This document shows positions 1 to 64,000 of a DNA stretch of 64,000 nucleotides, piece by piece. The notes below the pieces were generated by a model. That model was not told the origin of the DNA, made no database searches, and was given only the letters and a program-made list of their open reading frames with translations. The position numbers and the translations under genes were made by a program. The DNA comes from a virus. The DNA lies in the IMG/VR virus record IMGVR_UViG_3300025141_010453, positions 30,013 to 94,012 of that record; one strand, given 5' to 3'. Numbering within the stretch: position 1 is the first letter of the stretch; every line of letters starts with the position of its first letter.

Positions 1-2
1 TA

Positions 3-404
3 TTTAGAGTGCCTCAATTAATAGGAAAAAAAGGAAATAATAATAATCTTATTAATTCTCTAGTTAATACACTAAAAAATAAACAAGAATTTAATGTTTA
101 TGGTAACGTAAAAAGAGCTATTATTGACGTGGTAGACCTTATTAATTTAGTAGCTTATTGTAAGGATAAAATTACTTGTGCCACTATTAATATCTCAGGT
201 ATAGAAAAATTAGCAGTTATTGACTTATACAAAAAAATTGGCTATATTTTGAAGATGAAACCTATCATAAAAATTAAAAAAGGGACTGAAAATGACGGGT
301 GGACTTTATTATCTAGTGCTATTTTTAATGACTACATGAATGACTTAAAAATCGAGTCTACTGGATATACAGAAAAAATAATAAAAAAATATATAAAAAA
401 TTAA
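3..404 (+). CDS. C-terminal fragment of an SDR-type sugar epimerase/dehydratase-like protein (cut by window edge)
   Basis: The reading frame is open from base 3, so the gene begins upstream of the window and the GTG at 9 is probably internal. The visible 133 residues start FRVPQLIG, followed by NNNLINSLVNTL and then R-AIIDVVDLINLV. That order resembles the C-terminal half of extended short-chain dehydrogenases (conserved R-V-N-x-Y-G, then a D-V-D-D segment lining the sugar-nucleotide pocket). The catalytic YxxxK and Rossmann parts would lie off the window. The gene is followed after 3 nt by a glycosyltransferase, so it belongs to the sugar-nucleotide operon. Family assignment is inference from weak similarity. 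Confidence 0.5.
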   Translation, partial: FRVPQLIGKKGNNNNLINSLVNTLKNKQEFNVYGNVKRAIIDVVDLINLVAYCKDKITCATINISGIEKLAVIDLYKKIGYILKMKPIIKIKKGTENDGWTLLSSAIFNDYMNDLKIESTGYTEKIIKKYIKN

Positions 405-407
405 TAT

Positions 408-1130
408 ATGGTAATCCTAACTGGTTTTTATAATGCAGAAAATTATATCGAGAGGTGTTTAAATACTATAATGAATCAACATTATAAAGATTTTACTTGT
501 TATATTACTCACGACCATTCTACGGATAACTCAGTCAAATTAGTTAAAGAATTCATAAAAAATGATGATAGATTTATATTAGTAAAAAAAAATAATAAAA
601 AATTATACCAGGCTGGAAATTTTGATACTGTTATTCGTAATAATCCTAATATAAAGGATAATGAAATTCTAATAGAGGTAGATGGTGATGATTATCTCCC
701 AGATAGAGATGTTTTTACTAGAATAAATGAACTATATAAAAATGAGGATGTTTGGGTTGCAAATGGTAGCTTTAAATACTCTAATGGGCATCACGGCTTT
801 TCTTCGAGACAAACTGGATTTGATAACTTACGACAGGCACGATTCACTGCCTCTCATATTAGAACCTGGAGAGCTTTTTTATGGAGAAATATAAAAGAAG
901 ATGACTTACGAGATGAAAATGGGGATTATTGGCAATGGAGTGGTGACCTATGTTTTATGTATCCAATGTTAGAAATGGCCGGAGAAGAACACTATAGATT
1001 TATGACTGAAATAAATTATGTTTATAATGAAGAAAATCCTATAAATGAACATAAAATAGATATGACTATGGTTACAGACTACGCAAGTAGGATAAGAAAT
1101 AAATCTCCTTATAAAAAATTGGAATTATGA
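408..1130 (+). CDS. Family 2 (GT-A) glycosyltransferase
   Basis: A 240-residue GT-A glycosyltransferase. The N-terminus VILTGFYNAENYIERCLNTI is the nucleotide-sugar-binding beta-strand and helix of GT2 enzymes. The sequence VDGDDYLPD near residues 91-99 supplies the DxD-like metal-binding motif. It has no membrane segment, so it is probably a soluble cytoplasmic enzyme. Its stop overlaps the ATG of the following epimerase by 4 nt (ATGA), suggesting translational coupling. Donor and acceptor cannot be read from sequence; sugar-nucleotide genes lie immediately on both sides. Confidence 0.85.
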   Translation: MVILTGFYNAENYIERCLNTIMNQHYKDFTCYITHDHSTDNSVKLVKEFIKNDDRFILVKKNNKKLYQAGNFDTVIRNNPNIKDNEILIEVDGDDYLPDRDVFTRINELYKNEDVWVANGSFKYSNGHHGFSSRQTGFDNLRQARFTASHIRTWRAFLWRNIKEDDLRDENGDYWQWSGDLCFMYPMLEMAGEEHYRFMTEINYVYNEENPINEHKIDMTMVTDYASRIRNKSPYKKLEL

Positions 1131-2020
1131 AAAAAGTAATCGTAACAGGAGGTGCAGGGTTTATTGGTTCACATTTAGTGGATAGATTGGTGGGTGATGG
1201 CTTAGAAGTTATTGTATTAGATAATTTATCTACTGGGAAAAAAGAAAATGTAAATCCTAAAGCACAATTAGTTATGTGTGACATATCTAAAGCCTGTAGT
1301 GATTTTATTCTTCATACTCTAGAAGGGGTTGATACTATCTTTCATTTGGCGGCAACACCACAAGTACAATACTCTATAGAAAATCCTACAGATAATAATA
1401 ATTTAAACTCTATTATTAATATTTTAGAAGCTTCTCGTTTAAGTGATGTAAAAAGAGTAATATTTAGTAGTAGTTCTGCTTTATATGGGGAACCAGAATA
1501 TGTGCCCATAGATGAATCTCATCCAGTTAATCCATTAAGTCCTTATGCTTTACATAAATTAGTGGGAGAACAATATTGTAAACTATATTCCAACATTTAT
1601 GACTTAGACACAGTATGTTTAAGATACTTTAATGTTTATGGTAACAGAATGAATAATGAAGGAGCTTATAAAAATGTTATATCTGTTTTTATAGAACAAA
1701 CTAAAAATAAAGAAGCTCTTAATATAGTTAATGATGGAGAACAAAAAAGAGACTATGTACATGTAAATGATATAGTAGAAGCTAATATTTTAGCGGCAAC
1801 ACATTTAGAAAAATTAAAAGGGGCTATATTCAATGTTGGGACATCAACAGCTCATTCCGTCAATGAAATAGCATCATTTTTTGGTGGTGAAAAAAAATAT
1901 GGTGAGAAAAGAATTGAACCCAAAAACTCAATAGCTGAAAATAATAAACTACTAACTACTTTAGATTGGGCCCCTCGTGCTAACTTAAAAGAATGGATAA
2001 AAAATTGTATAAAAAGTTAA
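1127..2020 (+). CDS. NAD-dependent sugar-nucleotide epimerase/dehydratase (extended SDR)
   Basis: A 297-residue extended SDR enzyme. GGAGFIGSH (residues 8-16) is the NAD-binding Rossmann loop, SSSSALYGEPEYVP carries the catalytic Ser, and SPYALHKLVGEQY contains the YxxxK pair. LRYFNVYG and the DYVHVNDIVEA segment near the C-terminus are typical of UDP-glucose/UDP-GlcNAc 4-epimerases and CDP-paratose 2-epimerases. It acts on an NDP-hexose in the cytoplasm. It sits between a GT2 and a RfbH-like dehydrase, so a CDP- or dTDP-deoxysugar substrate is possible. The family is clear; the substrate is not. Confidence 0.85.
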   Translation: MKKVIVTGGAGFIGSHLVDRLVGDGLEVIVLDNLSTGKKENVNPKAQLVMCDISKACSDFILHTLEGVDTIFHLAATPQVQYSIENPTDNNNLNSIINILEASRLSDVKRVIFSSSSALYGEPEYVPIDESHPVNPLSPYALHKLVGEQYCKLYSNIYDLDTVCLRYFNVYGNRMNNEGAYKNVISVFIEQTKNKEALNIVNDGEQKRDYVHVNDIVEANILAATHLEKLKGAIFNVGTSTAHSVNEIASFFGGEKKYGEKRIEPKNSIAENNKLLTTLDWAPRANLKEWIKNCIKS

Positions 2021-2022
2021 AA

Positions 2023-3324
2023 ATGAAAGAAATAGATAATATATTACCGTCACTTTTAAGTTATCTTAAAGAAAACAAACCTAAATATCTTTATAATCAA
2101 GCATTTGTACCAGGTGAAAGTCAAGTATTGTATTCTGGTCCTTATTGGGATGAAGAAGAAATTATGGCTGCTATTAAAACATTTATTGAGGGTAAATGGG
2201 TGGTAGCTGGTGAAAATGTTAATAAATTTGAACGCGCATTTGGAAAATTATTTGGTGCTAAATTTGTTCAAATGGTGAACTCTGGTAGTTCCGCTAATTT
2301 AGTTTTAATAGCTTCATTAAAAAAATATTTTGGTTGGGACGATGGTGATGAGATTATTGTTTCTCCTGTGGGATTCCCAACTACTATATCAGTATTAGTT
2401 CAAAATAATTTAACTCCAGTGTTTGTAGACATAGAATACACTACACTTAATTTTGATATTACTAAAATAGAGGAAAAGATAACTTCTAAAACAAAGGCAA
2501 TTTTTGTGTCTCCTGTACTTGGTAATGTACCTGATATGGATTTTTTAACTGAATTATGTGAAAAACATAATATTAAATTAATAGGGGATAGCTGTGATAG
2601 TATTGGGTCCAAATGGGATGGTAAACATCTAAGTGAGTATTATGTAGCATGGACCTCATCATTTTATCCTGCTCATCATATTTCTACTGGTGAAGGTGGA
2701 GCGGTATGTACTAATATACCTAAATTAAAAAGACTTTTTACTAGTTTTGCATGGTGGGGTAGAGATTGTTATTGTGTTGGGGCCAAAAACTTATTATCTT
2801 GCGGTACGTGTGGTAAAAGATTTAGTAGATGGTTAGAATCATATGATGGAATAATAGACCATAAATATGTTTTTACCAATATGGGATATAACTTAAAACC
2901 TATGGACTTACAAGGTTCTATTGGTCTAGTTCAATTAAAGAAATTTGAGGATATAGACACCAATAGAAAACATAGTAAAAACACTATAGAGTCTATTTTC
3001 CTAAAATACGTAGATGGGATTAAAGGGGTATCGATGTTACCTAAAGCAGATACTTGTTGGTTCGGAACACCATTTATTTGTGATAATAAACAGTTAAAGA
3101 ATAAACTGGTAGCTTTTCTAGAAGAAAACAAAATTCAAACCAGAAATTATTTTGCCGGCAATATATTAATACATCCAGGTTATAAACATTTAGATGATTT
3201 AAGAAACTACCCTAATGCTAATAAAGTTTTAGATAAAGTATTCTTCGTAGGTGCAGCGCCACATTATACAGAAGAAGTGTTTGATTATATAGAAAGTATA
3301 TTTATGAATAAATGGGAAAATTAA
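2023..3324 (+). CDS. RfbH/E1-like CDP-4-keto-6-deoxyglucose 3-dehydrase (PMP, [2Fe-2S])
   Basis: A DegT/DnrJ/EryC1-fold enzyme of about 433 residues. The ATG at 2023 is preferred because an upstream in-frame ATG at 1993 would overlap the previous gene. SFYPAHHISTGEGG has His where aminotransferases have the PLP-binding Lys, the hallmark of RfbH/E1 dehydrases. The cysteines are spaced C-X57-C-X1-C-X10-C (GDSC, then GRDCYC, then TCGKRF). The known E1 [2Fe-2S] ligand pattern is C-X57-C-X1-C-X7-C, so only the last spacing differs. The family removes the 3-OH of CDP-4-keto-6-deoxyglucose towards 3,6-dideoxyhexoses such as paratose or abequose. The partner reductase is not visible here. Confidence 0.88.
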   Translation: MKEIDNILPSLLSYLKENKPKYLYNQAFVPGESQVLYSGPYWDEEEIMAAIKTFIEGKWVVAGENVNKFERAFGKLFGAKFVQMVNSGSSANLVLIASLKKYFGWDDGDEIIVSPVGFPTTISVLVQNNLTPVFVDIEYTTLNFDITKIEEKITSKTKAIFVSPVLGNVPDMDFLTELCEKHNIKLIGDSCDSIGSKWDGKHLSEYYVAWTSSFYPAHHISTGEGGAVCTNIPKLKRLFTSFAWWGRDCYCVGAKNLLSCGTCGKRFSRWLESYDGIIDHKYVFTNMGYNLKPMDLQGSIGLVQLKKFEDIDTNRKHSKNTIESIFLKYVDGIKGVSMLPKADTCWFGTPFICDNKQLKNKLVAFLEENKIQTRNYFAGNILIHPGYKHLDDLRNYPNANKVLDKVFFVGAAPHYTEEVFDYIESIFMNKWEN

Positions 3325-4028
3325 AAGTTTTAATATTAGGTGACGGATTACTGGGTTCAGAAATCATTAAACAAACTGAATGGGATTATATTTCCAGGAA
3401 AGAACATGGTTTTGATATTACTGATATAGGCACCTATCACTTACTTACAACTGTAGAATTTGGCTCAATCCAACATTGTAAATATGATGTTATACTTAAT
3501 GGTATTGCAAATACCAATACTTATAGTGAAGAGAAGGATTCTCATTGGGGGGTTAATTATAAGGGGGTGCACAACTTAATAGATTTTTGTAATAAATGGA
3601 ATGTTAAGTTGGTTCATATTTCTACTGATTATGTTTATTCTAATTCTGATTCGGAAGCCACAGAAGACACTGTACCAGTTCATTGTAATAATTGGTATGG
3701 GTACACCAAATTGTTAGGAGACGGGTTAGTACAATTAAACTCTAAACATTATCTTTTATGTAGATGTACTCATAAACCAAAACCCTTCCCGTATGAGTCC
3801 GCTTGGATTGACCAGGTTGGGAACTTTGATTATGTAACAGATATTGCGGAACTTATAATTTCTATGATAACCAATAATTTGGACGGGGTGTATAACGTTG
3901 GTACCGAAATGAAAACAATCTATGAATTAGCTTCTAAAACCTCAAAAGTTAAAAAAATATATGCTCCACCACATGTGCCTAAAAATTTATCAATGAATAT
4001 AACAAAAATGAAAAACGATTTAAAATGA
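3312..4028 (+). CDS. RmlD-like NAD(P)-dependent sugar-nucleotide reductase
   Basis: A 238-residue SDR protein, shorter than the roughly 290-residue RmlD. LILGDGLLGSEI is the cofactor loop. VILNGIANTNTYSEEKD resembles the RmlD segment around its NTAYTAVD sequence. HISTDYVYSNSD and YGYTKLLGD supply catalytic Ser/Thr and YxxxK. NVGTEMKTIYELA near the end matches the usual SDR tail. It would reduce a 4-keto-deoxysugar nucleotide. It overlaps the preceding dehydrase by 13 nt and the following GT by 4 nt. A 4-keto reductase after a RfbH-type step is the natural reading, but the substrate is inferred. Confidence 0.75.
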   Translation: MGKLKVLILGDGLLGSEIIKQTEWDYISRKEHGFDITDIGTYHLLTTVEFGSIQHCKYDVILNGIANTNTYSEEKDSHWGVNYKGVHNLIDFCNKWNVKLVHISTDYVYSNSDSEATEDTVPVHCNNWYGYTKLLGDGLVQLNSKHYLLCRCTHKPKPFPYESAWIDQVGNFDYVTDIAELIISMITNNLDGVYNVGTEMKTIYELASKTSKVKKIYAPPHVPKNLSMNITKMKNDLK

Positions 4029-4714
4029 AACCATTTTTTTCAATAGCAATTCCAACCTATGAAATGCATGGTCTCGGTACCGAATTTTTAGAATTCACCT
4101 TTCAATCTTTAAGAAAACAAACCTTCCAAGATTTTGAGGTTATAGTATCAGACCATAGTTCTAATGACTCTATTAAAACCCTTTGTGGTGATTGGGAAAA
4201 GGTTAAATATTTTAAAAATGAAAATGGTGTGGGTAAATCTTCAACTAATATAAATTATGCAATAAAGCAATGTTCTGGTGAATGGATTAAAATATTATTT
4301 CAAGATGATTTTTTATTTAACGATTCAGCATTAGAAATAATGTATAATCATATATTAAAAAATAAAGAAAGTAACTGGTTAATAAGTGCTTGTGAACACA
4401 GTAATGATGGAATTAATATGTATAGACCATTTTATCCTAAATGGAATGATAGAATGCATTTAGGGATTAATACATTTAGTTCACCAAGTGTCTTAACATT
4501 TAAAAATAATAATGTATTATTATTTGATGAGAGGTTGGTTTGGTTAATGGATGTTGAGTATTATAAAAGAATGTATGATTTATATGGTGAACCATCTTAT
4601 TTAAATGAGGTTACCATAGTAAATAGAACATGGGTAAATCAAGTTTCTAATATTTTAAATGAAAAAATTAAGAATTATGAGTTGGATTTGGTCACTAAAA
4701 AATATGTAAATTAA
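4025..4714 (+). CDS. Family 2 (GT-A) glycosyltransferase
   Basis: A 229-residue GT2 protein. FSIAIPTYEMHGLGTEFLE and IVSDHSSNDSIK form the nucleotide-binding part. LFQDDFLFN (around residues 96-104) is the DxD-like motif, and WLMDVEYYKRMYDLYG is the typical acceptor-side helix following it. No membrane segment is seen. ATG overlaps the stop of the RmlD-like gene (ATGA), and the radical-SAM gene follows after 2 nt. Donor sugar unknown. Confidence 0.85.
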   Translation: MKPFFSIAIPTYEMHGLGTEFLEFTFQSLRKQTFQDFEVIVSDHSSNDSIKTLCGDWEKVKYFKNENGVGKSSTNINYAIKQCSGEWIKILFQDDFLFNDSALEIMYNHILKNKESNWLISACEHSNDGINMYRPFYPKWNDRMHLGINTFSSPSVLTFKNNNVLLFDERLVWLMDVEYYKRMYDLYGEPSYLNEVTIVNRTWVNQVSNILNEKIKNYELDLVTKKYVN

Positions 4715-4716
4715 AA

Positions 4717-6384
4717 ATGGACAAATTTAAAGTATTACTTATGTACCCAAACGAGCCGATGGTTGGGGTTATTCCTAGTAATTTAGCGTATCTATCTGCA
4801 TGTTTAAAAGAAGCGGGTCATGATGTTAGATTATTTGATACATCATTATACAAATCTATTAGGTATGCTCCCAGACGTGATAACTGGAATCAACAGAAAG
4901 AGACAACAAAATCATTTGATTCTGTAAGTAGTCAAGATGAGTTAAGGACTAAAATGGGCCATGTAAAAACTTCTAATGTGGGAGATTATCAAAAAATGCG
5001 TGAGACTAGTCCTCACAGCGATTTTGCAGATTTGGTGGAAGACTGGAAACCTAATTTAATCGCCACTACAACAGTTGATAGCACAATAGAATTTACTTGG
5101 GAATTTATAGAGGAGATTAGAGGGAAGAGGCCTAAAGTAATAATGGGTGGAGTAGGAGCTACATTTAACTATGACAGAATTTTAAATTCTGGGTATGTTG
5201 ATTATGTTAATGTAGGAGAAGGAGAAGGTTCTTTACCTGAATTATGTGGAAGATTGCAACGTAATGAAGATTGTTATGATATAAAGAATATATACCTCAA
5301 AGGTCCAGATGGTAAGATAATTACGAATCCTCAACGTCCTAGGACGGATATAGATGAATTGCCGATGCCTGATTTTTCTATATATGAAGAACAACGATTC
5401 TATAGACCATTTATGGGTAGAGTGGTAAGAATGGTACAAATTGATTGGGATAGAGGATGCCCATACCAATGTACATATTGTGCAGCACCAGCAATTGTAG
5501 CCAATAATAGAAAGGAAAAAATTGGAAATTATTATAGGGTTAAGAATGAAGATAAAATATTCGAAGAAATGAAATTCTTAATTAAAACATATAGTCTAGA
5601 TTTTATGTATATTAGTTCTGAAACGTTATGTATTATCCCATGGGAGAAATTTAAACGATTAGGTGAGAGATATATTAAAGAAATAGGATTACCATTTTGG
5701 TGTCAGAGTAGATTAGATAGTTTTACAGAGGAAAGAACAGAATTATTAAAAAGAATGGGCTGTCAATCAGTATCGGTAGGCCTTGAGCATGGAAGTGAAA
5801 AAGTGAGAATGGGAATATTAAGAAAACAATTAAGAAATGATAAAGTATTAGATGGGTTTAAAACTCTTGCAAAATATAATATCCGTCCCACTGTTAACAG
5901 TATGATGGGACTTCCAGATGAAACTCGAGAAGAAGTATTTGAAACATTAGAATTAAATAGAAAAATTGCAAAAATATTAAAAGGTAATCGTAATCTAAAT
6001 ATTTTTACATTTGTGCCATTCCACGGAACAGCTCTGCGAACAATGTGTATAAATAAAGGTTATGTGAATCCAGAGGAACCAATACCATTTTCTTTCTATA
6101 AAGAAAGTATGTTAACTATGCCTCAACTATCAAAAGAAGAAATTGCTGGATTAGAAAAAACTGCTCATCTGTACATAGAATTACCTAAATCATATTATCC
6201 TAAAATAAAAATAGCTGAAAAGGATGATAAAAAAGGTAGAAAAATGTTTGACGAACTAAGTAATATTTTCCAAAAAATAAAGGCAAAACAGGACGATGCA
6301 TTAAATGTTACTGTTGAAGAGGACCATTTAAGTAGCCCAATGGTTAATTTTGGTGGGAAAATAGATTTGACAGGAGATTATTAG
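4717..6384 (+). CDS. B12-binding-domain radical SAM protein
   Basis: A 555-residue protein. The N-terminus (VLLMYPNEPMVG...LAYLSACLKEAGHDVRLFD) and IMGGVGATFNYDRI resemble a cobalamin-binding domain. The radical SAM cluster motif DRGCPYQCTYC gives C248-x3-C252-x2-C255. SVSVGLEHGSEKVR and GLPDETREE are typical core motifs of BchE-like class members. Such enzymes methylate unactivated carbons or rearrange carbon skeletons using SAM, a [4Fe-4S] cluster and often cobalamin. Placed amid sugar genes, it may modify a sugar (C-methylation or dehydration); that is inference. It needs anaerobic or protected chemistry and host B12 supply. Confidence 0.85.
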   Translation: MDKFKVLLMYPNEPMVGVIPSNLAYLSACLKEAGHDVRLFDTSLYKSIRYAPRRDNWNQQKETTKSFDSVSSQDELRTKMGHVKTSNVGDYQKMRETSPHSDFADLVEDWKPNLIATTTVDSTIEFTWEFIEEIRGKRPKVIMGGVGATFNYDRILNSGYVDYVNVGEGEGSLPELCGRLQRNEDCYDIKNIYLKGPDGKIITNPQRPRTDIDELPMPDFSIYEEQRFYRPFMGRVVRMVQIDWDRGCPYQCTYCAAPAIVANNRKEKIGNYYRVKNEDKIFEEMKFLIKTYSLDFMYISSETLCIIPWEKFKRLGERYIKEIGLPFWCQSRLDSFTEERTELLKRMGCQSVSVGLEHGSEKVRMGILRKQLRNDKVLDGFKTLAKYNIRPTVNSMMGLPDETREEVFETLELNRKIAKILKGNRNLNIFTFVPFHGTALRTMCINKGYVNPEEPIPFSFYKESMLTMPQLSKEEIAGLEKTAHLYIELPKSYYPKIKIAEKDDKKGRKMFDELSNIFQKIKAKQDDALNVTVEEDHLSSPMVNFGGKIDLTGDY

Positions 6385-6390
6385 AATAAT

Positions 6391-7068
6391 ATGTTTATAA
6401 TACCTAGTAAATATGTCCCAGATGTAAGCCCCTTATTCAAATGTGTTGAATCAATAACAAAATTTCATCCGACAGAAAAAATAATTGTGGTGGATTCGTA
6501 TTCTGATGATGATTCATATTTAAAAGACTTTGAGAAGTACGATAATGTAATCGTATCAAAATATAAAAATAAACATTACGAATGTGGTGCGTTGTACTAT
6601 GCTTATAAAGAATTCCCAAATGAACAATTCTATGCTTTAATTCAAGATTCAATTATCCTAAAAACTAATTGGAGTGAATTTATTCATGATGATATAACTT
6701 ATAATCTGATGTGGTTTCAAGAAGCGGGTCCATTTTTAGAGCCCCAATTTAACTACCTTAAAGAGGTATTAGAAAAAACCGACTATCTTCCTCACGAAAA
6801 TACTGGCCATAAAGGCACATATGGTATGTTAGGGGTATATAAAAAAGATGTTATAGAAACTTTTATTAATAAAGGATTATTAGAAGTGTTATTACCAATA
6901 GATAAATTCGGTTCTCAGATGACTGAAAGAATTGCCGGTATATGTTTAACACAAGACGGTCAAGATATAGTCACCAATTCTATCGAAGGTGATTTTTTAT
7001 CCAAAGTTTCTCAACTAAATAATCACGAATTAAAATATTTTAAAAAATTCTATATGGGAAGACAATAA
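6391..7068 (+). CDS. Putative glycosyltransferase (GT-A-like)
   Basis: A 225-residue protein. MFIIPSKYVPDVSPLFKCVES and IIVVDSYSDDDSYLKD look like the first strand and helix of a GT-A fold. YALIQDSIILKTNW resembles the motif where GT2 enzymes hold a DxD; here the acidic residue is followed by Ser, so metal binding is uncertain. GTYGMLGVYKKDVIETF is reminiscent of the acceptor region. It is the last gene before an 80-nt gap with a promoter, so it closes the first sugar sub-operon. Confidence 0.55.
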   Translation: MFIIPSKYVPDVSPLFKCVESITKFHPTEKIIVVDSYSDDDSYLKDFEKYDNVIVSKYKNKHYECGALYYAYKEFPNEQFYALIQDSIILKTNWSEFIHDDITYNLMWFQEAGPFLEPQFNYLKEVLEKTDYLPHENTGHKGTYGMLGVYKKDVIETFINKGLLEVLLPIDKFGSQMTERIAGICLTQDGQDIVTNSIEGDFLSKVSQLNNHELKYFKKFYMGRQ

Positions 7069-7086
7069 AATAGTCTTCTTCCTCCT

Positions 7087-7115
7087 TTGACATATTAAAT
7101 TTTTCGTGTTATAAT
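7087..7115 (+). promoter_or_regulatory. Strong promoter: TTGACA-N17-TATAAT
   Basis: In the 80-nt gap before 7149, TTGACA (7087-7092) and TATAAT (7110-7115) are separated by exactly 17 nt, a perfect bacterial sigma-70 consensus. The same stretch also reads TTTG-N20-TA, a half-match to the Bacteroidetes TTTG/TAnnTTTG pattern. It would drive the cupin gene and the downstream sugar genes with a leader of about 30 nt that ends in an A-rich stretch before ATG. Confidence 0.65.
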
Positions 7116-7148
7116 TAATGATATAAAATTAAATAAACAAAATAAAAA

Positions 7149-7625
7149 ATGAGCAAATTCGAACACGTAAAAGATAAATTTATTAAAGCATCACTAGAAG
7201 ATTATAAAGAAGTTATTGATAAAGCAAAACCAGATAACTTATCTGTAAGTAATTACAGGGTAGAAAAACCATGGGGTTATGAATTGTGGTTGGAGTTAAA
7301 TGAATTTTATGCTTATAAAGTTATTCATATGGAAAAGGGTAATAGATGTAGTTTACAATCTCATGATTACAAAATAGAAGCAAACTACGTTATTGAGGGT
7401 GAAGCAGAAGTACTTTTAGAAAATGATGAAGGGGTTATGGAATCAAAAATATACACGGTTGGAACTGGCTGGACTGTACCTTTAAATAGAAAACATAGAG
7501 TCGTAGCCAAAGAAAGTTATACAGCGTTAGAAGTATCAACCCCTCATCTTAACGATGTAGTAAGATTTGAAGATGATACAAATAGAGCGTCAGGTAAAAT
7601 AGAAAGAGAACATGGTGTTAAATAA
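7149..7625 (+). CDS. Cupin, type II mannose-6-phosphate isomerase-like
   Basis: A 158-residue single-domain cupin. VEKPWGYELWLE matches the start of the C-terminal isomerase domain of ManC/type II PMI proteins. SLQSHDYKIEANYVIEGEAEV is the first cupin motif (usually HxHxxE; here the first metal ligand is Gln-Ser-His-Asp, so it is atypical). VPLNRKHRVVA is the second motif. It may isomerise a sugar phosphate or bind a sugar ligand. It is the first gene of the second sub-operon and overlaps the nucleotidyltransferase by 14 nt. Confidence 0.7.
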   Translation: MSKFEHVKDKFIKASLEDYKEVIDKAKPDNLSVSNYRVEKPWGYELWLELNEFYAYKVIHMEKGNRCSLQSHDYKIEANYVIEGEAEVLLENDEGVMESKIYTVGTGWTVPLNRKHRVVAKESYTALEVSTPHLNDVVRFEDDTNRASGKIEREHGVK

Positions 7626-9279
7626 AACCATATATTGTAAGATATGTAATAGAGATGTAGAATATTGTACTGATTATGTCGGTGACAAACATTCTCTAGT
7701 TAAGTTTTGTAATATTTGTGATAGTAGGATAGAGGAGGATTATAAATTTTGTATTCTAGCAGCTGGAAAAGGTAGTAGAAATACTACTGTAGAAGGTCTT
7801 CATAAAGCTTTATTACCATTAGAAAATAAAGCAGTAATTTCTCGTATAATAGACAGTGTACCAAAGGAAATAGAGATAGTAATCGCATTAGGGTATAAAG
7901 CGGAACAAGTAAAAACTTATATAGAAGAAGTTTTTCCTAAAAGAGATATTACATTTGTAGAAGTAAAAAATTATGATGGTCCAGGTTCAGGACCAGGATT
8001 AAGTTTACTAGAATGTAAAGAACATTTACAAACACCATTTATATTTACTTCAGCTGACACTCTGATAGAAGAGAACTTCATATTTGACACATTAAAAGAA
8101 AATTGGCTCGGTACTTCTCATGTTAATATGGAAGATTCTTTAAAATATTGTTTAGTAAAAGGAAGTAAATATTTAGATAGACTATATTATGGAACTGGTA
8201 ATATAGCATATATAGGATTAGCTGGAATATATGATTATAAATCATATTGGAAAAATTTGGAAAACCACAATATCATTAAAGATGAATACCAGGTTATTCA
8301 TGGTTTTGATGAGTTAGATAAGGTAAAATTAGTGAACTTAACATGGTATGATACAGGTAATAATGAATCTTATCTTGAAACAAGAAAATCTTTTACTAAT
8401 GAAGTGGTGGCGATAAAAAATAAAGAAGCTCTTTTTATTGATAATAAAAAAGTAATAAAATACTACGATAAAAAAGATAAGGCTTTAAAGAGAATTGAGC
8501 GAACTAAGTATTTAAATAATTGTTCTCCTAAGGTAATGAAGTTAAATGATAACATGTATTCTTATGAATATATCGATGGTAAAATGTTATCTAATATTTG
8601 TGATGAACATACATTAAAAAAATGTTTAGATTTTTTCTACGAAACTTTTGGTAAAGACGAATATAATAAAACTAAAAAGTTTGCCCGTGACTGTATAAGG
8701 ATGTATAATGAGAAGACCTTTAACCGAATCAAAATATTTGAGGGTACTGGTCTTGATAAAATTAAATATATAAATGGTGTAGAAGTACAACCCATCAAAG
8801 AAATGTTAAATAGAGTAGATTGGGAAAAGATATACTCTAATGCTATACCAGCTAGATTTCACGGAGATTACCAACCAGAGAATATAATATATACGGGAAC
8901 TGAGTTTAAACTAATTGATTGGAGGGAATCTTTTGGTGATGATTTAGAAATAGGTGATTTATATTATGATTTAGGTAAATTACATCACGCGTTAACCATA
9001 AACGGCCAAGAGGTGTTAAAGAATAATTATGGGTATAAAATTAAAAAGGATACATGCACAGTTAATTACAGTATAAAAAGTAATTTATTAACTTTACTAG
9101 GGTACTTAGAAGATTTCTGTAAAGAAAAAAACTATAACTGGGGTAACGTTGAAATATTAAGTATATTACAGTATATTAGTATATCTTCTCTGTATCCAGA
9201 GTTTCATAATGGAGATTATGGAAGATTCCTATTCTTATTAGGAAAATACCAGCTAGCAAAAAAATTAAATATACGATGA
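7612..9279 (+). CDS. Fused sugar-phosphate nucleotidyltransferase and APH/choline-kinase-fold kinase
   Basis: A 555-residue two-enzyme fusion. Residues 9-36 carry two CxxC pairs (C9/C12, C33/C36), a small zinc ribbon. FCILAAGKGSR (47-56) opens a nucleotidyltransferase domain that continues to about residue 270, with FTSADTLIEENF as the metal-binding Asp region. The C-terminal half has HGDYQPENIIY (H417, D419) and LIDWRES (D436), the catalytic loop and DFG-equivalent of APH/choline kinases. Kinase plus nucleotidyltransferase would phosphorylate a sugar and then activate it, functionally like HldE or HddA+HddC but with an unrelated kinase fold. The neighbouring SIS isomerase supports a heptose substrate (inference). 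Confidence 0.82.
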   Translation: MVLNKTIYCKICNRDVEYCTDYVGDKHSLVKFCNICDSRIEEDYKFCILAAGKGSRNTTVEGLHKALLPLENKAVISRIIDSVPKEIEIVIALGYKAEQVKTYIEEVFPKRDITFVEVKNYDGPGSGPGLSLLECKEHLQTPFIFTSADTLIEENFIFDTLKENWLGTSHVNMEDSLKYCLVKGSKYLDRLYYGTGNIAYIGLAGIYDYKSYWKNLENHNIIKDEYQVIHGFDELDKVKLVNLTWYDTGNNESYLETRKSFTNEVVAIKNKEALFIDNKKVIKYYDKKDKALKRIERTKYLNNCSPKVMKLNDNMYSYEYIDGKMLSNICDEHTLKKCLDFFYETFGKDEYNKTKKFARDCIRMYNEKTFNRIKIFEGTGLDKIKYINGVEVQPIKEMLNRVDWEKIYSNAIPARFHGDYQPENIIYTGTEFKLIDWRESFGDDLEIGDLYYDLGKLHHALTINGQEVLKNNYGYKIKKDTCTVNYSIKSNLLTLLGYLEDFCKEKNYNWGNVEILSILQYISISSLYPEFHNGDYGRFLFLLGKYQLAKKLNIR

Positions 9280-9905
9280 AAGACTTAATAAGCACCTACA
9301 AAAAAGAATCTGCCGACGCCTTTATATCAATTAAAACAGAAGATATAGAAGCATTTGTAGATTTAATTATTGACGCTTATATTAATGAAAAAAAAGTATT
9401 TGCGTGTGGTAACGGAGGTAACGTAGCATCAGTACAAAATTTAGTATTAGATTTAAATATGCATCCATTTGTGTCTGAAGATAAATCACAAAGAAAGGGA
9501 AAAAGAAATAAGTTTCATGCTATTAGTTTATGTGAGTCAACCGCGGCAATTACTGGAATAGCTAATGACTTAGGTATGGATAATATATTTGTAGAACAAT
9601 TAAAGTATCAAGCAGGAAAGGGTGATATATTATTTGCAATGTCAGGTTCGGGTAATTCTAAAAATATAATAGAAGCTTTAAAAATAGCTAAAAAATTAGG
9701 GATGGTATGTGTGGTAATGACACGAAATAATAACACCAAATCAGACGATTATGCTGACCTTGTTCTCAGAATCACAAGTGATAAATCAGTATTCCCTGGA
9801 CAAACAGGAGGGAACAATAATAACTTCCATTATGAAGATTGTATCTCTAAAGTATCACATATCGCAGTAGGAATATTAAAACAATACGTAGAAAATGAAA
9901 ATTAA
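9276..9905 (+). CDS. SIS-domain phosphoheptose isomerase-like protein (GmhA/DiaA family)
   Basis: A 209-residue SIS protein. VFACGNGGNVASVQNLVLDL matches the phosphate-binding loop of GmhA. AITGIANDLGMDNIFVEQL and LFAMSGSGNSKNIIEAL are further family signatures, and the tail HYEDCISKVSHIAVGIL corresponds to the usual C-terminal helix. GmhA converts sedoheptulose 7-phosphate to D-glycero-D-manno-heptose 7-phosphate. The ATG overlaps the kinase stop (ATGA) and the stop overlaps the transketolase start. Following genes encode transketolase, which can make sedoheptulose 7-phosphate, so a heptose route is plausible. Confidence 0.82.
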   Translation: MKDLISTYKKESADAFISIKTEDIEAFVDLIIDAYINEKKVFACGNGGNVASVQNLVLDLNMHPFVSEDKSQRKGKRNKFHAISLCESTAAITGIANDLGMDNIFVEQLKYQAGKGDILFAMSGSGNSKNIIEALKIAKKLGMVCVVMTRNNNTKSDDYADLVLRITSDKSVFPGQTGGNNNNFHYEDCISKVSHIAVGILKQYVENEN

Positions 9906-10671
9906 TCCAAACAAATTAAGAAAATATGTTTTAGATATGGTCTATGAAAAACAATCAGGTCATATAGGAGGTAGTTTTTCATTAGCAGAAATAATAAAAT
10001 ATCTATATGAAAATTTTAATTTAGTAGAACCAAATAAAGATAAATTAATTCTATCTAAAGGACATGCAGTACCTATCTTATATGCTGTATTATATGAATT
10101 AGGTTTAATTGACTCTCTTGAAAATTTTAGAGAGGTTGATTCTCCTTTACAAGGACATCCAGATAAGGAAAGATTATCTTTGATACATGCTACAACAGGT
10201 GCCTTAGGACAAGGGTTGAGTATAGCTATCGGACATTCTTTAGCGTGTAAAGCTAAAGAATTAGATAATAAGATTTTTTGTATATTAGGGGATGGTGAAA
10301 TACAGGAAGGACAAGTATGGGAAGCATTCATGTTAGCTCCTAAATATGAATTAGATAATTTAGTATGTTTTATAGATTATAATAAAGCACAGAATGATGG
10401 TTATGTAAAAGATATCTTAGATATGGGAGACCTACAGTCAAAAATTAAAGCCTTTGGTTGGGAAACATATATTATAGATGGTCATAGTCTAAAGGATATA
10501 GATTATCTATTATCATCATTGAAAAACCGTAAAAAACCAATTTGTGTAATTTTAGATACTATAAAAGGTAAAGGGGTTTCATTTATGGAAGACCCGGAAT
10601 GGCATGCAAAAGCCCCCAACGAAGAAGAATATAATAATGCATTAAAAGAATTAGGATATGAAAGCGACTAG
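9895..10671 (+). CDS. Transketolase, N-terminal (ThDP-binding) subunit
   Basis: A 258-residue protein equal to the N-terminal third of transketolase. SGHIGGSFSLAEIIKYLY and LILSKGHAVPILYAVL are substrate and ThDP contacts. ILGDGEIQEGQVWEA followed by FIDYNK is the GDG-x(26-28)-N ThDP/Mg motif. It works only with a C-terminal partner, encoded immediately downstream with a 14-nt overlap. It transfers two-carbon ketol units; sedoheptulose 7-phosphate or a related long-chain ketose is a likely product in this context. Confidence 0.9.
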   Translation: MKINPNKLRKYVLDMVYEKQSGHIGGSFSLAEIIKYLYENFNLVEPNKDKLILSKGHAVPILYAVLYELGLIDSLENFREVDSPLQGHPDKERLSLIHATTGALGQGLSIAIGHSLACKAKELDNKIFCILGDGEIQEGQVWEAFMLAPKYELDNLVCFIDYNKAQNDGYVKDILDMGDLQSKIKAFGWETYIIDGHSLKDIDYLLSSLKNRKKPICVILDTIKGKGVSFMEDPEWHAKAPNEEEYNNALKELGYESD

Positions 10672-11566
10672 AGATGGGTTTGGTGAACAATTAGTTTTAT
10701 CTGCAAAAGATAACGAAAATATTATAGGTCTTAGTGCTGACCTAGGAAAAGCAACCAAAATAAATCAATTTGGAGCGGTTTATCCAGAGAGACTATATGA
10801 AATGGGTATCGCGGAAAATAATATGATTGGGGTTGCGTCCGGACTTTCAGAATATGGGTATAAAGTATTCTTAGCGTCATTCGCATCCTTCTTAACTGGT
10901 AAATATGATACTATTAGATGTTCTATAGCGTACTCAAATGTACCATGTATCATAGTAGGGACACATTGTGGTATGGCTATAGGAAGAGATGGGGTAACCC
11001 AAATGGGGTTAGAAGACTTAAGTTTAATGAGGTCTTTACCAGGAATGGTAGTGTTAAATCCATCTACATATAACCAAACTAAGTCAATTGTAAAATATTT
11101 GTGTGATAGTGAATTAAAAAACCCACATTATTTAAGACTAGGAAGACAACCAGTTGATGAGTATTATTCAGAAGATGTTGAATTCACTCCAGGTAAAGGA
11201 ATTGTAGTAAGAGAAGGAAGAAAGGCCGTAGTATTCTCTACAGGTTGTGTATTACCTGATGTATTAGCAGCAACAGTAGATTTAGATATAGCAGTTATTG
11301 ATATGCCGACTATCAAACCTTTAGATAAAAAAATAATAGAAAAATACGGTGATAAACATATTTTTACAGTAGAAGACCATTCAATAATCGGAGGTTTGGG
11401 TTCGAGTGTAGCGGAAGTCATAGCAGAAGAAGGATTAAAAGGAAAATTACATAGAATTGGTGTTAATGATATATTTCCAGAATCTGGATTACCAATAGAT
11501 TTATATAACAAATATGGCTTAAGTTCTAATAAGATTAAAAAAAGAATATTAAGTGAATTGGGTTAA
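10658..11566 (+). CDS. Transketolase, C-terminal (pyrimidine-binding) subunit
   Basis: A 302-residue partner of the preceding subunit. YEMGIAENNMIGVASGLS holds the Glu that activates ThDP. VGTHCGMAIGRDGVTQMGLED is the conserved active-site loop, followed by MRSLPGMVVLNPS; VEDHSIIGGLGSSVAE lies in the C-terminal domain. Together with the N-subunit it forms a full two-gene transketolase as in archaea, many secondary-metabolite clusters and some capsule clusters. Its last 14 nt overlap the next gene's GTG start. Confidence 0.9.
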   Translation: MKATRDGFGEQLVLSAKDNENIIGLSADLGKATKINQFGAVYPERLYEMGIAENNMIGVASGLSEYGYKVFLASFASFLTGKYDTIRCSIAYSNVPCIIVGTHCGMAIGRDGVTQMGLEDLSLMRSLPGMVVLNPSTYNQTKSIVKYLCDSELKNPHYLRLGRQPVDEYYSEDVEFTPGKGIVVREGRKAVVFSTGCVLPDVLAATVDLDIAVIDMPTIKPLDKKIIEKYGDKHIFTVEDHSIIGGLGSSVAEVIAEEGLKGKLHRIGVNDIFPESGLPIDLYNKYGLSSNKIKKRILSELG

Positions 11567-12203
11567 TAAAGATACCGAACTATATTGTTCCTTCGCAAAA
11601 AAAGCAGGCAATACAGGATGCCAAATGATGAACTCTGCTTTTTATTATCATAAATTAAATAAAATTTATAAATCATTCTCAGTTGATTCCGTAGGAGAAG
11701 CTATAAATGCGGTTAAAACTTTAGATATAAAAGGTTTTGCTATTACTATGCCATATAAAAAAGAGGTGCTAGAATTTGTAGATGATATGGAAGAATGTGT
11801 AAATTATATAGGAGCAGCAAATACAGTAATAAATACTGATGGTCATTTACATGCATATAATACAGATTATTTAGCAGCAAAGGATTTTTTGAAAGACTAT
11901 AATGAAAAGGTTTTCTTTAAGAATCCATATATTCTAGGAGATGGTGGGTACGCCGCTGCAGTTAAAGCAGCATTTAGACATCATAGTATAGAACCTACAA
12001 TAATTACTAGAAAAAACTGGAAGGATATTAAGGATATAGAAGATGGTTTAATATATAATTGTACTCCATCTCAAAATTGGCCAAGAAATAAATCAAATAC
12101 ACTAATAGATTGTCAAGTAAATACAATAACAGGACATAAATTAGCTAAAATACAAGCAAGTCATCAATACAAACTGTATACCAATTTAGAATTTCCTTTT
12201 TAA
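11553..12203 (+). CDS. Shikimate/quinate dehydrogenase-like (AroE-family) protein, short
   Basis: A 216-residue AroE-like protein starting at GTG inside the previous gene. IKGFAITMPYKKEVLEF matches the AroE G-x-x-V-T-x-P-x-K motif with its catalytic Lys. IGAANTVI and HAYNTDYLAAKDFL match the substrate-binding GAVNT and GxNTD motifs. ILGDGGYAAAVKAAF corresponds to the NADP loop. It is about 50 residues shorter than usual AroE, mainly after the Rossmann part. A role oxidising a cyclic or sugar-like polyol in the neighbouring pathway is more likely than aromatic amino acid synthesis, but unproven. Confidence 0.75.
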   Translation: MNWVNKDTELYCSFAKKAGNTGCQMMNSAFYYHKLNKIYKSFSVDSVGEAINAVKTLDIKGFAITMPYKKEVLEFVDDMEECVNYIGAANTVINTDGHLHAYNTDYLAAKDFLKDYNEKVFFKNPYILGDGGYAAAVKAAFRHHSIEPTIITRKNWKDIKDIEDGLIYNCTPSQNWPRNKSNTLIDCQVNTITGHKLAKIQASHQYKLYTNLEFPF

Positions 12204-12205
12204 TT

Positions 12206-12574
12206 ATGAAAAAAAATCCAAGACCAAAAACAATATTTTGTGATATAGATGGGACATTAGTTAAACAGAATGGTAATCTATCTAAACAATTAAAAACCCC
12301 AATGGAGTTATTGCCTGGTACAATAGATAGGTTAACGGATTGGGATAGGAAGGGATATAATATAATTTTAACTACGGGACGAAGAGAGTGTATGAGAAAA
12401 ATGACTGAAGAACAATTGGCTGCCCTTGGAATTTTCTATGACCTATTAATTATGGGTCTTGGTGGGGGAGAAAGAGTTTTAATCAATGATAAAAAACCAA
12501 ATTCTGATGATGAAACAGCATTCGCATTTTCACTAAAAAGAAATCTTGGTCTTGAATTCTTAAAAAACATTTAG
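12206..12574 (+). CDS. HAD-superfamily phosphatase
   Basis: A 122-residue minimal HAD hydrolase. TIFCDIDGTLVKQ gives the nucleophile motif DxDGT, NIILTTGRRE is motif II (Thr), and LINDKKPNSDD is a motif III/IV region. With no visible cap domain it can accept bulky substrates. Placed after the isomerase, kinase and transketolase genes it could be the GmhB-type phosphatase that removes the 7-phosphate of a heptose bisphosphate; this is inference from context. Members of this small group are also common next to capsule genes. Confidence 0.75.
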   Translation: MKKNPRPKTIFCDIDGTLVKQNGNLSKQLKTPMELLPGTIDRLTDWDRKGYNIILTTGRRECMRKMTEEQLAALGIFYDLLIMGLGGGERVLINDKKPNSDDETAFAFSLKRNLGLEFLKNI

Positions 12575-12579
12575 TCTTT

Positions 12580-13230
12580 GTGATTAATTTAGAAAATATA
12601 ACATTAGTATGCATAACATCTATTAAGATTGATAGGGCAATTAAAGCATTAAAATATAGTTATAGAGGTATTAATTTCGGTGAGGTTTTATTATTTACTG
12701 ATAAAGAAGTAAGTCTGCCTCCTGACATAAAAACCATAAATATAGCTCCATTAGATTTAGTAGGGTATAGTCATTTTATTGTTTATGAATTACATAAGTA
12801 TATTAATACTGATTATGTGATTATAATTCAAGATGATGGATTTATAGTTAATCCTGAAAAATGGGATAATAAATTTTTAGAATATGATTATATTGGTGCT
12901 CCTTGGGCGTTACCTCACGATAATTTTTCATTTAGGGACCCTTTTGGGAATATAATTAGGGTAGGTAATGGTGGATTTAGTCTTAGGAGTAAAAAATTAC
13001 TTTCATTAGCTACCGAATTAGGGTTAGAATGGAAACCTTATTTTGGTTACTATAATGAAGATGGTTTTTTTACTTGTCACAATAAACATATATATGAAAA
13101 TAATGGTTGTGTTTTTGCTACCTTAGATATAGCTAAATATTTTTCTCATGAAAATATGATACCAGAAGTAGATGGTATAGTGCCTTTTGGATTTCATGGG
13201 AAAACACATAAATATTCCAATTTAATATGA
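12580..13230 (+). CDS. DUF5672-type putative glycosyltransferase
   Basis: A 216-residue protein beginning at GTG. YVIIIQDDGFIVNPEKWDN, YDYIGAPWALPHD, VGNGGFSLRSKKLL and YNEDGFF follow the motif order of the DUF5672 family, which has a GT-A-like fold with QDDGF acting as the DxD. Soluble, with no membrane segments. It overlaps the next gene by 4 nt. Substrate unknown. Confidence 0.78.
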   Translation: MINLENITLVCITSIKIDRAIKALKYSYRGINFGEVLLFTDKEVSLPPDIKTINIAPLDLVGYSHFIVYELHKYINTDYVIIIQDDGFIVNPEKWDNKFLEYDYIGAPWALPHDNFSFRDPFGNIIRVGNGGFSLRSKKLLSLATELGLEWKPYFGYYNEDGFFTCHNKHIYENNGCVFATLDIAKYFSHENMIPEVDGIVPFGFHGKTHKYSNLI

Positions 13231-13982
13231 TAACATTAAGTACAATAATATGGGAAAAGAATTTTGATGATATTTTGTCTCCTGATTCTTGGTTTTTCAA
13301 ATTTAGCTCAGATTTAATAACAACTAAATTATTAATAATTAGTAATGTTCCTTCGGTAGATAAAACATTAAAAAAAATAGCTACCTTACATCAACACCAT
13401 AAATTCGATGTAGTATGGGTTAAAGACATAGTAGACGAAGTAAAAAATACATATAATTTATCTATGGATGAAAGTACTGTTGGTTACCACTATACTATAC
13501 CTTTTTTTGTAACACTAGAGAGTACTAATACCAAATTCTTACTTTGTATTGCAAATGATTGTATGGATGATATATTTGTAGATGATTATTTCTTAAAACA
13601 ATCTATAGAAGAATTAGAAACCAATCCTTTATGTTTTACTACCGGAGTTGCATGGAATAAAAATAATGCCTCTGTACCTTTTAATAATAAAACTGTAGGG
13701 GAACATGAGGAAGATGAATTATTAAAAACACATAAAATAGATACTATGTCCACTAACTTTACTTATTCATTAGGTTTTTCAGACCAGTTTTGGTTAGGAG
13801 CAACCGATGCCTTAAAATCTATTGACTATCATCTAGCTGAATCTTACTCTTCTACATACCACGGACCCACTTACGGTGGTAATTCTTTTGAAAAAAGATT
13901 AGTTGCTCACCATAATTTCAAGAAGGTATATAGATGTATATGTAAAGGTAATCAATATTATATACATGATAAAATAATATAA
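13227..13982 (+). CDS. Uncharacterised protein of the sugar cluster, possible glycosyltransferase
   Basis: A 251-residue protein. Alternating hydrophobic strands (LLIISNVPSVDK, FDVVWVKDIVDE, KFLLCIANDCMDDIF) and the NDCMDD segment resemble a GT-A fold with an acidic metal site. LGFSDQFWLGATDALKSIDYH looks like the late acceptor-binding region. No standard family signature is recognised with certainty. Overlap with the upstream gene and a 2-nt gap to the downstream one place it in the same transcript. Confidence 0.5.
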   Translation: MITLSTIIWEKNFDDILSPDSWFFKFSSDLITTKLLIISNVPSVDKTLKKIATLHQHHKFDVVWVKDIVDEVKNTYNLSMDESTVGYHYTIPFFVTLESTNTKFLLCIANDCMDDIFVDDYFLKQSIEELETNPLCFTTGVAWNKNNASVPFNNKTVGEHEEDELLKTHKIDTMSTNFTYSLGFSDQFWLGATDALKSIDYHLAESYSSTYHGPTYGGNSFEKRLVAHHNFKKVYRCICKGNQYYIHDKII

Positions 13983-13984
13983 TT

Positions 13985-14710
13985 ATGAATAAAGAAATTG
14001 TAATTGCAGCATATGATAAAGATTTATCTTGGTTATCTACAATCGATGATAATATAAAAAAAACTATATATCGAAAAGGAAATTATAAACTAAATGATGG
14101 TGAAATTAAGTTAGCTAACGTTGGTCGAGATGTTCATACTTTTTTTAATCATTTATATTTAAACTACGATAATTTATCAGATATAACTTTTTTTGTTCAA
14201 GATTATCCTTTCGACCATTGGGAAGATTTGATAGACGTAATAAATAATGATACTTGGGTTGAACAATGTGCCATAAATATAGGTGGTTATTATGGGTTTC
14301 ATTTTAATACTAACCAACCGAACACCCCTATAAATCTTAAGATGAGTGATGGTTCACCTACACAAATTACTGTAGGTATGATGTGGGGCCTATCACCATC
14401 ACAGCAATTTGATTCTGGTAATGTGTTGGTTTGTAATAGAGATGGCACCCCTCAAGATACTAGATTTTTAAATTCCATGAATCTAGATGATTCGTGGAAT
14501 ATGTTTTTCAATGGGACCCCACCCACTTATTATGAATTTGTACCTGGAGGGCATTTTGGTGTCACACAAGAACAGGTACATTTAAGAGATAAAGAATTTT
14601 ATAAAAAAATAATAGATATTCTAGAAACTGACATTAATTCACCTTGGGTTATAGAACGTCTTGAATGTTATTTATTTAACCCACAATTTATAGAGTATGA
14701 TAACAACTAA
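13985..14710 (+). CDS. DUF3431-like protein, putative glycosyltransferase
   Basis: A 241-residue protein. IVIAAYDKDLSWLSTID, LANVGRDVHTFFNHLYLNYD and ITFFVQDYPFDHW match the order of DUF3431 (N-V-G-R-E-x-H-T-Y-L, then F-x-Q-G-x-P-x-D-H). The family is often found next to glycosyltransferases in fungi and in viral or bacterial glycan loci. GGHFGVTQEQVHLRDKEFY resembles the conserved late segment. Overlaps the following GT11-like gene by 14 nt. Confidence 0.7.
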   Translation: MNKEIVIAAYDKDLSWLSTIDDNIKKTIYRKGNYKLNDGEIKLANVGRDVHTFFNHLYLNYDNLSDITFFVQDYPFDHWEDLIDVINNDTWVEQCAINIGGYYGFHFNTNQPNTPINLKMSDGSPTQITVGMMWGLSPSQQFDSGNVLVCNRDGTPQDTRFLNSMNLDDSWNMFFNGTPPTYYEFVPGGHFGVTQEQVHLRDKEFYKKIIDILETDINSPWVIERLECYLFNPQFIEYDNN

Positions 14711-15608
14711 TTTAACTGGTAATCTAGGAAATCATATGTGGCAATATGCTGTATGTCGAACTATTGCAGAAAAGCTAGAGTATGACTGGGGAATAAATCC
14801 TATTCCTAGTCATGATTATTTCAACGGTAGTAACCAAATGGCATTTATGGATGTAGATTTTGGTAAAGAAATTAATGGTATAGTTAATGAATATCATGAG
14901 CCCTGGAAAACTTTAAATCATATAGATATGGTAAATATAACAATGTTAAACCCTACATTATATGAAATAACAGATAATACTATTATGTTAGGGGATAATG
15001 GAGCTAAGGGAGGTATATACCAATCTGAAGATTACGTCTTAGATAGGAAAGACGATATTAAAAAATGGTTTACTATTAATTCTACCCATAAAACTAAATA
15101 TGATGAGAAATTAAAGGAATTAGGCGTGACTTTAGATGATAATACCTGTATTATTAATTTTAGAGGAGGAGAATACCGAGGTATCCCTAATGTGCTACTT
15201 AGAAGAGAGTATTGGAGGGACTCTATAAATCATATGATTGGGTTAAACCCTAATATGAAATTTTTGGTTATTACTGATGACCCTACTACGGCTTCACAAT
15301 TCATGCCTTTTGAAATTAGGTGTATTCATGTGGATGTAGGTTTTGATTATTATTGTGTTAATCAAGCAAAATGGTTAATTATCTCTAACTCTACTTTTGG
15401 TTGGTGGTGTGCTTGGTTAAACGAGGGATGTATAAAAATTATAGCTCCTAAGTATTGGGCGAGACATAATATTAGTGATGGTTATTGGGCAACAGGTGAC
15501 GCTTACACCTCATGTTTTAAGTATATGGATAGAGAAGGTAATTTATCTGATTTTGAGACATGTAAATCCGAAGCATTAAATTATTATAAATTAAAAAATA
15601 TTATTTAA
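14697..15608 (+). CDS. GT11-like (alpha-1,2-fucosyltransferase-type) glycosyltransferase
   Basis: A 303-residue GT-B protein. TGNLGNHMWQYAVCRTIAEK is the GT11 N-terminal motif (usual G-G-L-G-N-Q-x-F-Q-Y). IINFRGGEYRGIP sits at the place of the HxRRxD GDP-binding motif but has lost the paired arginines, hinting at a changed donor. ISNSTFGWWCAWLNEG is the conserved SxFSWWxA motif. The divergence from the second GT11 copy at 16480 suggests distinct donors or acceptors. Confidence 0.8.
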   Translation: MITTNLTGNLGNHMWQYAVCRTIAEKLEYDWGINPIPSHDYFNGSNQMAFMDVDFGKEINGIVNEYHEPWKTLNHIDMVNITMLNPTLYEITDNTIMLGDNGAKGGIYQSEDYVLDRKDDIKKWFTINSTHKTKYDEKLKELGVTLDDNTCIINFRGGEYRGIPNVLLRREYWRDSINHMIGLNPNMKFLVITDDPTTASQFMPFEIRCIHVDVGFDYYCVNQAKWLIISNSTFGWWCAWLNEGCIKIIAPKYWARHNISDGYWATGDAYTSCFKYMDREGNLSDFETCKSEALNYYKLKNII

Positions 15609-15609
15609 C

Positions 15610-16473
15610 ATGGGAAAAATATACGATTGTTTTAACTTCTTTAATGAACTAGACCTTTTAGAAATGAGATTAAATATTCTATATGATTATGTAGATTATT
15701 TCGTGATAGTAGAGTCTACAGTGACCCACTCGGGACAACCTAAACCTTTTTATTTAGAAGAAAATAAAGAAAGATTTGCTAAATTTGCAGACAAAATTAT
15801 AAGTTACAAAGTAAGTGACACACCTAATGATTTTATGAATTTACCTAATACAGGATTTTTTGATTCTGAATTAGATAAAATCCAGGGATATATTCGTACA
15901 CAAACCAATAGATTTAATAGGGCTACTCAGATAGATTACGGTAGAGATTTCTTCCAAAAAGAATCAGTTAGAAGAGCATTAGTAAATTGTGATGATAACG
16001 ATATCATTATTATTTCAGATGCTGATGAAATTCCTAACCCAGAAATACTAAAAGAACTAGATACTCTTGCCTTAGAAAACACTATATATTCTTTAGAACA
16101 ACCAATGTATTATTATTATTTAAATGTGTTAAAAGATAACAACTGGTGTGGTTCCAAATTAGGATTATATAAAAATATAAAAAAATTATCTTTCAATGAA
16201 ATTAGAGGAGATGAATCATTAACAACCAAACTAGTTAATGGTGGGTGGCATTTTAGTTTTATGGGTGGTGAAGAGATGGTAAGAACAAAAATAACTTCTT
16301 ATTCTGCAAGAGATTTAGCAAATGAACATGTATTAGCAAATATTAAAACAAATATAGAGAATGACCAAGACGTATTTTTTAGAGGTGCATTAACAAAAGT
16401 AGATATAGATGAGAGCTATCCTACACACATTCTAAATAACTTAGACAAGTATAGTAAAATGATTAAAAAATAA
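15610..16473 (+). CDS. GT17-type glycosyltransferase
   Basis: A 287-residue protein. IYDCFNFFNELDLLEMRLNI, FVIVESTVTHSGQPKPFYL, IIISDADEIPNPEIL and GGWHFSFMGG are the sequential signatures of GT17. Its eukaryotic members are beta-1,4-mannosyl-glycoprotein beta-1,4-GlcNAc-transferases; bacterial and viral members are common in glycan loci. SDADE is the metal-binding motif. No transmembrane anchor is present, unlike the eukaryotic enzyme. Confidence 0.85.
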   Translation: MGKIYDCFNFFNELDLLEMRLNILYDYVDYFVIVESTVTHSGQPKPFYLEENKERFAKFADKIISYKVSDTPNDFMNLPNTGFFDSELDKIQGYIRTQTNRFNRATQIDYGRDFFQKESVRRALVNCDDNDIIIISDADEIPNPEILKELDTLALENTIYSLEQPMYYYYLNVLKDNNWCGSKLGLYKNIKKLSFNEIRGDESLTTKLVNGGWHFSFMGGEEMVRTKITSYSARDLANEHVLANIKTNIENDQDVFFRGALTKVDIDESYPTHILNNLDKYSKMIKK

Positions 16474-16479
16474 AATATT

Positions 16480-17262
16480 GTGATAATTTCTAAAATACTA
16501 GGAGGCCTAGGGAACCAAATGTTTCAATATGCATACGCTAGAAATCTATCAATAGTAAATGGTACTAATTTCTATTTAGATACCACATTTTATAATAACC
16601 AAACAGGGGTCACACCTAGAGAATTTACTTTATCTAAATTTCCTAATATTACTATGAACTTAGATATCCCCCAATCTTTACCTTCTTTAACAACAATAAC
16701 AGATAATTTTATATATGACCCAAATAATATCCCCACAGAAAATTCTTTACTAAGTGGGTATTGGCAAAGCGAGAAATACTTTAAACCATCTAAAGATGTT
16801 ATAATTCAGGATTTTTCACTAGATTCTATAACACACAAAAAATTAACCACAAAATACCCAAAAATTAATGGTAATAATATATCATTACATATTAGAAGAG
16901 GGGATTATCTACACCAAACTGATTTTCACCCAGTACAGAGTATAGATTACTATAAAAAAGCTTTAGATATATTAGGTGACTATGACAATATTTTTGTGTT
17001 TTCGGATGATATACCGTGGTGTAAGGATAATCTTACTTTTAATAATATGGTATTTGTAGAAGGTAATGTAGATATTGAGGATTTGTGGTTGATGTCTTTA
17101 TGTGAGAAAAATATAATCGTTAACTCCTCTTTCAGTTGGTGGGGTGCTTACTTAAATACTTCTGAAAATAAGATGGTGGTCACGCCTAGTCAATGGTTTG
17201 GTCCTCGTGCTGGTTTAAGCGCGAATGATATCATACCGGATGAATGGCATAAAATTAATTAA
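16480..17262 (+). CDS. GT11 alpha-1,2-fucosyltransferase-family glycosyltransferase
   Basis: A 260-residue canonical GT11 enzyme starting at GTG. ILGGLGNQMFQYAYARNLS, LHIRRGDYL (the HxRRxD GDP-binding motif), VFSDDIPWCK and VNSSFSWWGAYLN are all present. The family transfers L-fucose from GDP-L-fucose. In this cluster a GDP-mannose 3,5-epimerase-like gene lies two genes downstream, so GDP-L-galactose, which differs from GDP-L-fucose only at C6, could be the natural donor (inference). Confidence 0.9.
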   Translation: MIISKILGGLGNQMFQYAYARNLSIVNGTNFYLDTTFYNNQTGVTPREFTLSKFPNITMNLDIPQSLPSLTTITDNFIYDPNNIPTENSLLSGYWQSEKYFKPSKDVIIQDFSLDSITHKKLTTKYPKINGNNISLHIRRGDYLHQTDFHPVQSIDYYKKALDILGDYDNIFVFSDDIPWCKDNLTFNNMVFVEGNVDIEDLWLMSLCEKNIIVNSSFSWWGAYLNTSENKMVVTPSQWFGPRAGLSANDIIPDEWHKIN

Positions 17263-17273
17263 AAAAATAAATT

Positions 17274-17519
17274 ATGAATTTTAAAAAACTTAAAGAACTA
17301 ACTATACAATACCCAAATAATCAAGAATTGGCTGAGGTAATAAGAAATATGGTACGAGATGAAGAAGAAACTGTACTTAATACAGATTCTCCTTATATTT
17401 ACGAAAGGAATCCTGATACTGGAGAAATTTTTAGAAGAAAGTGTGGTGATTATGATTCCCCTAGGGAGTGTATCAATCCAGAAATAAACTCAGTACCATA
17501 TATAAAATATGAAAAATAA
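17274..17519 (+). CDS. Small protein of unknown function
   Basis: An 81-residue protein, not recognised. It begins with a predicted helix (FKKLKELTIQYPNNQELAEVIRNMV) and continues with an acidic stretch and a tail containing two cysteines (CGDYDSPRECINPE). It overlaps the epimerase gene by 11 nt, so it is translated from the same transcript. Confidence 0.6.
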   Translation: MNFKKLKELTIQYPNNQELAEVIRNMVRDEEETVLNTDSPYIYERNPDTGEIFRRKCGDYDSPRECINPEINSVPYIKYEK

Positions 17520-18510
17520 AAGAATTATAGTACTAGGTGCGGGTGGTTTTATCGGGGGCCACCTATGTAATAAATTACAAAAAGAAGGCCATTGGGTTAG
17601 AGGTGTAGACATTAAAAGACATGAGTACTTTGATAAAGTAGGTGATGAATTTATTTTAGGTGACTTAACTGACCCTAAAGTTGTGGAGTTGGTAATCGAA
17701 GAAAATATAGATGAGGTATATCAGTTGGCAGCAGATATGGGGGGTGCTGGTTATATTTTTACTGGAGAAAATGATGCAAATGTTATGCATAATTCTGCTT
17801 TAATAAATTTAAATGTGGCTTATGAGAGTGTGAAAAAGAGTGTTGGGAAGGTGTTCTACTCTTCTTCAGCGTGTATATACCCAGAATATAACCAACTAGA
17901 CCCAACTAACCCTAACTGTAGTGAAGATTCGGCTTATCCAGCTAATCCTGATTCTGAGTACGGCTGGGAGAAGTTATTTAGTGAAAGACTGTACCTCTCT
18001 TTTATGAGAAATCATGGTTTAAATATTAGAATAGCCAGATTCCATAATATATTTGGGCCACAAGGTGCATGGACCAATGGGAAAGAAAAAGCCCCTGCAG
18101 CAATGTGTAGAAAAGTTTCTGACGCTCAAGAAGGAGACAGTATAGAAGTGTGGGGTGATGGTTTACAAACACGTTCTTTTCTTTATATAGATGAATGTCT
18201 GGAAGCAGTGGATAGACTTATGAGGTCAGACTTTAGTGAACCTGTTAATATTGGTTCTGAAGAAATGATAAATATAAATGACTTTGCTCAATTGGTTATT
18301 AATATGTCTGGTAAAAATCTATCAATAAACAATATTTACGGACAAGAATTCATTAATAAGTATGGATTTGCGTGCCCACAAGGAGTAAGAGGTAGAAATT
18401 CTGACAACACATTTTATTACGAAAAAATTGGGTGGCGCGTATCTAGACCTTTAAATGAAGGAATGGAACAAACATACAAGTGGATTAATTCTGTAAATAA
18501 AAAAGTTTAA
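17509..18510 (+). CDS. GDP-mannose 3,5-epimerase-like SDR enzyme
   Basis: A 333-residue extended SDR. VLGAGGFIGGHLC is the NAD loop. VYQLAADMGGAGYIFTGEND closely follows the GDP-mannose 3,5-epimerase signature (QLAADMGGMGFI). YSSSACIYPEYNQ carries the catalytic Ser plus the ACIYPE block, and SEYGWEKLFSE has YxxxK. The enzyme inverts C3 and C5 of GDP-D-mannose, giving GDP-L-galactose or GDP-L-gulose. It is the last sugar-nucleotide gene of the cluster, immediately before phoH. Confidence 0.88.
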   Translation: MKNKRIIVLGAGGFIGGHLCNKLQKEGHWVRGVDIKRHEYFDKVGDEFILGDLTDPKVVELVIEENIDEVYQLAADMGGAGYIFTGENDANVMHNSALINLNVAYESVKKSVGKVFYSSSACIYPEYNQLDPTNPNCSEDSAYPANPDSEYGWEKLFSERLYLSFMRNHGLNIRIARFHNIFGPQGAWTNGKEKAPAAMCRKVSDAQEGDSIEVWGDGLQTRSFLYIDECLEAVDRLMRSDFSEPVNIGSEEMININDFAQLVINMSGKNLSINNIYGQEFINKYGFACPQGVRGRNSDNTFYYEKIGWRVSRPLNEGMEQTYKWINSVNKKV

Positions 18511-19257
18511 ATGGGAAAGAGGAGTAAAAAGTTAAGTAGAGAAGAGCAAGCGGAAGTAGAAGAGTGGATTTATCAAAATAACACTGAAGAAACTAGAATG
18601 ACGGACACTATGACTATTCGTGTTAAGTGTAAAACAGAAAATCAGAAATCGTTAGTTAACGCAATTAAAGAAAAAGAAGTTATCATATGTTCAGGTCCGG
18701 CTGGTACCGGTAAAACATTTCTTGCTTGTGCAGAAGCATTAAAATTAATTAAACGGTTCGCTAAATATAGAAAAATTGTAATAGTAAAATCGGTAACAAC
18801 ACTCAAAAACGAAGAAATTGGTTTTTTAAAAGGAAATTTACGTGAAAAAATGGAACCTTTTATGTTTTCTTTTGTACACAACTTTGAGAAGTTAGTTGGG
18901 CAGGCTATAACATCTAGATTAAGAGAGTTAAAAACTATCGAGGAAATACCTATAGCGTATATGCGAGGAATTAATTTAGATAGGTCAATAATCATTGTGG
19001 ATGAAGCACAAAATATATCTCAAGAAAATATGAGAACTATAATGACGCGATTAGGAAAAGATTCAAAAATGATATTTTTAGGAGATGAAAGACAACAAGA
19101 TTCTAAAGGTAAAAATGGGTTGACCTTTTTGATGAACCACTTTGCTGATATAGAAGAAATAGGCTGTATACAATTTACCAAGGCAGATGTTGTAAGAAAC
19201 CCTTTAATAGCGAAGATAGAAAGAGTATTTGATTCTTTACAAAAAGTAAAACAATAA
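18511..19257 (+). CDS. phoH: PhoH-family ATPase
   Basis: A 248-residue P-loop ATPase. CSGPAGTGKTFLA (about residues 60-72) is Walker A, SIIIVDEAQNIS is Walker B, and FLGDERQQD is the sensor region; these are characteristic of PhoH. The first 30 residues are a charged extension. PhoH is among the most frequent auxiliary genes of marine phages. Its biochemical role is unsettled; RNA-related and phosphate-stress roles have been proposed. It follows the epimerase without a gap and may be cotranscribed with the sugar genes. Confidence 0.93.
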   Translation: MGKRSKKLSREEQAEVEEWIYQNNTEETRMTDTMTIRVKCKTENQKSLVNAIKEKEVIICSGPAGTGKTFLACAEALKLIKRFAKYRKIVIVKSVTTLKNEEIGFLKGNLREKMEPFMFSFVHNFEKLVGQAITSRLRELKTIEEIPIAYMRGINLDRSIIIVDEAQNISQENMRTIMTRLGKDSKMIFLGDERQQDSKGKNGLTFLMNHFADIEEIGCIQFTKADVVRNPLIAKIERVFDSLQKVKQ

Positions 19258-19269
19258 TTAAATTTAGAT

Positions 19270-19842
19270 ATGGTAATTAGTATAAGTATAAATGGTGTTA
19301 TAAGAGATGTATTATCTAGGTTTGAGCATGTGTATGAAAAATATAATGGTAAAGAGGTACTTTCTCCAGTTATAACCCCTAATTTAATGGAATACGTGGA
19401 ATTTAAGGATGCTGAGGAATTATTAGAATTTTTATATGATGAAGCACCTATGGAAATATTTGGGCAGGCTAAAGAAATAGAAAATAATATAATTTCTTAC
19501 CTTGGGGAACTTTACAAAGAAATGCCTAATAACTATATATTAAAAATAGTTAGTGACGACTTTGGAAAAGCGAAACCTGCAACCTTCTGGTTTTTAGCTA
19601 AATATGGGGTTGTATGTGATGAAATTATTTTCTACACCACAAAAACTATAAATACCCTTTGGGAAAACACTGATATCTTTATAACATCAGATAGTGATAT
19701 TATAAAGTCTAAACCAAAAGATAAAAAATTGATAATCGTAGATAAATGTTATAATGAAAATATGGTTAGTGATTTGAGAATAAAAAGTATAAAAGAAATA
19801 AAATCATTTGAGGATGCCTATAAAGAAAGTATTGTCGTCTAG
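19270..19842 (+). CDS. HAD-like protein lacking the catalytic aspartates
   Basis: A 190-residue protein. The N-terminus ISISINGVIRDVLSRFEHVYEKY aligns with phage 5'-nucleotidase-like HAD proteins, which begin D-x-D-G-V-I-R-D. Here the two aspartates are Ser and Asn. TDIFITSDSDIIKSKP and KKLIIVDKCYNE mirror the late HAD motifs. It is probably a non-enzymatic relative or a structural or regulatory derivative. Lies 12 nt after phoH and overlaps the next small gene. Confidence 0.5.
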   Translation: MVISISINGVIRDVLSRFEHVYEKYNGKEVLSPVITPNLMEYVEFKDAEELLEFLYDEAPMEIFGQAKEIENNIISYLGELYKEMPNNYILKIVSDDFGKAKPATFWFLAKYGVVCDEIIFYTTKTINTLWENTDIFITSDSDIIKSKPKDKKLIIVDKCYNENMVSDLRIKSIKEIKSFEDAYKESIVV

Positions 19843-20110
19843 TAATCTGAAACTCAAAGTAGGTTCAGAACATCTTTACTTTGATGTTGATGAATTTATG
19901 AACAATGTAGGAGTATTGTCTAAGGATAATAAGACTATGGAAATAAATCTGCCTAAATTTGAATTTTTTAAAGCTATGGTAGATACAACATGTGGAATTG
20001 TAGAAGATATTGATGAGACTTTGGGGGTCGTTTCAATGAACAAGCTACCTCTATCTTACAAATTAGCTTTAAACACATTAATAAAATATAATATAATTAA
20101 AAAACTATAA
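19814..20110 (+). CDS. Small protein of unknown function
   Basis: A 98-residue protein, not recognised. The ATG at 19814 is preferred over a TTG two codons earlier; it overlaps the upstream gene by 29 nt. The sequence alternates charged and hydrophobic residues, with no signal peptide or membrane segment. A glycosyltransferase gene begins 2 nt after it. Confidence 0.55.
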   Translation: MPIKKVLSSSNLKLKVGSEHLYFDVDEFMNNVGVLSKDNKTMEINLPKFEFFKAMVDTTCGIVEDIDETLGVVSMNKLPLSYKLALNTLIKYNIIKKL

Positions 20111-20112
20111 TT

Positions 20113-21180
20113 ATGGAGACGGAAAAACAATTATCCCAGTTAAAAGCTGGATTAAATAAAATGGAAAATAAAGAAGCTAAAATTTATTTTTTAACTCAAG
20201 ATACTGAAGGTCGTGCAATTGCTTCAGTAAATTTAAATTATCAATATGTAAAATATCTAAATGAAGCGGGCTACAACGCTTATATTCTTTATGAGAAAAA
20301 AGATTATAAGGGTGTTGGTGACTGGTTATCTAACGAATATGTTAATTTACCTCATGCAAATATAGAGGATGGTGAATTAAAAGTTGGGCCACAAGATTTT
20401 GTGGTGATACCTGAACTATATAGTCATGTATTGGAACAGATAAAGGATATGCCTTGTTCTAAAATAATCCTATGTCAAGCATATGATTATATTTTAGAAA
20501 CTTTACCTCCGGGGTTTGGGTGGATTAATTATGGGATTAGAAAATGTATTACTACTACAGAATCACAAAAAGAATATATTAAAAACCTATTTCCCAATAT
20601 AGAAACTACTATAATACAGCCTTCTTTCCCGGACTATTTTAAGCCCACAAAAAAACCTAAAAATCCAATGGTTGCTATACATACTAGAGACCCTAGAAAC
20701 ACTATGAAAATAATTAAAGAATTTTATATAAAAAATCCACAATTTAAATGGATTACATTCCGAGATATGAGAAATATGAGTAGAGAAGAATTTGCTAAAA
20801 TATTGAGTGAATCATGTGTGTCTGTTTGGGTAGATAGAATTAGTGGTTTTGGAACATTCCCTATGGAATCTATGTTATGTAAAACACCTGTAATCGGGTC
20901 CCTCCCAATACTAAAGCCTGATTGGTTAACTCAAGATAATGGGTTATGGACAATGGATGAATCTAAACTAGTTGAAGTTTTGGGTAACTATATTAAAACT
21001 TGGTTGGAGGGAAGTGTTCCCGTTGAGTTATACGCTAAGATGGAAGAAACGGTTAGTGTATTTTCTGAAGATAAGGAACGTGATTCATTAGTTTCTTACT
21101 TTAAAACTTTATTTGATGAAAAAACACAGGAATTTAAAAATTCCATAAATAAACTAACACCTGTTGGTGCAAACGCTTAA
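20113..21180 (+). CDS. GT-B glycosyltransferase (GT4-like)
   Basis: A 355-residue GT-B-like protein. IYFLTQDTEGRAIASVNLNY opens the first Rossmann domain. MVAIHTRDPRNTMKIIKEF and the late SVWVDRISGFGTFPMESMLCKTPVIG match the donor-binding domain of GT4 enzymes, including the G-F-G-x-x-P-x-E-x-x-x-x-x-x-P-V-I pattern that holds the E-x7-E-like site. With the next GT2 gene it forms a pair lying between phoH and the late sigma gene, outside the main sugar cluster. That could mean it glycosylates virion proteins (inference). Confidence 0.8.
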   Translation: METEKQLSQLKAGLNKMENKEAKIYFLTQDTEGRAIASVNLNYQYVKYLNEAGYNAYILYEKKDYKGVGDWLSNEYVNLPHANIEDGELKVGPQDFVVIPELYSHVLEQIKDMPCSKIILCQAYDYILETLPPGFGWINYGIRKCITTTESQKEYIKNLFPNIETTIIQPSFPDYFKPTKKPKNPMVAIHTRDPRNTMKIIKEFYIKNPQFKWITFRDMRNMSREEFAKILSESCVSVWVDRISGFGTFPMESMLCKTPVIGSLPILKPDWLTQDNGLWTMDESKLVEVLGNYIKTWLEGSVPVELYAKMEETVSVFSEDKERDSLVSYFKTLFDEKTQEFKNSINKLTPVGANA

Positions 21181-21184
21181 AATT

Positions 21185-21982
21185 ATGAATAATACAGATA
21201 TAACAGTTATATTACCTATACATGATGTGTCCGGTAAATTTAATGAATGGTTTCCTAAAGCCATTAAAAGTTTAGAACAATCTCAAGTAAAGCCCGGTAA
21301 CTTACTATTAATATGTGCTGAGAATAAAGATAATAAAAATTTTATGGAATCTTGGGTCGCTCCTGAGGGCATTTCTACTAAAATTTTATATAATGATGGT
21401 GAAAGTGATTATTGTAGCCAAATTAATTTTGGTGTTACCAATACTGAAACAGAATTTTTCTCTATATTAGAATATGATGATGAATATTCTAATATTTGGT
21501 TTAAACAATTTAATGAGTATGTTGCCTACTATGATGAGGTGGATTTATTTTTTCCTTTAGTAGTAGATACAGATGAGAATGGTCAATTTATTGGTTTTAC
21601 CAATGAAGCGTTATGGGCTATGGGTTTTTCTGAAGATTTGGGTTATTTAGATAATAATACTTTATTAAAGTATCAAAATTTTCAAGTTAGTGGAATGATT
21701 ATGAGAAAAAGTAAATTCGAGGAAGTTGGTGCCCTAAAACCATCTGTGAAATTAACTTTTAATTACGAGTTTTTACTTCGTGCTACTTATAACGATACTA
21801 TTATTATGACCATACCAAAAGTTGGCTATAAACATACCAATCAAAGAACTAATTCTTTATTCTGGGAATACAAATTTAATAAAGATAAACAGTTAAGTCC
21901 CGACGAAGCTAAATTCTGGGTTGATTTGGCAAAGAAAGAATACTTTTTTACTACCGATAGAAAAGTACAATATGATGGATAA
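21185..21982 (+). CDS. Family 2 (GT-A) glycosyltransferase
   Basis: About 265 residues from ATG 21185; an earlier GTG at 21164 would overlap the previous gene. ITVILPIHDVSGKFNEWFP is the GT2 N-terminal strand, FFSILEYDDEYSNIWF contains the YDDE metal motif, and VSGMIMRKSKFEEVGALKPS is the usual acceptor-side signature. Its TAA overlaps the ATG of the sigma factor gene (TAATG), so the two are coupled. Confidence 0.85.
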   Translation: MNNTDITVILPIHDVSGKFNEWFPKAIKSLEQSQVKPGNLLLICAENKDNKNFMESWVAPEGISTKILYNDGESDYCSQINFGVTNTETEFFSILEYDDEYSNIWFKQFNEYVAYYDEVDLFFPLVVDTDENGQFIGFTNEALWAMGFSEDLGYLDNNTLLKYQNFQVSGMIMRKSKFEEVGALKPSVKLTFNYEFLLRATYNDTIIMTIPKVGYKHTNQRTNSLFWEYKFNKDKQLSPDEAKFWVDLAKKEYFFTTDRKVQYDG

Positions 21983-22686
21983 TGGGCCGAAAACCATTAA
22001 ATAAACAATATTTTGGTCCTCCACAAGAAGAAGCTGTAAGAGTATTTTTAACTGCAACTACGTGGGACGAAAAAAATACTGTTTACAATACCTTTTTACG
22101 TGACCCCCTAACAAAAATGATTGATAGTATCATTAGACGTTACCGCTTGTATCGACCAAATATGGAGTTTCGAGAGATGCATGTAGATACCTTATCATTT
22201 TTAGTAACTAAAATGGAAAAATTTAAACCCGCTAAAGGTAAAAAAGCTTATTCGTACTTTGGTACCATCTGTAAAAACTATCTTATGGGTCAGATTATGA
22301 AAGACAATAGAGATAGAAATAGAAAAATCTCTTATGAAGATATATCTCATCATCTCGAACAACGTGAAGATATGAGTTATACTATGTTCAATGATGATGA
22401 GTTACCATTAGAGGGAATAATTATTAAACTTGTGTCTGAAATAAAAGGATTTATTTCTAATAATAGATTAAGTATTAACGAAGAAAAGGTTGGGTACTGT
22501 TTAATCGATGTGTTTGATAATTATAAAACTATCTTTATAGCGGGAAAAGGTAATAAATTTAATAAGAATATCATTTTATACCAATTACGTGAAATGAGTG
22601 GTCTCACTACTAAAGAGATTAGGTCCGCTTTAAAACCTTATAAAAACATTTATCAAGATATTCTAGTTTCTCTAGTAAATAAGTAA
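21982..22686 (+). CDS. Late-transcription sigma factor, T4 gp55-like
   Basis: A 234-residue protein. The central segment FKPAKGKKAYSYFGTICKNYLMGQI corresponds to the sigma region 2 core seen in gp55-type phage factors (aromatic and basic residues for -10 binding). It is preceded by DPLTKMIDSIIRRYRLYRPN, and a C-terminal helical region (LREMSGLTTKEIRSALKPY) resembles an HTH. It should bind host RNA polymerase and direct late transcription. The repeated TATTTATA motif upstream of virion genes in this window is its candidate target. It is placed directly before the first virion genes. Confidence 0.8.
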   Translation: MGRKPLNKQYFGPPQEEAVRVFLTATTWDEKNTVYNTFLRDPLTKMIDSIIRRYRLYRPNMEFREMHVDTLSFLVTKMEKFKPAKGKKAYSYFGTICKNYLMGQIMKDNRDRNRKISYEDISHHLEQREDMSYTMFNDDELPLEGIIIKLVSEIKGFISNNRLSINEEKVGYCLIDVFDNYKTIFIAGKGNKFNKNIILYQLREMSGLTTKEIRSALKPYKNIYQDILVSLVNK

Positions 22687-22691
22687 TTAGA

Positions 22692-22699
22692 TATTTATA
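22692..22699 (+). promoter_or_regulatory. Late promoter motif TATTTATA, 3 nt before ATG 22703
   Basis: The sequence reads gaTATTTATAggtATG. It is one of about 17 copies (some ending TT) found on the sense strand ahead of virion and late genes in this window. T4 late promoters read TATAAATA; this phage shows the reverse complement in the coding direction. With only 3 nt to the start codon, transcription would begin at or inside the ATG, or this copy may serve internal initiation. Confidence 0.5.
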
Positions 22700-22702
22700 G
22701 GT

Positions 22703-23080
22703 ATGCCTAGACCTAAAAGAAAACAAATAAAATTAACCCACGAAAGTGCTGTTTCTCTTATGCAAGAAATATATAATGAATGCGTAGAGCAACGTACTAC
22801 CGCTATCCGTATACAAAATAAAATGATTGGCTTTATGCACGAAGCTGCGGATATGGCTTTAATAGGGCCTGTTTTAAAAGAACAACAAAAAATAATAGAT
22901 TCCTCTATAGATAAAAAATTACAATTATCTAAACTCCTAGCTACTATAGTTTCTAAAAATTTAGAAAATTCTCAAATGGGTACCATATTAGGAGAGGATA
23001 TTAAAGAGTCTATAAATGAATTATTGCATAAATCTGCAGAAGACGATTCTAATGATACCAATATAAAATATAAAATGTAA
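22703..23080 (+). CDS. Small helical protein, probable virion or assembly protein
   Basis: A 125-residue protein, not recognised. It starts with a basic segment (MPRPKRKQIKL) followed by long helices rich in Glu, Gln and Lys and ends with an acidic tail. TAATG overlap with the next large gene couples them. First gene after the late sigma factor with a late motif at its start, so it is likely a structural or head-assembly factor. Confidence 0.6.
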   Translation: MPRPKRKQIKLTHESAVSLMQEIYNECVEQRTTAIRIQNKMIGFMHEAADMALIGPVLKEQQKIIDSSIDKKLQLSKLLATIVSKNLENSQMGTILGEDIKESINELLHKSAEDDSNDTNIKYKM

Positions 23081-25191
23081 TGTCTGAGTCAATACAGGTC
23101 CAAAAAGATATATTTGGTCAAATTCAAGGTCTTTTAGCTTTCTTAGATACTACAGAAGAAAAGAAAAATAGAGAGAATTTAGAAGCCTGGAAAAATACTC
23201 TGGAATCATTAAGAGAAATTACCAGTAATCCGTTGCCTTTTCTTTTAGAATTACTTAAAGTATTAAAACAAAAAAAATCTAATGAAAAAAAGGGAGCCAA
23301 AGCAAAAAAAATGCGTGCGGCAAAACGTAAAAAAAGACGTGGACAAAAAAATAAAACTGAAGATGGAAAATATAAGGAAACTAAAAAATCTTTTGCTGAA
23401 AAATTTCATTTAGATGTATCTGCAGATGTTTGGTTAAGAGTTCTTAATCAAATTATTAAAGAATCCATTATAGCTACTATCCCTAAAATTGATGATATCC
23501 TTTTCGAAGAAATAATTGCTGCTTTTAATTGTGATTTATCTATGTTGGTACCTGTAGCTGGGGATGGATTAAATGGCCCAATAGTTATTAATATTTCTGC
23601 AGTAGACCAACTAAAGCAATTATTTAACGACCCTGGTAGTCCTGTTGGGAGGTATATGTACGAACAATTCGGATTACAGGGTACTTCTTACCCACCTGGT
23701 CCTACCTCATACCCAGTTAATAGATTTTTAAGAGATATCACCTTTAATAATGGTGCACTTGTCAATCCTGGAGCACCCTCAAATAGACAAACAATATATG
23801 GAAGAAGTGGAAGGGCTTTATTTGATATTCAAGCCGCGAGTAACCAATTTACTATATGGCCGTATTATAAAGTGGATTTGATTACCCCAAATGCACAAAC
23901 TCCTGGTTCCGCTCCTGCAGCTGGTGTTCCTGGTGCGACAAAATTTACATTTGTAGAATTCTTAAAAGATTATTTTGGTAATGTTCGTCTTATAGAGATA
24001 CAAAATTTCTTAGGTGCCTTAATGGAAATTCTTACTGGTTTTATGAGTGTAAGAAATAAGAACTTTAGTATTGAAAACCTGTTGGGTCTACAAAAATTAA
24101 TGGCTTCAATAAATAAGATGTTAGAATCTTGTGATGGTATGGATATGCATACCTCTACAGATGCGGTAGATAAATTATCCGAACTTTATGATGATGATAG
24201 TTTCTTTGAGTTTACCGCGGAAGAGATGAGAAATATAGAAATTGAAACTCAAAAGAAATCAGAAAATGTTATTAGTTTACTTAGTTGTGGTGTTGTAGAT
24301 GTTCCAGTAGATAATGAATTATTAGATGAAGGATGTGACGCTATTTTAGCAACATTTAACAAAGATGAACAGTTGAAACGATTTGATTTGGTGTTACAGC
24401 AATTTGCAAGTACGTCAGCTAAAAAACATGGATTTGAAATAGATTTGGGTACTATATCGTTACCAGCAGAAATAGATTTTAAAGAAAATTTAATAAAAAA
24501 GTTGCCTCAAATTTTAGTATATTCCATTTTAAATCCAAAAGCAGTATTACCAATTGTATTAACAGCTCAACTATTAAATCAAAATGGTACTATACCAACA
24601 GGAGTTGATATGTTTGCTAGAATATTTAAACGAGTAATCATACGAGTAGTTAAAGCTTTCTTAGCAGAAGTAGCTAGAAGAATTTTAGCTTTAGTTAAAG
24701 AAATATTATTAAGATATCTAAAAGAGTTGATTAAACGAAAGTTAGATGAAATGAATAAAAAGAAAATTCGTATGATTAAAAAATTAATCGATATATTATT
24801 TCCTTTAATCATAGCATTACAAGAAGCAACAAGTTGTAAAGAAATATATAATATATTATTGGCGGCATTGGCTGCTAATATGCCAGATATTCCTTTTGGT
24901 GTTCCACCATTTTTAGTTTCTGCAGCTAGACTGAGACCTGGCACAAGTTCTTTAGGTGCCTTTGAAAAGCTCATCGATAAACTTCAATCCCAAGGCATAC
25001 CTATAGGCGATATGCCAGATGGGTCACCTAATCTTTTCATGTTATCGCAGTTTGCTTTAATACAGTCTATGGATGAAGAGAGAACAGATAATGGTGCAGC
25101 TCAAGGAGTTATAATGAATGGGCAAGTAATAAATGCAGTTGGGGGTGGATTAATTAAACCGTTCACTAGGACAGATAGTATTTTAAAATAA
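23080..25191 (+). CDS. Large virion protein, function unknown
   Basis: A 703-residue protein, not recognised. Residues about 65-110 are extremely basic (KKGAKAKKMRAAKRKKRRGQKN), as in DNA- or RNA-contacting or self-assembly segments. A Pro/Gly-rich middle (TSYPPGPTSYPVN; LVNPGAPSNRQ) is followed by long helices (about 515-590) with alternating Arg/Lys and aliphatic residues, then a Gly/Asn-rich tail. It lies upstream of the gp5-like baseplate protein, so a baseplate or tail role is likely. Confidence 0.55.
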   Translation: MSESIQVQKDIFGQIQGLLAFLDTTEEKKNRENLEAWKNTLESLREITSNPLPFLLELLKVLKQKKSNEKKGAKAKKMRAAKRKKRRGQKNKTEDGKYKETKKSFAEKFHLDVSADVWLRVLNQIIKESIIATIPKIDDILFEEIIAAFNCDLSMLVPVAGDGLNGPIVINISAVDQLKQLFNDPGSPVGRYMYEQFGLQGTSYPPGPTSYPVNRFLRDITFNNGALVNPGAPSNRQTIYGRSGRALFDIQAASNQFTIWPYYKVDLITPNAQTPGSAPAAGVPGATKFTFVEFLKDYFGNVRLIEIQNFLGALMEILTGFMSVRNKNFSIENLLGLQKLMASINKMLESCDGMDMHTSTDAVDKLSELYDDDSFFEFTAEEMRNIEIETQKKSENVISLLSCGVVDVPVDNELLDEGCDAILATFNKDEQLKRFDLVLQQFASTSAKKHGFEIDLGTISLPAEIDFKENLIKKLPQILVYSILNPKAVLPIVLTAQLLNQNGTIPTGVDMFARIFKRVIIRVVKAFLAEVARRILALVKEILLRYLKELIKRKLDEMNKKKIRMIKKLIDILFPLIIALQEATSCKEIYNILLAALAANMPDIPFGVPPFLVSAARLRPGTSSLGAFEKLIDKLQSQGIPIGDMPDGSPNLFMLSQFALIQSMDEERTDNGAAQGVIMNGQVINAVGGGLIKPFTRTDSILK

Positions 25192-25195
25192 AATT

Positions 25196-25378
25196 ATGAG
25201 TGAATTTTTTAAAGAATATAAAGAAAAATCTAATGATGAAATTCTAGATGTTATGCAAACTCTTAAAGAGGAATTTGAAAAAACAAAATTACTTATTGTA
25301 GAATTAAGTTATCATATAGAAACTACGGAGCGTAAATTTAACCTCTTAAACGATGAAATGAAAAAAAGAAAGGGCTAA
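25196..25378 (+). CDS. Short coiled-coil protein
   Basis: A 60-residue, highly charged protein (FFKEYKEKSNDEILDVMQ to the C-terminal MKKRKG). The heptad spacing of Leu/Ile/Val suggests a single coiled coil. It sits 4 nt after the large virion gene and 2 nt before the baseplate-like gene, so it is cotranslated and may act as a chaperone or linker. Confidence 0.6.
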   Translation: MSEFFKEYKEKSNDEILDVMQTLKEEFEKTKLLIVELSYHIETTERKFNLLNDEMKKRKG

Positions 25379-25380
25379 AT

Positions 25381-27186
25381 ATGAACGACGACAAACTTCT
25401 AAATATAATTAGACGTAAATTAATTACTTATGGTACCTGTGTAAATAATTCTGACCCTATGAGAGCGGGGAGAATAAGAGCGATACTACCAGAAGGTGAA
25501 AATACAGCCCAAACAAAATGTGATGACCCAAAAGAATGTATTAAACTTTATGATAAATTAGCGGCTAAGGGAGAACTAATAATTGGTGGTTCTGCTCTTT
25601 CTTATACACCGTGGATGGATGATGACCCTTATACCTTTTCATCATTTTTACCTCTAGCAATTAATGTAATACCTAAAGTAGGTGAAGCTGTAAAATTAAT
25701 ATCTTGGGAAACACAAAAAAATCTTAATTTAGAATATATAGGTCCTATGATTTCTCAACCAGGAAGTATAGAATTAGATAGCTACCATAGTGGGATAATT
25801 CATACAGCTGCTGGAGTAGGTAATAAACCACTACCTCCATATGCTGTCCCCATTGGTGACCCTAAAATAAATCCTGTAAGTATTCCGCTTGAAGAAAGTA
25901 AGGGTAGTTTTATACACCCAGATGATATAGGCTTATATGGTAGAAATAATACTGATATTATTCTAGGGATGGCGGAAAATTCTATTATAGACGAAAGTAC
26001 TGAGGATGTAGAAGAATCATACCCACAAATCATAATTCGTTCTGGCAAATTAATTAAAAACCCTGTTGCTAGTTCAAAACCAACTAAAAATTTAAGACCA
26101 ACATTTATCCAATTAAGTACTTTTCCACAGACTCTTACTAGGATAGAAGAAGAAGAACCAGAAACAACTACTGAAGATTTACCTATAAGTACCCTTATTG
26201 AATACTCAATGGATAGAGGTGCTCTATGTGCACAGCCTACCGTATTCACTGGTGCTGTAAAAGTGTGGAAAATGCCTCCTGTAAATAGTGATAGTGGAGG
26301 AGCTGGAGGTAATGGCGGTGGTTGTATGAGTATGCGAATGACTAATGAACGACCTGTAGGTACTCTAGCGGGCAGTACAGGGCCAACTGATAAACAATGG
26401 GCAATGACTATAACATTTACTAGTGCTCCTAGTATTGAAGAGATTGGTAGAGAAATAAATGCTTTACTTAATGATGTTGATAAGGAACAGTGGAGTAACG
26501 TAATAAAACAACCTTCAGCAAGTTGGGCTAAGAAAACATTTTCTAGTAGTGTTGATTTAAATAACCAAAATAATGTTGGGGCCTTTTTGGGGAATACTCA
26601 TCCTCTCTTTTTTAGACCTGATGCTCCCTTACTACAGACAATGGATAAAGGACAACCTAATATATGGCCTGGACCTGCTACATTTATAACTGTGAAAGGT
26701 ATAGTAAAACCTCTGCAAGATATGGTAGGTTTAGATGGCGTAAAAACAAAAAAAGGTGGTTTAGCTTTTGAAGGACCGAATGGTAGTCGAGAGGTTAAGA
26801 AAGAAACTAAAATGGTGAAGGTAATGAACCCGGGACCACCCAAACTAGAACAAGAAGGTATTATTACTGCAGCAGCAGAAAAAATATATTTATTTTCTTA
26901 TAATACTACCGATTTAAATGGTGCTATAACACTAACATCAAACTACGGTATACCTCAAGCAAAATTTATAGATGATATAGAAAAAAAAACCAATTCAGTC
27001 GTCCGTGGAGAAAGGCTTCTAGAACTTCTAAAAAAAATGGCTAATTTCCAAGCTAACCATACCCATTCTTGTCCTGGGGTTGCATCATGCCCTACAGCTC
27101 ATGATGGCACCACTACATCAGATATAGATAAATTAATCAAAGAAGCTGAAGAAACTATCCTTAATAAAAATATACGGATTAACTAG
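25381..27186 (+). CDS. Baseplate hub/spike-like protein with gp5-type OB-fold N-terminus
   Basis: A 601-residue protein. The N-terminal part (YGTCVNNSDPMRAGRIRAIL, then TPWMDDDPYTFSSFLPL, then PKVGEAVKLISW) follows the order G-R-I-K-V, P-W and P-x-x-G-D-x-V of the gp5/VgrG OB-fold that threads the phage spike. No lysozyme domain is evident. The middle is Ser/Thr/Pro-rich; the C-terminus has a His/Cys cluster (HTHSCPGVASCPTAHDG) that could bind a metal ion, as spike tips do. Position among late structural genes fits. Assignment is moderate. Confidence 0.55.
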   Translation: MNDDKLLNIIRRKLITYGTCVNNSDPMRAGRIRAILPEGENTAQTKCDDPKECIKLYDKLAAKGELIIGGSALSYTPWMDDDPYTFSSFLPLAINVIPKVGEAVKLISWETQKNLNLEYIGPMISQPGSIELDSYHSGIIHTAAGVGNKPLPPYAVPIGDPKINPVSIPLEESKGSFIHPDDIGLYGRNNTDIILGMAENSIIDESTEDVEESYPQIIIRSGKLIKNPVASSKPTKNLRPTFIQLSTFPQTLTRIEEEEPETTTEDLPISTLIEYSMDRGALCAQPTVFTGAVKVWKMPPVNSDSGGAGGNGGGCMSMRMTNERPVGTLAGSTGPTDKQWAMTITFTSAPSIEEIGREINALLNDVDKEQWSNVIKQPSASWAKKTFSSSVDLNNQNNVGAFLGNTHPLFFRPDAPLLQTMDKGQPNIWPGPATFITVKGIVKPLQDMVGLDGVKTKKGGLAFEGPNGSREVKKETKMVKVMNPGPPKLEQEGIITAAAEKIYLFSYNTTDLNGAITLTSNYGIPQAKFIDDIEKKTNSVVRGERLLELLKKMANFQANHTHSCPGVASCPTAHDGTTTSDIDKLIKEAEETILNKNIRIN

Positions 27187-27187
27187 A

Positions 27188-27195
27188 TATTTATA
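27188..27195 (+). promoter_or_regulatory. Late promoter motif TATTTATA, 14 nt before ATG 27210
   Basis: agaTATTTATAg lies in the 23-nt gap between the baseplate-like gene and the next virion gene, on the sense strand. Confidence 0.55.
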
Positions 27196-27209
27196 GTAAA
27201 ACTAATATA

Positions 27210-28700
27210 ATGATACATAGGTCGTACTTTGCTAAAAATAATACATTAATTGCTAATAACACAGTAAATACCGCTAAAAATCCTGTTACCCAATTATTTT
27301 ATGGTAAAAATGTTACAAAAAAATGTAGATTTACTGGATTATCTGCACATACGTGTGATGGACTTACTGGTTTTACAATGAATAATGATACTGGTTTTAG
27401 TCGCTTTATTTTTGAGCTAGGCCTAGATGACTTAATAGAAAAATATACTTCATGTTGTATTCCTAATGTTAATGTATTAAGTCATACGTTAAAAATGACA
27501 AATACCTCTAATTTTGATGATACCTTAATGAATGATAAAATTTTAGTAGATGATACTAGACGTGCTACTTCATTTACACTTATGTTATTTAAAGCCGTTA
27601 GTGGTACTTCGTGGGATGAAGGTGTTGGTTATGATTATCTGGTACCTGATGGTATATTTGCACCTGAATTTGATTTGACTTATTCTCAAAGACCAAGTAA
27701 TTGGTTTTCTGCGACTACTCTTGCTTCTTGGCCTATTCCTGGTACTTATTTAAACACTAATACAGCGTCTTTTCAAGTTTTAGCAACCCAAAATTTTGAT
27801 AATGGTAATGAAAATATATCTTTTAATAGTTTATGGTTAGATGCTGAAATTAATGGTATAATCACTACCCCAGCCAGTTCTGCTGATACTACCTATGGAA
27901 TTGCGTTTATTCCAGCTTTTGAGAATCTTAGTGGGTTAACTGAAGCTTATTCTGTTGGATTCTTTACACGCTATACTCAAACATTTTTTGAGCCTTTCTT
28001 AGAAACTACATACAATGATGTTATTGATGATGATAGAAGTAATTTTAATCTTGGTACTCCTAACAACTTATTTTTATATGCTTATGACCATAATGGAACA
28101 CCAATTTGTTTTGATTCCCTACCTACTGTTACAATTGAGGATTGTAATGGTAATACAGTTGGTACTTATACTGCCTCTCAGTTAACTTGTGGTGTATATT
28201 ATATAAACTTAACTATATCATCATTACCACAAACTGCTCCAGTATATTATAGTGATATATGGTCAAATCTTTCTATTAGTGGTGTACCACAGCCTAATAT
28301 AACAAATGAATTTATAATTTATGACAATGCATTTAGTATTGGTTCCACCGCTGGTGAACCAAAAGTTTATGGTTATTCCGTATCAGGTATTAAAGAAGAT
28401 GAAAAATTAACTAATGGAGAAACTAGAAAAATATTCATATCTACTAGAGTTCCTTATACAGTAGAACAACAAGTTTTAGTCGATAATTTGCAATATAGAT
28501 TATATGTAACCCAAGGTACCACTCAAGTTGAGGTGATTCCTTGGACCTCAGTTAATAGGTCATTTACACACAATTATTTCCTATTAGACACCGGATGGAT
28601 GATACCAAATGAATATTACCTAGATATAAAAGCTACTTCTAATCAACAGGTAGATATTTATAGAAAACAAATAAAATTTCAAGTAATTAATCAATTATGA
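27210..28700 (+). CDS. Virion protein, probable tail/baseplate or fibre-associated
   Basis: A 496-residue Ser/Thr/Asn-rich beta-type protein starting MIHRSYFAKNNTLIANNTVNTAKNPVTQLFYG. Starts of this kind (SYF-K-NTxI) are seen in structural proteins of T4-like phages of Bacteroidetes. Three repeated-looking beta segments and several Cys pairs (CCIPNVN, EDCNGN, TCGVYY) are visible. Its TGA overlaps the next ATG. No enzymatic motif is seen. Confidence 0.55.
   Translation: MIHRSYFAKNNTLIANNTVNTAKNPVTQLFYGKNVTKKCRFTGLSAHTCDGLTGFTMNNDTGFSRFIFELGLDDLIEKYTSCCIPNVNVLSHTLKMTNTSNFDDTLMNDKILVDDTRRATSFTLMLFKAVSGTSWDEGVGYDYLVPDGIFAPEFDLTYSQRPSNWFSATTLASWPIPGTYLNTNTASFQVLATQNFDNGNENISFNSLWLDAEINGIITTPASSADTTYGIAFIPAFENLSGLTEAYSVGFFTRYTQTFFEPFLETTYNDVIDDDRSNFNLGTPNNLFLYAYDHNGTPICFDSLPTVTIEDCNGNTVGTYTASQLTCGVYYINLTISSLPQTAPVYYSDIWSNLSISGVPQPNITNEFIIYDNAFSIGSTAGEPKVYGYSVSGIKEDEKLTNGETRKIFISTRVPYTVEQQVLVDNLQYRLYVTQGTTQVEVIPWTSVNRSFTHNYFLLDTGWMIPNEYYLDIKATSNQQVDIYRKQIKFQVINQL
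28655..28662 (+). promoter_or_regulatory. Late promoter motif TATTTATA inside the 3' end of the upstream gene
   Basis: Located 34 nt before ATG 28697, sense strand, within coding sequence of the 496-residue virion protein. Being in a coding region, it is less certain than the intergenic copies. Confidence 0.35.
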
Positions 28701-29206
28701 AAAAAATAAGAATAACAGAAAGTGAATTAGTGGACTTAATAGAAAAACTAGTTAAAGAAAATATTGGTAATGGTACAGGTTTTAATTTTGGTATGTTAGG
28801 GACCCCAACCTCAAAATATAAAGAATTAGAAGAAACTGAAGCCCATGGAGAGTTTAACACCAAAAATGGAGAAGAAGAAGGTGAAGAAGAAGTAGAAGAA
28901 GAATTTAATTATGACACATCACAAACTGGTGATAAAACAGTAGACCTTAATGTGATGAAACAAACTAATCAATCAGATTGGATGGGGGAAAGTATTACAG
29001 AATCTCAATTAATTAAAAGACTTAAAAAAAGATTAATTAAAGAAGAAGGTAAGGGTTGTGCAAAGTCAGAAGGTGGAGATGGTTGTATAGATAAAGATGG
29101 AAAAGGTTGGTTTATTTGGAATAACAAAAAAGGTGGTATATTTAAAAGATGTTCAAGTGAAAAAGATTGTGAAGAAATTTTAAGTGTTCCCGCAGTACAT
29201 GGTTAA
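28697..29206 (+). CDS. Probable virion-internal protein with two copies of the ITESELxxLI leader motif
   Basis: A 169-residue protein. Residues 6-21 (ITESELVDLIEKLVKE) match leaders on other late proteins of this window, and residues 100-117 (ITESQLIKRLKKRLIKEE) are a second copy. A very acidic linker (EEEGEEEVEEEF, about 59-70) separates them, and the C-terminal 50 residues hold four Cys (GCAKSEGGDGCIDKDG, RCSSEKDCEE). I-K-E sites fit T4-type prohead protease cleavage, so the protein may be targeted into the head and trimmed. This is inference. Confidence 0.6.
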   Translation: MKKIRITESELVDLIEKLVKENIGNGTGFNFGMLGTPTSKYKELEETEAHGEFNTKNGEEEGEEEVEEEFNYDTSQTGDKTVDLNVMKQTNQSDWMGESITESQLIKRLKKRLIKEEGKGCAKSEGGDGCIDKDGKGWFIWNNKKGGIFKRCSSEKDCEEILSVPAVHG

Positions 29207-29230
29207 TTAAATAAAAAATATATAGATATT

Positions 29231-29257
29231 AAAAAACCACTTAATAAGTGGTTTTTT
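29231..29257. terminator. Bidirectional intrinsic terminator between convergent operons
   Basis: The sequence reads AAAAAACCACTT-AATA-AGTGGTTTTTT. A 12-bp stem with a 4-nt loop is flanked by A and T runs on each side, so it works on both strands. It separates the plus-strand virion operon from the minus-strand gene at 29263-29556. Confidence 0.88.
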
Positions 29258-29262
29258 TGTTT

Positions 29263-29556
29263 TTAGATGTCATCCTCGTCATCTACATAATCATATTCAT
29301 GAGTTACGGTTGTGTGTGACGGTGATTGTGGTTCTTCAACTTCCTCATACTGAGGTGAGAAATTTTCTGCAGCTGTAAAACCAAGTCCTGCCATTACAAT
29401 CCATTGAAGCGATTGGAATAAATTGTCGTCGACTGTAAAATCCCAAAATAAATTTGCTGTATAACCAATTAACATAAATAATAGACATATAAATGTTACA
29501 ACTCTTTTACTAGAGACTTTACTTCCACCACTTAACATGTTTTTAAGAAAATGCAT
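29263..29556 (-). CDS. Small two-span membrane protein, holin-like
   Basis: A 97-residue protein. Residues about 18-38 (VVTFICLLFMLIGYTANLF) and 50-65 (WIVMAGLGFTAAENF) are hydrophobic spans, with a basic N-terminus and a long acidic, cytoplasmic-type tail (YDYVDDEDDI). The layout SSKR-V-x-F...GLGFTAAExFSP is that of phage inner-membrane proteins often annotated as holins in T4-like phages. Lytic function is not proven. Confidence 0.6.
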   Translation of the reverse strand: MHFLKNMLSGGSKVSSKRVVTFICLLFMLIGYTANLFWDFTVDDNLFQSLQWIVMAGLGFTAAENFSPQYEEVEEPQSPSHTTVTHEYDYVDDEDDI

Positions 29557-29570
29557 AATATTGTTTTTAT

Positions 29571-29578
29571 TATAAATA
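29571..29578 (-). promoter_or_regulatory. Late promoter motif TATTTATA (minus), 14 nt before ATG 29556
   Basis: Read on the minus strand: GATATTTATAATAAAAAC then ATG. It lies between the capsid-gene terminator and the holin-like gene, so that gene has its own late promoter. Confidence 0.6.
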
Positions 29579-29589
29579 TCTAGGCATAA

Positions 29590-29618
29590 AAAAAAGCCCT
29601 CATAAAGAGGGCTTTTTT
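29590..29618 (-). terminator. Intrinsic terminator after the major capsid gene
   Basis: GCCCTC (29596-29601), ATAAA loop, GAGGGC (29607-29612), flanked by A8 and T6. On the minus strand it follows the capsid stop by about 20 nt and ends in a T run, a textbook strong terminator for a highly expressed gene. Confidence 0.9.
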
Positions 29619-29640
29619 AAATATATAACTTATTCAGTTA

Positions 29641-31449
29641 CTAGAATCTTTTCAATTCTCTTACATTAAATGTTCTAACACCATCAATAGTGATTTTTCC
29701 ATAGAACCTATTGTTCACCATTTTCTTAGCGTATCTAGTCATGATACCTTTGATTGGTGTAAAGTTGAATGGATTATACATTGTTGGAGTTAACTGTAAC
29801 GGTACATATGGTGCGTAAACGTATCCAGTATCCAATAAAGATGTTCCTTTATGACCAATTAACACTTGGTTAGCTGGGAAATAAGGGTCTCTATATACAG
29901 TAAATCTACCTGATAATGTTCCTATTTTCTCAATACCCATATTGTACTGGTCTTGGTCTGGCGATGCGTTTGAAACGTGGAAATATTCCAAGTCATCAAA
30001 AATCGCAGAAACTTCTGAAGAACATACAATCCAGTTAGCACCTCCTCTCAATGTAGATTTGTGAATCTGAGCTGATAACTGATTAACCGCAGTAATCAAT
30101 GTTTGATTCCAATCTTTTTGAGTATATGGAGCTTGACCTGCTGTGAAACGTTTCCATCCATTATAATCCCATCTTAAAGTCCATGCTGCACCTTTTCTAA
30201 GGTCTCTCAAGATTTCTCTATCGATTTCAGCTGCAACTTCCTCTGATAATAAAGCTGTTAATTCAGCTTCAGCATCAATGTTGTGGAATGCAGAAACGTC
30301 TTGTGCAAGTTCTGGTGACCACTGAGCTCTTAATTTTCTTTCAGTAACAGAAACTGTAACAGCCTGTAAGTCAAAAGAAACTTCACCCATTTGGTCTTCA
30401 AATTCAAGAGTTGCATATTGTCTCCAAGTTGCTGTAACTGCTTGTGTAGCTGCTGTAGAACCTACATATCCGTCAATTGAACGGTAACTTGTTTCTCCAC
30501 AATCAATACATGCTGGACATGAAGTATCAACCTCTAGATAGATATTTCCTTGTGAGTCACATACATCTGTTCTGTCTACAATACCAAAACCATATTTTTG
30601 TGTAACAACACGGAATAACATTGCGTCACCCACATTATAAAGTCTAGTACCTCCACTTAAAGCGTCGGCAGAATCGTTACAACAGTAGATACCAGCTGTA
30701 TTTGTTAAAGTTAATGAAGCTAAAAACTCTTCACTATCTTGTTCATTTCCATCAGGGCCAGTTAATTTACCTACACCCGCGTTATAAAATCCAGCTAATT
30801 TTACTATTACACTTCTTGACCCTCCATTTGGTATAATACCAATTGTTTCAGAACAAGAAGATAATGCATTTAAAGCGTCGTAATCATTTAACTGATTTCC
30901 GCCCCAAACTACATTTGTAGTTGATGCTGCACTTGATGTCCAACTACCTTTTGAGTAGTCATAAAGACCGTCAGTAGCTTCTAGTGGTGCGTTACCAGCA
31001 TAAAACTCATCATATAATGACATAGTAGCTGCTGATGTTGATGCTCCTGGTGTTGTAGGTACATTATTACCTGCTGGTGCTCCATAAGGTGCGTAATGTG
31101 TTCCACCTGGTTGTGCTCCAATTTTAGGTACAAAGTAGAACAATTTACCAATTGGTAAGTTCATAGCTTGTACAGAAACGATATCGTTTGCCAATAATTT
31201 AGAGAATACTCTCCTAATAATTGGGAAAACAACTGTTTCGAACGAACCTGAATCAGTCGCGCTTGTAGCCTCGTTGATTAGGTTTGTTGCTTGATTTTCA
31301 TATAGTTGAGCTATATTTTCTTTAACATGTCCTTTAAGACCGTCAAGAAAACCAAGACTATTCCATTTGTTTAAGGTATCTTCTTTGATAACTTTAAGGT
31401 GTTTTAACCCAATGTTACCAACCATACCTGATTCTAATAGTGCTCCCAT
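29641..31449 (-). CDS. Major capsid protein, T4 gp23-like
   Basis: A 602-residue protein. The N-terminal segment NKWNSLGFLDGLKGHVKENI followed by LYENQATNLINE is characteristic of gp23-type precursors, and the next segment FPIIRRVFSKLLANDIVSVQ matches the start of the HK97-fold domain. INE|A at residues 58-61 fits the I/L-x-E cleavage rule of the T4 prohead protease, predicting a 60-residue propeptide (T4 removes 65). The gene follows the scaffold-like and protease genes in the same order as T4 21-22-23, with a strong terminator after it. Confidence 0.93.
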   Translation of the reverse strand: MGALLESGMVGNIGLKHLKVIKEDTLNKWNSLGFLDGLKGHVKENIAQLYENQATNLINEATSATDSGSFETVVFPIIRRVFSKLLANDIVSVQAMNLPIGKLFYFVPKIGAQPGGTHYAPYGAPAGNNVPTTPGASTSAATMSLYDEFYAGNAPLEATDGLYDYSKGSWTSSAASTTNVVWGGNQLNDYDALNALSSCSETIGIIPNGGSRSVIVKLAGFYNAGVGKLTGPDGNEQDSEEFLASLTLTNTAGIYCCNDSADALSGGTRLYNVGDAMLFRVVTQKYGFGIVDRTDVCDSQGNIYLEVDTSCPACIDCGETSYRSIDGYVGSTAATQAVTATWRQYATLEFEDQMGEVSFDLQAVTVSVTERKLRAQWSPELAQDVSAFHNIDAEAELTALLSEEVAAEIDREILRDLRKGAAWTLRWDYNGWKRFTAGQAPYTQKDWNQTLITAVNQLSAQIHKSTLRGGANWIVCSSEVSAIFDDLEYFHVSNASPDQDQYNMGIEKIGTLSGRFTVYRDPYFPANQVLIGHKGTSLLDTGYVYAPYVPLQLTPTMYNPFNFTPIKGIMTRYAKKMVNNRFYGKITIDGVRTFNVRELKRF

Positions 31450-31475
31450 AATTTTTTTATTTTTTTAAAAAGCGT

Positions 31476-32822
31476 TTATTTTATTTTAGACATTAAGTCT
31501 TTCATCCTACTAAATTGTGGGTTTTCGTAAATTTTTGATTCCAATAATTTACCTCCACTAGTAGGTGATTTAGTAATTTTTTGTTCCACAACCTCAGAAA
31601 TTCTTTTTGTAGGTTTAGCTACATCCTGAGAAAGTTCTTCTTTGATTACCTTATACAACCCTTTTGAAGATTTTAATGACTCGATGTTATCAAATCTCTT
31701 CAAAATGTTGATTTTTTCCCGTTTGGTAGTTGAATGTTCAGTGAATAAACGTGTTACGTAAGCTAAATTTGAATTAAACACAGCCACTTCATTCAGTTTA
31801 TCTTTAAAAGTTGTCAATGCTTTTCTATAATCAGCATTTTTAATTTTTAAAGTTTCTACCTCTTCTTTAAGAAGATTGTAGGACTTTCTAATACGACTTT
31901 CACCAAGATTCCGGTTGTTAGTAATAGCTTTTCTAATACCAGAAGGTTTGTGTTTACCACCAGATTCTCTTCCGAACCCTAAAGTTCTGGAAGCTTCTTT
32001 CATTTCGAAATCAGGCTCCGATTTTCTTTCGTCTCCTTTATTTCCTCCGTACTTCGCACGCTCTTTCATTTCAAAATCAGGTTCAGATTTTCTCTCATCA
32101 CCTTTATTTCCTCCATATTTTGCACGCTCTGTCATTTCAAAATCAGGCTCCGATTTTCTCTCATCACCTTTATTTCCTCCATATTTAGCACGTTCAGTCA
32201 CTTCCTCTTCGGCTACTTCATCACCACTATCATCTTCATCTTCATTATCTTCATCTTCAGAAAGTTCAATCTCATAAACAACTTCTTCATCTTCAGCTAC
32301 TTCAAGTTTGTCCATTTCATTCATGTCTTCGTCTTCTTTAATTGATTTTTTCATTGTTTTTGTTTTTTTACTTTCTTCTAATTTAATGATGTATTCGGCA
32401 TCGGTTGTGGTATCGGTTAACTCGATTTCATCATCATCTTGTTGGATGATAATTCCGTCTTCGTCTCCCATTGCTTTAAACACTTTCAATACTTCAGCAT
32501 CGGATGCTAATGTTAAGTCTAGAGGCGGCAGTTCCATAGTTACTTCATCGTCTTCGGTCTCGTCCTCAATATCAAGTTCAATGTCATCAGGTATAGTTAA
32601 ATCCATATCAAGTTCTTCACCTTCTATTTCATCATCTATATCTAAAACATCAACTTCTTCTTTTTGCTCCTTCAGGTAATCGTTTTCGTTTAACGATTCT
32701 TTTACTAATTCATGAATTTCTTCCTTCATTGTCGAAGAAAGTATTTCTTTTGCATTAGACTTCATAGTTTCTTCCAACTGTTCAGCCTCGAGCAACGCTT
32801 TTTCTAAAATTGATTCACTCAC
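31476..32822 (-). CDS. Prohead scaffold-like acidic protein with 22-residue tandem repeats
   Basis: A 448-residue, very acidic, helical protein lying between protease and capsid genes, the place of T4 gene 22. The N-terminus (SESILEKALLEAEQLEETMK) has several L/I-x-E sites for protease cleavage. Three nearly identical 22-residue units (TERAKYGGNKGDERKSEPDF plus EM) occupy roughly residues 209-274. The C-terminal half is coiled-coil with basic residues. Core scaffolds of this type assemble inside the head and are digested. The function is inferred from position and composition. Confidence 0.7.
   Translation of the reverse strand: MSESILEKALLEAEQLEETMKSNAKEILSSTMKEEIHELVKESLNENDYLKEQKEEVDVLDIDDEIEGEELDMDLTIPDDIELDIEDETEDDEVTMELPPLDLTLASDAEVLKVFKAMGDEDGIIIQQDDDEIELTDTTTDAEYIIKLEESKKTKTMKKSIKEDEDMNEMDKLEVAEDEEVVYEIELSEDEDNEDEDDSGDEVAEEEVTERAKYGGNKGDERKSEPDFEMTERAKYGGNKGDERKSEPDFEMKERAKYGGNKGDERKSEPDFEMKEASRTLGFGRESGGKHKPSGIRKAITNNRNLGESRIRKSYNLLKEEVETLKIKNADYRKALTTFKDKLNEVAVFNSNLAYVTRLFTEHSTTKREKINILKRFDNIESLKSSKGLYKVIKEELSQDVAKPTKRISEVVEQKITKSPTSGGKLLESKIYENPQFSRMKDLMSKIK
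32001..32198. repeat. Three tandem 66-bp coding repeats
   Basis: Units at 32001-32066, 32067-32132 and 32133-32198 are close copies differing mostly at third codon positions (for example the TCC/TCA and CTC/CTT choices). Each encodes 22 residues of the scaffold-like protein. The synonymous drift shows that the protein repeat is selected, not just recently copied DNA. Confidence 0.95.
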
Positions 32823-32881
32823 GTTTTATTTTTTTTAAAAGTTTATTAATAAACCATCCTGCATAAAGCAAATGGTTTTAT

Positions 32882-32889
32882 TATAAATA
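32882..32889 (-). promoter_or_regulatory. Late promoter motif TATTTATA (minus), 59 nt before the scaffold-like gene
   Basis: Reads ATATATTTATAATAAAAC on the minus strand. It would drive the scaffold-like gene plus the capsid gene, which has no motif of its own in the 26-nt gap upstream of it. Confidence 0.5.
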
Positions 32890-32901
32890 TATTGGTAATG
32901 T

Positions 32902-32930
32902 AAAAAATCCCCACTTAGAGGGTTTTTAAT
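32902..32930 (-). terminator. Weak terminator-like hairpin after the protease gene
   Basis: On the minus strand AAAAACCCTCTAAGTGGGGATTTTTT forms a short C/G stem followed by a T run. The stem is imperfect, so strength is doubtful. It lies between the protease stop and the late motif for the next gene. Confidence 0.45.
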
Positions 32931-32937
32931 AGGGAAA

Positions 32938-33630
32938 TTATCTATTTAGGAAATTATCTAATTTAGACATCATGGATAATGATTTATTTAATCCTTCAGA
33001 ATTTGAGGATTCTACTACTTCGGTTGGTTCATCCACGCTGTCAGCAGTTTCATCTTCTTTAAATAAATAAGAGCCTGGAGTTGATGGTGAAGAGACCAAA
33101 TCAAAACATATTAATTCAAAATCATCTTGTACTTCATTATGTTCTCCATTTTTAGTTAAAGACCCAACACCTCTCGAAGAAATCCCTAAAGTAACTCCTT
33201 GTCTAAGAAGATTAGCAGCCATATCTCCTACACAAGAGATAACTCCTTCTCTTAAGTAAGCTGGTGAAGTTAATAATTTTAATTTACCTATTAATCTATT
33301 ACCTTCCCACCATGTTTCCGTAATAATATGAGAAGCTCTATCAAGGTCTATTAATGAAGATTCTGGGTGATTTAATTCTGAAATAGCACCACCTTTTTTA
33401 ATGACTTCTTGGTATCTATCATTCTCTCTTCTTAAAATCTTTTCAGGATAAATTCTGCCGTTTCTATTTGGGGTATCGTATTTCTGTAAAATAGCATTCA
33501 TATAAATTTCTCCACCAAAATCATCTTTTGCCATTTCTCTCAACATATTGGTGTTGTCATCTGGTTTTATATGCCCATCATGTTCTACTAATATTCCATG
33601 ACCTATCTCTCTAGCTTCTAATACTCTCAT
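32938..33630 (-). CDS. Prohead core protease, T4 gp21-like
   Basis: A 230-residue serine protease of the phage prohead family. YDTPNRNGRIYPEKIL, AISELNHPESSLIDLDRASH (catalytic His region) and GVTLGISSRGVGS (Ser nucleophile region) are its standard blocks. It processes capsid, scaffold and internal proteins at I/L-x-E sites. Residues after about 195 form a low-complexity acidic tail, perhaps self-cleaved. The capsid-order neighbours support it. Confidence 0.92.
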   Translation of the reverse strand: MRVLEAREIGHGILVEHDGHIKPDDNTNMLREMAKDDFGGEIYMNAILQKYDTPNRNGRIYPEKILRRENDRYQEVIKKGGAISELNHPESSLIDLDRASHIITETWWEGNRLIGKLKLLTSPAYLREGVISCVGDMAANLLRQGVTLGISSRGVGSLTKNGEHNEVQDDFELICFDLVSSPSTPGSYLFKEDETADSVDEPTEVVESSNSEGLNKSLSMMSKLDNFLNR

Positions 33631-33656
33631 AATGTTCTTTTTTAATAAATAGTGGA

Positions 33657-33664
33657 TATAAATA
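33657..33664 (-). promoter_or_regulatory. Late promoter motif TATTTATA (minus), 26 nt before the protease gene
   Basis: An exact copy at 33657-33664, with a second TATTTATT at 33644-33651, 13 nt before ATG 33630. The second matches the 13-18 nt spacing most common for other copies. Confidence 0.55.
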
Positions 33665-33676
33665 AAAAAACGAAGG

Positions 33677-34114
33677 TTATTTTTTAGATTTATGAAATTT
33701 AAATACCTTAGAGGTTAGTAATGTTTTGTTTATAATTTTATCTGTAATTTGATTAATTGATTCGGATATAGAAGGCACTTTAATATCTTTATATTTTAAC
33801 TCTTTAAAGAATAATGTTACCTCACATTTTAAAAAACTTCTTTTACCTTTTTTTATGCCGCTTGCTCTTAAATCTAAATCTACAATAGTTTTGTCCTTAA
33901 AGGGTGTAGTAATTAACTCATTATGGACTACATGTTTTATCTCTCCTTTAACTTTTTTTATGGGTTTTTCCCAATTAAGTGCATCTTCAAGTGGTTCTGC
34001 CCAACTTGATAGGTTTAAGTATACGGATTTTAAAGACGACACATCGACAGTACCATAAGATGTTTTAAATACATCAGAAATTTTAGTATTTATTTCTCTG
34101 CCTTGCTTTATCAT
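33677..34114 (-). CDS. Uncharacterised late protein
   Basis: A 145-residue protein, not recognised. It is mixed alpha/beta with strong basic character towards the C-terminus (SKVFKFHKSKK), no signal peptide and no membrane span. It lies between the protease and another unknown gene in the head module, so a head-assembly role is possible. No exact late motif precedes it; it may share the transcript from upstream. Confidence 0.6.
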   Translation of the reverse strand: MIKQGREINTKISDVFKTSYGTVDVSSLKSVYLNLSSWAEPLEDALNWEKPIKKVKGEIKHVVHNELITTPFKDKTIVDLDLRASGIKKGKRSFLKCEVTLFFKELKYKDIKVPSISESINQITDKIINKTLLTSKVFKFHKSKK

Positions 34115-34155
34115 GTTAATTATTTTTTATAATTAAATATAAAAAATAGCTACAT

Positions 34156-34896
34156 TTAGTTCAAGTCCTCTAGGAGGCTCCTAACCCTAATATATGATTT
34201 TTTGGTGGAATTTAATCCTTTTATTTCATTTTTTACTTCAACTAATCTAGCTGAAAGACTATCATCTTTTGACTCTTTTAATAAAAAATTAATTTTATTT
34301 AATGTAACTTCTTTAACATTATTAAATTCGTTATTTAAGATGTCTTCTGTCATTAATAAAGTATTCTTTAGGATATTTTGTTGATTTTCTGTTAATGATT
34401 TATTATAAGCTTCTCCATATTTCTTAGATATTACATGAGAAAGTATCTTTGGGTTTTTAATTTTACCTGATGGTTTTTTAGTTTTTAACATATTTTCACT
34501 TAGAAACTTTTTTGATTTACTTACATTTTCTAAATTTGTGATACTGTCATTGAATACTATATTATCTATATTTTCATATATTTTATTAGATTTTTTACCG
34601 CATAATTCTTTTCTGTCAGATATAATCTTATTAATAATAGGAAGTACTTTGGTTAATTTGTTTTTATTAGTTCTTAGATAATTTATAGACTCATTGATGT
34701 ATTCTGTGGCTTCTTCTTGATTATCCACATAATTACTTTCTATTTCATTATATAAAGTAAAAAATTCTCTTAATACTTTAGAATACTTCATAGAACCCAT
34801 AATAACAGATAAATTCTTTTTAAACTTACTGCTATCTCTAAATGAATTCTCTAAAATACTGTCTATATTATTTTTATAGTGGCCGAAACTTTTCAT
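34156..34896 (-). CDS. Uncharacterised helical late protein
   Basis: A 246-residue, Lys/Asn/Ser-rich, mostly helical protein (MKSFGHYKNNIDSILENSF at the start). No known motif. A late motif variant lies 13 nt upstream. It follows the portal gene in a head operon and could be a head-internal protein or a tail-neck component. Confidence 0.6.
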   Translation of the reverse strand: MKSFGHYKNNIDSILENSFRDSSKFKKNLSVIMGSMKYSKVLREFFTLYNEIESNYVDNQEEATEYINESINYLRTNKNKLTKVLPIINKIISDRKELCGKKSNKIYENIDNIVFNDSITNLENVSKSKKFLSENMLKTKKPSGKIKNPKILSHVISKKYGEAYNKSLTENQQNILKNTLLMTEDILNNEFNNVKEVTLNKINFLLKESKDDSLSARLVEVKNEIKGLNSTKKSYIRVRSLLEDLN

Positions 34897-34909
34897 AAAT
34901 GTATTTTAT

Positions 34910-34917
34910 AATAAATA
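34910..34917 (-). promoter_or_regulatory. Late promoter variant TATTTATT (minus), 13 nt before ATG 34896
   Basis: Minus strand reads ATATTTATTATAAAATAC before the start codon. It sits in the 24-nt gap between the portal stop and this gene. Confidence 0.5.
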
Positions 34918-34920
34918 TAG

Positions 34921-36759
34921 TTAATCTTCTAATAATGACTCTACTTCTTCATTTATAGTTTCAATATTATTTTTAGTTTTATTAACTGCCTCATCTAAGC
35001 CATCTATTGACAATCCCTTTTTTTCCATTAATAATGGTAAACCTTTTTCTTTATTAAATTCTTCAGCTGCTGGTACTGGTTCTGTAACTTCTTCACCCGC
35101 TCCTGGTGCTTCTTCTTCAGGGCCACCCATATCAAATGCTGGTTCAGCTTCACTACCAGCGTCTAAACCTGGTTCTTCACCAGGTGTTTCCCCTGTATCG
35201 CCCCCTTCTGCTGTTGGTGGTTCACCATATAATTTATCTACTGTGTTGAATAGTCCTGTTTTCTTAATAACTTCTTTGGTGGTTTCTAACTCACCAGCTA
35301 AAGCTTTTTCAAATCGCTGTTGTTGTAAATCTAATTTAATTTCTTCATCACTCATACCTAATATAAACTTCTTAGCCCACGTAGCTGAAACAGGAGCAAT
35401 CCCACTTCCTGGGTCCCCCACTGCATCTTTATAAAGAGTGATTTTAGTTTGCCATTGTTCAAGTTTTAATAACTCTGCTTGAGTTGATGGATTTGTTAGT
35501 CCTAAAGAAAAATTTTCTAATTCGTCTTCAAACCCTAACACATATAAATGGATAATAGCTATTTTATTTAATTCTTGTACTATAGCTTTTTGGATTCGAT
35601 TTATTGTTCGGGCAAATCTAATATCTAATAATGCTAGATTTTTACCTTCCCCTACTACTTCTTCAAAACCTAAAAATGCTTTAGGTATTCTAAGAGCTGC
35701 AAGTAATTTTTTCTGTATATATTCTATATCCGCTATTTCACTCAAATTAGTAGCTCCAGGTAAAGTATCTATAGGACTTGCTGCTGCCGGGTCTCTTACG
35801 GGAATAAAATAATCTTGGTCTACTGCCATCTGATTCATTCTTAAATCAACATTACCATTCTGTGGGTCTACTACTGGGTCCCTTTTAAATTTATTTGCTA
35901 CTTTTTGGATATAAGCTTCCACATCTTTATCATCCATATTTCCAACAAATACTTTAAATACTCTTCTTTCTGGTGCTCTAGAGGTTCTATATACTAGCAT
36001 AGCGTCTTCCGCTAAAAGTAATTGTTTCCAAATTCTTCTACACTTCTCTAACATAGAAGTACCATAAGGCAATCTTCTATCATCACCTAATAATCTGAAA
36101 TGAGCAATTTCCCATGAATTAAATTTAAGTTCTTTTTCTCTCCATTTAAATTCTACTTGATGAGCCTTTGGGTCATCATTACTTATTTGATTTAAATAGC
36201 TGTGACCCTCACTTCTTTCCATTTCCAAATTTGGCAGTTGATTACACCCTATAATTCCTTTTTCTGGGTCAATTTTAAGATACACAAAATTATCACCATA
36301 TTTACATGTATTACGTATCCACATCGGTAAATTTGTAGTGATATCTAAAACATTATTAAATAAATCACCTAAAATAGATTTAATTCTAGTAGATTCTGAA
36401 TATAAAGTTAATACATAACCTTTTTCAGATGGGGTTGTTGCTTCTTCCGCATATATATCTAATGCTGCTGAAATTTCAGGTGTAAACTCCATAGATTCAT
36501 AATCATAATATGATGCCAATCTTGTTGGTTCATAATATATTGATTTAGTATATAATTCGTTATCTATTTTTTGCCATTGATTGGCTAAGTATAGGGACTG
36601 TTGAATTTGTAATTTTTCCTTTTCAAATTCAGTTTTAGAATCTGTTTTTAAGATATCTTGAGACCCTAATTTAAATTTTTGATACGTAGGTTCAGGTGCT
36701 GTTGGTCCCGCGGGGCCAAATAATTTAGCGAGCCTTTGGTATATTGTTAAGTTTGCCAT
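34921..36759 (-). CDS. Portal vertex protein, T4 gp20-like
   Basis: A 612-residue portal. MLVYRTSRAPERRVFKV (about residues 260-276) is the most conserved gp20 block, preceded by YGTSMLEKCRRIWKQLLLAED. The IEYIQKKLLAALRIPKAFLG segment and the QKAIVQELNKIAIIHLY helix complete the wing/stem region. The last roughly 90 residues are Gly/Glu/Pro-rich and acidic, longer than usual and possibly removed or disordered. The portal ring forms the DNA entry vertex and docks the terminase encoded next upstream. Confidence 0.94.
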   Translation of the reverse strand: MANLTIYQRLAKLFGPAGPTAPEPTYQKFKLGSQDILKTDSKTEFEKEKLQIQQSLYLANQWQKIDNELYTKSIYYEPTRLASYYDYESMEFTPEISAALDIYAEEATTPSEKGYVLTLYSESTRIKSILGDLFNNVLDITTNLPMWIRNTCKYGDNFVYLKIDPEKGIIGCNQLPNLEMERSEGHSYLNQISNDDPKAHQVEFKWREKELKFNSWEIAHFRLLGDDRRLPYGTSMLEKCRRIWKQLLLAEDAMLVYRTSRAPERRVFKVFVGNMDDKDVEAYIQKVANKFKRDPVVDPQNGNVDLRMNQMAVDQDYFIPVRDPAAASPIDTLPGATNLSEIADIEYIQKKLLAALRIPKAFLGFEEVVGEGKNLALLDIRFARTINRIQKAIVQELNKIAIIHLYVLGFEDELENFSLGLTNPSTQAELLKLEQWQTKITLYKDAVGDPGSGIAPVSATWAKKFILGMSDEEIKLDLQQQRFEKALAGELETTKEVIKKTGLFNTVDKLYGEPPTAEGGDTGETPGEEPGLDAGSEAEPAFDMGGPEEEAPGAGEEVTEPVPAAEEFNKEKGLPLLMEKKGLSIDGLDEAVNKTKNNIETINEEVESLLED

Positions 36760-36783
36760 ATTGTTTAATAATACTGATTATAT

Positions 36784-36791
36784 TATAAATA
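36784..36791 (-). promoter_or_regulatory. Late promoter motif TATTTATA (minus), 24 nt before the portal ATG
   Basis: Minus strand TTACTATTTATAATATAATC; located in the terminase-portal gap. Confidence 0.55.
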
Positions 36792-36803
36792 GTAAATTAT
36801 TTC

Positions 36804-38543
36804 CTATCGGAATTTCCCAAATAACCACGCGTTATCTTTATATAATTGTTTCATATCATTATTATGGTTTCCAGGATGGCCAAATATGCCTTGATTCTGT
36901 TGCGGTCTCCTATGTTCTGGTTCCGATGTTGTTATAGTGTCACTAGTAGTCCAACTTTCTAACATGGCTTTTGTTAAATTATCAGCTTTATGTAAATCTG
37001 TAAATGAATGTTCACCAACATATAAAGCCATGGCTAATGCCATAATTAAATCATCATGTTTTCCTTTCATGTGATTTGGTCTACCATTTAGATATACAAA
37101 TGTATGCATTTCATTTAATAACCTTTTAGACCTAACAATAAATTTATGCCTTAAAGCCTCTTCAAAAGAAGAAATTATTTGTACACGTTTATTATTAAAT
37201 GCAATTCCAGGAACTTTAGTAACTGAATTAGGATTATATTTCCACTTATCCGCGGTGTTAGTCCCTTCTACATACAAATCTTTATATCCTAACTCTTGTA
37301 ATTTTCTAGAAGTTGCGACACCCATACCACCAGTTATATCTGTTACCACATATGCATTATACATACTACCCCATTTATATATTATATCAGCTGCTAAATC
37401 TGGGGGTATTTTGCCTAGATATTCTGCAACTTGGCATCTATCATCAAAATCAATTATGACTATTGAAGTGAAATCTTCGGAATCTCCCCTACTTACATCA
37501 CACCCTAAAATATATCTATGACCTTTAATTGGTTTTTCCCATATCCACATTTGATTTCCAACAAACATATTTTCTGGTTCTCTAATATATTCATTTTTTA
37601 TTTTTTCTATTGTCTCAACTGGTACTACATTATCTCCAGAACCTAAGAAAGCACTTTCTAACTCTTGTTGTATTTTTCTTCTATCATATTTAAGTTTTTT
37701 TACCATATTCTCAAACCAAGAAGAACATGGTTTATACCCATTTTGGACTAATTCATCGAATCTATCTAAACGTTTTTCATGCACAAATTCATCCTCATTA
37801 TAATCTTCCATATTTAATAAAAAATGTACAATATCATTTGTCTTAACCCAAAAAATGTCTTTGGTGAACCTAGGGTCCTTTTGCCAATGTAATTCTGATA
37901 TAACAAAGCTGTTAAGACCTTTTACCGCTTGTTCATAGATTTCATAATAAATTTTATCATACCCATTTGGGGTAGATATAACTATAACTTTACCTCCCGT
38001 AGATAGGGATGCCATACACGCTGCCCAAAAATCATCACCAGCTTCAATATACGCTGCTTCATCAAATATTAATGTCGTTGGGGTGTATCCTCTTAAAGCA
38101 TCTACTGAGGTCGCAACAGCTTTTATCTCACAACCATTATTTAATTTAAAATGTTTTTGTGAATCTTTGTCTTTGGAAAATCCTACCTTAATCCAATCGG
38201 GCCATTGATTTAAAAACCCTCTAACTTTATTGGCAAATTCTTGAGCTGTATCTAATTTATTAGCAATTATAAGAACTTTTTCAGGTCGTGTTTTTGAAGC
38301 GAACTGAAGATTCTTAGAAATCCATGCTGCAGTTGCTGTGGATACTCCTGCTTGTCTATACTTTTTTACTATATTATCATTATATTTTTCAAAATTAGTT
38401 AACATCATTTCCTGTTCTGGAAATAATATAAAAGGAACATACCTAGATTGAGTATTGTCGTAAGTTTCTAAATAAGTTTTAATGGCATAATTAGTGTCTT
38501 GTAAGCACTTCGCATATTCCTGTATTAACTCTTGTTTGTCCAT
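36804..38543 (-). CDS. terL: Terminase large subunit, T4 gp17-like
   Basis: A 579-residue DNA-packaging motor. KKYRQAGVSTATAAWI (about 60-75) is the ATPase P-loop but lacks the Gly-Lys of classical Walker A, a variation seen in Terminase_6 relatives. TTLIFDEAAYIE is Walker B, and IVISTPNG is the coupling motif. The nuclease domain has ILGCDVSRGDSEDFTSIVI with catalytic Asp, VVTDITGGMG, and HDDLIMALAMAL. It cuts concatemers and pumps DNA through the portal. A small subunit was not identified with confidence in the window. Confidence 0.94.
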   Translation of the reverse strand: MDKQELIQEYAKCLQDTNYAIKTYLETYDNTQSRYVPFILFPEQEMMLTNFEKYNDNIVKKYRQAGVSTATAAWISKNLQFASKTRPEKVLIIANKLDTAQEFANKVRGFLNQWPDWIKVGFSKDKDSQKHFKLNNGCEIKAVATSVDALRGYTPTTLIFDEAAYIEAGDDFWAACMASLSTGGKVIVISTPNGYDKIYYEIYEQAVKGLNSFVISELHWQKDPRFTKDIFWVKTNDIVHFLLNMEDYNEDEFVHEKRLDRFDELVQNGYKPCSSWFENMVKKLKYDRRKIQQELESAFLGSGDNVVPVETIEKIKNEYIREPENMFVGNQMWIWEKPIKGHRYILGCDVSRGDSEDFTSIVIIDFDDRCQVAEYLGKIPPDLAADIIYKWGSMYNAYVVTDITGGMGVATSRKLQELGYKDLYVEGTNTADKWKYNPNSVTKVPGIAFNNKRVQIISSFEEALRHKFIVRSKRLLNEMHTFVYLNGRPNHMKGKHDDLIMALAMALYVGEHSFTDLHKADNLTKAMLESWTTSDTITTSEPEHRRPQQNQGIFGHPGNHNNDMKQLYKDNAWLFGKFR

Positions 38544-38547
38544 ATGC

Positions 38548-38555
38548 TATAAATA
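38548..38555 (-). promoter_or_regulatory. Late promoter motif TATTTATA (minus), 4 nt before the terminase ATG
   Basis: Minus strand GATATTTATAgcatATG. The 4-nt spacing predicts a leaderless terminase mRNA. Confidence 0.6.
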
Positions 38556-38574
38556 TCGGAAAATTATTAACCTT

Positions 38575-39909
38575 TTACAAGTTGTATAAAAAGTCTTTTT
38601 CTGCTTGAGTTAATGAATCCATACCACTTTTATTTATTTTATCTAGTATCGTATCCATATCTAATTCGCCTTCTGGCTCTGGGAGGGGAGGAAGGTCTAC
38701 CCCTAAATCTGTAGGTTCTGATATTTCTCCGGAAACATCTTCATAATCTTCATCTTTAAGTTGTTTGACTATATCATCAATCATTTGTTTTACTGTATCT
38801 TTACCTTTTTGGGTGCCGGAAAGTATTTCTTTAGCTAAAGTTAAGAATTCTTCTGCTTCTAATTTTACAAATTTATAATAAAAATAATTCTTGATTCTTT
38901 TCTGTTCGTCTACATCAAAGAAATTGTCTGGGTATACTTCAAGGAACTTTTCCCAAATTATAGGACCTAGTCTTAAATCCCACACTTCTGCTGGGAGGGT
39001 ATCCTCCATCCCAATCACTTCTTCTGCCATATCTGGGTCTGATGGTAGTCCGTGAGCAGAAACATATTCCATAACACCTTTATATAGTTCATGAACTAAA
39101 ATAGGAAACATTAAACCTTTTGCTTTAATCGTTGGTGGGTCTGTTTTTAAATCTAGTTCTTCTTTACCAGCCATTGCTTGTTCGGCTCCACCACCACCAA
39201 TCATACCTTCCATATCCGGCATTACCCAATAAAGTAAATCATTAACTGACATTACTATAGAGTATAACCCCACTAAATCTGGGTCAATTTCATCTAATTT
39301 TTCTCGAATTAAATGATACATATAATGAGCTTTTTTTGAAGAACCTTGTATTAGGGAATTTATAAATCTTCTTTTTTGTTTCTCTAAATCTAATTTTTGT
39401 AGTCTCTTAGCAGCTTCATCTTCCATTTCAAAATTGGGAAATTCTAACTCCTTCTTTTTCTTTTTTTCTTTAGGCTTTGTCTGCATACCTTCTGTTGTTG
39501 GTTTTTCCAACTTGGCGTCAAATTGTAAATCACCTTCTGGGATACCCATCTCACCAACAACTAGTTCTACAGCTAAATCTTCTAGAACTTGTTTATTCTG
39601 TGATTCAATCTGCATTACTCTTTGTGCTGCTTGCATTAACATTGGTTGTAACGACATTAAAGTTTGTGGGTCTATATTCTCCACACCTGTAGCGTCTTTT
39701 ACTTTTTGTACCACATCTTGAAATCTTTGTGAGGCCATTAACTCCTCGAAGTTATCTGGAATACCGTCTTTGTCTACATCTGGAAATGCTTGGTGCCCAC
39801 CTAATGGGTGTTCTTGTGAACGTAACTTTTGTTCAATGTCAGGAGACATTCTTTCACTTCTATCACCATAGTCTATTGGGGGTGCTTCATGTAATTTTTT
39901 CTTAGCCAT
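38575..39909 (-). CDS. Acidic late protein with EF-hand-like loop and Bacteroidetes-type C-terminal helix pair
   Basis: A 444-residue protein of unknown function. PDVDKDGIPDNFEELM (about 43-58) resembles a calcium-binding DxDxDG loop. A basic KPKEKKKKKELEF stretch follows near 150. The last residues (ILDKINKSGMDSLTQAEKD) match a helix pair common at the C-terminus of Bacteroidetes rhomboid and other proteins, an unusual find in a phage. KLHE|A near the start fits protease trimming. It overlaps the next gene by 8 nt. A neck or head-accessory role is inferred from position. Confidence 0.6.
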   Translation of the reverse strand: MAKKKLHEAPPIDYGDRSERMSPDIEQKLRSQEHPLGGHQAFPDVDKDGIPDNFEELMASQRFQDVVQKVKDATGVENIDPQTLMSLQPMLMQAAQRVMQIESQNKQVLEDLAVELVVGEMGIPEGDLQFDAKLEKPTTEGMQTKPKEKKKKKELEFPNFEMEDEAAKRLQKLDLEKQKRRFINSLIQGSSKKAHYMYHLIREKLDEIDPDLVGLYSIVMSVNDLLYWVMPDMEGMIGGGGAEQAMAGKEELDLKTDPPTIKAKGLMFPILVHELYKGVMEYVSAHGLPSDPDMAEEVIGMEDTLPAEVWDLRLGPIIWEKFLEVYPDNFFDVDEQKRIKNYFYYKFVKLEAEEFLTLAKEILSGTQKGKDTVKQMIDDIVKQLKDEDYEDVSGEISEPTDLGVDLPPLPEPEGELDMDTILDKINKSGMDSLTQAEKDFLYNL

Positions 39910-40921
39910 GTTGGGTTAGAGCTTTACCCAAATTTGTAGAAGTTAACCAATCTGGTAATGTACTTTTATTTTTTGCTTTAGGTTTTGGTGTGGTTTTTGG
40001 TCTTTCGAATGGCCCTCTTCTTTTTTTCTCCCCTGGTCTACTTGGTGCTATGGTTGGGGTTTTTAATGGTGGTGGGGCAGTAGTTGCTTCTGGTGCTCCA
40101 ATATATTCTCCTTCATCGTCTCTGTCCGTTTCACTTAACTCCATACTCCCCAGTGGGTTTCCATCTAATTTTATATTACCAGCAGGGCAAATATTTAACT
40201 CAATCACTTGTTCACTTTCTGGGGCTTGTAAATAACCATTTAAATGGCCATCATCATCAAACCCATCAACCTCTACATTCATTGGTGGTACCATTTCTCT
40301 AGCTATTTCTACAACATTGGCAAATGAATCTTTTTGGTCTTCAGTACCTATTGTATACGGGTCATCTGAATCTGAAACATCACCACATCCTGTATGTTCT
40401 TGTATTGTTTTTATGAAATTTGCTTTAGTGATTTCTGGTTTTTGTTTAGACTCAACTAAATCTAATATCCAATCTTCTAATGCTTTTTGTTCGTTAACAT
40501 ACTCTGGTAAGTTTTTGTAATCTTGTGGGGTCATTTTGGATGCTAATTTTTCAGCTGCTGCCGGATTAACAGCATAAAGGTATTTTTGTTGAGCTTTAGA
40601 AGCAAAGTCTTCTTCTACTTCTTTGGGTAATTCTACTAATAATGGTACCCCGTCTATCTCAGCATCAGGATTTCCCGTATCGTCGGTTTCTATATTTTTT
40701 ATTTCTTCACTAACTTCCTCATCCACCTCTGTTTCATCTGCTTGGGCTCGCAAATTGGCAGCCAACTGTTGGTTTAATAACTTTTCATCGTCTTTTAAAG
40801 TTTCTGTGAATAATTTTTTTCCTAATGTTGTTAATTGTTGGTCTGAAAATAAAGATAGGGTCCTATGTGTGAACCCTTCATTTATAAATTTTTTAATTAG
40901 TTGTTTTCTGTTGTCTGACAT
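39902..40921 (-). CDS. Acidic, Pro-rich late protein of unknown function
   Basis: About 339 residues from ATG 40921; a TTG at 40939 is less likely. It starts SDNRKQLIKKFINEGFTHRT, has acidic middle segments, and ends with a proline- and lysine-rich tail (KRRGPFERPKTTPKPKAKN). No catalytic motif. It overlaps the gene upstream by 29 nt and the one downstream by 8 nt, forming a coupled run leading to the terminase. Confidence 0.6.
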   Translation of the reverse strand: MSDNRKQLIKKFINEGFTHRTLSLFSDQQLTTLGKKLFTETLKDDEKLLNQQLAANLRAQADETEVDEEVSEEIKNIETDDTGNPDAEIDGVPLLVELPKEVEEDFASKAQQKYLYAVNPAAAEKLASKMTPQDYKNLPEYVNEQKALEDWILDLVESKQKPEITKANFIKTIQEHTGCGDVSDSDDPYTIGTEDQKDSFANVVEIAREMVPPMNVEVDGFDDDGHLNGYLQAPESEQVIELNICPAGNIKLDGNPLGSMELSETDRDDEGEYIGAPEATTAPPPLKTPTIAPSRPGEKKRRGPFERPKTTPKPKAKNKSTLPDWLTSTNLGKALTQHG

Positions 40922-41318
40922 GCTCGAATTTTTTATCAAATTTTAATATTATATCTCTGGAATATAATTTATCTTTAACTTTTTCTAATTCATCCCCAAA
41001 ATGAAAAACTAATCTTTCCTCTTCGTCATTCTCATATTCATCTTCATAAGTTTCCCACCCTAAAGCTATTACATTATCTAGAGCGTGTTCCATACTAAAA
41101 TAATCGGAGTTTTGGACTAGGTCCAATTTAATACTGGTGTTGTTCAGTACTCCTACCATTTTAATATATTTTAATTCTGGAGGTCCGGGTTTTCCATGTG
41201 CTGGTATTGTATCCCAATCTTCTCCCCATAATTCTTCTGTCTCACTACCAAATATAAATTCATAAATGTTCTCATTCTTGTAGTTTGGGCCGAGCTCATT
41301 TATAAATAAAAGTTTCAT
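40893..41318 (-). CDS. Uncharacterised small acidic protein
   Basis: A 141-residue protein, not recognised. It begins MKLLFINELGPNYKNENIYEF. LGPNYKxxxxYEFxF-type starts are frequent among conserved T4-like phage hypothetical proteins. No signal peptide. One base separates it from the upstream acidic gene. Confidence 0.6.
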   Translation of the reverse strand: MKLLFINELGPNYKNENIYEFIFGSETEELWGEDWDTIPAHGKPGPPELKYIKMVGVLNNTSIKLDLVQNSDYFSMEHALDNVIALGWETYEDEYENDEEERLVFHFGDELEKVKDKLYSRDIILKFDKKFEHVRQQKTTN

Positions 41319-41319
41319 A

Positions 41320-42477
41320 TTATTTTATATTCCCGTCTTTTTTTACTATTACTTTTTTTTCTGGTGATGATAATATTACCTCACCTTTTTTTGTTTTACC
41401 TTCTACTTTAAATTCTTTATTTTCTTTAATAATTTTTTTAGCCCCTAATTCTTGTTCTATAGTATTTGTATTTTCAACTATTTGTTTTTCTTTTACTACT
41501 TTACTAAGTCGTGACTCTAAATACTCTTTAGGTGATTTTTTAGGCGTTTCTACTGTATTTTTTTTTTCGATATAAGCTTCCAAAAGATTACCTATTCTAT
41601 TTTTTAATGATTCCATTGCTAATTCCTCTTCGTCTTCAACATCAACATCCATTTCTTCATCTCCCATCTCCATATCTTCACCACCCATCTCATCTTCAAT
41701 ATCTACATCTACATCCATTTCTTCTTCATCACCATAAGCAGCTTCCTCATCTTCTTCAAATCTATCTAAAACATCCTCTCTATCCTCATCATCTAAATTT
41801 TCTAATTCCACAGCAGAAATAATAGAATTTAATACATATTTAATATCTGCACTTCCCATTTCTTCTTCTACATCACGAAGTTTTTGGCCTAATTTACCGG
41901 TTAGTTTTTGAATGGATTTCATAAATCCTTCCATGTCTTCTTCTCCTCCCATTTCGTCTTCAACATCAACATCAACATCTATTTCTTCATCTCCCATATC
42001 GTCTTCCATATCCATATCTATTTCTTCATCTCCCATATCGTCTCCCATATCCATATCTATTTCTTCATCACCACCTTCATCTGGAACATTTAAAACAAAT
42101 TTTTCTTGTTCGTCCATTTCTTCATCATACATACCATCTCCCATTCCCTCGTTATATTCTTCATTAAGAGGTTTAAAGATTAGATTCATTCTTTTAAGAG
42201 CTGACGAATAACTTTTAAAACGGTCTTTTTTCTTATTCATAAAACCACTAACGTAATCTAGTTCTGACTCAGTAATTCCGCATTTTAAATAATATCCATC
42301 TTTTTCGTAAATTATAGCGTAAGTATTTCCATCAGCAGCTTTCTTACTAAAGGAATTAGTTTCTACATGATACTCATCATTTTTAGTTACTTCTCCGTAA
42401 CGAGCGATTTCCATGATTCTTTTAATCTTATCGTCTCCTTTTAATTTTTCACTTCCTATAGGTTTTAGTCTTCCCAT
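41320..42477 (-). CDS. Acidic repeat protein (Asp/Glu/Met-rich)
   Basis: A 385-residue protein. Residues about 120-185 and 240-285 are built of degenerate units such as GDEEIDMDMGDDMGDEEID, giving long runs of Asp and Glu with periodic Met. A basic C-terminal segment follows (about 295-385). Such proteins bind cations or basic proteins, and in phages may be scaffold-like or internal. It resembles the acidic scaffold candidate at 31476 in composition only. Confidence 0.6.
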   Translation of the reverse strand: MGRLKPIGSEKLKGDDKIKRIMEIARYGEVTKNDEYHVETNSFSKKAADGNTYAIIYEKDGYYLKCGITESELDYVSGFMNKKKDRFKSYSSALKRMNLIFKPLNEEYNEGMGDGMYDEEMDEQEKFVLNVPDEGGDEEIDMDMGDDMGDEEIDMDMEDDMGDEEIDVDVDVEDEMGGEEDMEGFMKSIQKLTGKLGQKLRDVEEEMGSADIKYVLNSIISAVELENLDDEDREDVLDRFEEDEEAAYGDEEEMDVDVDIEDEMGGEDMEMGDEEMDVDVEDEEELAMESLKNRIGNLLEAYIEKKNTVETPKKSPKEYLESRLSKVVKEKQIVENTNTIEQELGAKKIIKENKEFKVEGKTKKGEVILSSPEKKVIVKKDGNIK

Positions 42478-42504
42478 TTTATTTTGTTTTAATTTTATTT
42501 TATT

Positions 42505-42870
42505 TTAATTATTTAAATTTCCTCCACCAATAAATGTTGGTGCAAAAGATGCTGTTCCACCTGAATAATACACACTTACTGAAGCATCAGTTATACCAGT
42601 CATTGGTGAGTTACATGAACAATCATAACATAAAAAATATACCCCAACAGGAGCTGCTGTTAACTGACCTGGTTTCACCAATAAATCAATACTTGCACCT
42701 TCTTGGTCTAAACTATAACTTACTCCACCTATAGTGAATGTCGCTGTGCCTGCACTAGCTACTATAGTAGTACACGCCCAATTTTTATAAGCGGTGGCTC
42801 TACTATCATAAAGCGTAGTGCCTCCAATAGGTGTGGTTGGGATGGAACTTCCTCCGTAATTGCCTGACAT
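42505..42870 (-). CDS. Small beta-rich virion protein, possible decoration protein
   Basis: A 121-residue protein dominated by Gly, Ser, Thr and Ala (SGNYGGSSIPTTPIGGTT). FLCYDCSC holds a tight Cys cluster. The composition and length resemble small head-decoration or tail proteins. It has a late motif variant 18 nt upstream and is followed by the acidic repeat gene. Confidence 0.55.
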   Translation of the reverse strand: MSGNYGGSSIPTTPIGGTTLYDSRATAYKNWACTTIVASAGTATFTIGGVSYSLDQEGASIDLLVKPGQLTAAPVGVYFLCYDCSCNSPMTGITDASVSVYYSGGTASFAPTFIGGGNLNN

Positions 42871-42888
42871 AATTAATTATTATTTATT

Positions 42889-42896
42889 AATAAATA
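42889..42896 (-). promoter_or_regulatory. Late promoter variant TATTTATT (minus), 18 nt before ATG 42870
   Basis: Minus strand ATATTTATTAATAAATAA; the only motif seen for the coupled run 42870 to 38575. Confidence 0.5.
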
Positions 42897-42899
42897 TAC

Positions 42900-43646
42900 T
42901 TAAATAGTAGAAACATTTTCTTCTAATGTAAGATTTTTATCTATAAGGTAATTTCTAACGTCATTTAATTTTTTTAAGTACTCATTTCGACGTAAAAACT
43001 TAAATGTAAGGTTTTCATAAGAATATTCACCTTTATCTTCTAAACCACTTCCTCTATATTTTTTCATCTTGTTTTTAAACTTTTCAATGTTCTTTAAAAC
43101 AGCGTCAGGGTCTTCTCTTTTTGCGTCTACTTCGAACCGGTCTATTTGGTTCATCCAGTTTTTAGCTTTACTAAGAATTTTTTTAGAATCTATATGTACT
43201 TCTTCTTTATTCGGTTCTACAATCCATTCATTATATAGAACAGAGTATACCCCACTTGCAAAATGCTCTTCACTATTATCTTGCACATAAATTTCTACAT
43301 CAAATCCTTTAACAGTGATAGCCCTCAAAGAATTCCAAATCATTCTTCTACTATCTAAATACTTTTTTAATAAGGGGTCGGATTGGGAGTCAAAATCCAT
43401 TAAGATGTGTAAATCAGCGTCTGAGAATTGAGACCAGTTGAAATTTGATAGTGAACCAGTTAAAGTAACATCATCTATATCAAGTTCTATATCTACAAAC
43501 TCTATATAATTTTCAACAATGCCCAATAAAGAAATCCTGACCTCTGGCTTCATTTTATAGTTTTCACCATCTGAATACCAAATATCAGGATTAAGTTCTT
43601 CTTGCACCTTAAAACTACTAATAATATTTTTGTTAGAACTTTCCAT
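42900..43646 (-). CDS. Nucleotidyltransferase-fold protein
   Basis: A 248-residue protein. VTLTGSLSNFNWSQFSDADL gives the Pol-beta superfamily G-S plus D-x-D pattern, and KGFDVEIYVQD adds the third Asp-containing strand. Proteins of this type recur in T4-like marine phages without assigned function. It might transfer a nucleotide to RNA, DNA or protein. The acidic triad appears intact, so it is probably active. Confidence 0.72.
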   Translation of the reverse strand: MESSNKNIISSFKVQEELNPDIWYSDGENYKMKPEVRISLLGIVENYIEFVDIELDIDDVTLTGSLSNFNWSQFSDADLHILMDFDSQSDPLLKKYLDSRRMIWNSLRAITVKGFDVEIYVQDNSEEHFASGVYSVLYNEWIVEPNKEEVHIDSKKILSKAKNWMNQIDRFEVDAKREDPDAVLKNIEKFKNKMKKYRGSGLEDKGEYSYENLTFKFLRRNEYLKKLNDVRNYLIDKNLTLEENVSTI

Positions 43647-43650
43647 ATAT

Positions 43651-43658
43651 TATAAATA
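43651..43658 (-). promoter_or_regulatory. Late promoter motif TATTTATA (minus), 4 nt before ATG 43646
   Basis: Minus strand CTATATTTATAatatATGG, the same 4-nt spacing as the terminase gene. Confidence 0.6.
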
Positions 43659-43672
43659 TAGATAAAAAAAGT

Positions 43673-43918
43673 CTATGACATCTTTTTATATTTATAGTTC
43701 TTGGATATATTTTTAGAAAAGTAGGACCCTTGGCTTTCTGCCATTCTCATTTTAGTAAAAATACTAATCGGTACTTTTTCATAAGAATATTTTCCTCCCT
43801 TTTTAAATTCAACCATTAACTCACTAGTTTGTGTATTATATTCTGAACGCTTTAAATTTGAGGAGTTGTACTCATTTATAATAAGTTTTCCTACAATCTT
43901 TTCTTTCTTAATACCCAT
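43673..43918 (-). CDS. KTSC-domain small protein
   Basis: An 81-residue protein. YNSSNLKRSEYNTQTSELM, KYSYEKVPISIFTKM and ESQGSYFSKNI match the KTSC domain (S-N-x-x-x-x-x-Y, Y-x-Y-x-x-V-P, G-x-Y-F-x-x-x-I). This is a small domain with unknown function, often next to nucleic-acid enzymes or in phages. It is translated directly after the glutaredoxin-like gene. Confidence 0.8.
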   Translation of the reverse strand: MGIKKEKIVGKLIINEYNSSNLKRSEYNTQTSELMVEFKKGGKYSYEKVPISIFTKMRMAESQGSYFSKNISKNYKYKKMS

Positions 43919-44350
43919 TTATTGTGGCTGTGCTTGTTGTACCTGTGGTTGTGTTGGTCCATTATTTATAGGTGGTACAGCTTCTACTTTTCCGTTAATT
44001 GCTTGAATGGTACCATTCATTTGATTAAGTAATAAAGTTAAATTTTTAACAGTGTTATGTAATTGGTCTAGTCTTTCTTCAAATTTTAAGGCTCTCATTG
44101 GATTGTCCTTGAAGTGGTTAACTTTTCCTATTAATTCTTCTGGTGTTCTAAAATCTCTATTAGGTAACCAAATCTCTTCTTGCATTACTATACAAGGCGT
44201 CATTCCTATTCCAGTAATTCTTACTAATTCATTCCATTCATCTTGATTATCTTGTGCTACTATTTCTTCATATTGTATGTTTGCACTATTTAAAGCTTCT
44301 TTTATTCTATGACAATAGTGACAACTTGGGTTTGTGTATAATTTAAACAT
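43919..44350 (-). CDS. Glutaredoxin-like protein with glutamine-rich tail
   Basis: A 143-residue protein. KLYTNPSCHYCHRIKEAL gives the active-site C10-x2-C13, and GMTPCIVMQ holds the cis-Pro. The domain ends near residue 85; the remainder forms a predicted coiled coil and a Gln/Pro-rich tail (PQVQQAQPQ). It would reduce disulfides, for example in ribonucleotide reductase or in virion proteins. A late motif 17 nt upstream suggests late expression. Confidence 0.85.
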   Translation of the reverse strand: MFKLYTNPSCHYCHRIKEALNSANIQYEEIVAQDNQDEWNELVRITGIGMTPCIVMQEEIWLPNRDFRTPEELIGKVNHFKDNPMRALKFEERLDQLHNTVKNLTLLLNQMNGTIQAINGKVEAVPPINNGPTQPQVQQAQPQ

Positions 44351-44367
44351 AATATTTTTTTTAAATT

Positions 44368-44375
44368 TATAAATA
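44368..44375 (-). promoter_or_regulatory. Late promoter motif TATTTATA (minus), 17 nt before ATG 44350
   Basis: Minus strand ATTATTTATAAATTTAAA in the gap between dnaK and the glutaredoxin-like gene. Confidence 0.55.
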
Positions 44376-44382
44376 ATAATAC

Positions 44383-44411
44383 TGAAAGGAAACCTTTTTG
44401 ATTTCCTTTCA
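44383..44411 (-). terminator. Hairpin after dnaK, possible terminator
   Basis: TGAAAGGAAA (44383-44392) and TTTCCTTTCA (44402-44411) form a perfect 10-bp stem with a 9-nt loop, 11 nt past the dnaK stop. The T-rich stretch after it on the minus strand is broken, so it may instead protect the mRNA 3' end. Confidence 0.55.
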
Positions 44412-44421
44412 TTAAATTAAT

Positions 44422-46287
44422 TTACTTTACTTCTTCAAATTCAACATCTGTTGCTTCATTTGAGTTATCCTGAACTGGTTCTTCTGTTTCAGTCTCTTCG
44501 TATAATTTTGTACTGATTTCTTGCCAAGTACTATTAAGTTTCTCGGTTAATTCTTCTACCCCATCCATATCTTCTGACTCACAGACTTCCCTTAACTCTT
44601 TAATATTATTTTCTAATCTAGATTTATCATTATCATCTAGTTTATCACTCATATCCTTAATTTGTTTTTCGGTTTGGAACATTAAAGCGTCTGCTTTATT
44701 TAATTTCTCTACCTTTTCTTTTTTCTTATTGTCTTCTACTGAATTAGCTTCAGCTTCTTTTTTCATTCTATCGATTTCTTCGTCGGATAAACTACTCCCA
44801 GATTCAATTTTAATATTTTGTTGTTTTCCAGTACCCTTATCTAAAGCTTTAACATCAATAATACCATTTGCGTCAATATCAAACGTAACTTCAATCTGTG
44901 GAATTCCTCTTGGTGATGGTGGAATGTCTGTTAACTGAAATCTACCTAATGTTCTATTATCTCCAGCCATTGGTCTTTCTCCTTGTAAAACATGAATATC
45001 TACTGCTGGTTGATTATCTACTGCTGTAGAAAAAACTTGTGATTTAGAAGTAGGTATAGTCGTGTTTGAATCAATTAATTTTGTCATTACTGCTCCCATA
45101 GTTTCAATACCTAAAGAAAGTGGGGTAACGTCTAATAGTAAAACGTCAGTAACGTCTCCTACTAATACACCACCTTGTATTGCTGCTCCCATAGCTACAA
45201 CTTCATCTGGATTTACCCCTTTAGAGGGTTTTTTCTTGAATAGTTTTTCTACTGCTTGTTGTACTATTGGGATTCTCGTTGACCCACCAACTAATAATAT
45301 TTCGTCAATCTCGGTTACTTTTATTCCAGCGTCTTTAATAGCTTTTCTACATGGGGTTAAACTTTTCTTAACTAACTCTTCTACCATTGATTCAAATTTA
45401 GCTCTGGATAGTGTACGTACTAAATGTTTTGGCCCACTTTGGTCTGCTGTAATATAAGGTAAATTTATCTCTGTTGTAGTAGAATTTGAGAGTTCTACTT
45501 TTGCTTTTTCTGCTGATTCTCTTAGTCTTTGTAACGCTGCTGGGTCTTTACTTAAGTCCATACCTTGTTCAGACTTGAATTCTTCAACTAACCAATCAAT
45601 AATTTTCTCATCAAAGTTATCACCACCTAGATGGGTATCACCATTTGTTGATTTAACTTCGAAAACCCCATCACCCAATTCTAATATAGATATATCAAAT
45701 GTACCACCACCTAAGTCATAAACTGCGACAGTCATATCTTTATTTTTCTTATCCATTCCATATGCTAACGCTGCGGCTGTGGGTTCATTAATTATCCTAA
45801 GTACTTTTAGTCCCGCAATTTCTCCAGCTTCTTTTGTAGCCTTTCTTTGTTCGTCATTAAAATATGCTGGAACGGTTATTACAGCTTCCGTTACTTTTGT
45901 TCCTAAATAATCTTCTGCTGTTTTTTTAAGATTTTGTAAAACTACTGCAGAAATTTCTTGTGGAACATATGAGTTATCTCCAACTTTGATTGTGACGATA
46001 TCTTTAGCTCCCTTACTAATACTGTAAGACATTTTTTTAGCTTCCTTACTTATCTCACTAAATTTACTACCTATAAATCTTTTTACAGAATAAATGGTAT
46101 TTTTAGGGTTACTTACCGCTTGTCGTTTTGCTGGGTCACCAACCATTCTATCTCCATTTTTATAGGATACTACAGAAGGGGTGGTTCTTTTACCTTCTGA
46201 ATTAACAATTATTTCGGGAGACCCCGCTTCAACCACCGAAACACACGAATTTGTTGTTCCTAAATCAATTCCAATTACTTTTGTCAT
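44422..46287 (-). CDS. dnaK: Hsp70 chaperone DnaK
   Basis: A 621-residue, full-length Hsp70. [15 protein letters not shown] is the first ATP-binding signature, [15 protein letters not shown] the second, and [16 protein letters not shown] the third. The substrate-binding domain starts near [15 protein letters not shown], and the tail ends [10 protein letters not shown], the co-chaperone-binding style of bacterial DnaK. Complete DnaK is rare on phage genomes. No DnaJ or GrpE is seen here, so it would use host partners. It is transcribed divergently from the ClpC-like gene. Confidence 0.97.
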
Positions 46288-46362
46288 TTTTTTTTATTTT
46301 ATTTGTTTATTTTATTTGTTTATGAAATTACTTTCACTACTTTTATAGTACAATTACTGTAC

Positions 46363-46393
46363 CAAAGGTAATAAATAAGTATTCCGATGTCAA
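46363..46393 (-). promoter_or_regulatory. dnaK promoter: TTG-N20-TACCTTTG
   Basis: On the minus strand a -33 TTG (46391-46393) and a -7 TACCTTTG (46363-46370) lie 20 nt apart, fitting the Bacteroidetes consensus. A TATTTATT late-type element (46370-46377) overlaps it, so dnaK may be expressed both early and late. The leader of about 75 nt contains two copies of a 13-nt A-rich repeat just before ATG. Confidence 0.7.
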
Positions 46394-46423
46394 CCTGTCA
46401 AAATGTAATGACACTTTGTCAGG
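46394..46423. promoter_or_regulatory. 30-bp imperfect palindrome between dnaK and clp, operator candidate
   Basis: The left half CCTGTCAAAATGTAA and the right half TGACACTTTGTCAGG pair at 12 of 15 positions. The element abuts the -33 element of the dnaK promoter, the right place for a repressor or activator. It is not the CIRCE heat-shock element. Confidence 0.6.
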
Positions 46424-46467
46424 TATTGATTATTTTAAACAAATATATTAAATTTAAATAAAAAAAT

Positions 46468-48507
46468 ATGATAGATTTTAGTGCAGATTCAGAAATGGAT
46501 GAAATAAGTGGTCGTAAAGAACCACAGAAACGCCCACCTAGTGAAAGTGGGACCCCTATATTAGATAATTTCTCAAGAGACCTAACTCATTTAGCGTCCT
46601 TAGGTGAATTGGACCCTGTAGTAGGGCGCGATGATGAAGTTAAAAGAATTGTTCAGATATTGGCGAGACGTAAAAAAAATAACCCTGTTTTAATTGGGGA
46701 AGCTGGAGCAGGAAAAACATCAGTAGTCGAAATGTTGGCTACAATGATACATACAGGTGAATGTCCAAGAAAACTTTTAAATAAAAGAATTGTGTTATTA
46801 GAATTATCATCTCTTGTTGCTGGTACCAAATATAGAGGTCAGTTTGAAGAGAGGATGAAAGCAATTATAGATGAATTAAGAGAAAATAAAGATGTTATTA
46901 TTTTTATTGATGAGATTCATACTGTTGTTGGTACTGGAAATTCATCAGGAAATTTAGATGCTGCAAATATCTTTAAACCGCCTTTATCCAGAGGAGAGCT
47001 TCAATGTATTGGTGCCACGACTTTAGATGAATATAGAGAAAAGATTGAGCGAGATGGTGCTTTAGAAAGGCGTTTTCAAAAAGTTACTATTGATGCTCCT
47101 TCATTAGAGGAGACTATAAAAATTCTTAATAGTATAAAATACGTTTATGAGGACCATCATAATGTAATCTATAGTGAAGAATGTATAGAATTATGTGTTA
47201 AATTAGCAGATAGATATATAAATGATAGAGCGTTTCCAGATAAAGCTATAGATGTTATGGATGAGGTGGGGTCAATGGTACAAATAGATATTAAAACACC
47301 AAAATATATAGAAACTCTCAAAAATGATATAAATTCTTTAAAACAAGAAAAAATTTCAGTGGTTAAAAGTCAAAATTATGAGAAAGCAGCAGATTTAAGA
47401 GATGATGAACGTAAATTAACTAAAAAATTAGAAGATTTAACAAAAAAGTGGGACCGCAAACAATCACTCAATAAAATTGAGGTGACTGTGGATAATGTCA
47501 TGTATGTAGTTTCTAAAATCACTAAAATCCCCTTAAGTAGGATGAATCAAAACCAAAAAAAGAATTTATTAAATTTAGATAAGCATTTAAAGAAATCTGT
47601 AATAGGACAAGACGAAGCAATAAACACTATAGTAAAATCAATTAGAAGAAATTCAGTAGGAATTAAAGAATTAAATAAACCTATCGGGTCATTTATTTGT
47701 TTAGGCCCTACTGGTGTAGGAAAAACCCACCTAGCTAAAAAACTAGCAGAACTTATGTTTGGGTCAGAAGAATCTATGATTAGAGTAGATATGTCGGAAT
47801 ATCAAGAAAAACATTCTGTGTCTAGACTAATTGGTTCCCCTCCAGGTTATGTTGGATATAATGAAGGTGGGCAATTTACTGAAAAAGTAAGGCAAAACCC
47901 ATATTCTTTAATTCTTTTTGATGAGATAGAAAAAGGTCATCGTGATATATTTAATATTCTTTTACAAATTCTAGATGATGGTTATGTGACCGATGCATCT
48001 GGAAGAAAAATTAATTTTAAAAATACTTTAATTATGATGACTTCAAATATTGGGGTTAGAAATGCTCAGGATTTTAGTAATGGTTTAGGGTTTACTACTA
48101 AAGCTTCCCAACGAACGGATAAAGAAAGGGTTAGAAGTATAATTTCAAAATCTTTAAAAAACACTTTTAACCCAGAATTTCTAAATAGACTAGATGACAT
48201 CATTATTTTTGAGCCATTAGATAAAGTTGGCATTAAGAAAATCGTAAAAATAGAGTTATCTCACCTAACCGCTAGATTGACGGAAAAAGGTTACACTATT
48301 AAATTTGGTCCCTCTGTTGTAGGCCATATTTGTGTTATTGGTCATGATGATAAGTTTGGTGCTCGTCCACTTAAAAGGGCCATACAATCAGAAGTAGAAG
48401 ATTTTATTGCCGCACAAATACTTAAAAATACAATTAAAGAAAATAACTCTTATACATTGAGTTATAATAAAAATACTGAAAAATTTAAACTAATTGAGAA
48501 ACAATAG
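46468..48507 (+). CDS. ClpC/ClpA-like double-AAA+ unfoldase without N-domain
   Basis: A 679-residue Hsp100. LIGEAGAGKTSVV (Walker A1, 77-84) and FICLGPTGVGKTHLA (Walker A2, 413-420) mark two AAA+ domains. LASLGELDPVVGRDDEVKRI is the usual start of the first domain. EKISVVKSQNYEKAADLRD is a UVR-type middle segment as in ClpC. The substrate-binding N-domain is missing and replaced by a short polar leader. NGLGFTT sits where ClpP-docking LGF/IGF loops occur, so it may bind host ClpP. It could remodel virion or host proteins together with DnaK. Confidence 0.9.
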   Translation: MIDFSADSEMDEISGRKEPQKRPPSESGTPILDNFSRDLTHLASLGELDPVVGRDDEVKRIVQILARRKKNNPVLIGEAGAGKTSVVEMLATMIHTGECPRKLLNKRIVLLELSSLVAGTKYRGQFEERMKAIIDELRENKDVIIFIDEIHTVVGTGNSSGNLDAANIFKPPLSRGELQCIGATTLDEYREKIERDGALERRFQKVTIDAPSLEETIKILNSIKYVYEDHHNVIYSEECIELCVKLADRYINDRAFPDKAIDVMDEVGSMVQIDIKTPKYIETLKNDINSLKQEKISVVKSQNYEKAADLRDDERKLTKKLEDLTKKWDRKQSLNKIEVTVDNVMYVVSKITKIPLSRMNQNQKKNLLNLDKHLKKSVIGQDEAINTIVKSIRRNSVGIKELNKPIGSFICLGPTGVGKTHLAKKLAELMFGSEESMIRVDMSEYQEKHSVSRLIGSPPGYVGYNEGGQFTEKVRQNPYSLILFDEIEKGHRDIFNILLQILDDGYVTDASGRKINFKNTLIMMTSNIGVRNAQDFSNGLGFTTKASQRTDKERVRSIISKSLKNTFNPEFLNRLDDIIIFEPLDKVGIKKIVKIELSHLTARLTEKGYTIKFGPSVVGHICVIGHDDKFGARPLKRAIQSEVEDFIAAQILKNTIKENNSYTLSYNKNTEKFKLIEKQ

Positions 48508-48515
48508 TCGATGGA

Positions 48516-48523
48516 TATTTATA
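48516..48523 (+). promoter_or_regulatory. Late promoter motif TATTTATA, 4 nt before GTG 48528
   Basis: gatggaTATTTATAagccGTG; the third example with exactly 4 nt spacing. Confidence 0.6.
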
Positions 48524-48527
48524 AGCC

Positions 48528-49628
48528 GTGAAGCTAATAATAACAAAAAAACAATCTAAGAGATTAATTAAAGAAGCATTAGGTGTGCCTAAATCCGTTG
48601 AGTTTTGGGTTGATACTTTTTCTTCTATAGTTAATGATGGTTTATTAATGTTATTATCTTCTGATGATAAAGAAGTATTTTTTAATGGTGATGATATCCA
48701 AGAAAAAGCAGTTTCTTTAGGGTGGAATAGTATGAATGATAAATTTTTAGATTTTCCACTAGCTGAACCACAATTAAACCTAAAATTAGTAGTAGTCCCT
48801 GATGAAAATATAGAAACAGGAGATGATTATATTGACGCGGCTTCTTTTGATACTAGTGAAACTGATATGGTGGACGCAACCTTTGATGATGGTAGAACCT
48901 TACCTTTGTTAGTAGGTGGCACAATTAATATCCAAATAAATATTCCTGAGTCTTCCTATGAAAATGGTAGTTTTATAGAGCTTTACAGTTCTGAAATAAA
49001 ACCATATGCAGAATCTATTTTCTTTCATGAATTAACACATGTTTACGAATTTTATAAAAGAATATTAAGTAATACCTCTAAACCTAATTTCGAACAGATT
49101 ACCAATTTAACTCAAATGTTAAATAAAATGGGTGCTGTAGATGACTGGGATGAATTAATGTTTATGATTTATTTACATTTATCTTTTGAACTTAATGCTA
49201 GAATTTCTGAGGTTTATGGATTACTAAGAAATAAAAGAATCTCTTCTAAGGAAGAGTTCATAGACTTCTTAAAGACTTCTAGAGCTTTTTCTTATGCTAA
49301 AAGACTTAATAATTTTAGTGCTGAAAAATTTATAGAGGAGTTCGATGTTCCACAAGAGACGATAGATAGAATTAGAGAATATGATGGAAAAAAGACCTCA
49401 CTAGATGAAATAAAAAATGTGGTTCTAGAACAACTTATCAAAAATTGGTCGGTAACCTATGAAGGCTTTTTGAAAGATTTTTCTGCGGACGAAACTATCA
49501 AAATACCTAACTTATCTCCTAAAACAATTTCTTCACCCCAAAACTTTCTTAAATTCTGGGAAAAACGTTTTAATAAAGCGGGGCATGATTCTTTAAGAAA
49601 AATCTCAAGATTATATTCGTTACTTTAA
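48528..49628 (+). CDS. Probable zinc metallopeptidase (HExxH) with virion leader motif
   Basis: A 366-residue protein starting at GTG. IFFHELTHVYEFYKR gives H167-E168-x2-H171, a zincin motif in a helix. A possible third ligand is the Glu/Asn-rich FELNARISEVYG about 40 residues later. The first 19 residues (KLIITKKQSKRLIKEALG) resemble the shared late leader, and I-K-E|A fits prohead-protease cleavage. A virion-packaged peptidase is suggested. No signal peptide. Confidence 0.6.
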   Translation: MKLIITKKQSKRLIKEALGVPKSVEFWVDTFSSIVNDGLLMLLSSDDKEVFFNGDDIQEKAVSLGWNSMNDKFLDFPLAEPQLNLKLVVVPDENIETGDDYIDAASFDTSETDMVDATFDDGRTLPLLVGGTINIQINIPESSYENGSFIELYSSEIKPYAESIFFHELTHVYEFYKRILSNTSKPNFEQITNLTQMLNKMGAVDDWDELMFMIYLHLSFELNARISEVYGLLRNKRISSKEEFIDFLKTSRAFSYAKRLNNFSAEKFIEEFDVPQETIDRIREYDGKKTSLDEIKNVVLEQLIKNWSVTYEGFLKDFSADETIKIPNLSPKTISSPQNFLKFWEKRFNKAGHDSLRKISRLYSLL

Positions 49629-49639
49629 TATTTTTTTTA

Positions 49640-49647
49640 TATCTTTG
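49640..49647 (+). promoter_or_regulatory. Bacteroidetes-type -7 element TATCTTTG
   Basis: TATCTTTG lies 25 nt before ATG 49673. No clear TTTG is found at -33, so the upstream half is weak. Confidence 0.55.
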
Positions 49648-49672
49648 TATTGTATAATAAAAAAAATTAATT

Positions 49673-50275
49673 ATGGAAGGATACATTTACTTAGGAGAAC
49701 ATTATGATGTTCTTAATCGAGAAATAGGCATTTCGGATAAAAAAATAGGATTGTCTATAGACCCTATTAATAGAGAAATTTCCTTAACTAAAACTAAATC
49801 CCCTATTAGATATAGAATTGTATCTGCATATAAAGTAGATGACATGCGTCGTGTTGAAAAAATGTTGCACAGTATATTAGATAGTAGACGAGTATTTGGT
49901 GAGTGGTTTAGAGATGATGACGATACTTTAGAAGGGGACTTTATTAATTTTATGAATGCCTATGGTGGAGAAGTTTATAATATACAAGAAGTTAAAGAAG
50001 AAAATGCTTTATTAAAAGAAGATATGAGATTATTAGAAGTTGTTAAAAAACATGGTGCTCCACTTAATCTAGTAAGAAAATATCTGGGTATAGAATATGA
50101 TGTTTTATTGGATAAGAATGGTCTTCTACATTTTAATGGTGATGTTTTTAATACCCCTAATAAACTTTATAACAATGGTATTGTCTTTCATGTTAAAAAG
50201 AAACGAGGTGGAAGTGGCACCAATAACTTATCTCAATTTAAAATCAAAGAAACAGGCGAAAGATTATTTGATTAA
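49673..50275 (+). CDS. GIY-YIG/T5orf172-like domain protein
   Basis: A 200-residue protein. YIYLGEHY...KIGLSIDPINREISL, RYRIVSAYKVDDMRRVEKML, HSILDSRRVFGEWFRDDDD match the order of the T5orf172/MUG113 branch of GIY-YIG nucleases (K-I-G-x-S-x-x-P-x-x-R, E-x-x-x-H-x-x-x-x-x-x-R-x-x-G-E-W-F). The C-terminal 90 residues (KKRGGSGTNNLSQFKI) look DNA-binding. It is expressed from its own host-type promoter, so it is probably early. Nuclease activity is likely but untested. Confidence 0.72.
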   Translation: MEGYIYLGEHYDVLNREIGISDKKIGLSIDPINREISLTKTKSPIRYRIVSAYKVDDMRRVEKMLHSILDSRRVFGEWFRDDDDTLEGDFINFMNAYGGEVYNIQEVKEENALLKEDMRLLEVVKKHGAPLNLVRKYLGIEYDVLLDKNGLLHFNGDVFNTPNKLYNNGIVFHVKKKRGGSGTNNLSQFKIKETGERLFD

Positions 50276-50307
50276 TTTGGTAATACCAACTTATTTTCTT
50301 ATCTTTG
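50276..50307 (+). promoter_or_regulatory. Bacteroidetes-type promoter TTTG-N20-TATCTTTG, 4 nt before ATG
   Basis: TTTG at 50276-50279 and TATCTTTG at 50300-50307, with ATG at 50312. Transcription would start at about the ATG, giving a leaderless mRNA. Confidence 0.75.
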
Positions 50308-50311
50308 TAGT

Positions 50312-50812
50312 ATGAATTTAGAAAAAACACGAAATATAGCAATTAAACTAATGAGACAACACGGTCTTATTACGTATACATTTAAGTGGGATAGAGCTGT
50401 AAGAAGGTTTGGCTCCCATAATGGACGAATGCAAACTATTTCCCTTTCTAGACCTTTAACTCTCCACGAAACTAACAAATGTAGAGTTAAAAATACTATT
50501 TTACATGAAATAGCACATGCTTTAGACCATCAACAACGTGGTTATTCTAATCACGATGCTAACTGGAAAAGAATTGCACGGTCTATCGGGTGTAGTGGTG
50601 AAAGATGTAGTAGTAGTTCAGGTGTAGATAAGTCTAAAATATTAAAATGGGTAGCTACCTGTCCTAGTTGTGAAAGAAAAGTTTACTACGCAAGACAAAA
50701 AGCAAAAGATGTAGCTTGTGGTAAATGTTGTAAAAAACATAATAATAGCAAGTATGCCCCTGAGTATAAATTTAATTGGAAATTAAATAGGTGTGTCGTA
50801 AAATATATATAA
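50312..50812 (+). CDS. SprT-like zinc metallopeptidase
   Basis: A 166-residue protein. LHEIAHALDHQQRGYSNHDANW gives H65-E66-x2-H69 and a following His in the usual S-N-H-D-x-x-W context. A zinc ribbon follows (CPSC and CGKC pairs near residues 114-137). SprT-like proteins (the Spartan family) cleave DNA-protein crosslinks; phage versions may clear proteins from replicating DNA. It is translated into the next gene through a TAATG overlap. Confidence 0.88.
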   Translation: MNLEKTRNIAIKLMRQHGLITYTFKWDRAVRRFGSHNGRMQTISLSRPLTLHETNKCRVKNTILHEIAHALDHQQRGYSNHDANWKRIARSIGCSGERCSSSSGVDKSKILKWVATCPSCERKVYYARQKAKDVACGKCCKKHNNSKYAPEYKFNWKLNRCVVKYI

Positions 50813-51342
50813 TGGAAAAGTTACAGTATAAAATAAAAAATGGTCCGAGAGTAGAGTCTCTAGTTGAGTATAGGCTGTCTGATGACACCACAGTTGCAAT
50901 GTTCCAAGGGTTTAGGGGTGAGAACCCAGACCTAGACTTTATAGTAAAATACAAAGAAAAAGATAAGAGATTAAGAACCCCCTCTCACACACATTGGATT
51001 GTGGATTTAGTTATTAAAGGTGAAATTAATAAAGCCGGGACATTGGAGTTGGTTAAAGAACTAATAGAAATGTATGACTCTATTGAACCATTTAAGACTG
51101 TGGAAGAAAGAAATAATTATAAATTAATATACGCGCATGAGATAGCTAGAGATTTTTCATGGTTAGATGGGATTGGGTCGTTATCGTTAGAATTAATTGG
51201 TACTTTAGTGGAATTATTTTCTAAGTGTGAAAAACAAACTAGTGGAGCATTTATGTTTAGAAGTATGTTAACTTTAACTAAAGAATATCTAGAGGACAAA
51301 AAAGACTACTACCAAATAATAGGAACATCAAAAAGAGTTTAA
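50812..51342 (+). CDS. Uncharacterised early-operon protein
   Basis: A 176-residue protein from ATG 50812, whose codon overlaps the SprT stop. It has mixed alpha/beta character. The N-terminal half (LSDDTTVAMFQGFRGENPDLDF) contains beta-strands, and the C-terminal half is helical with conserved-looking HEIARDFSWLDGIG. No known family recognised. It lies between two metallopeptidase genes in one operon. Confidence 0.65.
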   Translation: MEKLQYKIKNGPRVESLVEYRLSDDTTVAMFQGFRGENPDLDFIVKYKEKDKRLRTPSHTHWIVDLVIKGEINKAGTLELVKELIEMYDSIEPFKTVEERNNYKLIYAHEIARDFSWLDGIGSLSLELIGTLVELFSKCEKQTSGAFMFRSMLTLTKEYLEDKKDYYQIIGTSKRV

Positions 51343-51343
51343 T

Positions 51344-52150
51344 GTGAAAGAAAAATTAAAAGAATTATTATCAATACCTACCAGGACTTGGGAAGAAGAT
51401 AGAGTTATTTCCTATTTAATAGAACAATTTGAATTAAAGGGATATAAATATGATATTGATGACTTGGGTAATCTTTATGTTACTAAAGGTATTTCTGATT
51501 ATTATCCTTTAGTTTTAGCTCACACAGATAGTGTGCATGAGATTAAAGAAATGGTTGTAAAGGAAGAATATTTACCTAATGCACAAGGTGAAAATAAATT
51601 AGCACTTAAAGCTTATACTAAAGATGGTAATCTACCTACGGGTATCGGAGGTGATGATAAAGCAGGGGTTTTTATTTGTTTACAATTACTAGAAAAATTT
51701 AATACACTTAAAGCCTTTTTTCCTGTAGCAGAAGAAACTGGTTGTCATGGAAGTAGAGATGCTAAAGAAGAATTTTTTAAAGATGTTGGTTATGCCATTC
51801 AATTTGACTCAACTGAAAATGATACCATGTCTCTTTCACTTATGGGCACTCAATTGTTTGAGGAGAAATCTGAATTTTTTAATAAAACTAAAAATATAAT
51901 TTTAGAACATGGTTTTACCGAGTGGAGACATCATCCGTATACTGATAATATGGTCCTTAAGGAAAAATTTGATTTTGCTTGTTTAAATTTTGCTGCTGGT
52001 TACTATAGGTACCATACTGATAATGAATATGTGATAGTGGAAGATGTAAAAAATTCTATAAATCTAGGGAAAAATGTAATAAAAAAATTAGGTAATTCTT
52101 TTTATAAATTTAAGGCAACTAAAAAAGATTCTTTTGGGTGGTTTGATTAG
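51344..52150 (+). CDS. M20-family metallopeptidase-like protein
   Basis: A 268-residue protein starting at GTG. PLVLAHTDSVHEI (first His/Asp ligands), GIGGDDKAGVF (bridging Asp), FPVAEETGCHGSRDA (catalytic Glu-Glu) and YRYHTDNEYV (last His) are the M20/PepT-type metal and catalytic residues in order. It is shorter than cellular M20 enzymes (about 400) and probably lacks the dimerisation lid. A peptide- or amide-hydrolase role is likely. Such peptidases are unusual in phages. Confidence 0.8.
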   Translation: MKEKLKELLSIPTRTWEEDRVISYLIEQFELKGYKYDIDDLGNLYVTKGISDYYPLVLAHTDSVHEIKEMVVKEEYLPNAQGENKLALKAYTKDGNLPTGIGGDDKAGVFICLQLLEKFNTLKAFFPVAEETGCHGSRDAKEEFFKDVGYAIQFDSTENDTMSLSLMGTQLFEEKSEFFNKTKNIILEHGFTEWRHHPYTDNMVLKEKFDFACLNFAAGYYRYHTDNEYVIVEDVKNSINLGKNVIKKLGNSFYKFKATKKDSFGWFD

Positions 52151-52152
52151 TC

Positions 52153-52734
52153 TTAATAATCACCTTCAGTTGTTGTGTAGTCAAATCCACGATATAGTGG
52201 TAAATCCTCCCTATTAATTATTTCTCTTACCCATTCTGAAACTGGTTTATATATTAACATACTAGGTCCTCCACCCGCAAAAGCATCATCCTGTTGAAAA
52301 TTATCTAAACTATCTCTACTTAATTCTGGGTATAATCCTAGTTTTTGTAGGTCGGCTATCATTTCTGATGTTACTTTTCTTAAAAAAACATTTATGTAGT
52401 GGAGCCCTTTACCTTCTTTTAATCTTTTTATAATAATCTCTTTCCAATAACGGTCCAAATAGTTCAATAAATAAAAATCTTTAATTTCTTTCTTTTTTTC
52501 AGGTGTATATTCTACTCTTTGTTCTTTTATAGTTAATTTTTCTAAAATATCTTCTAGCATTATAAGAGTGTTGGGATTCCAATTACTATCTTTATTAACA
52601 AAATGTAGAACTGTTGCAATTTTTCCGTCTATTTCTAGTATATTAGAAATATTTTTAATTTCGGTTAAAGTGTCTGATGTAGAATTAGTTATTATTGTAT
52701 CTACTCTATCTAATAAATCTTTTATATTATTCAC
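52153..52734 (-). CDS. Uncharacterised protein, GTG start
   Basis: A 193-residue protein, mostly helical and charged, with a distinct C-terminal portion (FAGGGPSMLIYKPVSEWV). Not recognised. It runs convergent to the M20 gene with 2 nt between stops and no visible terminator. Late motif 13 nt before its GTG. Confidence 0.6.
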   Translation of the reverse strand: MNNIKDLLDRVDTIITNSTSDTLTEIKNISNILEIDGKIATVLHFVNKDSNWNPNTLIMLEDILEKLTIKEQRVEYTPEKKKEIKDFYLLNYLDRYWKEIIIKRLKEGKGLHYINVFLRKVTSEMIADLQKLGLYPELSRDSLDNFQQDDAFAGGGPSMLIYKPVSEWVREIINREDLPLYRGFDYTTTEGDY

Positions 52735-52747
52735 GTTATATTTTTAT

Positions 52748-52755
52748 TATAAATA
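52748..52755 (-). promoter_or_regulatory. Late promoter motif TATTTATA (minus), 13 nt before GTG 52734
   Basis: Minus strand AAATATTTATAATAAAAATA. It lies back to back with the host-type promoter of the small basic gene, giving a divergent late/early pair. Confidence 0.55.
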
Positions 52756-52756
52756 T

Positions 52757-52787
52757 TTTGATTATTAGTATAAGATACTTATATTTG
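52757..52787 (+). promoter_or_regulatory. Bacteroidetes-type promoter TTTG-N19-TATATTTG
   Basis: TTTG at 52757-52760 and TATATTTG at 52780-52787, giving a leader of about 20 nt before ATG 52811. It likely also transcribes the tmRNA, which has no other promoter in the 6-nt gap after the small gene. Confidence 0.75.
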
Positions 52788-52810
52788 TAACATAATTAAA
52801 TAATTAAACT

Positions 52811-53011
52811 ATGCCAAAATCCAAAAATAGAAAAAATCATAAGAAAAAAGTTCAAGCACGTAATATGAGAATTCGAGCAGAACAAAAACAAATGGTACAA
52901 CAACTTGATGACCTAAAAGAAAAATACACCAAAGAAATGGCTGATAAAGCTAAAGAATCTTCTGAAGAAGATAGTGGTGATGTACCTTTTACTTTGGGTG
53001 GTGATAAGTAA
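52811..53011 (+). CDS. Small basic-to-acidic protein upstream of tmRNA
   Basis: A 66-residue protein. The first 30 residues are basic (PKSKNRKNHKKKVQARNMRI) and the rest acidic and helical. Not recognised; possibly a nucleic-acid-binding regulator. The tmRNA begins 7 nt after its stop codon, so both probably come from one transcript. Confidence 0.7.
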   Translation: MPKSKNRKNHKKKVQARNMRIRAEQKQMVQQLDDLKEKYTKEMADKAKESSEEDSGDVPFTLGGDK

Positions 53012-53017
53012 TAATAT

Positions 53018-53428
53018 GGGGGTGACTGGAATTGATTGGCGTTGGTCAATTAATGTCAGCACGTCGAGCCTGAGTTAAGCTCGTAAAATCTGATTCATTT
53101 TTTTAACTGGCAAAACAATTGCTAAGTTGACGACTTTAGGGCTTGTCCGTGAAACGTCAACTGTAGCTATAGCGTAACTAAGTTACGAGATAGCTCCGGT
53201 TCAACTAAAGTAGATTTAAGGTTTGTAGCTTTAGTATAGAACTGTCATTTTATACAAACCAATCCCACTAGTACTGCTTGGGTGGTTAAATACAAGGTAG
53301 TTGAGGTTTCTCTGAGTGTTGTTTATTTTGTAAGAGTTACTTAAGATGTTAAGAATAAACTAAACGTGTAGGATAGATATTTTTTGAAGATGAACAAGAC
53401 GGGGGTTCGATACCCCCCACCTCCACCA
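53018..53428 (+). ncRNA. ssrA: Transfer-messenger RNA (tmRNA), complete
   Basis: A 411-nt gene. The 5' GGGGGTG (53018-53024) pairs with CACCTCC (53418-53424) with the G3-U wobble that marks alanine charging, and ACCA is encoded at the 3' end. The T-arm GGGGG-TTCGATA-CCCCC is at 53401-53417. CGAGC/GCTCG (53065-53083) followed by GTAAAA is the PK1 region, as in other tmRNAs. The block AAACTAAACGTGTAGGA near the 3' end is typical of Bacteroidetes. TTTTTTTAACT precedes GGC (53109), the resume codon by homology. Stems at 53125-53162, 53165-53195 and about 53197-53267 fit PK2-PK4. The reading frame of the tag is odd (see findings). Confidence 0.95.
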
Positions 53429-53434
53429 AAAGAG

Positions 53435-53456
53435 AAAAGGACCAAAAGGTCCTTTT
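53435..53456. terminator. Bidirectional intrinsic terminator after tmRNA
   Basis: AAAAGGACC (53435-53443), AAAA loop, GGTCCTTTT (53448-53456), followed by more T. On the minus strand it also ends the operon 59221 to 53459, since it begins next to that gene's stop. Confidence 0.92.
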
Positions 53457-53458
53457 TT

Positions 53459-54739
53459 TTATTTTAATAGTTTCACTAAACCTATGGGTTCTTCTTTAAG
53501 GATATTTATTAGTCCAACTTTTTCTTCGTTTACTGATACTTTTGCTATTTTCCCGTCTACAACTGTGTATTTTATTATATTCATGTCGTCTTTAAGAGCC
53601 TTATTAGTTCTCGCCTCGTCTTCAGGGTATAATAGTGGTGTACCTATTTCAAATTGTAATCTGTAGTTTAGTGTAGATGTTGATGTGTGGTTTTTCAATT
53701 CAGTAATGCCGTCAGTTTCTCCGTTCCTATCAGTTCCATGATATATACTAAATTGTCCTATTATTTCAGATGCGGGATTAAATATAGTTACTCTTTGGAA
53801 TGGGAAGGTATCGTCTTTATCATCATTTTTAGTTTTAAGTTCTGCAACTGCAAGAGCTTTTGCAAAATCGTCCACCAGTTCAGATGGCCAAACACCTGTG
53901 GTGTAAACCCCCTTAGCACTTTTTAGAAATAAGAATCCGTTGCGTTTTTCTATAATCTTCTTGTTTATCGTTTCTATTACTTGTTTGGTGGCAGCAGAAA
54001 TAGATTCAAAGTGACCAGCAGGTAAACTACCATCATTTTTATACTTAATAACTTCATATGGAGCGTCTATTGAATATGGGGCATCGTCTGGGTAACACCC
54101 AAACTTATTATTACAAAAATTATAGTCATTTTTTAAATCAACTCGTATTGAGTACTCACAAGATATCTCTTTAATACCTGTAGGAGGTTTATCGTCAACA
54201 CACTCTCCTAGATTTTTTTTACACCAATAATTGTCGGCCGTAGGGTCTAAACATCCATATATTTCTTCTGGTTCGTCTACTACCTGGTTATTGTTACTAG
54301 GGGTATAACATTGACAACTTCTATTACTCCAGGCCCTAGGTGATACACATGCATCGAATTCCGCTTTTAAGGCTGGGTCAAAAGAAGGGGAGGTATCGTC
54401 TAGTCTTTCAGCACAGGTTGCAGCTTTTAAATATTTACACACATATTTATCCGCTTGAATTAATGCATTTTTTGCATCCTTTGTTGCTTTGTTATCCCAA
54501 TCATTTATGGATGCAGCATCTATATTATGGAAGGCTTTTAGATACCCACATATCTGGGCGTCAGTTAAAAGGGCGGCGAAAGGCTCATCAATTGTACTTA
54601 AAAGCTTACCATTTACTTTTACTCCACTAGGTTCATACACATATGATGCATTATGTGTAAGATTATACTCATACATCGCGATGCCGTCACACTTATCGTT
54701 AGGGTGAACCCCTCTATTTCCACAAGGTAGTAATGCCAT
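53459..54739 (-). CDS. Cys-rich virion-associated protein with GC-DPxAxNY motif
   Basis: A 426-residue protein. IYGCLDPTADNYWCKKNLGE resembles the YGCTDPxAxNYxPxAxxDDGSC repeat of Bacteroidetes surface and secreted proteins; one copy is seen, with divergent spacing. About 17 Cys residues suggest disulfides or metal sites. No signal peptide. It is the last gene of a four-gene minus-strand late operon and could be part of a fibre or an injected protein. Confidence 0.55.
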   Translation of the reverse strand: MALLPCGNRGVHPNDKCDGIAMYEYNLTHNASYVYEPSGVKVNGKLLSTIDEPFAALLTDAQICGYLKAFHNIDAASINDWDNKATKDAKNALIQADKYVCKYLKAATCAERLDDTSPSFDPALKAEFDACVSPRAWSNRSCQCYTPSNNNQVVDEPEEIYGCLDPTADNYWCKKNLGECVDDKPPTGIKEISCEYSIRVDLKNDYNFCNNKFGCYPDDAPYSIDAPYEVIKYKNDGSLPAGHFESISAATKQVIETINKKIIEKRNGFLFLKSAKGVYTTGVWPSELVDDFAKALAVAELKTKNDDKDDTFPFQRVTIFNPASEIIGQFSIYHGTDRNGETDGITELKNHTSTSTLNYRLQFEIGTPLLYPEDEARTNKALKDDMNIIKYTVVDGKIAKVSVNEEKVGLINILKEEPIGLVKLLK

Positions 54740-54766
54740 ATTATTATCTTTTTTTATTTTTTACCA

Positions 54767-56572
54767 CTATTCTCTTCCAATTATGTCAGCAAATGATGCA
54801 CTAATCGCAGTAGTAAATTCATCTAAACTAGCTCGGACTTCAGTTTCATTACCTTCCTCATTTATCTCACACCCCACCATACATCTCATAAGAGTGTTAT
54901 ATGTCCCATCATCATCCATTTGTTTGACACATAAGTTATTAACACACGTATAAGATTCTCCAGGAATAGCATTTTCATCTGCTGGTTTAAACATATTATT
55001 TTCCCATTCACCATCTAATACCTTAAAACCAACAGTGCCTTGATTCTTGAAATCATCTGAATTAAGTTTTAAAAGTGCAGCGTTAAATCCATCTTTACTA
55101 TCGTACTCACCCTCAAACCCTTTTAGGTCCATAGTCTTTTGTAAATAAGCAAGTTGTGGAAATGTCATAGATTTTCCCAAACCTGAGTAAAGAGCCTGCT
55201 TACTGGAATCAATAGGTCGTGGCATTGTTATTCTAAATGTTTTCCATTTTGCTACCTCATCTATTCCTGCTTTTGCCAATGCTTTCATCTTTCCCTTTAA
55301 ATCTAATAGTGGTGCGTCGACAGCTGGGAAAGTTTCAGAATTTAAATATCTCATTACATCACTTGCCGTCCAACTATAATACCACGCACTATCGGCCTTA
55401 ATACCAAAAACTTTATTAAATGCTGACGGTACTTTATCAATATAAAACTGCATATTAGCGTTCATAATCTGCATTAGTGTAAGGTCCCCCACATTATCTT
55501 CTAATTGGCCAAATTCATATGCAATTTGATTGGCTATCAGTTTTGACCCCAGTTTATCCTGAGATAATGCATTCAAAATTGTATCTTCATTCGGGTTAGT
55601 TTTTTGTAATTCATCCCATATGATTTGAGCTGCCGCTTTAGCATCTGCTTCAGGTAGGCAGAAAACCTCTTTAACCTCAGGGGGCAATGAGGAGAAAAGT
55701 GCACCATCATCCCCTAATAAATTATCCATATCTGAAATATAGTTCGTAAGTTTTTCGTGTACCCACACAAAACCGGAAAGGATTAGTACCCTAGTAACAA
55801 TATTTTTAAGTACTGCAAATTTTCCTGGTTTGCCTAAAAAGGTTCCACCTCCTACCGCCATCCACTTTAACCATTTTAATGGCTTTGTTACTAGTGCTGT
55901 TATATCTGCAACGACTGCTCTTTTCCAACTTGATGGTAGATTGTCTAAATATTTTGCTGTAATCTCAGCATGTTGTGAATCGGTCATCAAACCAAATGCA
56001 TTCTTAAAATCTGTTAGGGTCTGCTTTACAATAACTTTTATAACCCCGTCTGGGTTATTGATGGCTTTCATAATAATATTAAATTCATCTATAAAGTCAG
56101 CATGTAATGCTTTTACAACTGAATCATCTGCATTTGATAATGTATTAACCATTTTTGTTATGTCGTATCCAACGTCCCCGGGAAATAGTAGTGTTGTTTT
56201 ATAATCTCTTCTTATAGCTGGCATTATAGTTTCGATAACTGATGTGTGGCCTGTCATAAATTTTAATACTGCTTTTAAATCATCAGTTTGGGTTAGTTTT
56301 GTATAATCTGTAATAATATTACCAGCCTCATCTAGTGCACCCAGTGATTTAACTTTCAACTTTAATTCTTTATTAAGTTTGGTCATCATTTTAGCGTCTA
56401 CTGATTTACCTACTTTTAATAGTGCTGTAATGAACCCTAGAAATTTATTTATCCCTGTTATCGCGTCTTCCTTAAGAATAACTTTGTTCTCAGTTAAGGT
56501 TTTACCTCTGTCATATTGGTTTAAATACTTTAATTTATTTATTTCTTTTAATAATTTTTTATTCATATCCAT
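54767..56572 (-). CDS. Large probable virion-internal protein
   Basis: A 601-residue protein. The N-terminus (MDMNKKLLKEINKLKYLNQY) is Lys/Leu-rich and contains several L-K-E and L-T-E sites suited to prohead-protease cleavage. A central stretch (WLKWMAVGGGTFLGK ... VLILSGFVWVHEKL) is moderately hydrophobic and could insert in a membrane. CVNNLCVK and CMVGCEIN near the C-terminus are Cys pairs. No enzymatic family recognised. Confidence 0.55.
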   Translation of the reverse strand: MDMNKKLLKEINKLKYLNQYDRGKTLTENKVILKEDAITGINKFLGFITALLKVGKSVDAKMMTKLNKELKLKVKSLGALDEAGNIITDYTKLTQTDDLKAVLKFMTGHTSVIETIMPAIRRDYKTTLLFPGDVGYDITKMVNTLSNADDSVVKALHADFIDEFNIIMKAINNPDGVIKVIVKQTLTDFKNAFGLMTDSQHAEITAKYLDNLPSSWKRAVVADITALVTKPLKWLKWMAVGGGTFLGKPGKFAVLKNIVTRVLILSGFVWVHEKLTNYISDMDNLLGDDGALFSSLPPEVKEVFCLPEADAKAAAQIIWDELQKTNPNEDTILNALSQDKLGSKLIANQIAYEFGQLEDNVGDLTLMQIMNANMQFYIDKVPSAFNKVFGIKADSAWYYSWTASDVMRYLNSETFPAVDAPLLDLKGKMKALAKAGIDEVAKWKTFRITMPRPIDSSKQALYSGLGKSMTFPQLAYLQKTMDLKGFEGEYDSKDGFNAALLKLNSDDFKNQGTVGFKVLDGEWENNMFKPADENAIPGESYTCVNNLCVKQMDDDGTYNTLMRCMVGCEINEEGNETEVRASLDEFTTAISASFADIIGRE

Positions 56573-56600
56573 TTTATTTTATTTTATTTTTTAATTTTTA

Positions 56601-58688
56601 CTACCATATTTCCCAATCACCAGACGATACACTGTCCTCTATTGATTGGTACGTAGGAAATTCCAATTTACCATACTCCGCCACTTCTAAATTTAATGAG
56701 TCTCCAACTAGTTTTTGAGCTTCAGAAAGATTTATTTCTCCATTTTGAAGTTGAGTTGCAAACCCGTCAATAGAAGTCGCTATTTCAGTCGACATCGTCT
56801 CAATTTTTCCTGTTACCCGATTTAAATTATATGGTTCTAAACAATCTAAATTTGGTCTCCAACCCCCACCAGGATTTGCCACTTCTTCTAATTCAACACC
56901 TACACATGAATCTTTAACTGGTATAATTTCTGGGAACATTGTTGCATCTCGCCATAATTTTATTAATAATAGTATATTGGGTGGCATCCCTGTTATTGCA
57001 TTGTCAAATATCCCCGTATAGTCCTCATCTCTACCTATGGCCCCATCACTAAGAGTTTTCTTAAATCCCCTATTATAAGGATATGTTTGGTTAAGAACTC
57101 TGTCATATCTATAATGATAATCATCATCTTTCATTTTTTCTGTTTGCCTACTCCATGCACTAGTTATTAAATCATCTGTGTCGTTAATAATACTTTGGAA
57201 AACCCATTTATTTGCCCCATACATTGCCCAACTTATTCCATATAATGCTGGAATTGCTCCTATTACAAATGGAGTCGCGGCTTTAAATGTGTCTGTAATC
57301 TTTATCATTACCTTTTCGGAGGTTGTAAGAGACTTCTGCATTTTTTGGAAATCTACCCAGCTCATTTTATCTATTCCATGCTTAACCCCCGCTGGTGTAG
57401 TTTTATAGATAACGAATTTATCTATAGTCTTTATGTCCGCTATAACAGCTCTTGCTTTTATAACTTCATCAGTATTTTTCAATAAAGGAGCAATTATCTC
57501 TTTATTCTTCATTGAGTAGTTTACTATTGCTTTTGAGTCCTTAGTTAACGATTTGTAAGCTGCTTCACCTGGCTCCTCAAAATATTTAAATGCTTTTATT
57601 ATCTCGTCAGTAGGTACTTTCTTAAATTTATTAAGATGTTTAAAATGTTTGAATAATTTGAATCCTGGTATTAGTTCTAGTAGCACTACTACTCCAGCTC
57701 CCCCTTTATTATCTAGTTGGTACATCGCAAAAGCGGATACTAATCCTGCCACTCCACTCACAATCCAGCCAACAGGCCCAAAAAACAAAGCGATAATACC
57801 AATCGCATCTGCGATATACTCTAGTGCTTTCCAAGTACCTAAACTAGTAAAAAAGTTATAAAGTGGGTCGTTCCAATCACTATCTACTTTTCCCATCACT
57901 AATGCATTTAAGTCACATTGTCTTTCCCAGTTACCAGGTCCAACAACTTCCAGAGCCCACGCTGCAAGATAATTAGGCATACCATGTGCTTCTCCGTAAG
58001 TTGTTCTAACATAATTTTGTAAACCATTATTATGTAAAAAGCCATTTCTTACACAAAACCTCCCCTCTTGTAAATTTTCATATAAAGTTTCTTCCCAGCC
58101 AGACTTTCCAGAATTGAACATCCCTTCGGTGCACCTTCCTTGTGAGGTCTTACCCCATTCACTTCTTGAATATATAGCACTTATTAGTGAAAGAAGTGAA
58201 TTTCCAGCTTTAGTATTTACGTGTACCCATTGATTGGTTGCGTTGTTTTCACTTCCCTTATATCTTGGTTGAATCTGACCATAAGTAGCTCCACCATACG
58301 AAGAGTAGTCACAAGGAAAATAAGCCAGTGTTAAGGCTGGGGAGTAGTTAACTCCTGGTGTCCAATCAGCTGGTGTTTTAGGAGCTGGTTTATATGCATA
58401 TTCTCCAGTATGAGTATAATGATTTGGTTTAGTTTTATATTTATTAATCTTATATCCTGGTACGAACTTCATGATACTTCCAGTAGAAGTATTTACATAA
58501 TATTCTCCAACAACAGCATCTCTAGTTGAAGATGGTGTTTTGGGATGTGGGTTAGTCACAGTTCCAAGTTCTCCAGATGGTGTAAAAAGCCATTCTTGTT
58601 CCTGTTCTTTAATTACATCGGTAACTATATAACTTATAAAATCTATTAATTCAGATTCTTTTAATATTAATGTTTTATTATTTTCCAT
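56601..58688 (-). CDS. Large probable virion-internal protein with leader motif and hydrophobic core
   Basis: A 695-residue protein. The start (MENNKTLILKESELIDFIS) has the shared ESELIxFI leader followed by V-I-K-E cleavage-type sites. The segment IIALFFGPVGWIVSGVAGLV (about 287-306) is a strong membrane-like helix, and a second (AATPFVIGAIPALYGISWAM) lies near 467-486. An ejected protein that forms a channel for DNA or protein delivery is plausible. It overlaps its upstream neighbour by 1 nt. Confidence 0.55.
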   Translation of the reverse strand: MENNKTLILKESELIDFISYIVTDVIKEQEQEWLFTPSGELGTVTNPHPKTPSSTRDAVVGEYYVNTSTGSIMKFVPGYKINKYKTKPNHYTHTGEYAYKPAPKTPADWTPGVNYSPALTLAYFPCDYSSYGGATYGQIQPRYKGSENNATNQWVHVNTKAGNSLLSLISAIYSRSEWGKTSQGRCTEGMFNSGKSGWEETLYENLQEGRFCVRNGFLHNNGLQNYVRTTYGEAHGMPNYLAAWALEVVGPGNWERQCDLNALVMGKVDSDWNDPLYNFFTSLGTWKALEYIADAIGIIALFFGPVGWIVSGVAGLVSAFAMYQLDNKGGAGVVVLLELIPGFKLFKHFKHLNKFKKVPTDEIIKAFKYFEEPGEAAYKSLTKDSKAIVNYSMKNKEIIAPLLKNTDEVIKARAVIADIKTIDKFVIYKTTPAGVKHGIDKMSWVDFQKMQKSLTTSEKVMIKITDTFKAATPFVIGAIPALYGISWAMYGANKWVFQSIINDTDDLITSAWSRQTEKMKDDDYHYRYDRVLNQTYPYNRGFKKTLSDGAIGRDEDYTGIFDNAITGMPPNILLLIKLWRDATMFPEIIPVKDSCVGVELEEVANPGGGWRPNLDCLEPYNLNRVTGKIETMSTEIATSIDGFATQLQNGEINLSEAQKLVGDSLNLEVAEYGKLEFPTYQSIEDSVSSGDWEIW

Positions 58689-59221
58689 TATAATAATGGG
58701 TTTGCTTTACCTCTGGTTGGTGTATAGGAATCAGCCCATTTACCTGTAGCTATCTGATTTGCGATTCCTCTTGCAATACCCGAGTCCCAAACACCCATAG
58801 AGGCTGTCCCTGCTCCCGCTGCATCATCTGATTCTCCACTTTCTGTACCATCATCTTGTTCACCTAATTCAAAAGCCATACGTGATTCTAATTCTGCAGG
58901 GTCAGAAATATAACTATCTTGGGGGCCATCACTATCAAAATTATAACCTTTTTTTATTTTAGAATAATTCGTTGTAGGTTCAGTAAATCCTTCATCTTCT
59001 AATTCTGGCTCTGAACCTAAAGAACCTTTGCTATCAAAATCGTAAGCCGGGGTTGTTGTGGAATCCGTATCAGGATAACCAAACTGTAAACCAGACATAA
59101 TATCTTCTTCAATCTCTTTTGTTGAGTATTTTTCTTTAGTGTTCTCTATAACTGGAGTTTCTTTTGGGGGGCCAAACATTAACTCTTTTAGACGGGTTAT
59201 TTCTTCTTGTATAGTAGGCAT
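58688..59221 (-). CDS. Small acidic probable virion protein
   Basis: A 177-residue, acidic, Ser/Thr/Gly-rich protein beginning PTIQEEITRLKELMFG, a short helix with I-x-E and L-x-E sites. A tandem-like pattern of DFDSKG and NFDSDGPQDS occurs in the middle. It opens the four-gene operon and its late motif is 17 nt upstream. Confidence 0.55.
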   Translation of the reverse strand: MPTIQEEITRLKELMFGPPKETPVIENTKEKYSTKEIEEDIMSGLQFGYPDTDSTTTPAYDFDSKGSLGSEPELEDEGFTEPTTNYSKIKKGYNFDSDGPQDSYISDPAELESRMAFELGEQDDGTESGESDDAAGAGTASMGVWDSGIARGIANQIATGKWADSYTPTRGKANPLL

Positions 59222-59238
59222 AGTATATTATTATATAA

Positions 59239-59246
59239 TATAAATA
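59239..59246 (-). promoter_or_regulatory. Late promoter motif TATTTATA (minus), 17 nt before ATG 59221
   Basis: Minus strand TTATATTTATATTATATA. It is the only motif for the 59221 to 53459 operon. Confidence 0.5.
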
Positions 59247-59276
59247 TAATAAAGATGGAGTAATTGCCTATCTAAT

Positions 59277-59555
59277 TTATTTTAATAGGTTTTTATTTTG
59301 GTTGATGTATGTGTGTAGACCTTCTTTTAATTCGTCAGGGTTTATTTGTTTCCGAATTTGTAGCGTATCCATATCATCATCATCATATCCACACCATTCC
59401 ACTTCTACAAATAAATCACATAAACTTTCTATTTCTTCGAACAAAATTTCAAGAGTTAGAGTTGTTTCTATATCATCTTCTCCTACTGTAAATTCTACTT
59501 CTATTGTTTCTCTTTCATCATTAACAAAGAAAGAGTGTATTTCTTCTATTATCAT
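59277..59555 (-). CDS. Small acidic protein of unknown function
   Basis: A 92-residue, strongly acidic protein (EVEFTVGEDDIETTLTLEI). The pattern of alternating beta-strands and acidic loops is compatible with a small DNA-mimic or adaptor; that is speculation. Not recognised. No exact late or host-type promoter is seen immediately upstream. Confidence 0.55.
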   Translation of the reverse strand: MIIEEIHSFFVNDERETIEVEFTVGEDDIETTLTLEILFEEIESLCDLFVEVEWCGYDDDDMDTLQIRKQINPDELKEGLHTYINQNKNLLK

Positions 59556-59604
59556 AATATTTAATCTTTTGTACCTTTTAAATATTACGTAATAAAGAAA
59601 AATC

Positions 59605-59988
59605 TTATAATCTTCTAGATTTTAACCAAAAAATTTCTCTACCAGCACGAGTTTCTAGTGCTCTAAGTTTTTGTGTGGATTTTTTGAGGTCTACCCCTTC
59701 AGCTCTTTGGAGGTCTTGCATTAAATATTCATTAAATTCTAATATGTCGGCAAGTAACTCTTCAGAATATTGTACTCTATCCTGTAACTGAGTAATTTGT
59801 TCCTCCATGAGTGCCATTATTTCTTCTGGGCTAAGGACTCTTTCCAGTTCATCTTCTAAATTGTCCCCCATCATCATTTCTTCATCTTCTAATGTTGCTA
59901 AGACTTCGTCATCCCCTAATTCTTGTTCTACTATCTTTTGAATCAACCCTGTTAGTTGTTCTTCAGTTAATGTTAATTTTTTTGCCAT
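59605..59988 (-). CDS. Helical late protein with leader motif
   Basis: A 127-residue protein. MAKKLTLTEEQLTGLIQKIV followed by EQELG matches the shared late leader, with I-V-E as a cleavage-type site. The remainder is acidic then basic coiled coil. Probably packaged in or associated with the head. Late motif 16 nt upstream. Confidence 0.6.
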   Translation of the reverse strand: MAKKLTLTEEQLTGLIQKIVEQELGDDEVLATLEDEEMMMGDNLEDELERVLSPEEIMALMEEQITQLQDRVQYSEELLADILEFNEYLMQDLQRAEGVDLKKSTQKLRALETRAGREIFWLKSRRL

Positions 59989-60004
59989 TGTTAATTACTT
60001 TTTA

Positions 60005-60012
60005 TATAAATA
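60005..60012 (-). promoter_or_regulatory. Late promoter motif TATTTATA (minus), 16 nt before ATG 59988
   Basis: Minus strand GTATATTTATATAAAAAG. Back to back with the host-type promoter at 60027-60057 on the plus strand. Confidence 0.55.
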
Positions 60013-60026
60013 TACCCATAGTTTTA

Positions 60027-60057
60027 TTTGTCTCTTAAATTATTTATATTATCTTTG
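60027..60057 (+). promoter_or_regulatory. Bacteroidetes-type promoter TTTG-N19-TATCTTTG, 4 nt before ATG
   Basis: TTTG at 60027-60030 and TATCTTTG at 60050-60057; ATG of a small gene at 60062. Leaderless transcript expected. Confidence 0.78.
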
Positions 60058-60061
60058 CATT

Positions 60062-60223
60062 ATGAAAGAAAAACTTAAAACACATAAGCTGATAGGTATA
60101 GATGACACTAATCATGAACGATTAGTTAATGTGGGTAAACTAAAACAAAAAGGTTTAGCTCATAAAGCTTACTGGAGTATGGGCAAGTCTTACTACTGGG
60201 TTAAACGAGGAAATAAAATATAA
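60062..60223 (+). CDS. 53-residue basic protein
   Basis: Short ORF supported by a consensus promoter exactly in front of it. The product starts MKEKLKTHKLIGIDDTNHER and ends with an aromatic and basic segment (AYWSMGKSYYWVKRGNKI). Not recognised. Another small ORF follows after 4 nt and a hairpin terminator closes the pair. Confidence 0.65.
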   Translation: MKEKLKTHKLIGIDDTNHERLVNVGKLKQKGLAHKAYWSMGKSYYWVKRGNKI

Positions 60224-60227
60224 TATT

Positions 60228-60407
60228 ATGACTAGTAATCAAGAAGACACGATGTATGTCATCCACACTAAAGTGGAAGAATTAAATATATCTCGGGAAT
60301 TTCATACTCAAGTAGAAAAAATGTGTACTCAGGACAAACATAAATGGAAAGATATGTGTGAGAAATGGGAATACGCATTTAATAAAGTTAAAAATAAAGC
60401 AAAATAA
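60228..60407 (+). CDS. 59-residue charged protein
   Basis: Short ORF in the same transcript as the 53-residue gene. The product (TSNQEDTMYVIHTKVEELNI ...) is helical with two Cys and a basic end (NKVKNKAK). Not recognised. Early phage proteins of this size often bind host factors. Confidence 0.55.
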   Translation: MTSNQEDTMYVIHTKVEELNISREFHTQVEKMCTQDKHKWKDMCEKWEYAFNKVKNKAK

Positions 60408-60434
60408 AAACCCTGGCCGTCGCCAAGGTTTTTT
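60408..60434 (+). terminator. Intrinsic terminator after small early genes
   Basis: AACCCTGG-CCGTCG-CCAAGGTT with one mismatch, followed by T6; positioned 1-2 nt after the 59-residue gene's stop. Confidence 0.75.
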
Positions 60435-60546
60435 TTACAACTCATAAGTTATTTAAAATCCGGTATTAGTTTAAATCTTTTGGTTGCGGGAAAAAACTTT
60501 AACTAATTGCAACCCTTTCAAATTACTTATCCTGTTCTACTACTTT
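60435..60546. other. Non-coding gap with inverted repeat
   Basis: About 110 nt without an ORF. GGTTGC (60482-60487) and GCAACC (60509-60514) could pair around a 21-nt A-rich loop. It lies downstream of the beta-barrel gene on the minus strand and could be its terminator or a small structured element; no T run follows. Confidence 0.35.
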
Positions 60547-60969
60547 TTAGAATTTATATGACAAACCAAGATTGAAAGTGCCCTCTCTTTCTTCGTTCTC
60601 ATCTTCTTTTAATCCCATACTATAGTTTGGTTCAACATTAAGACCTTTCCATACATTGAAGGAATACCCAATCCCAACAGTTAAGTTGTCTAAAGTTTCT
60701 TCAGTTGGTGCTTGAAGTGATACGTAAGCATCTCCTTTAAGATTGTATCTTCCCCATAAGTCATAAACTGTTTCACCTTCAGCGTCTTCACCGTTTTGAA
60801 TGAAACCTACAGTCCACGTGTCATTTAAAGCATACCCAATACCGAAGTTTTGAGTTACTTTATCCATCGTTTCCTCTTGGTCACCGTCATAAGTAGTAAC
60901 TACAGTAAATTGTGCTGATGCAACTAATGTCATCAAAGCTACAGCGGATGTTAAAATTAATTTTTTCAT
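60547..60969 (-). CDS. Secreted small beta-barrel, outer-membrane-type protein
   Basis: A 140-residue protein with a signal peptide (MKKLILTSAVALMTLVASA, cut before QFTV). After it come alternating amphipathic strands (WTVGFIQNG, YVSLQAP, VGIGYSFNVW, FNLGLSYKF), ending in Phe, as outer-membrane barrels do. About eight strands fit an OmpX/OmpW-size barrel. Phage-encoded outer-membrane proteins can mask receptors or block superinfection; that is inference. The signal peptide is Bacteroidetes-like. Confidence 0.75.
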   Translation of the reverse strand: MKKLILTSAVALMTLVASAQFTVVTTYDGDQEETMDKVTQNFGIGYALNDTWTVGFIQNGEDAEGETVYDLWGRYNLKGDAYVSLQAPTEETLDNLTVGIGYSFNVWKGLNVEPNYSMGLKEDENEEREGTFNLGLSYKF

Positions 60970-61051
60970 TTAAATATTATTTTTTTAACTTTTATATTTT
61001 TGATATTCTTTTTAAGATGCTCAAAAATAAACATCTCTTTTCATTACTGTG

Positions 61052-61276
61052 TTATTTTTTAACAAAGAATGATGTTAATAATACTAGTACAACTAAGCCT
61101 ACAAATCCACCATTTCCTAATGATGTAATAAGTGTAGTAAGATTAGCTACAACATCCATTCCAAATACGGCACCACCTGTTAAGATGTACCAAAGAATCG
61201 TTACTGGAAGAACTGCCATCAAGACTGTTCCTAATCCTCCAACGAAACCTGTAATTTGTTTAATTACGTTATCCAT
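61052..61276 (-). CDS. Small two-span membrane protein
   Basis: A 74-residue hydrophobic protein with two probable membrane helices (GLGTVLMAVLPVTILWYIL, and FVGLVVLVLLTSFFV before a KK end). Holin-like size, but no charge pattern proves it. It is adjacent to the outer-membrane-type gene, so both may remodel the envelope. Confidence 0.6.
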   Translation of the reverse strand: MDNVIKQITGFVGGLGTVLMAVLPVTILWYILTGGAVFGMDVVANLTTLITSLGNGGFVGLVVLVLLTSFFVKK

Positions 61277-61525
61277 AATTTTTTCTTTTTTTTATCGGTT
61301 TATATCTCTTAAATTCCGGGACTTAGGAGATGACCACCTTACTTAGGATATCCAATTAAGATGGTCTTGTTAATATGTACCGCTTCATTTCAAAAAGTCA
61401 ACACTTTTACAAAAACTGGGGTTTTGGAGTTAAAATATGGTAAAAATTCAGCTGTTTGGGTGGTTTAGTACGACAAATCTCTCTTGATTTTGGGGTAAAT
61501 TTGTATTATTATTTTAAAAAACTCT
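61277..61525. other. 249-nt intergenic region between divergent genes
   Basis: No ORF. GACCACCTTA (61332-61341) and TAAGATGGTC (61357-61366) form a hairpin with one mismatch around a GGATATCC core, which may be an operator or a leader structure for the minus-strand membrane-protein gene. A -7-like TAAATTTG (61496-61503) lies 22 nt before ATG 61526 but lacks a clear -33 partner. Confidence 0.4.
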
Positions 61526-62533
61526 ATGAAATTAAAGACACTTAAACTCGAAAATAAAGAATATTCTACTTCAATTTTAGATTTATTACGTTTATTGGAC
61601 CCCTCTAAAACCGGTAAATTTATGACAATTTTATTAAATGAATTAAAATTCTATAATAACTCTATCCCTCTAGGTGCGAGAAATATACGCCTATTAAATC
61701 ACCCAATAAAAACTCTAAATGTAGTGCAGGAAGAAATAATAGAAAATTTAATAGACTGTTTAGGTGGTAGTGATGTTATTAACGATTTGGAGAAATTCGA
61801 AGTTTTGTGTGAAGAGAATTTAATTAGTATTACGGACATTCAAGAATATAAATCTTTAGGGGAGTTGTCTTTGGCGGTTATAGACGCTGAAGAAAAACGT
61901 AAAAATGTAGACTCGTCTCCACACAAAGAAATAGTTTTTGAGCATCCAGATTATCTACTACTCAAACCTTTAAATGTGTTTGCTTCTAAAAAATATGGAG
62001 CCTCTACTAAGTGGTGTACCTCAAGTAGGGACCCCCAAACTTTTTATCGATACTCAGAAAAAGGCATATTAATTTATATAATCTCTAAAAAAGATAAAAC
62101 TAAATGGGCGGTATATTATGATATGAGCCTTAAAGAACTTTCATGGTGGAACACAAAAGATGTATTAATAGACGGCTACTTAGTGGATTTGCCTGAACAA
62201 CTAAAAAAAGATATTTTAAACTACATTTTAAATGAACCTAACTATAATAGTTATTATTTTGATGCCCAAACTAAATTAAATTCTAAAGAAGTGTTAGATA
62301 ACATTAATGAGGTAGTGATTGATATTGATGGGGATAATATAGATGTATTGTGTGAACCTAGTGCACCATCCACACTAAATGTTGTGTGGCCTCCCGGCAT
62401 CAACCCTAATGATATGAGATATGAAACAACAACAACTAATTCATCAGAAAAAATTGATTCTATGGTTAGAAAAACCTTAGAATATCATTATACTATTTCT
62501 GCTTTAAATAAGGGTGGGGAAGAAATGAGTTAA
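61526..62533 (+). CDS. Phage hypothetical protein with KYGxxTKWCT motif
   Basis: A 335-residue protein. VFASKKYGASTKWCTSSRDP followed by FYRYSEKGILIYIISKKDK is a motif found in many phage and some plasmid proteins (also in PcfJ-like proteins), function unknown. The preceding 130 residues are helical and charged; the C-terminus has a Pro-rich segment (PSAPSTLNVVWPPGINP). Its stop meets the stop of thioredoxin in a perfect 18-bp palindrome. Confidence 0.7.
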   Translation: MKLKTLKLENKEYSTSILDLLRLLDPSKTGKFMTILLNELKFYNNSIPLGARNIRLLNHPIKTLNVVQEEIIENLIDCLGGSDVINDLEKFEVLCEENLISITDIQEYKSLGELSLAVIDAEEKRKNVDSSPHKEIVFEHPDYLLLKPLNVFASKKYGASTKWCTSSRDPQTFYRYSEKGILIYIISKKDKTKWAVYYDMSLKELSWWNTKDVLIDGYLVDLPEQLKKDILNYILNEPNYNSYYFDAQTKLNSKEVLDNINEVVIDIDGDNIDVLCEPSAPSTLNVVWPPGINPNDMRYETTTTNSSEKIDSMVRKTLEYHYTISALNKGGEEMS

Positions 62534-62542
62534 TTAACTCAT
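62525..62542. repeat. 18-bp perfect palindrome at two convergent stop codons
   Basis: ATGAGTTAA-TTAACTCAT. Both convergent genes end with ATG AGT TAA, so they abut stop-to-stop with no spacer. It is too A+T-rich in the centre to be a strong terminator. Confidence 0.9.
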
Positions 62543-62848
62543 ATAATATTTTAATTTCTCTGCGTATACTGAAGGTGGTTGTACTCCTTGTAATGTTTCT
62601 TGTACTTCACCGTCTTTGAATATTTTAACACTGGGAATTCCTCTAATTCCATATCTACCCGCAATTTCTCGTTGTTGGTCCACATCTACTTTATATACAT
62701 TAGCAGGATAGGTAGCAGATAAACTGTTTATTGTGGGGGTTAACATTCTACATGGGCCACACCATGCAGCCCAGAAATCTATTAAAACAGCTTTTTTCTC
62801 CTTATCATTAATAATTGAATCAAATTCTTTTGTTGTTGTAATATCCAT
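62534..62848 (-). CDS. Thioredoxin
   Basis: A 104-residue, complete thioredoxin. IDFWAAWCGPCRMLTPTI is the active site (WCGPC), followed by VYKVDVDQQREIAGRYGIRG and IPSVKIFKDGEV with the cis-Pro. It would serve as reductant for host or phage enzymes such as ribonucleotide reductase. A late-type TATTTATT lies 37 nt upstream. Confidence 0.95.
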   Translation of the reverse strand: MDITTTKEFDSIINDKEKKAVLIDFWAAWCGPCRMLTPTINSLSATYPANVYKVDVDQQREIAGRYGIRGIPSVKIFKDGEVQETLQGVQPPSVYAEKLKYYMS

Positions 62849-62885
62849 AATTATTTTTTTTAAAAATAGTAAGAGTTTACTTAAT

Positions 62886-62893
62886 AATAAATA
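62886..62893 (-). promoter_or_regulatory. Late promoter variant TATTTATT (minus), 37 nt before the thioredoxin ATG
   Basis: Minus strand ATCTATTTATTATTAAG. Spacing is longer than for most copies, so less certain. Confidence 0.35.
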
Positions 62894-62901
62894 GATTTCT
62901 A

Positions 62902-62933
62902 TTTGTTTAAATCATATTAATTTATTATCTTTG
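62902..62933 (+). promoter_or_regulatory. Bacteroidetes-type promoter TTTG-N20-TATCTTTG, 4 nt before ATG
   Basis: TTTG at 62902-62905 and TATCTTTG at 62926-62933; ATG at 62938. Third example of the same 4-nt arrangement. Confidence 0.78.
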
Positions 62934-62937
62934 GAGT

Positions 62938-63294
62938 ATGAAAAAACGAGAACTAAATAAAAGATTACAATCTAGAGTTTTGGATATTAAAGCGTGTCCA
63001 TATATGAAACATGGAAGGGTTCGGGTAATTAGAGCTCGTCAAACACAATCGAAAAGTGGAAGACATGGATGGACCTCAGTTGACATTAGAATATGTGCTA
63101 TAGTGGAGAGTAATTATGGTGATTGGCTTCCCCTTACAGAGTTTGGCCCTCGTCATATTAGAAAGTTCTTACGAAGACATAAAAATAATGTTCCTAATAC
63201 AGTAAATTCATGGACAAAGTTGTGGGGCTTTCCAAGCGACTCTGACATCACAATAAACACAATAGAATTAGTAAATAACCCTTGTTATGTGTAA
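62938..63294 (+). CDS. Small basic protein of unknown function
   Basis: A 118-residue basic protein. The first half is rich in Lys and Arg (LNKRLQSRVLDIKA, RVRVIRARQTQSKSGRHGW), and RHIRKFLRRHKNN follows later, as in RNA- or DNA-binding proteins. It has a predicted leaderless mRNA from a consensus promoter. Not recognised. Confidence 0.65.
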   Translation: MKKRELNKRLQSRVLDIKACPYMKHGRVRVIRARQTQSKSGRHGWTSVDIRICAIVESNYGDWLPLTEFGPRHIRKFLRRHKNNVPNTVNSWTKLWGFPSDSDITINTIELVNNPCYV

Positions 63295-63353
63295 CTACAA
63301 AGATAAATTTTACGTATATAATAGTATACCAACCGAATATTTAACCAACCAAA
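63289..63353 (+). repeat. Direct repeat, copy 1, upstream of secreted CAP-like gene
   Basis: The block starting GTGTAACTACAAAGATAAAT and running to about 63323 is repeated exactly (35 nt) at 63894, with looser similarity after it. It spans the start of the leader region of the CAP-like gene and holds an antisense CAAAGATA (TATCTTTG on the minus strand). Confidence 0.9.
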
Positions 63354-63363
63354 TTAAAATAAA

Positions 63364-63891
63364 ATGAAAAAAATCCTTACCATATTATTAGTTTTAGTTT
63401 CTCTTATATCTTTTTCTCAAGAATATTATAGAGATACCATAATAGAAAGAGCAATATTTAATGAAGTTAACCGTCACAGAGATAGTGTGGGTGTTCATAT
63501 TGTACAGTTTAACCCAGATAATACAAGAGCGGTATCATGGGGAGAAGTTTTAATTCAAAACGATTTAGATGGAAACCTAATATATCACTGTAGTTGTGCA
63601 GCAGGAATAGAAATTATAGCTCTTGCCGTTATTGGTGATGATATGAAAATTCACCTGTCTGTCGAAGAAATAGCTAAAAAAATGGTATGGTTATGGGATA
63701 ATTCCCCTGCACATAAAAAAGGAATGGAAAGTAAGTACATGACAAGAGGGTTTAACTCAGTTTATATTTTTAAAAGTACTAGGATTAATAAGTACGTAGC
63801 AGTTTCTGTATTTCAGTTTTTACGAGATAAAGAATATTATATAAATTTAGACTGGGACGAAAATGAAAAAGTACCTAATAGATTTCTTTAA
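63364..63891 (+). CDS. Secreted CAP/SCP-like domain protein
   Basis: A 175-residue protein with a Bacteroidetes-type signal peptide (MKKILTILLVLVSLISFSQ). The mature part has FNEVNRHRDSVGV, AVSWGEVLIQ, HCSCAAGIEIIAL and WLWDNSPAHKKGMES in the order of the CAP (YkwD/SCP) fold (N-x-x-R, W, H-x-x-x-x, E, H). Exported by the host, it could act in the periplasm or outside the cell. The function of CAP proteins in bacteria is unclear. Duplicated leader sequences on both sides suggest a repeated gene module. Confidence 0.72.
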   Translation: MKKILTILLVLVSLISFSQEYYRDTIIERAIFNEVNRHRDSVGVHIVQFNPDNTRAVSWGEVLIQNDLDGNLIYHCSCAAGIEIIALAVIGDDMKIHLSVEEIAKKMVWLWDNSPAHKKGMESKYMTRGFNSVYIFKSTRINKYVAVSVFQFLRDKEYYINLDWDENEKVPNRFL

Positions 63892-63893
63892 AA

Positions 63894-63960
63894 GTGTAAC
63901 TACAAAGATAAATTTTACGTATATAATAATACCAACCAAATGTTTAACTAATTAAATAAA
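63894..63960 (+). repeat. Direct repeat, copy 2, upstream of the next secreted-protein gene
   Basis: Repeats the first 35 nt of the block at 63289, then ATACCAACCAAAT and a T/A-rich leader. It precedes an ORF that also starts with a signal peptide, so leader and gene appear duplicated together. Confidence 0.9.
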
Positions 63961-63965
63961 ATTCA

Positions 63966-64000
63966 ATGAAAAACCTAATAACCATATTACTATTGCTACT
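63966..64000 (+). CDS. Start of a second secreted protein gene (cut by window edge)
   Basis: ATG at 63966 opens MKNLITILLLL, the start of a signal peptide similar to the CAP-like neighbour (MKKILTILLVL). It lies at the same position relative to the repeated leader. Only 11 codons are visible, so the mature protein is unknown. Confidence 0.6.
   Translation, partial: MKNLITILLLL

Follow-up and report, generated by a model that had tools for sequence, protein, structure and literature searches.

A long, conserved tag frame in a phage tmRNA linked to a phage-encoded Clp unfoldase

The role of phage tmRNAs is an open question, and one such gene raises it in an unusual form. The gene lies in a 64-kb window of viral DNA (bases 30013–94012 of a 94,012-base virus record; positions below are those of the window) and its tag reading frame is 22 codons long. 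The first-pass annotation regarded the frame as abnormal and suggested that tagged proteins could meet a fate other than ClpXP degradation. Is the frame real, is its product maintained as a peptide and, if so, what becomes of the proteins that carry it?

A one-piece tmRNA resuming at GGC

ARAGORN and the Rfam model RF00023 agree on a one-piece tmRNA on the forward strand (Table 1). The RF00023 match scores 108.6 bits (cut-off 47; E 1.7e-41), spans model positions 1–374 and thus the full length of the model, and is the only one in the whole virus record. The RNA has the G3–U70 pair, an encoded CCA and a T-arm, and it is followed by an intrinsic terminator; the earlier description of a phage tmRNA with these parts is thereby upheld. 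In a blastn comparison of the gene with phages and plasmids, the T-arm end alone was matched. A lysine-rich open reading frame of 66 aa (52811–53011, +), with homologues in two close relatives, ends six bases upstream, and the two may share a transcript from which the tmRNA is processed. In the relatives L104, L105 and L106, a small tRNA cluster (Leu-TAA, Arg-TCT, Ile-TAT) adjoins the tmRNA.

Relatives were collected by two routes. We searched viral contigs for homologues of the window's Clp ATPase and ran RF00023 on the records in which they lie; separately, viral contigs were searched with a DNA pattern that represents codons 1–12 of the tag. After duplicate removal, the sample consisted of 105 distinct tmRNA sequences from viral contigs; these share ancestry, and the conservation counts given below are not counts of independent events. 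The G3–U70 alanyl acceptor is present in 96 of the 105, the listed exceptions being sequences with trimmed ends.

Table 1. Features of the tmRNA locus, in window coordinates
Feature	Position	Strand	Evidence
DnaK homologue, full, divergent from the adjoining Clp gene	44422–46287	-	NF001413, 988 bits (cut-off 648)
ClpC/ClpA-type AAA+ unfoldase without N-domain, 679 aa, ClpP-docking loop LGF	46468–48507	+	PDB, Pfam
SprT-like metallopeptidase	50312–50812	+	Pfam PF10263; in 9/81 neighbourhoods, close relatives only
M42/M28-like peptidase	51344–52150	+	phrog_4191, 2.6e-35; weak Pfam matches below cut-off
One-piece tmRNA (ssrA), CCA encoded, G3–U70 acceptor	53018–53428	+	RF00023 and ARAGORN
Pseudoknot PK1: stem 1 53065–53069/53079–53083; stem 2 53071–53077/53091–53097	53065–53097	+	Pairing search
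A at –4 of the resume codon, counterpart of E. coli A86	53105	+	A in 105/105 relatives
Tag reading frame GKTIAKLTTLGLVRETSTVAIA, GGC resume codon to TAA	53109–53177	+	Same frame in 105/105 relatives
Extra hairpin in the tag frame, 8-bp outer stem 53125–53132/53155–53162	53125–53162	+	Fold
Helix 5 with 3' end of the tag frame and stop codon, canonical position	53163–53197	+	Rfam alignment, fold
Intrinsic terminator	53431–53460	+	3' of the tmRNA

The open frame starts at GGC 53109, runs for 22 codons to the stop TAA at 53175 and closes within helix 5. The RF00023 alignment places this GGC at the resume position, and around it all 105 relatives have an A at –4, a pyrimidine at –5 and a G at +1. 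In E. coli tmRNA, A86 is the main determinant of the frame and the change U85C is tolerated (PMC2481249); given this role and the conservation at –5, –4 and +1, we regard the tag frame as settled. The resume codon, frame and stop codon first proposed thus agree with both the covariance model and the relatives, and the two short alternative frames (AKQLLS and WQNNC) are present exactly as had been described.

A resume codon elsewhere is the least probable of the alternatives that we considered. For the window, ARAGORN prints a start at GCU 53121 with the tag AKLTTLGLVRETSTVAIA, and a shifted start appears in some relatives as well; against this, ARAGORN itself prints the GGC start and the long tag for L108–L112 and L115, the Rfam alignment has GGC in the place of the resume codon, and the –4 A and +1 G are kept in all relatives. 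On these grounds the GCU start was ruled out, and the shorter tag printed for the window is a prediction error. Many of these phage tmRNAs (L104–L122 and L300–L302) were missed or mis-started by ARAGORN and found by RF00023, and surveys of phage tmRNAs based on ARAGORN therefore probably undercount.

Conservation of the tag and a hairpin within its frame

The length of the tag is nearly constant, 21 codons in 90 and 22 codons in 15 of the 105 tmRNAs, with no premature stop among the 54 distinct tags. A tag of roughly double the ordinary length, as noted at first for the window, is therefore found in all of these relatives, and an abnormal frame in the sense of a broken one is not supported: the frame belongs to a conserved family of 21- to 22-aa tags that always end in Ala. 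A frameshifting sequencing error, which had been raised as a possible source of the unusual frame, is excluded because this frame is maintained, uninterrupted, in 105 distinct relatives.

The pattern of conservation points to the peptide. Gly11 is present in all 105 tags, encoded by four different codons, and the last Ala likewise in all 105, through three codons; Leu12 is found in 103, Lys6 in 97 and Arg14 in 87. The residues before the final Ala are mostly V or A, with K or E directly preceding it in a few tags. The pN/pS of the tag is 0.45 in frame and rises to 0.78 and 1.52 when the frame is shifted. Among the 80 loci picked on codons 1–12, the second half, which was free of selection by the search pattern, has codon 21 as its last and a C-terminal Ala in every case. 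The codon evidence rules out RNA structure as the sole cause of frame conservation, the structure being constrained too, and on these comparisons we consider the tag to be conserved as protein. With its Ala end after mostly V/A residues, it resembles a proteolysis tag.

Relative to the RF00023 model, 36 nt of the tag frame form an insertion, and this part is predicted to fold as the hairpin adjoining helix 5. The first-pass annotation had taken its stem for the first pseudoknot, an assignment that we rejected since both the Rfam alignment and the pairing search put PK1 upstream of the resume codon. In that search, PK1 scored at least 20 in 94% of the 105 relatives versus 22% of shuffles, and its stem 1 is made of 19 different pairs among the relatives. 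Synonymous recodings served as the reference for the stability of the hairpin segment. When they followed the codon usage of the window, the window's own tag segment had a z of about –5.6 and the tag segment was more stable than its recodings in 67 of 67 distinct frames (mean z –2.9), whereas ordinary coding segments, used as a control, gave a z of –0.2; when the codon usage of the tags themselves was applied, the mean z was still –1.9. As the stem does not keep one register across the relatives, our claim is for a selected hairpin and not for one homologous helix. Judged by these comparisons, the tag frame is dual, encoding both a conserved peptide and an RNA hairpin.

We then considered a bacterial origin of the tag. 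Scanned with a strict tag pattern, 84,980 bacterial and archaeal species genomes gave no exact match; a looser pattern gave seven hits, all of them in ordinary frames without a tmRNA and attributable to chance; together the two patterns cover most, though not all, of the observed tags. The tags of Bacteroidota tmRNAs are nearly all 9–10 aa long and end in LAA or MAA (GESNYAMAA, GEYNYALAA, ANDYSYAMAA, DNNYSYRLAA), a couple of those printed being apparent ARAGORN misreadings. With no similar tag in the two pattern scans or the Bacteroidota tmRNAs, a host-derived tag was rejected, and the tag appears not to be bacterial as far as this is testable. A tblastn search of isolate phages returned nothing, which for so short a query is weak evidence. 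A different long tag occurs in another huge phage: in L137 (LR756508.1, a 484-kb uncultured phage), positions 1501–1947 contain a tmRNA with a 36-codon GGC frame, GVNNADYESAGF...KPAAV.

The Clp neighbourhood and the fate of tagged proteins

Matches of the capsid, portal and terminase identify the phage as T4-like, and its capsid is nearest to those of Microcystis, Flavobacterium and Rhodothermus phages. The host is likely, not proven, to belong to Bacteroidota. The phage ClpP matched two Bacteroidota genomes with E-values of 1e-57 and 2e-56 and five genomes of other phyla with 3e-48 at best, although by identity alone the two groups hardly differ; for the moraphages, with which DnaK and an ATPase of the ClpA type are shared, Bacteroidota hosts have been predicted (PMC12619734).

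A few kilobases upstream of the tmRNA, the window contains a gene for a Clp ATPase. The protein matches ClpC in the PDB (3j3s) with an E-value of 3e-211 and has two AAA+ modules, with Pfam matches to AAA_2 and ClpB_D2-small; the cut-offs of the NCBIfam equivalog models were not reached. The alignment runs from ClpC residue 156 on, leaving no N-domain, and we therefore call the protein ClpC-like rather than ClpC. The 80 Clp sequences compared retain Walker motifs, pore loops and arginine fingers, and all 80 have the ClpP-docking loop [ILV]GF. The linkage with the tmRNA was seen from both sides. Among the 60 Clp loci that had either a tmRNA or at least 5 kb of downstream sequence, 56 have the tmRNA 2–10 kb downstream on the same strand, and one of the remaining four, L011, has an RF00023 match just beyond the stretch examined; conversely, the Clp ATPase is present in 46 of 50 contigs chosen by the tag pattern. 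This linkage could be explained by collinear inheritance within one phage lineage, which is the main weakness of the argument.

A ClpP gene was found in 21 of 26 large contigs of relatives (E about 1e-57), and the triad Ser127/His152/Asp201 is present in the five sequences read. Searches for it found none in the window's own 94,012-base record, possibly a fragment, or in the closest large relative, whose contig is possibly incomplete. No SmpB was found in the 26 large phage records, and host SmpB would consequently have to work with this tmRNA.

Other genes of the neighbourhood differ in their constancy. A homologue of the M42/M28-like peptidase is found in 71 of 81 Clp neighbourhoods, in varying orientation, and DnaK in 22. 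Genes for a KTSC-domain protein (43673–43918, –) and for an unknown protein of 248 aa (42900–43646, –) lie near Clp in 76 of 81 relatives, a constancy no lower than that of the peptidase. Between the Clp gene and the tmRNA, a T5orf172/MUG113-type gene (49673–50275, +), a weak homing endonuclease match, is shared with two of 81 relatives.

The comparisons establish the tag frame, its length and conservation, its absence from the searched bacteria, the hairpin and the Clp linkage, and from them we infer tag-directed degradation. In the model that we favor, and that we hold to be reasonably probable, the gene encodes a working one-piece phage tmRNA whose putative private degron feeds a phage Clp protease, with SmpB borrowed from the host. 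Host SmpB and host alanyl-tRNA synthetase would load the tmRNA, which would enter stalled ribosomes, resume at GGC 53109 and add Ala and the 22-residue tag. Recognition of the tag would fall to the phage's ClpC-type unfoldase, which lacks the N-domain and would dock on a ClpP that is phage-encoded in most large contigs and otherwise supplied by the host. In this way the machinery of the phage would degrade truncated proteins arising from mRNA destruction during infection, and ribosomes, possibly amino acids too, would be freed. The in-frame hairpin presumably holds the lengthened mRNA-like segment in a folded state until translation reaches it.

A part of the evidence can be read differently. 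The RNA might be an ordinary acquired tmRNA serving rescue only, its tag degraded by host ClpXP and its length irrelevant. Rescue needs just release, phage tmRNAs with ordinary tags do exist, as in Lak phages, and a tag end of hydrophobic residues and Ala is compatible with host ClpX; we nevertheless consider this unlikely, given a tag interior strongly conserved over deep divergence, unlike that of any bacterial tag found, and the link of the tag to a phage Clp gene. Still less probable is a functional tag that is no degron and marks proteins for localization, stabilization or regulation. The conserved interior and an ending other than LAA would suit such a role, but the C-terminal Ala in 105 of 105 tags, the canonical position in helix 5 and the co-occurrence with a Clp unfoldase and ClpP argue against it. 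We find it very improbable that the RNA is a decoy titrating SmpB or host tmRNA function, with the frame conserved through RNA structure. The DS6A form with only the tRNA-like part provides a precedent (PMC11915505; PMC4131195) and the frame region does fold as a selected hairpin; a decoy, however, needs neither the intact frame, resume determinant and stop found in all 105 relatives nor constraint at the level of amino acids.

With the Clp gene a few kilobases upstream of the tmRNA and ClpP in most large contigs, degradation is the more likely fate of the tagged proteins, and a Clp machine of the phage itself, in place of host ClpXP, may carry it out. The first reading of the locus was thus sound on a phage tmRNA with a long tag starting from GGC; its use of the tag ending as an argument against degradation fell away with the abnormal frame, the Ala end and the Clp genes leaving a different fate unsupported. 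That a widespread lineage of large aquatic phages operates a private degradation pathway by trans-translation, with its own tmRNA degron of 21–22 residues in a dual-coded frame, its own unfoldase and its own ClpP, is an extension that we offer tentatively. The conservation of the tag far exceeds the needs of rescue and a phage Clp gene is linked to it, which makes the function of the tag testable by a reporter fusion and two purified proteins; the tag family in this sense gives a testable answer to the question of what phage tmRNAs do. If the model is true, a virus would own an orthogonal channel of protein degradation, a possible source of a new degron–protease pair.

Comparison with known tmRNAs and Clp proteases

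Phage tmRNAs have been described in the mycobacteriophages Bxz1, Wildcat and DS6A, Bacillus phage G, the OM43 phage Melnitz and the Prevotella Lak phages. The Melnitz tmRNA differs from ours in being two-piece and alphaproteobacterial-like (PMC9004378), that of DS6A in consisting of the tRNA-like part only, and that of the Lak phage, which shares DnaK with the window's phage, in its ordinary 10-aa tag DDEIDFRMAA. Phage ClpA, ClpX and ClpP (PMC7824862) and the ClpA-type gene of moraphages have likewise been published. In a literature covered mostly without subscription journals, we found no published description of the tag family, its dual coding or the phage Clp link.

Moraphages are large aquatic phages of Bacteroidota, and they share with the window's phage a T4-like core, a ClpA-type ATP-binding subunit and a putative peptidase, both in their shared gene set, and in some cases DnaK (PMC12619734); the text of that paper makes no mention of a tmRNA. 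Judged by the shared gene content and the text of the paper, the window's phage and its relatives are probably the same or a sister lineage.

The one-piece bacterial tmRNA of RF00023 and the phage RNA have in common the acceptor, PK1, resume determinant, helix 5 with the stop codon, T-arm and CCA. The phage RNA differs in a tag of 21–22 codons versus usually 10 (PMC11915505), in the extra hairpin within the tag frame and in a tag sequence that the bacterial searches did not find. The tmRNAs of Bacteroidota hosts share the one-piece form and often a Gly resume codon, whereas their short LAA- or MAA-ending tags are without the GL[IVT]RE interior. Compared with the ClpC/ClpA–ClpP protease, the phage proteins have the same two AAA+ modules with intact motifs, the [ILV]GF loop and the ClpP triad, and the phage ATPase differs in having no N-terminal adaptor-binding domain.
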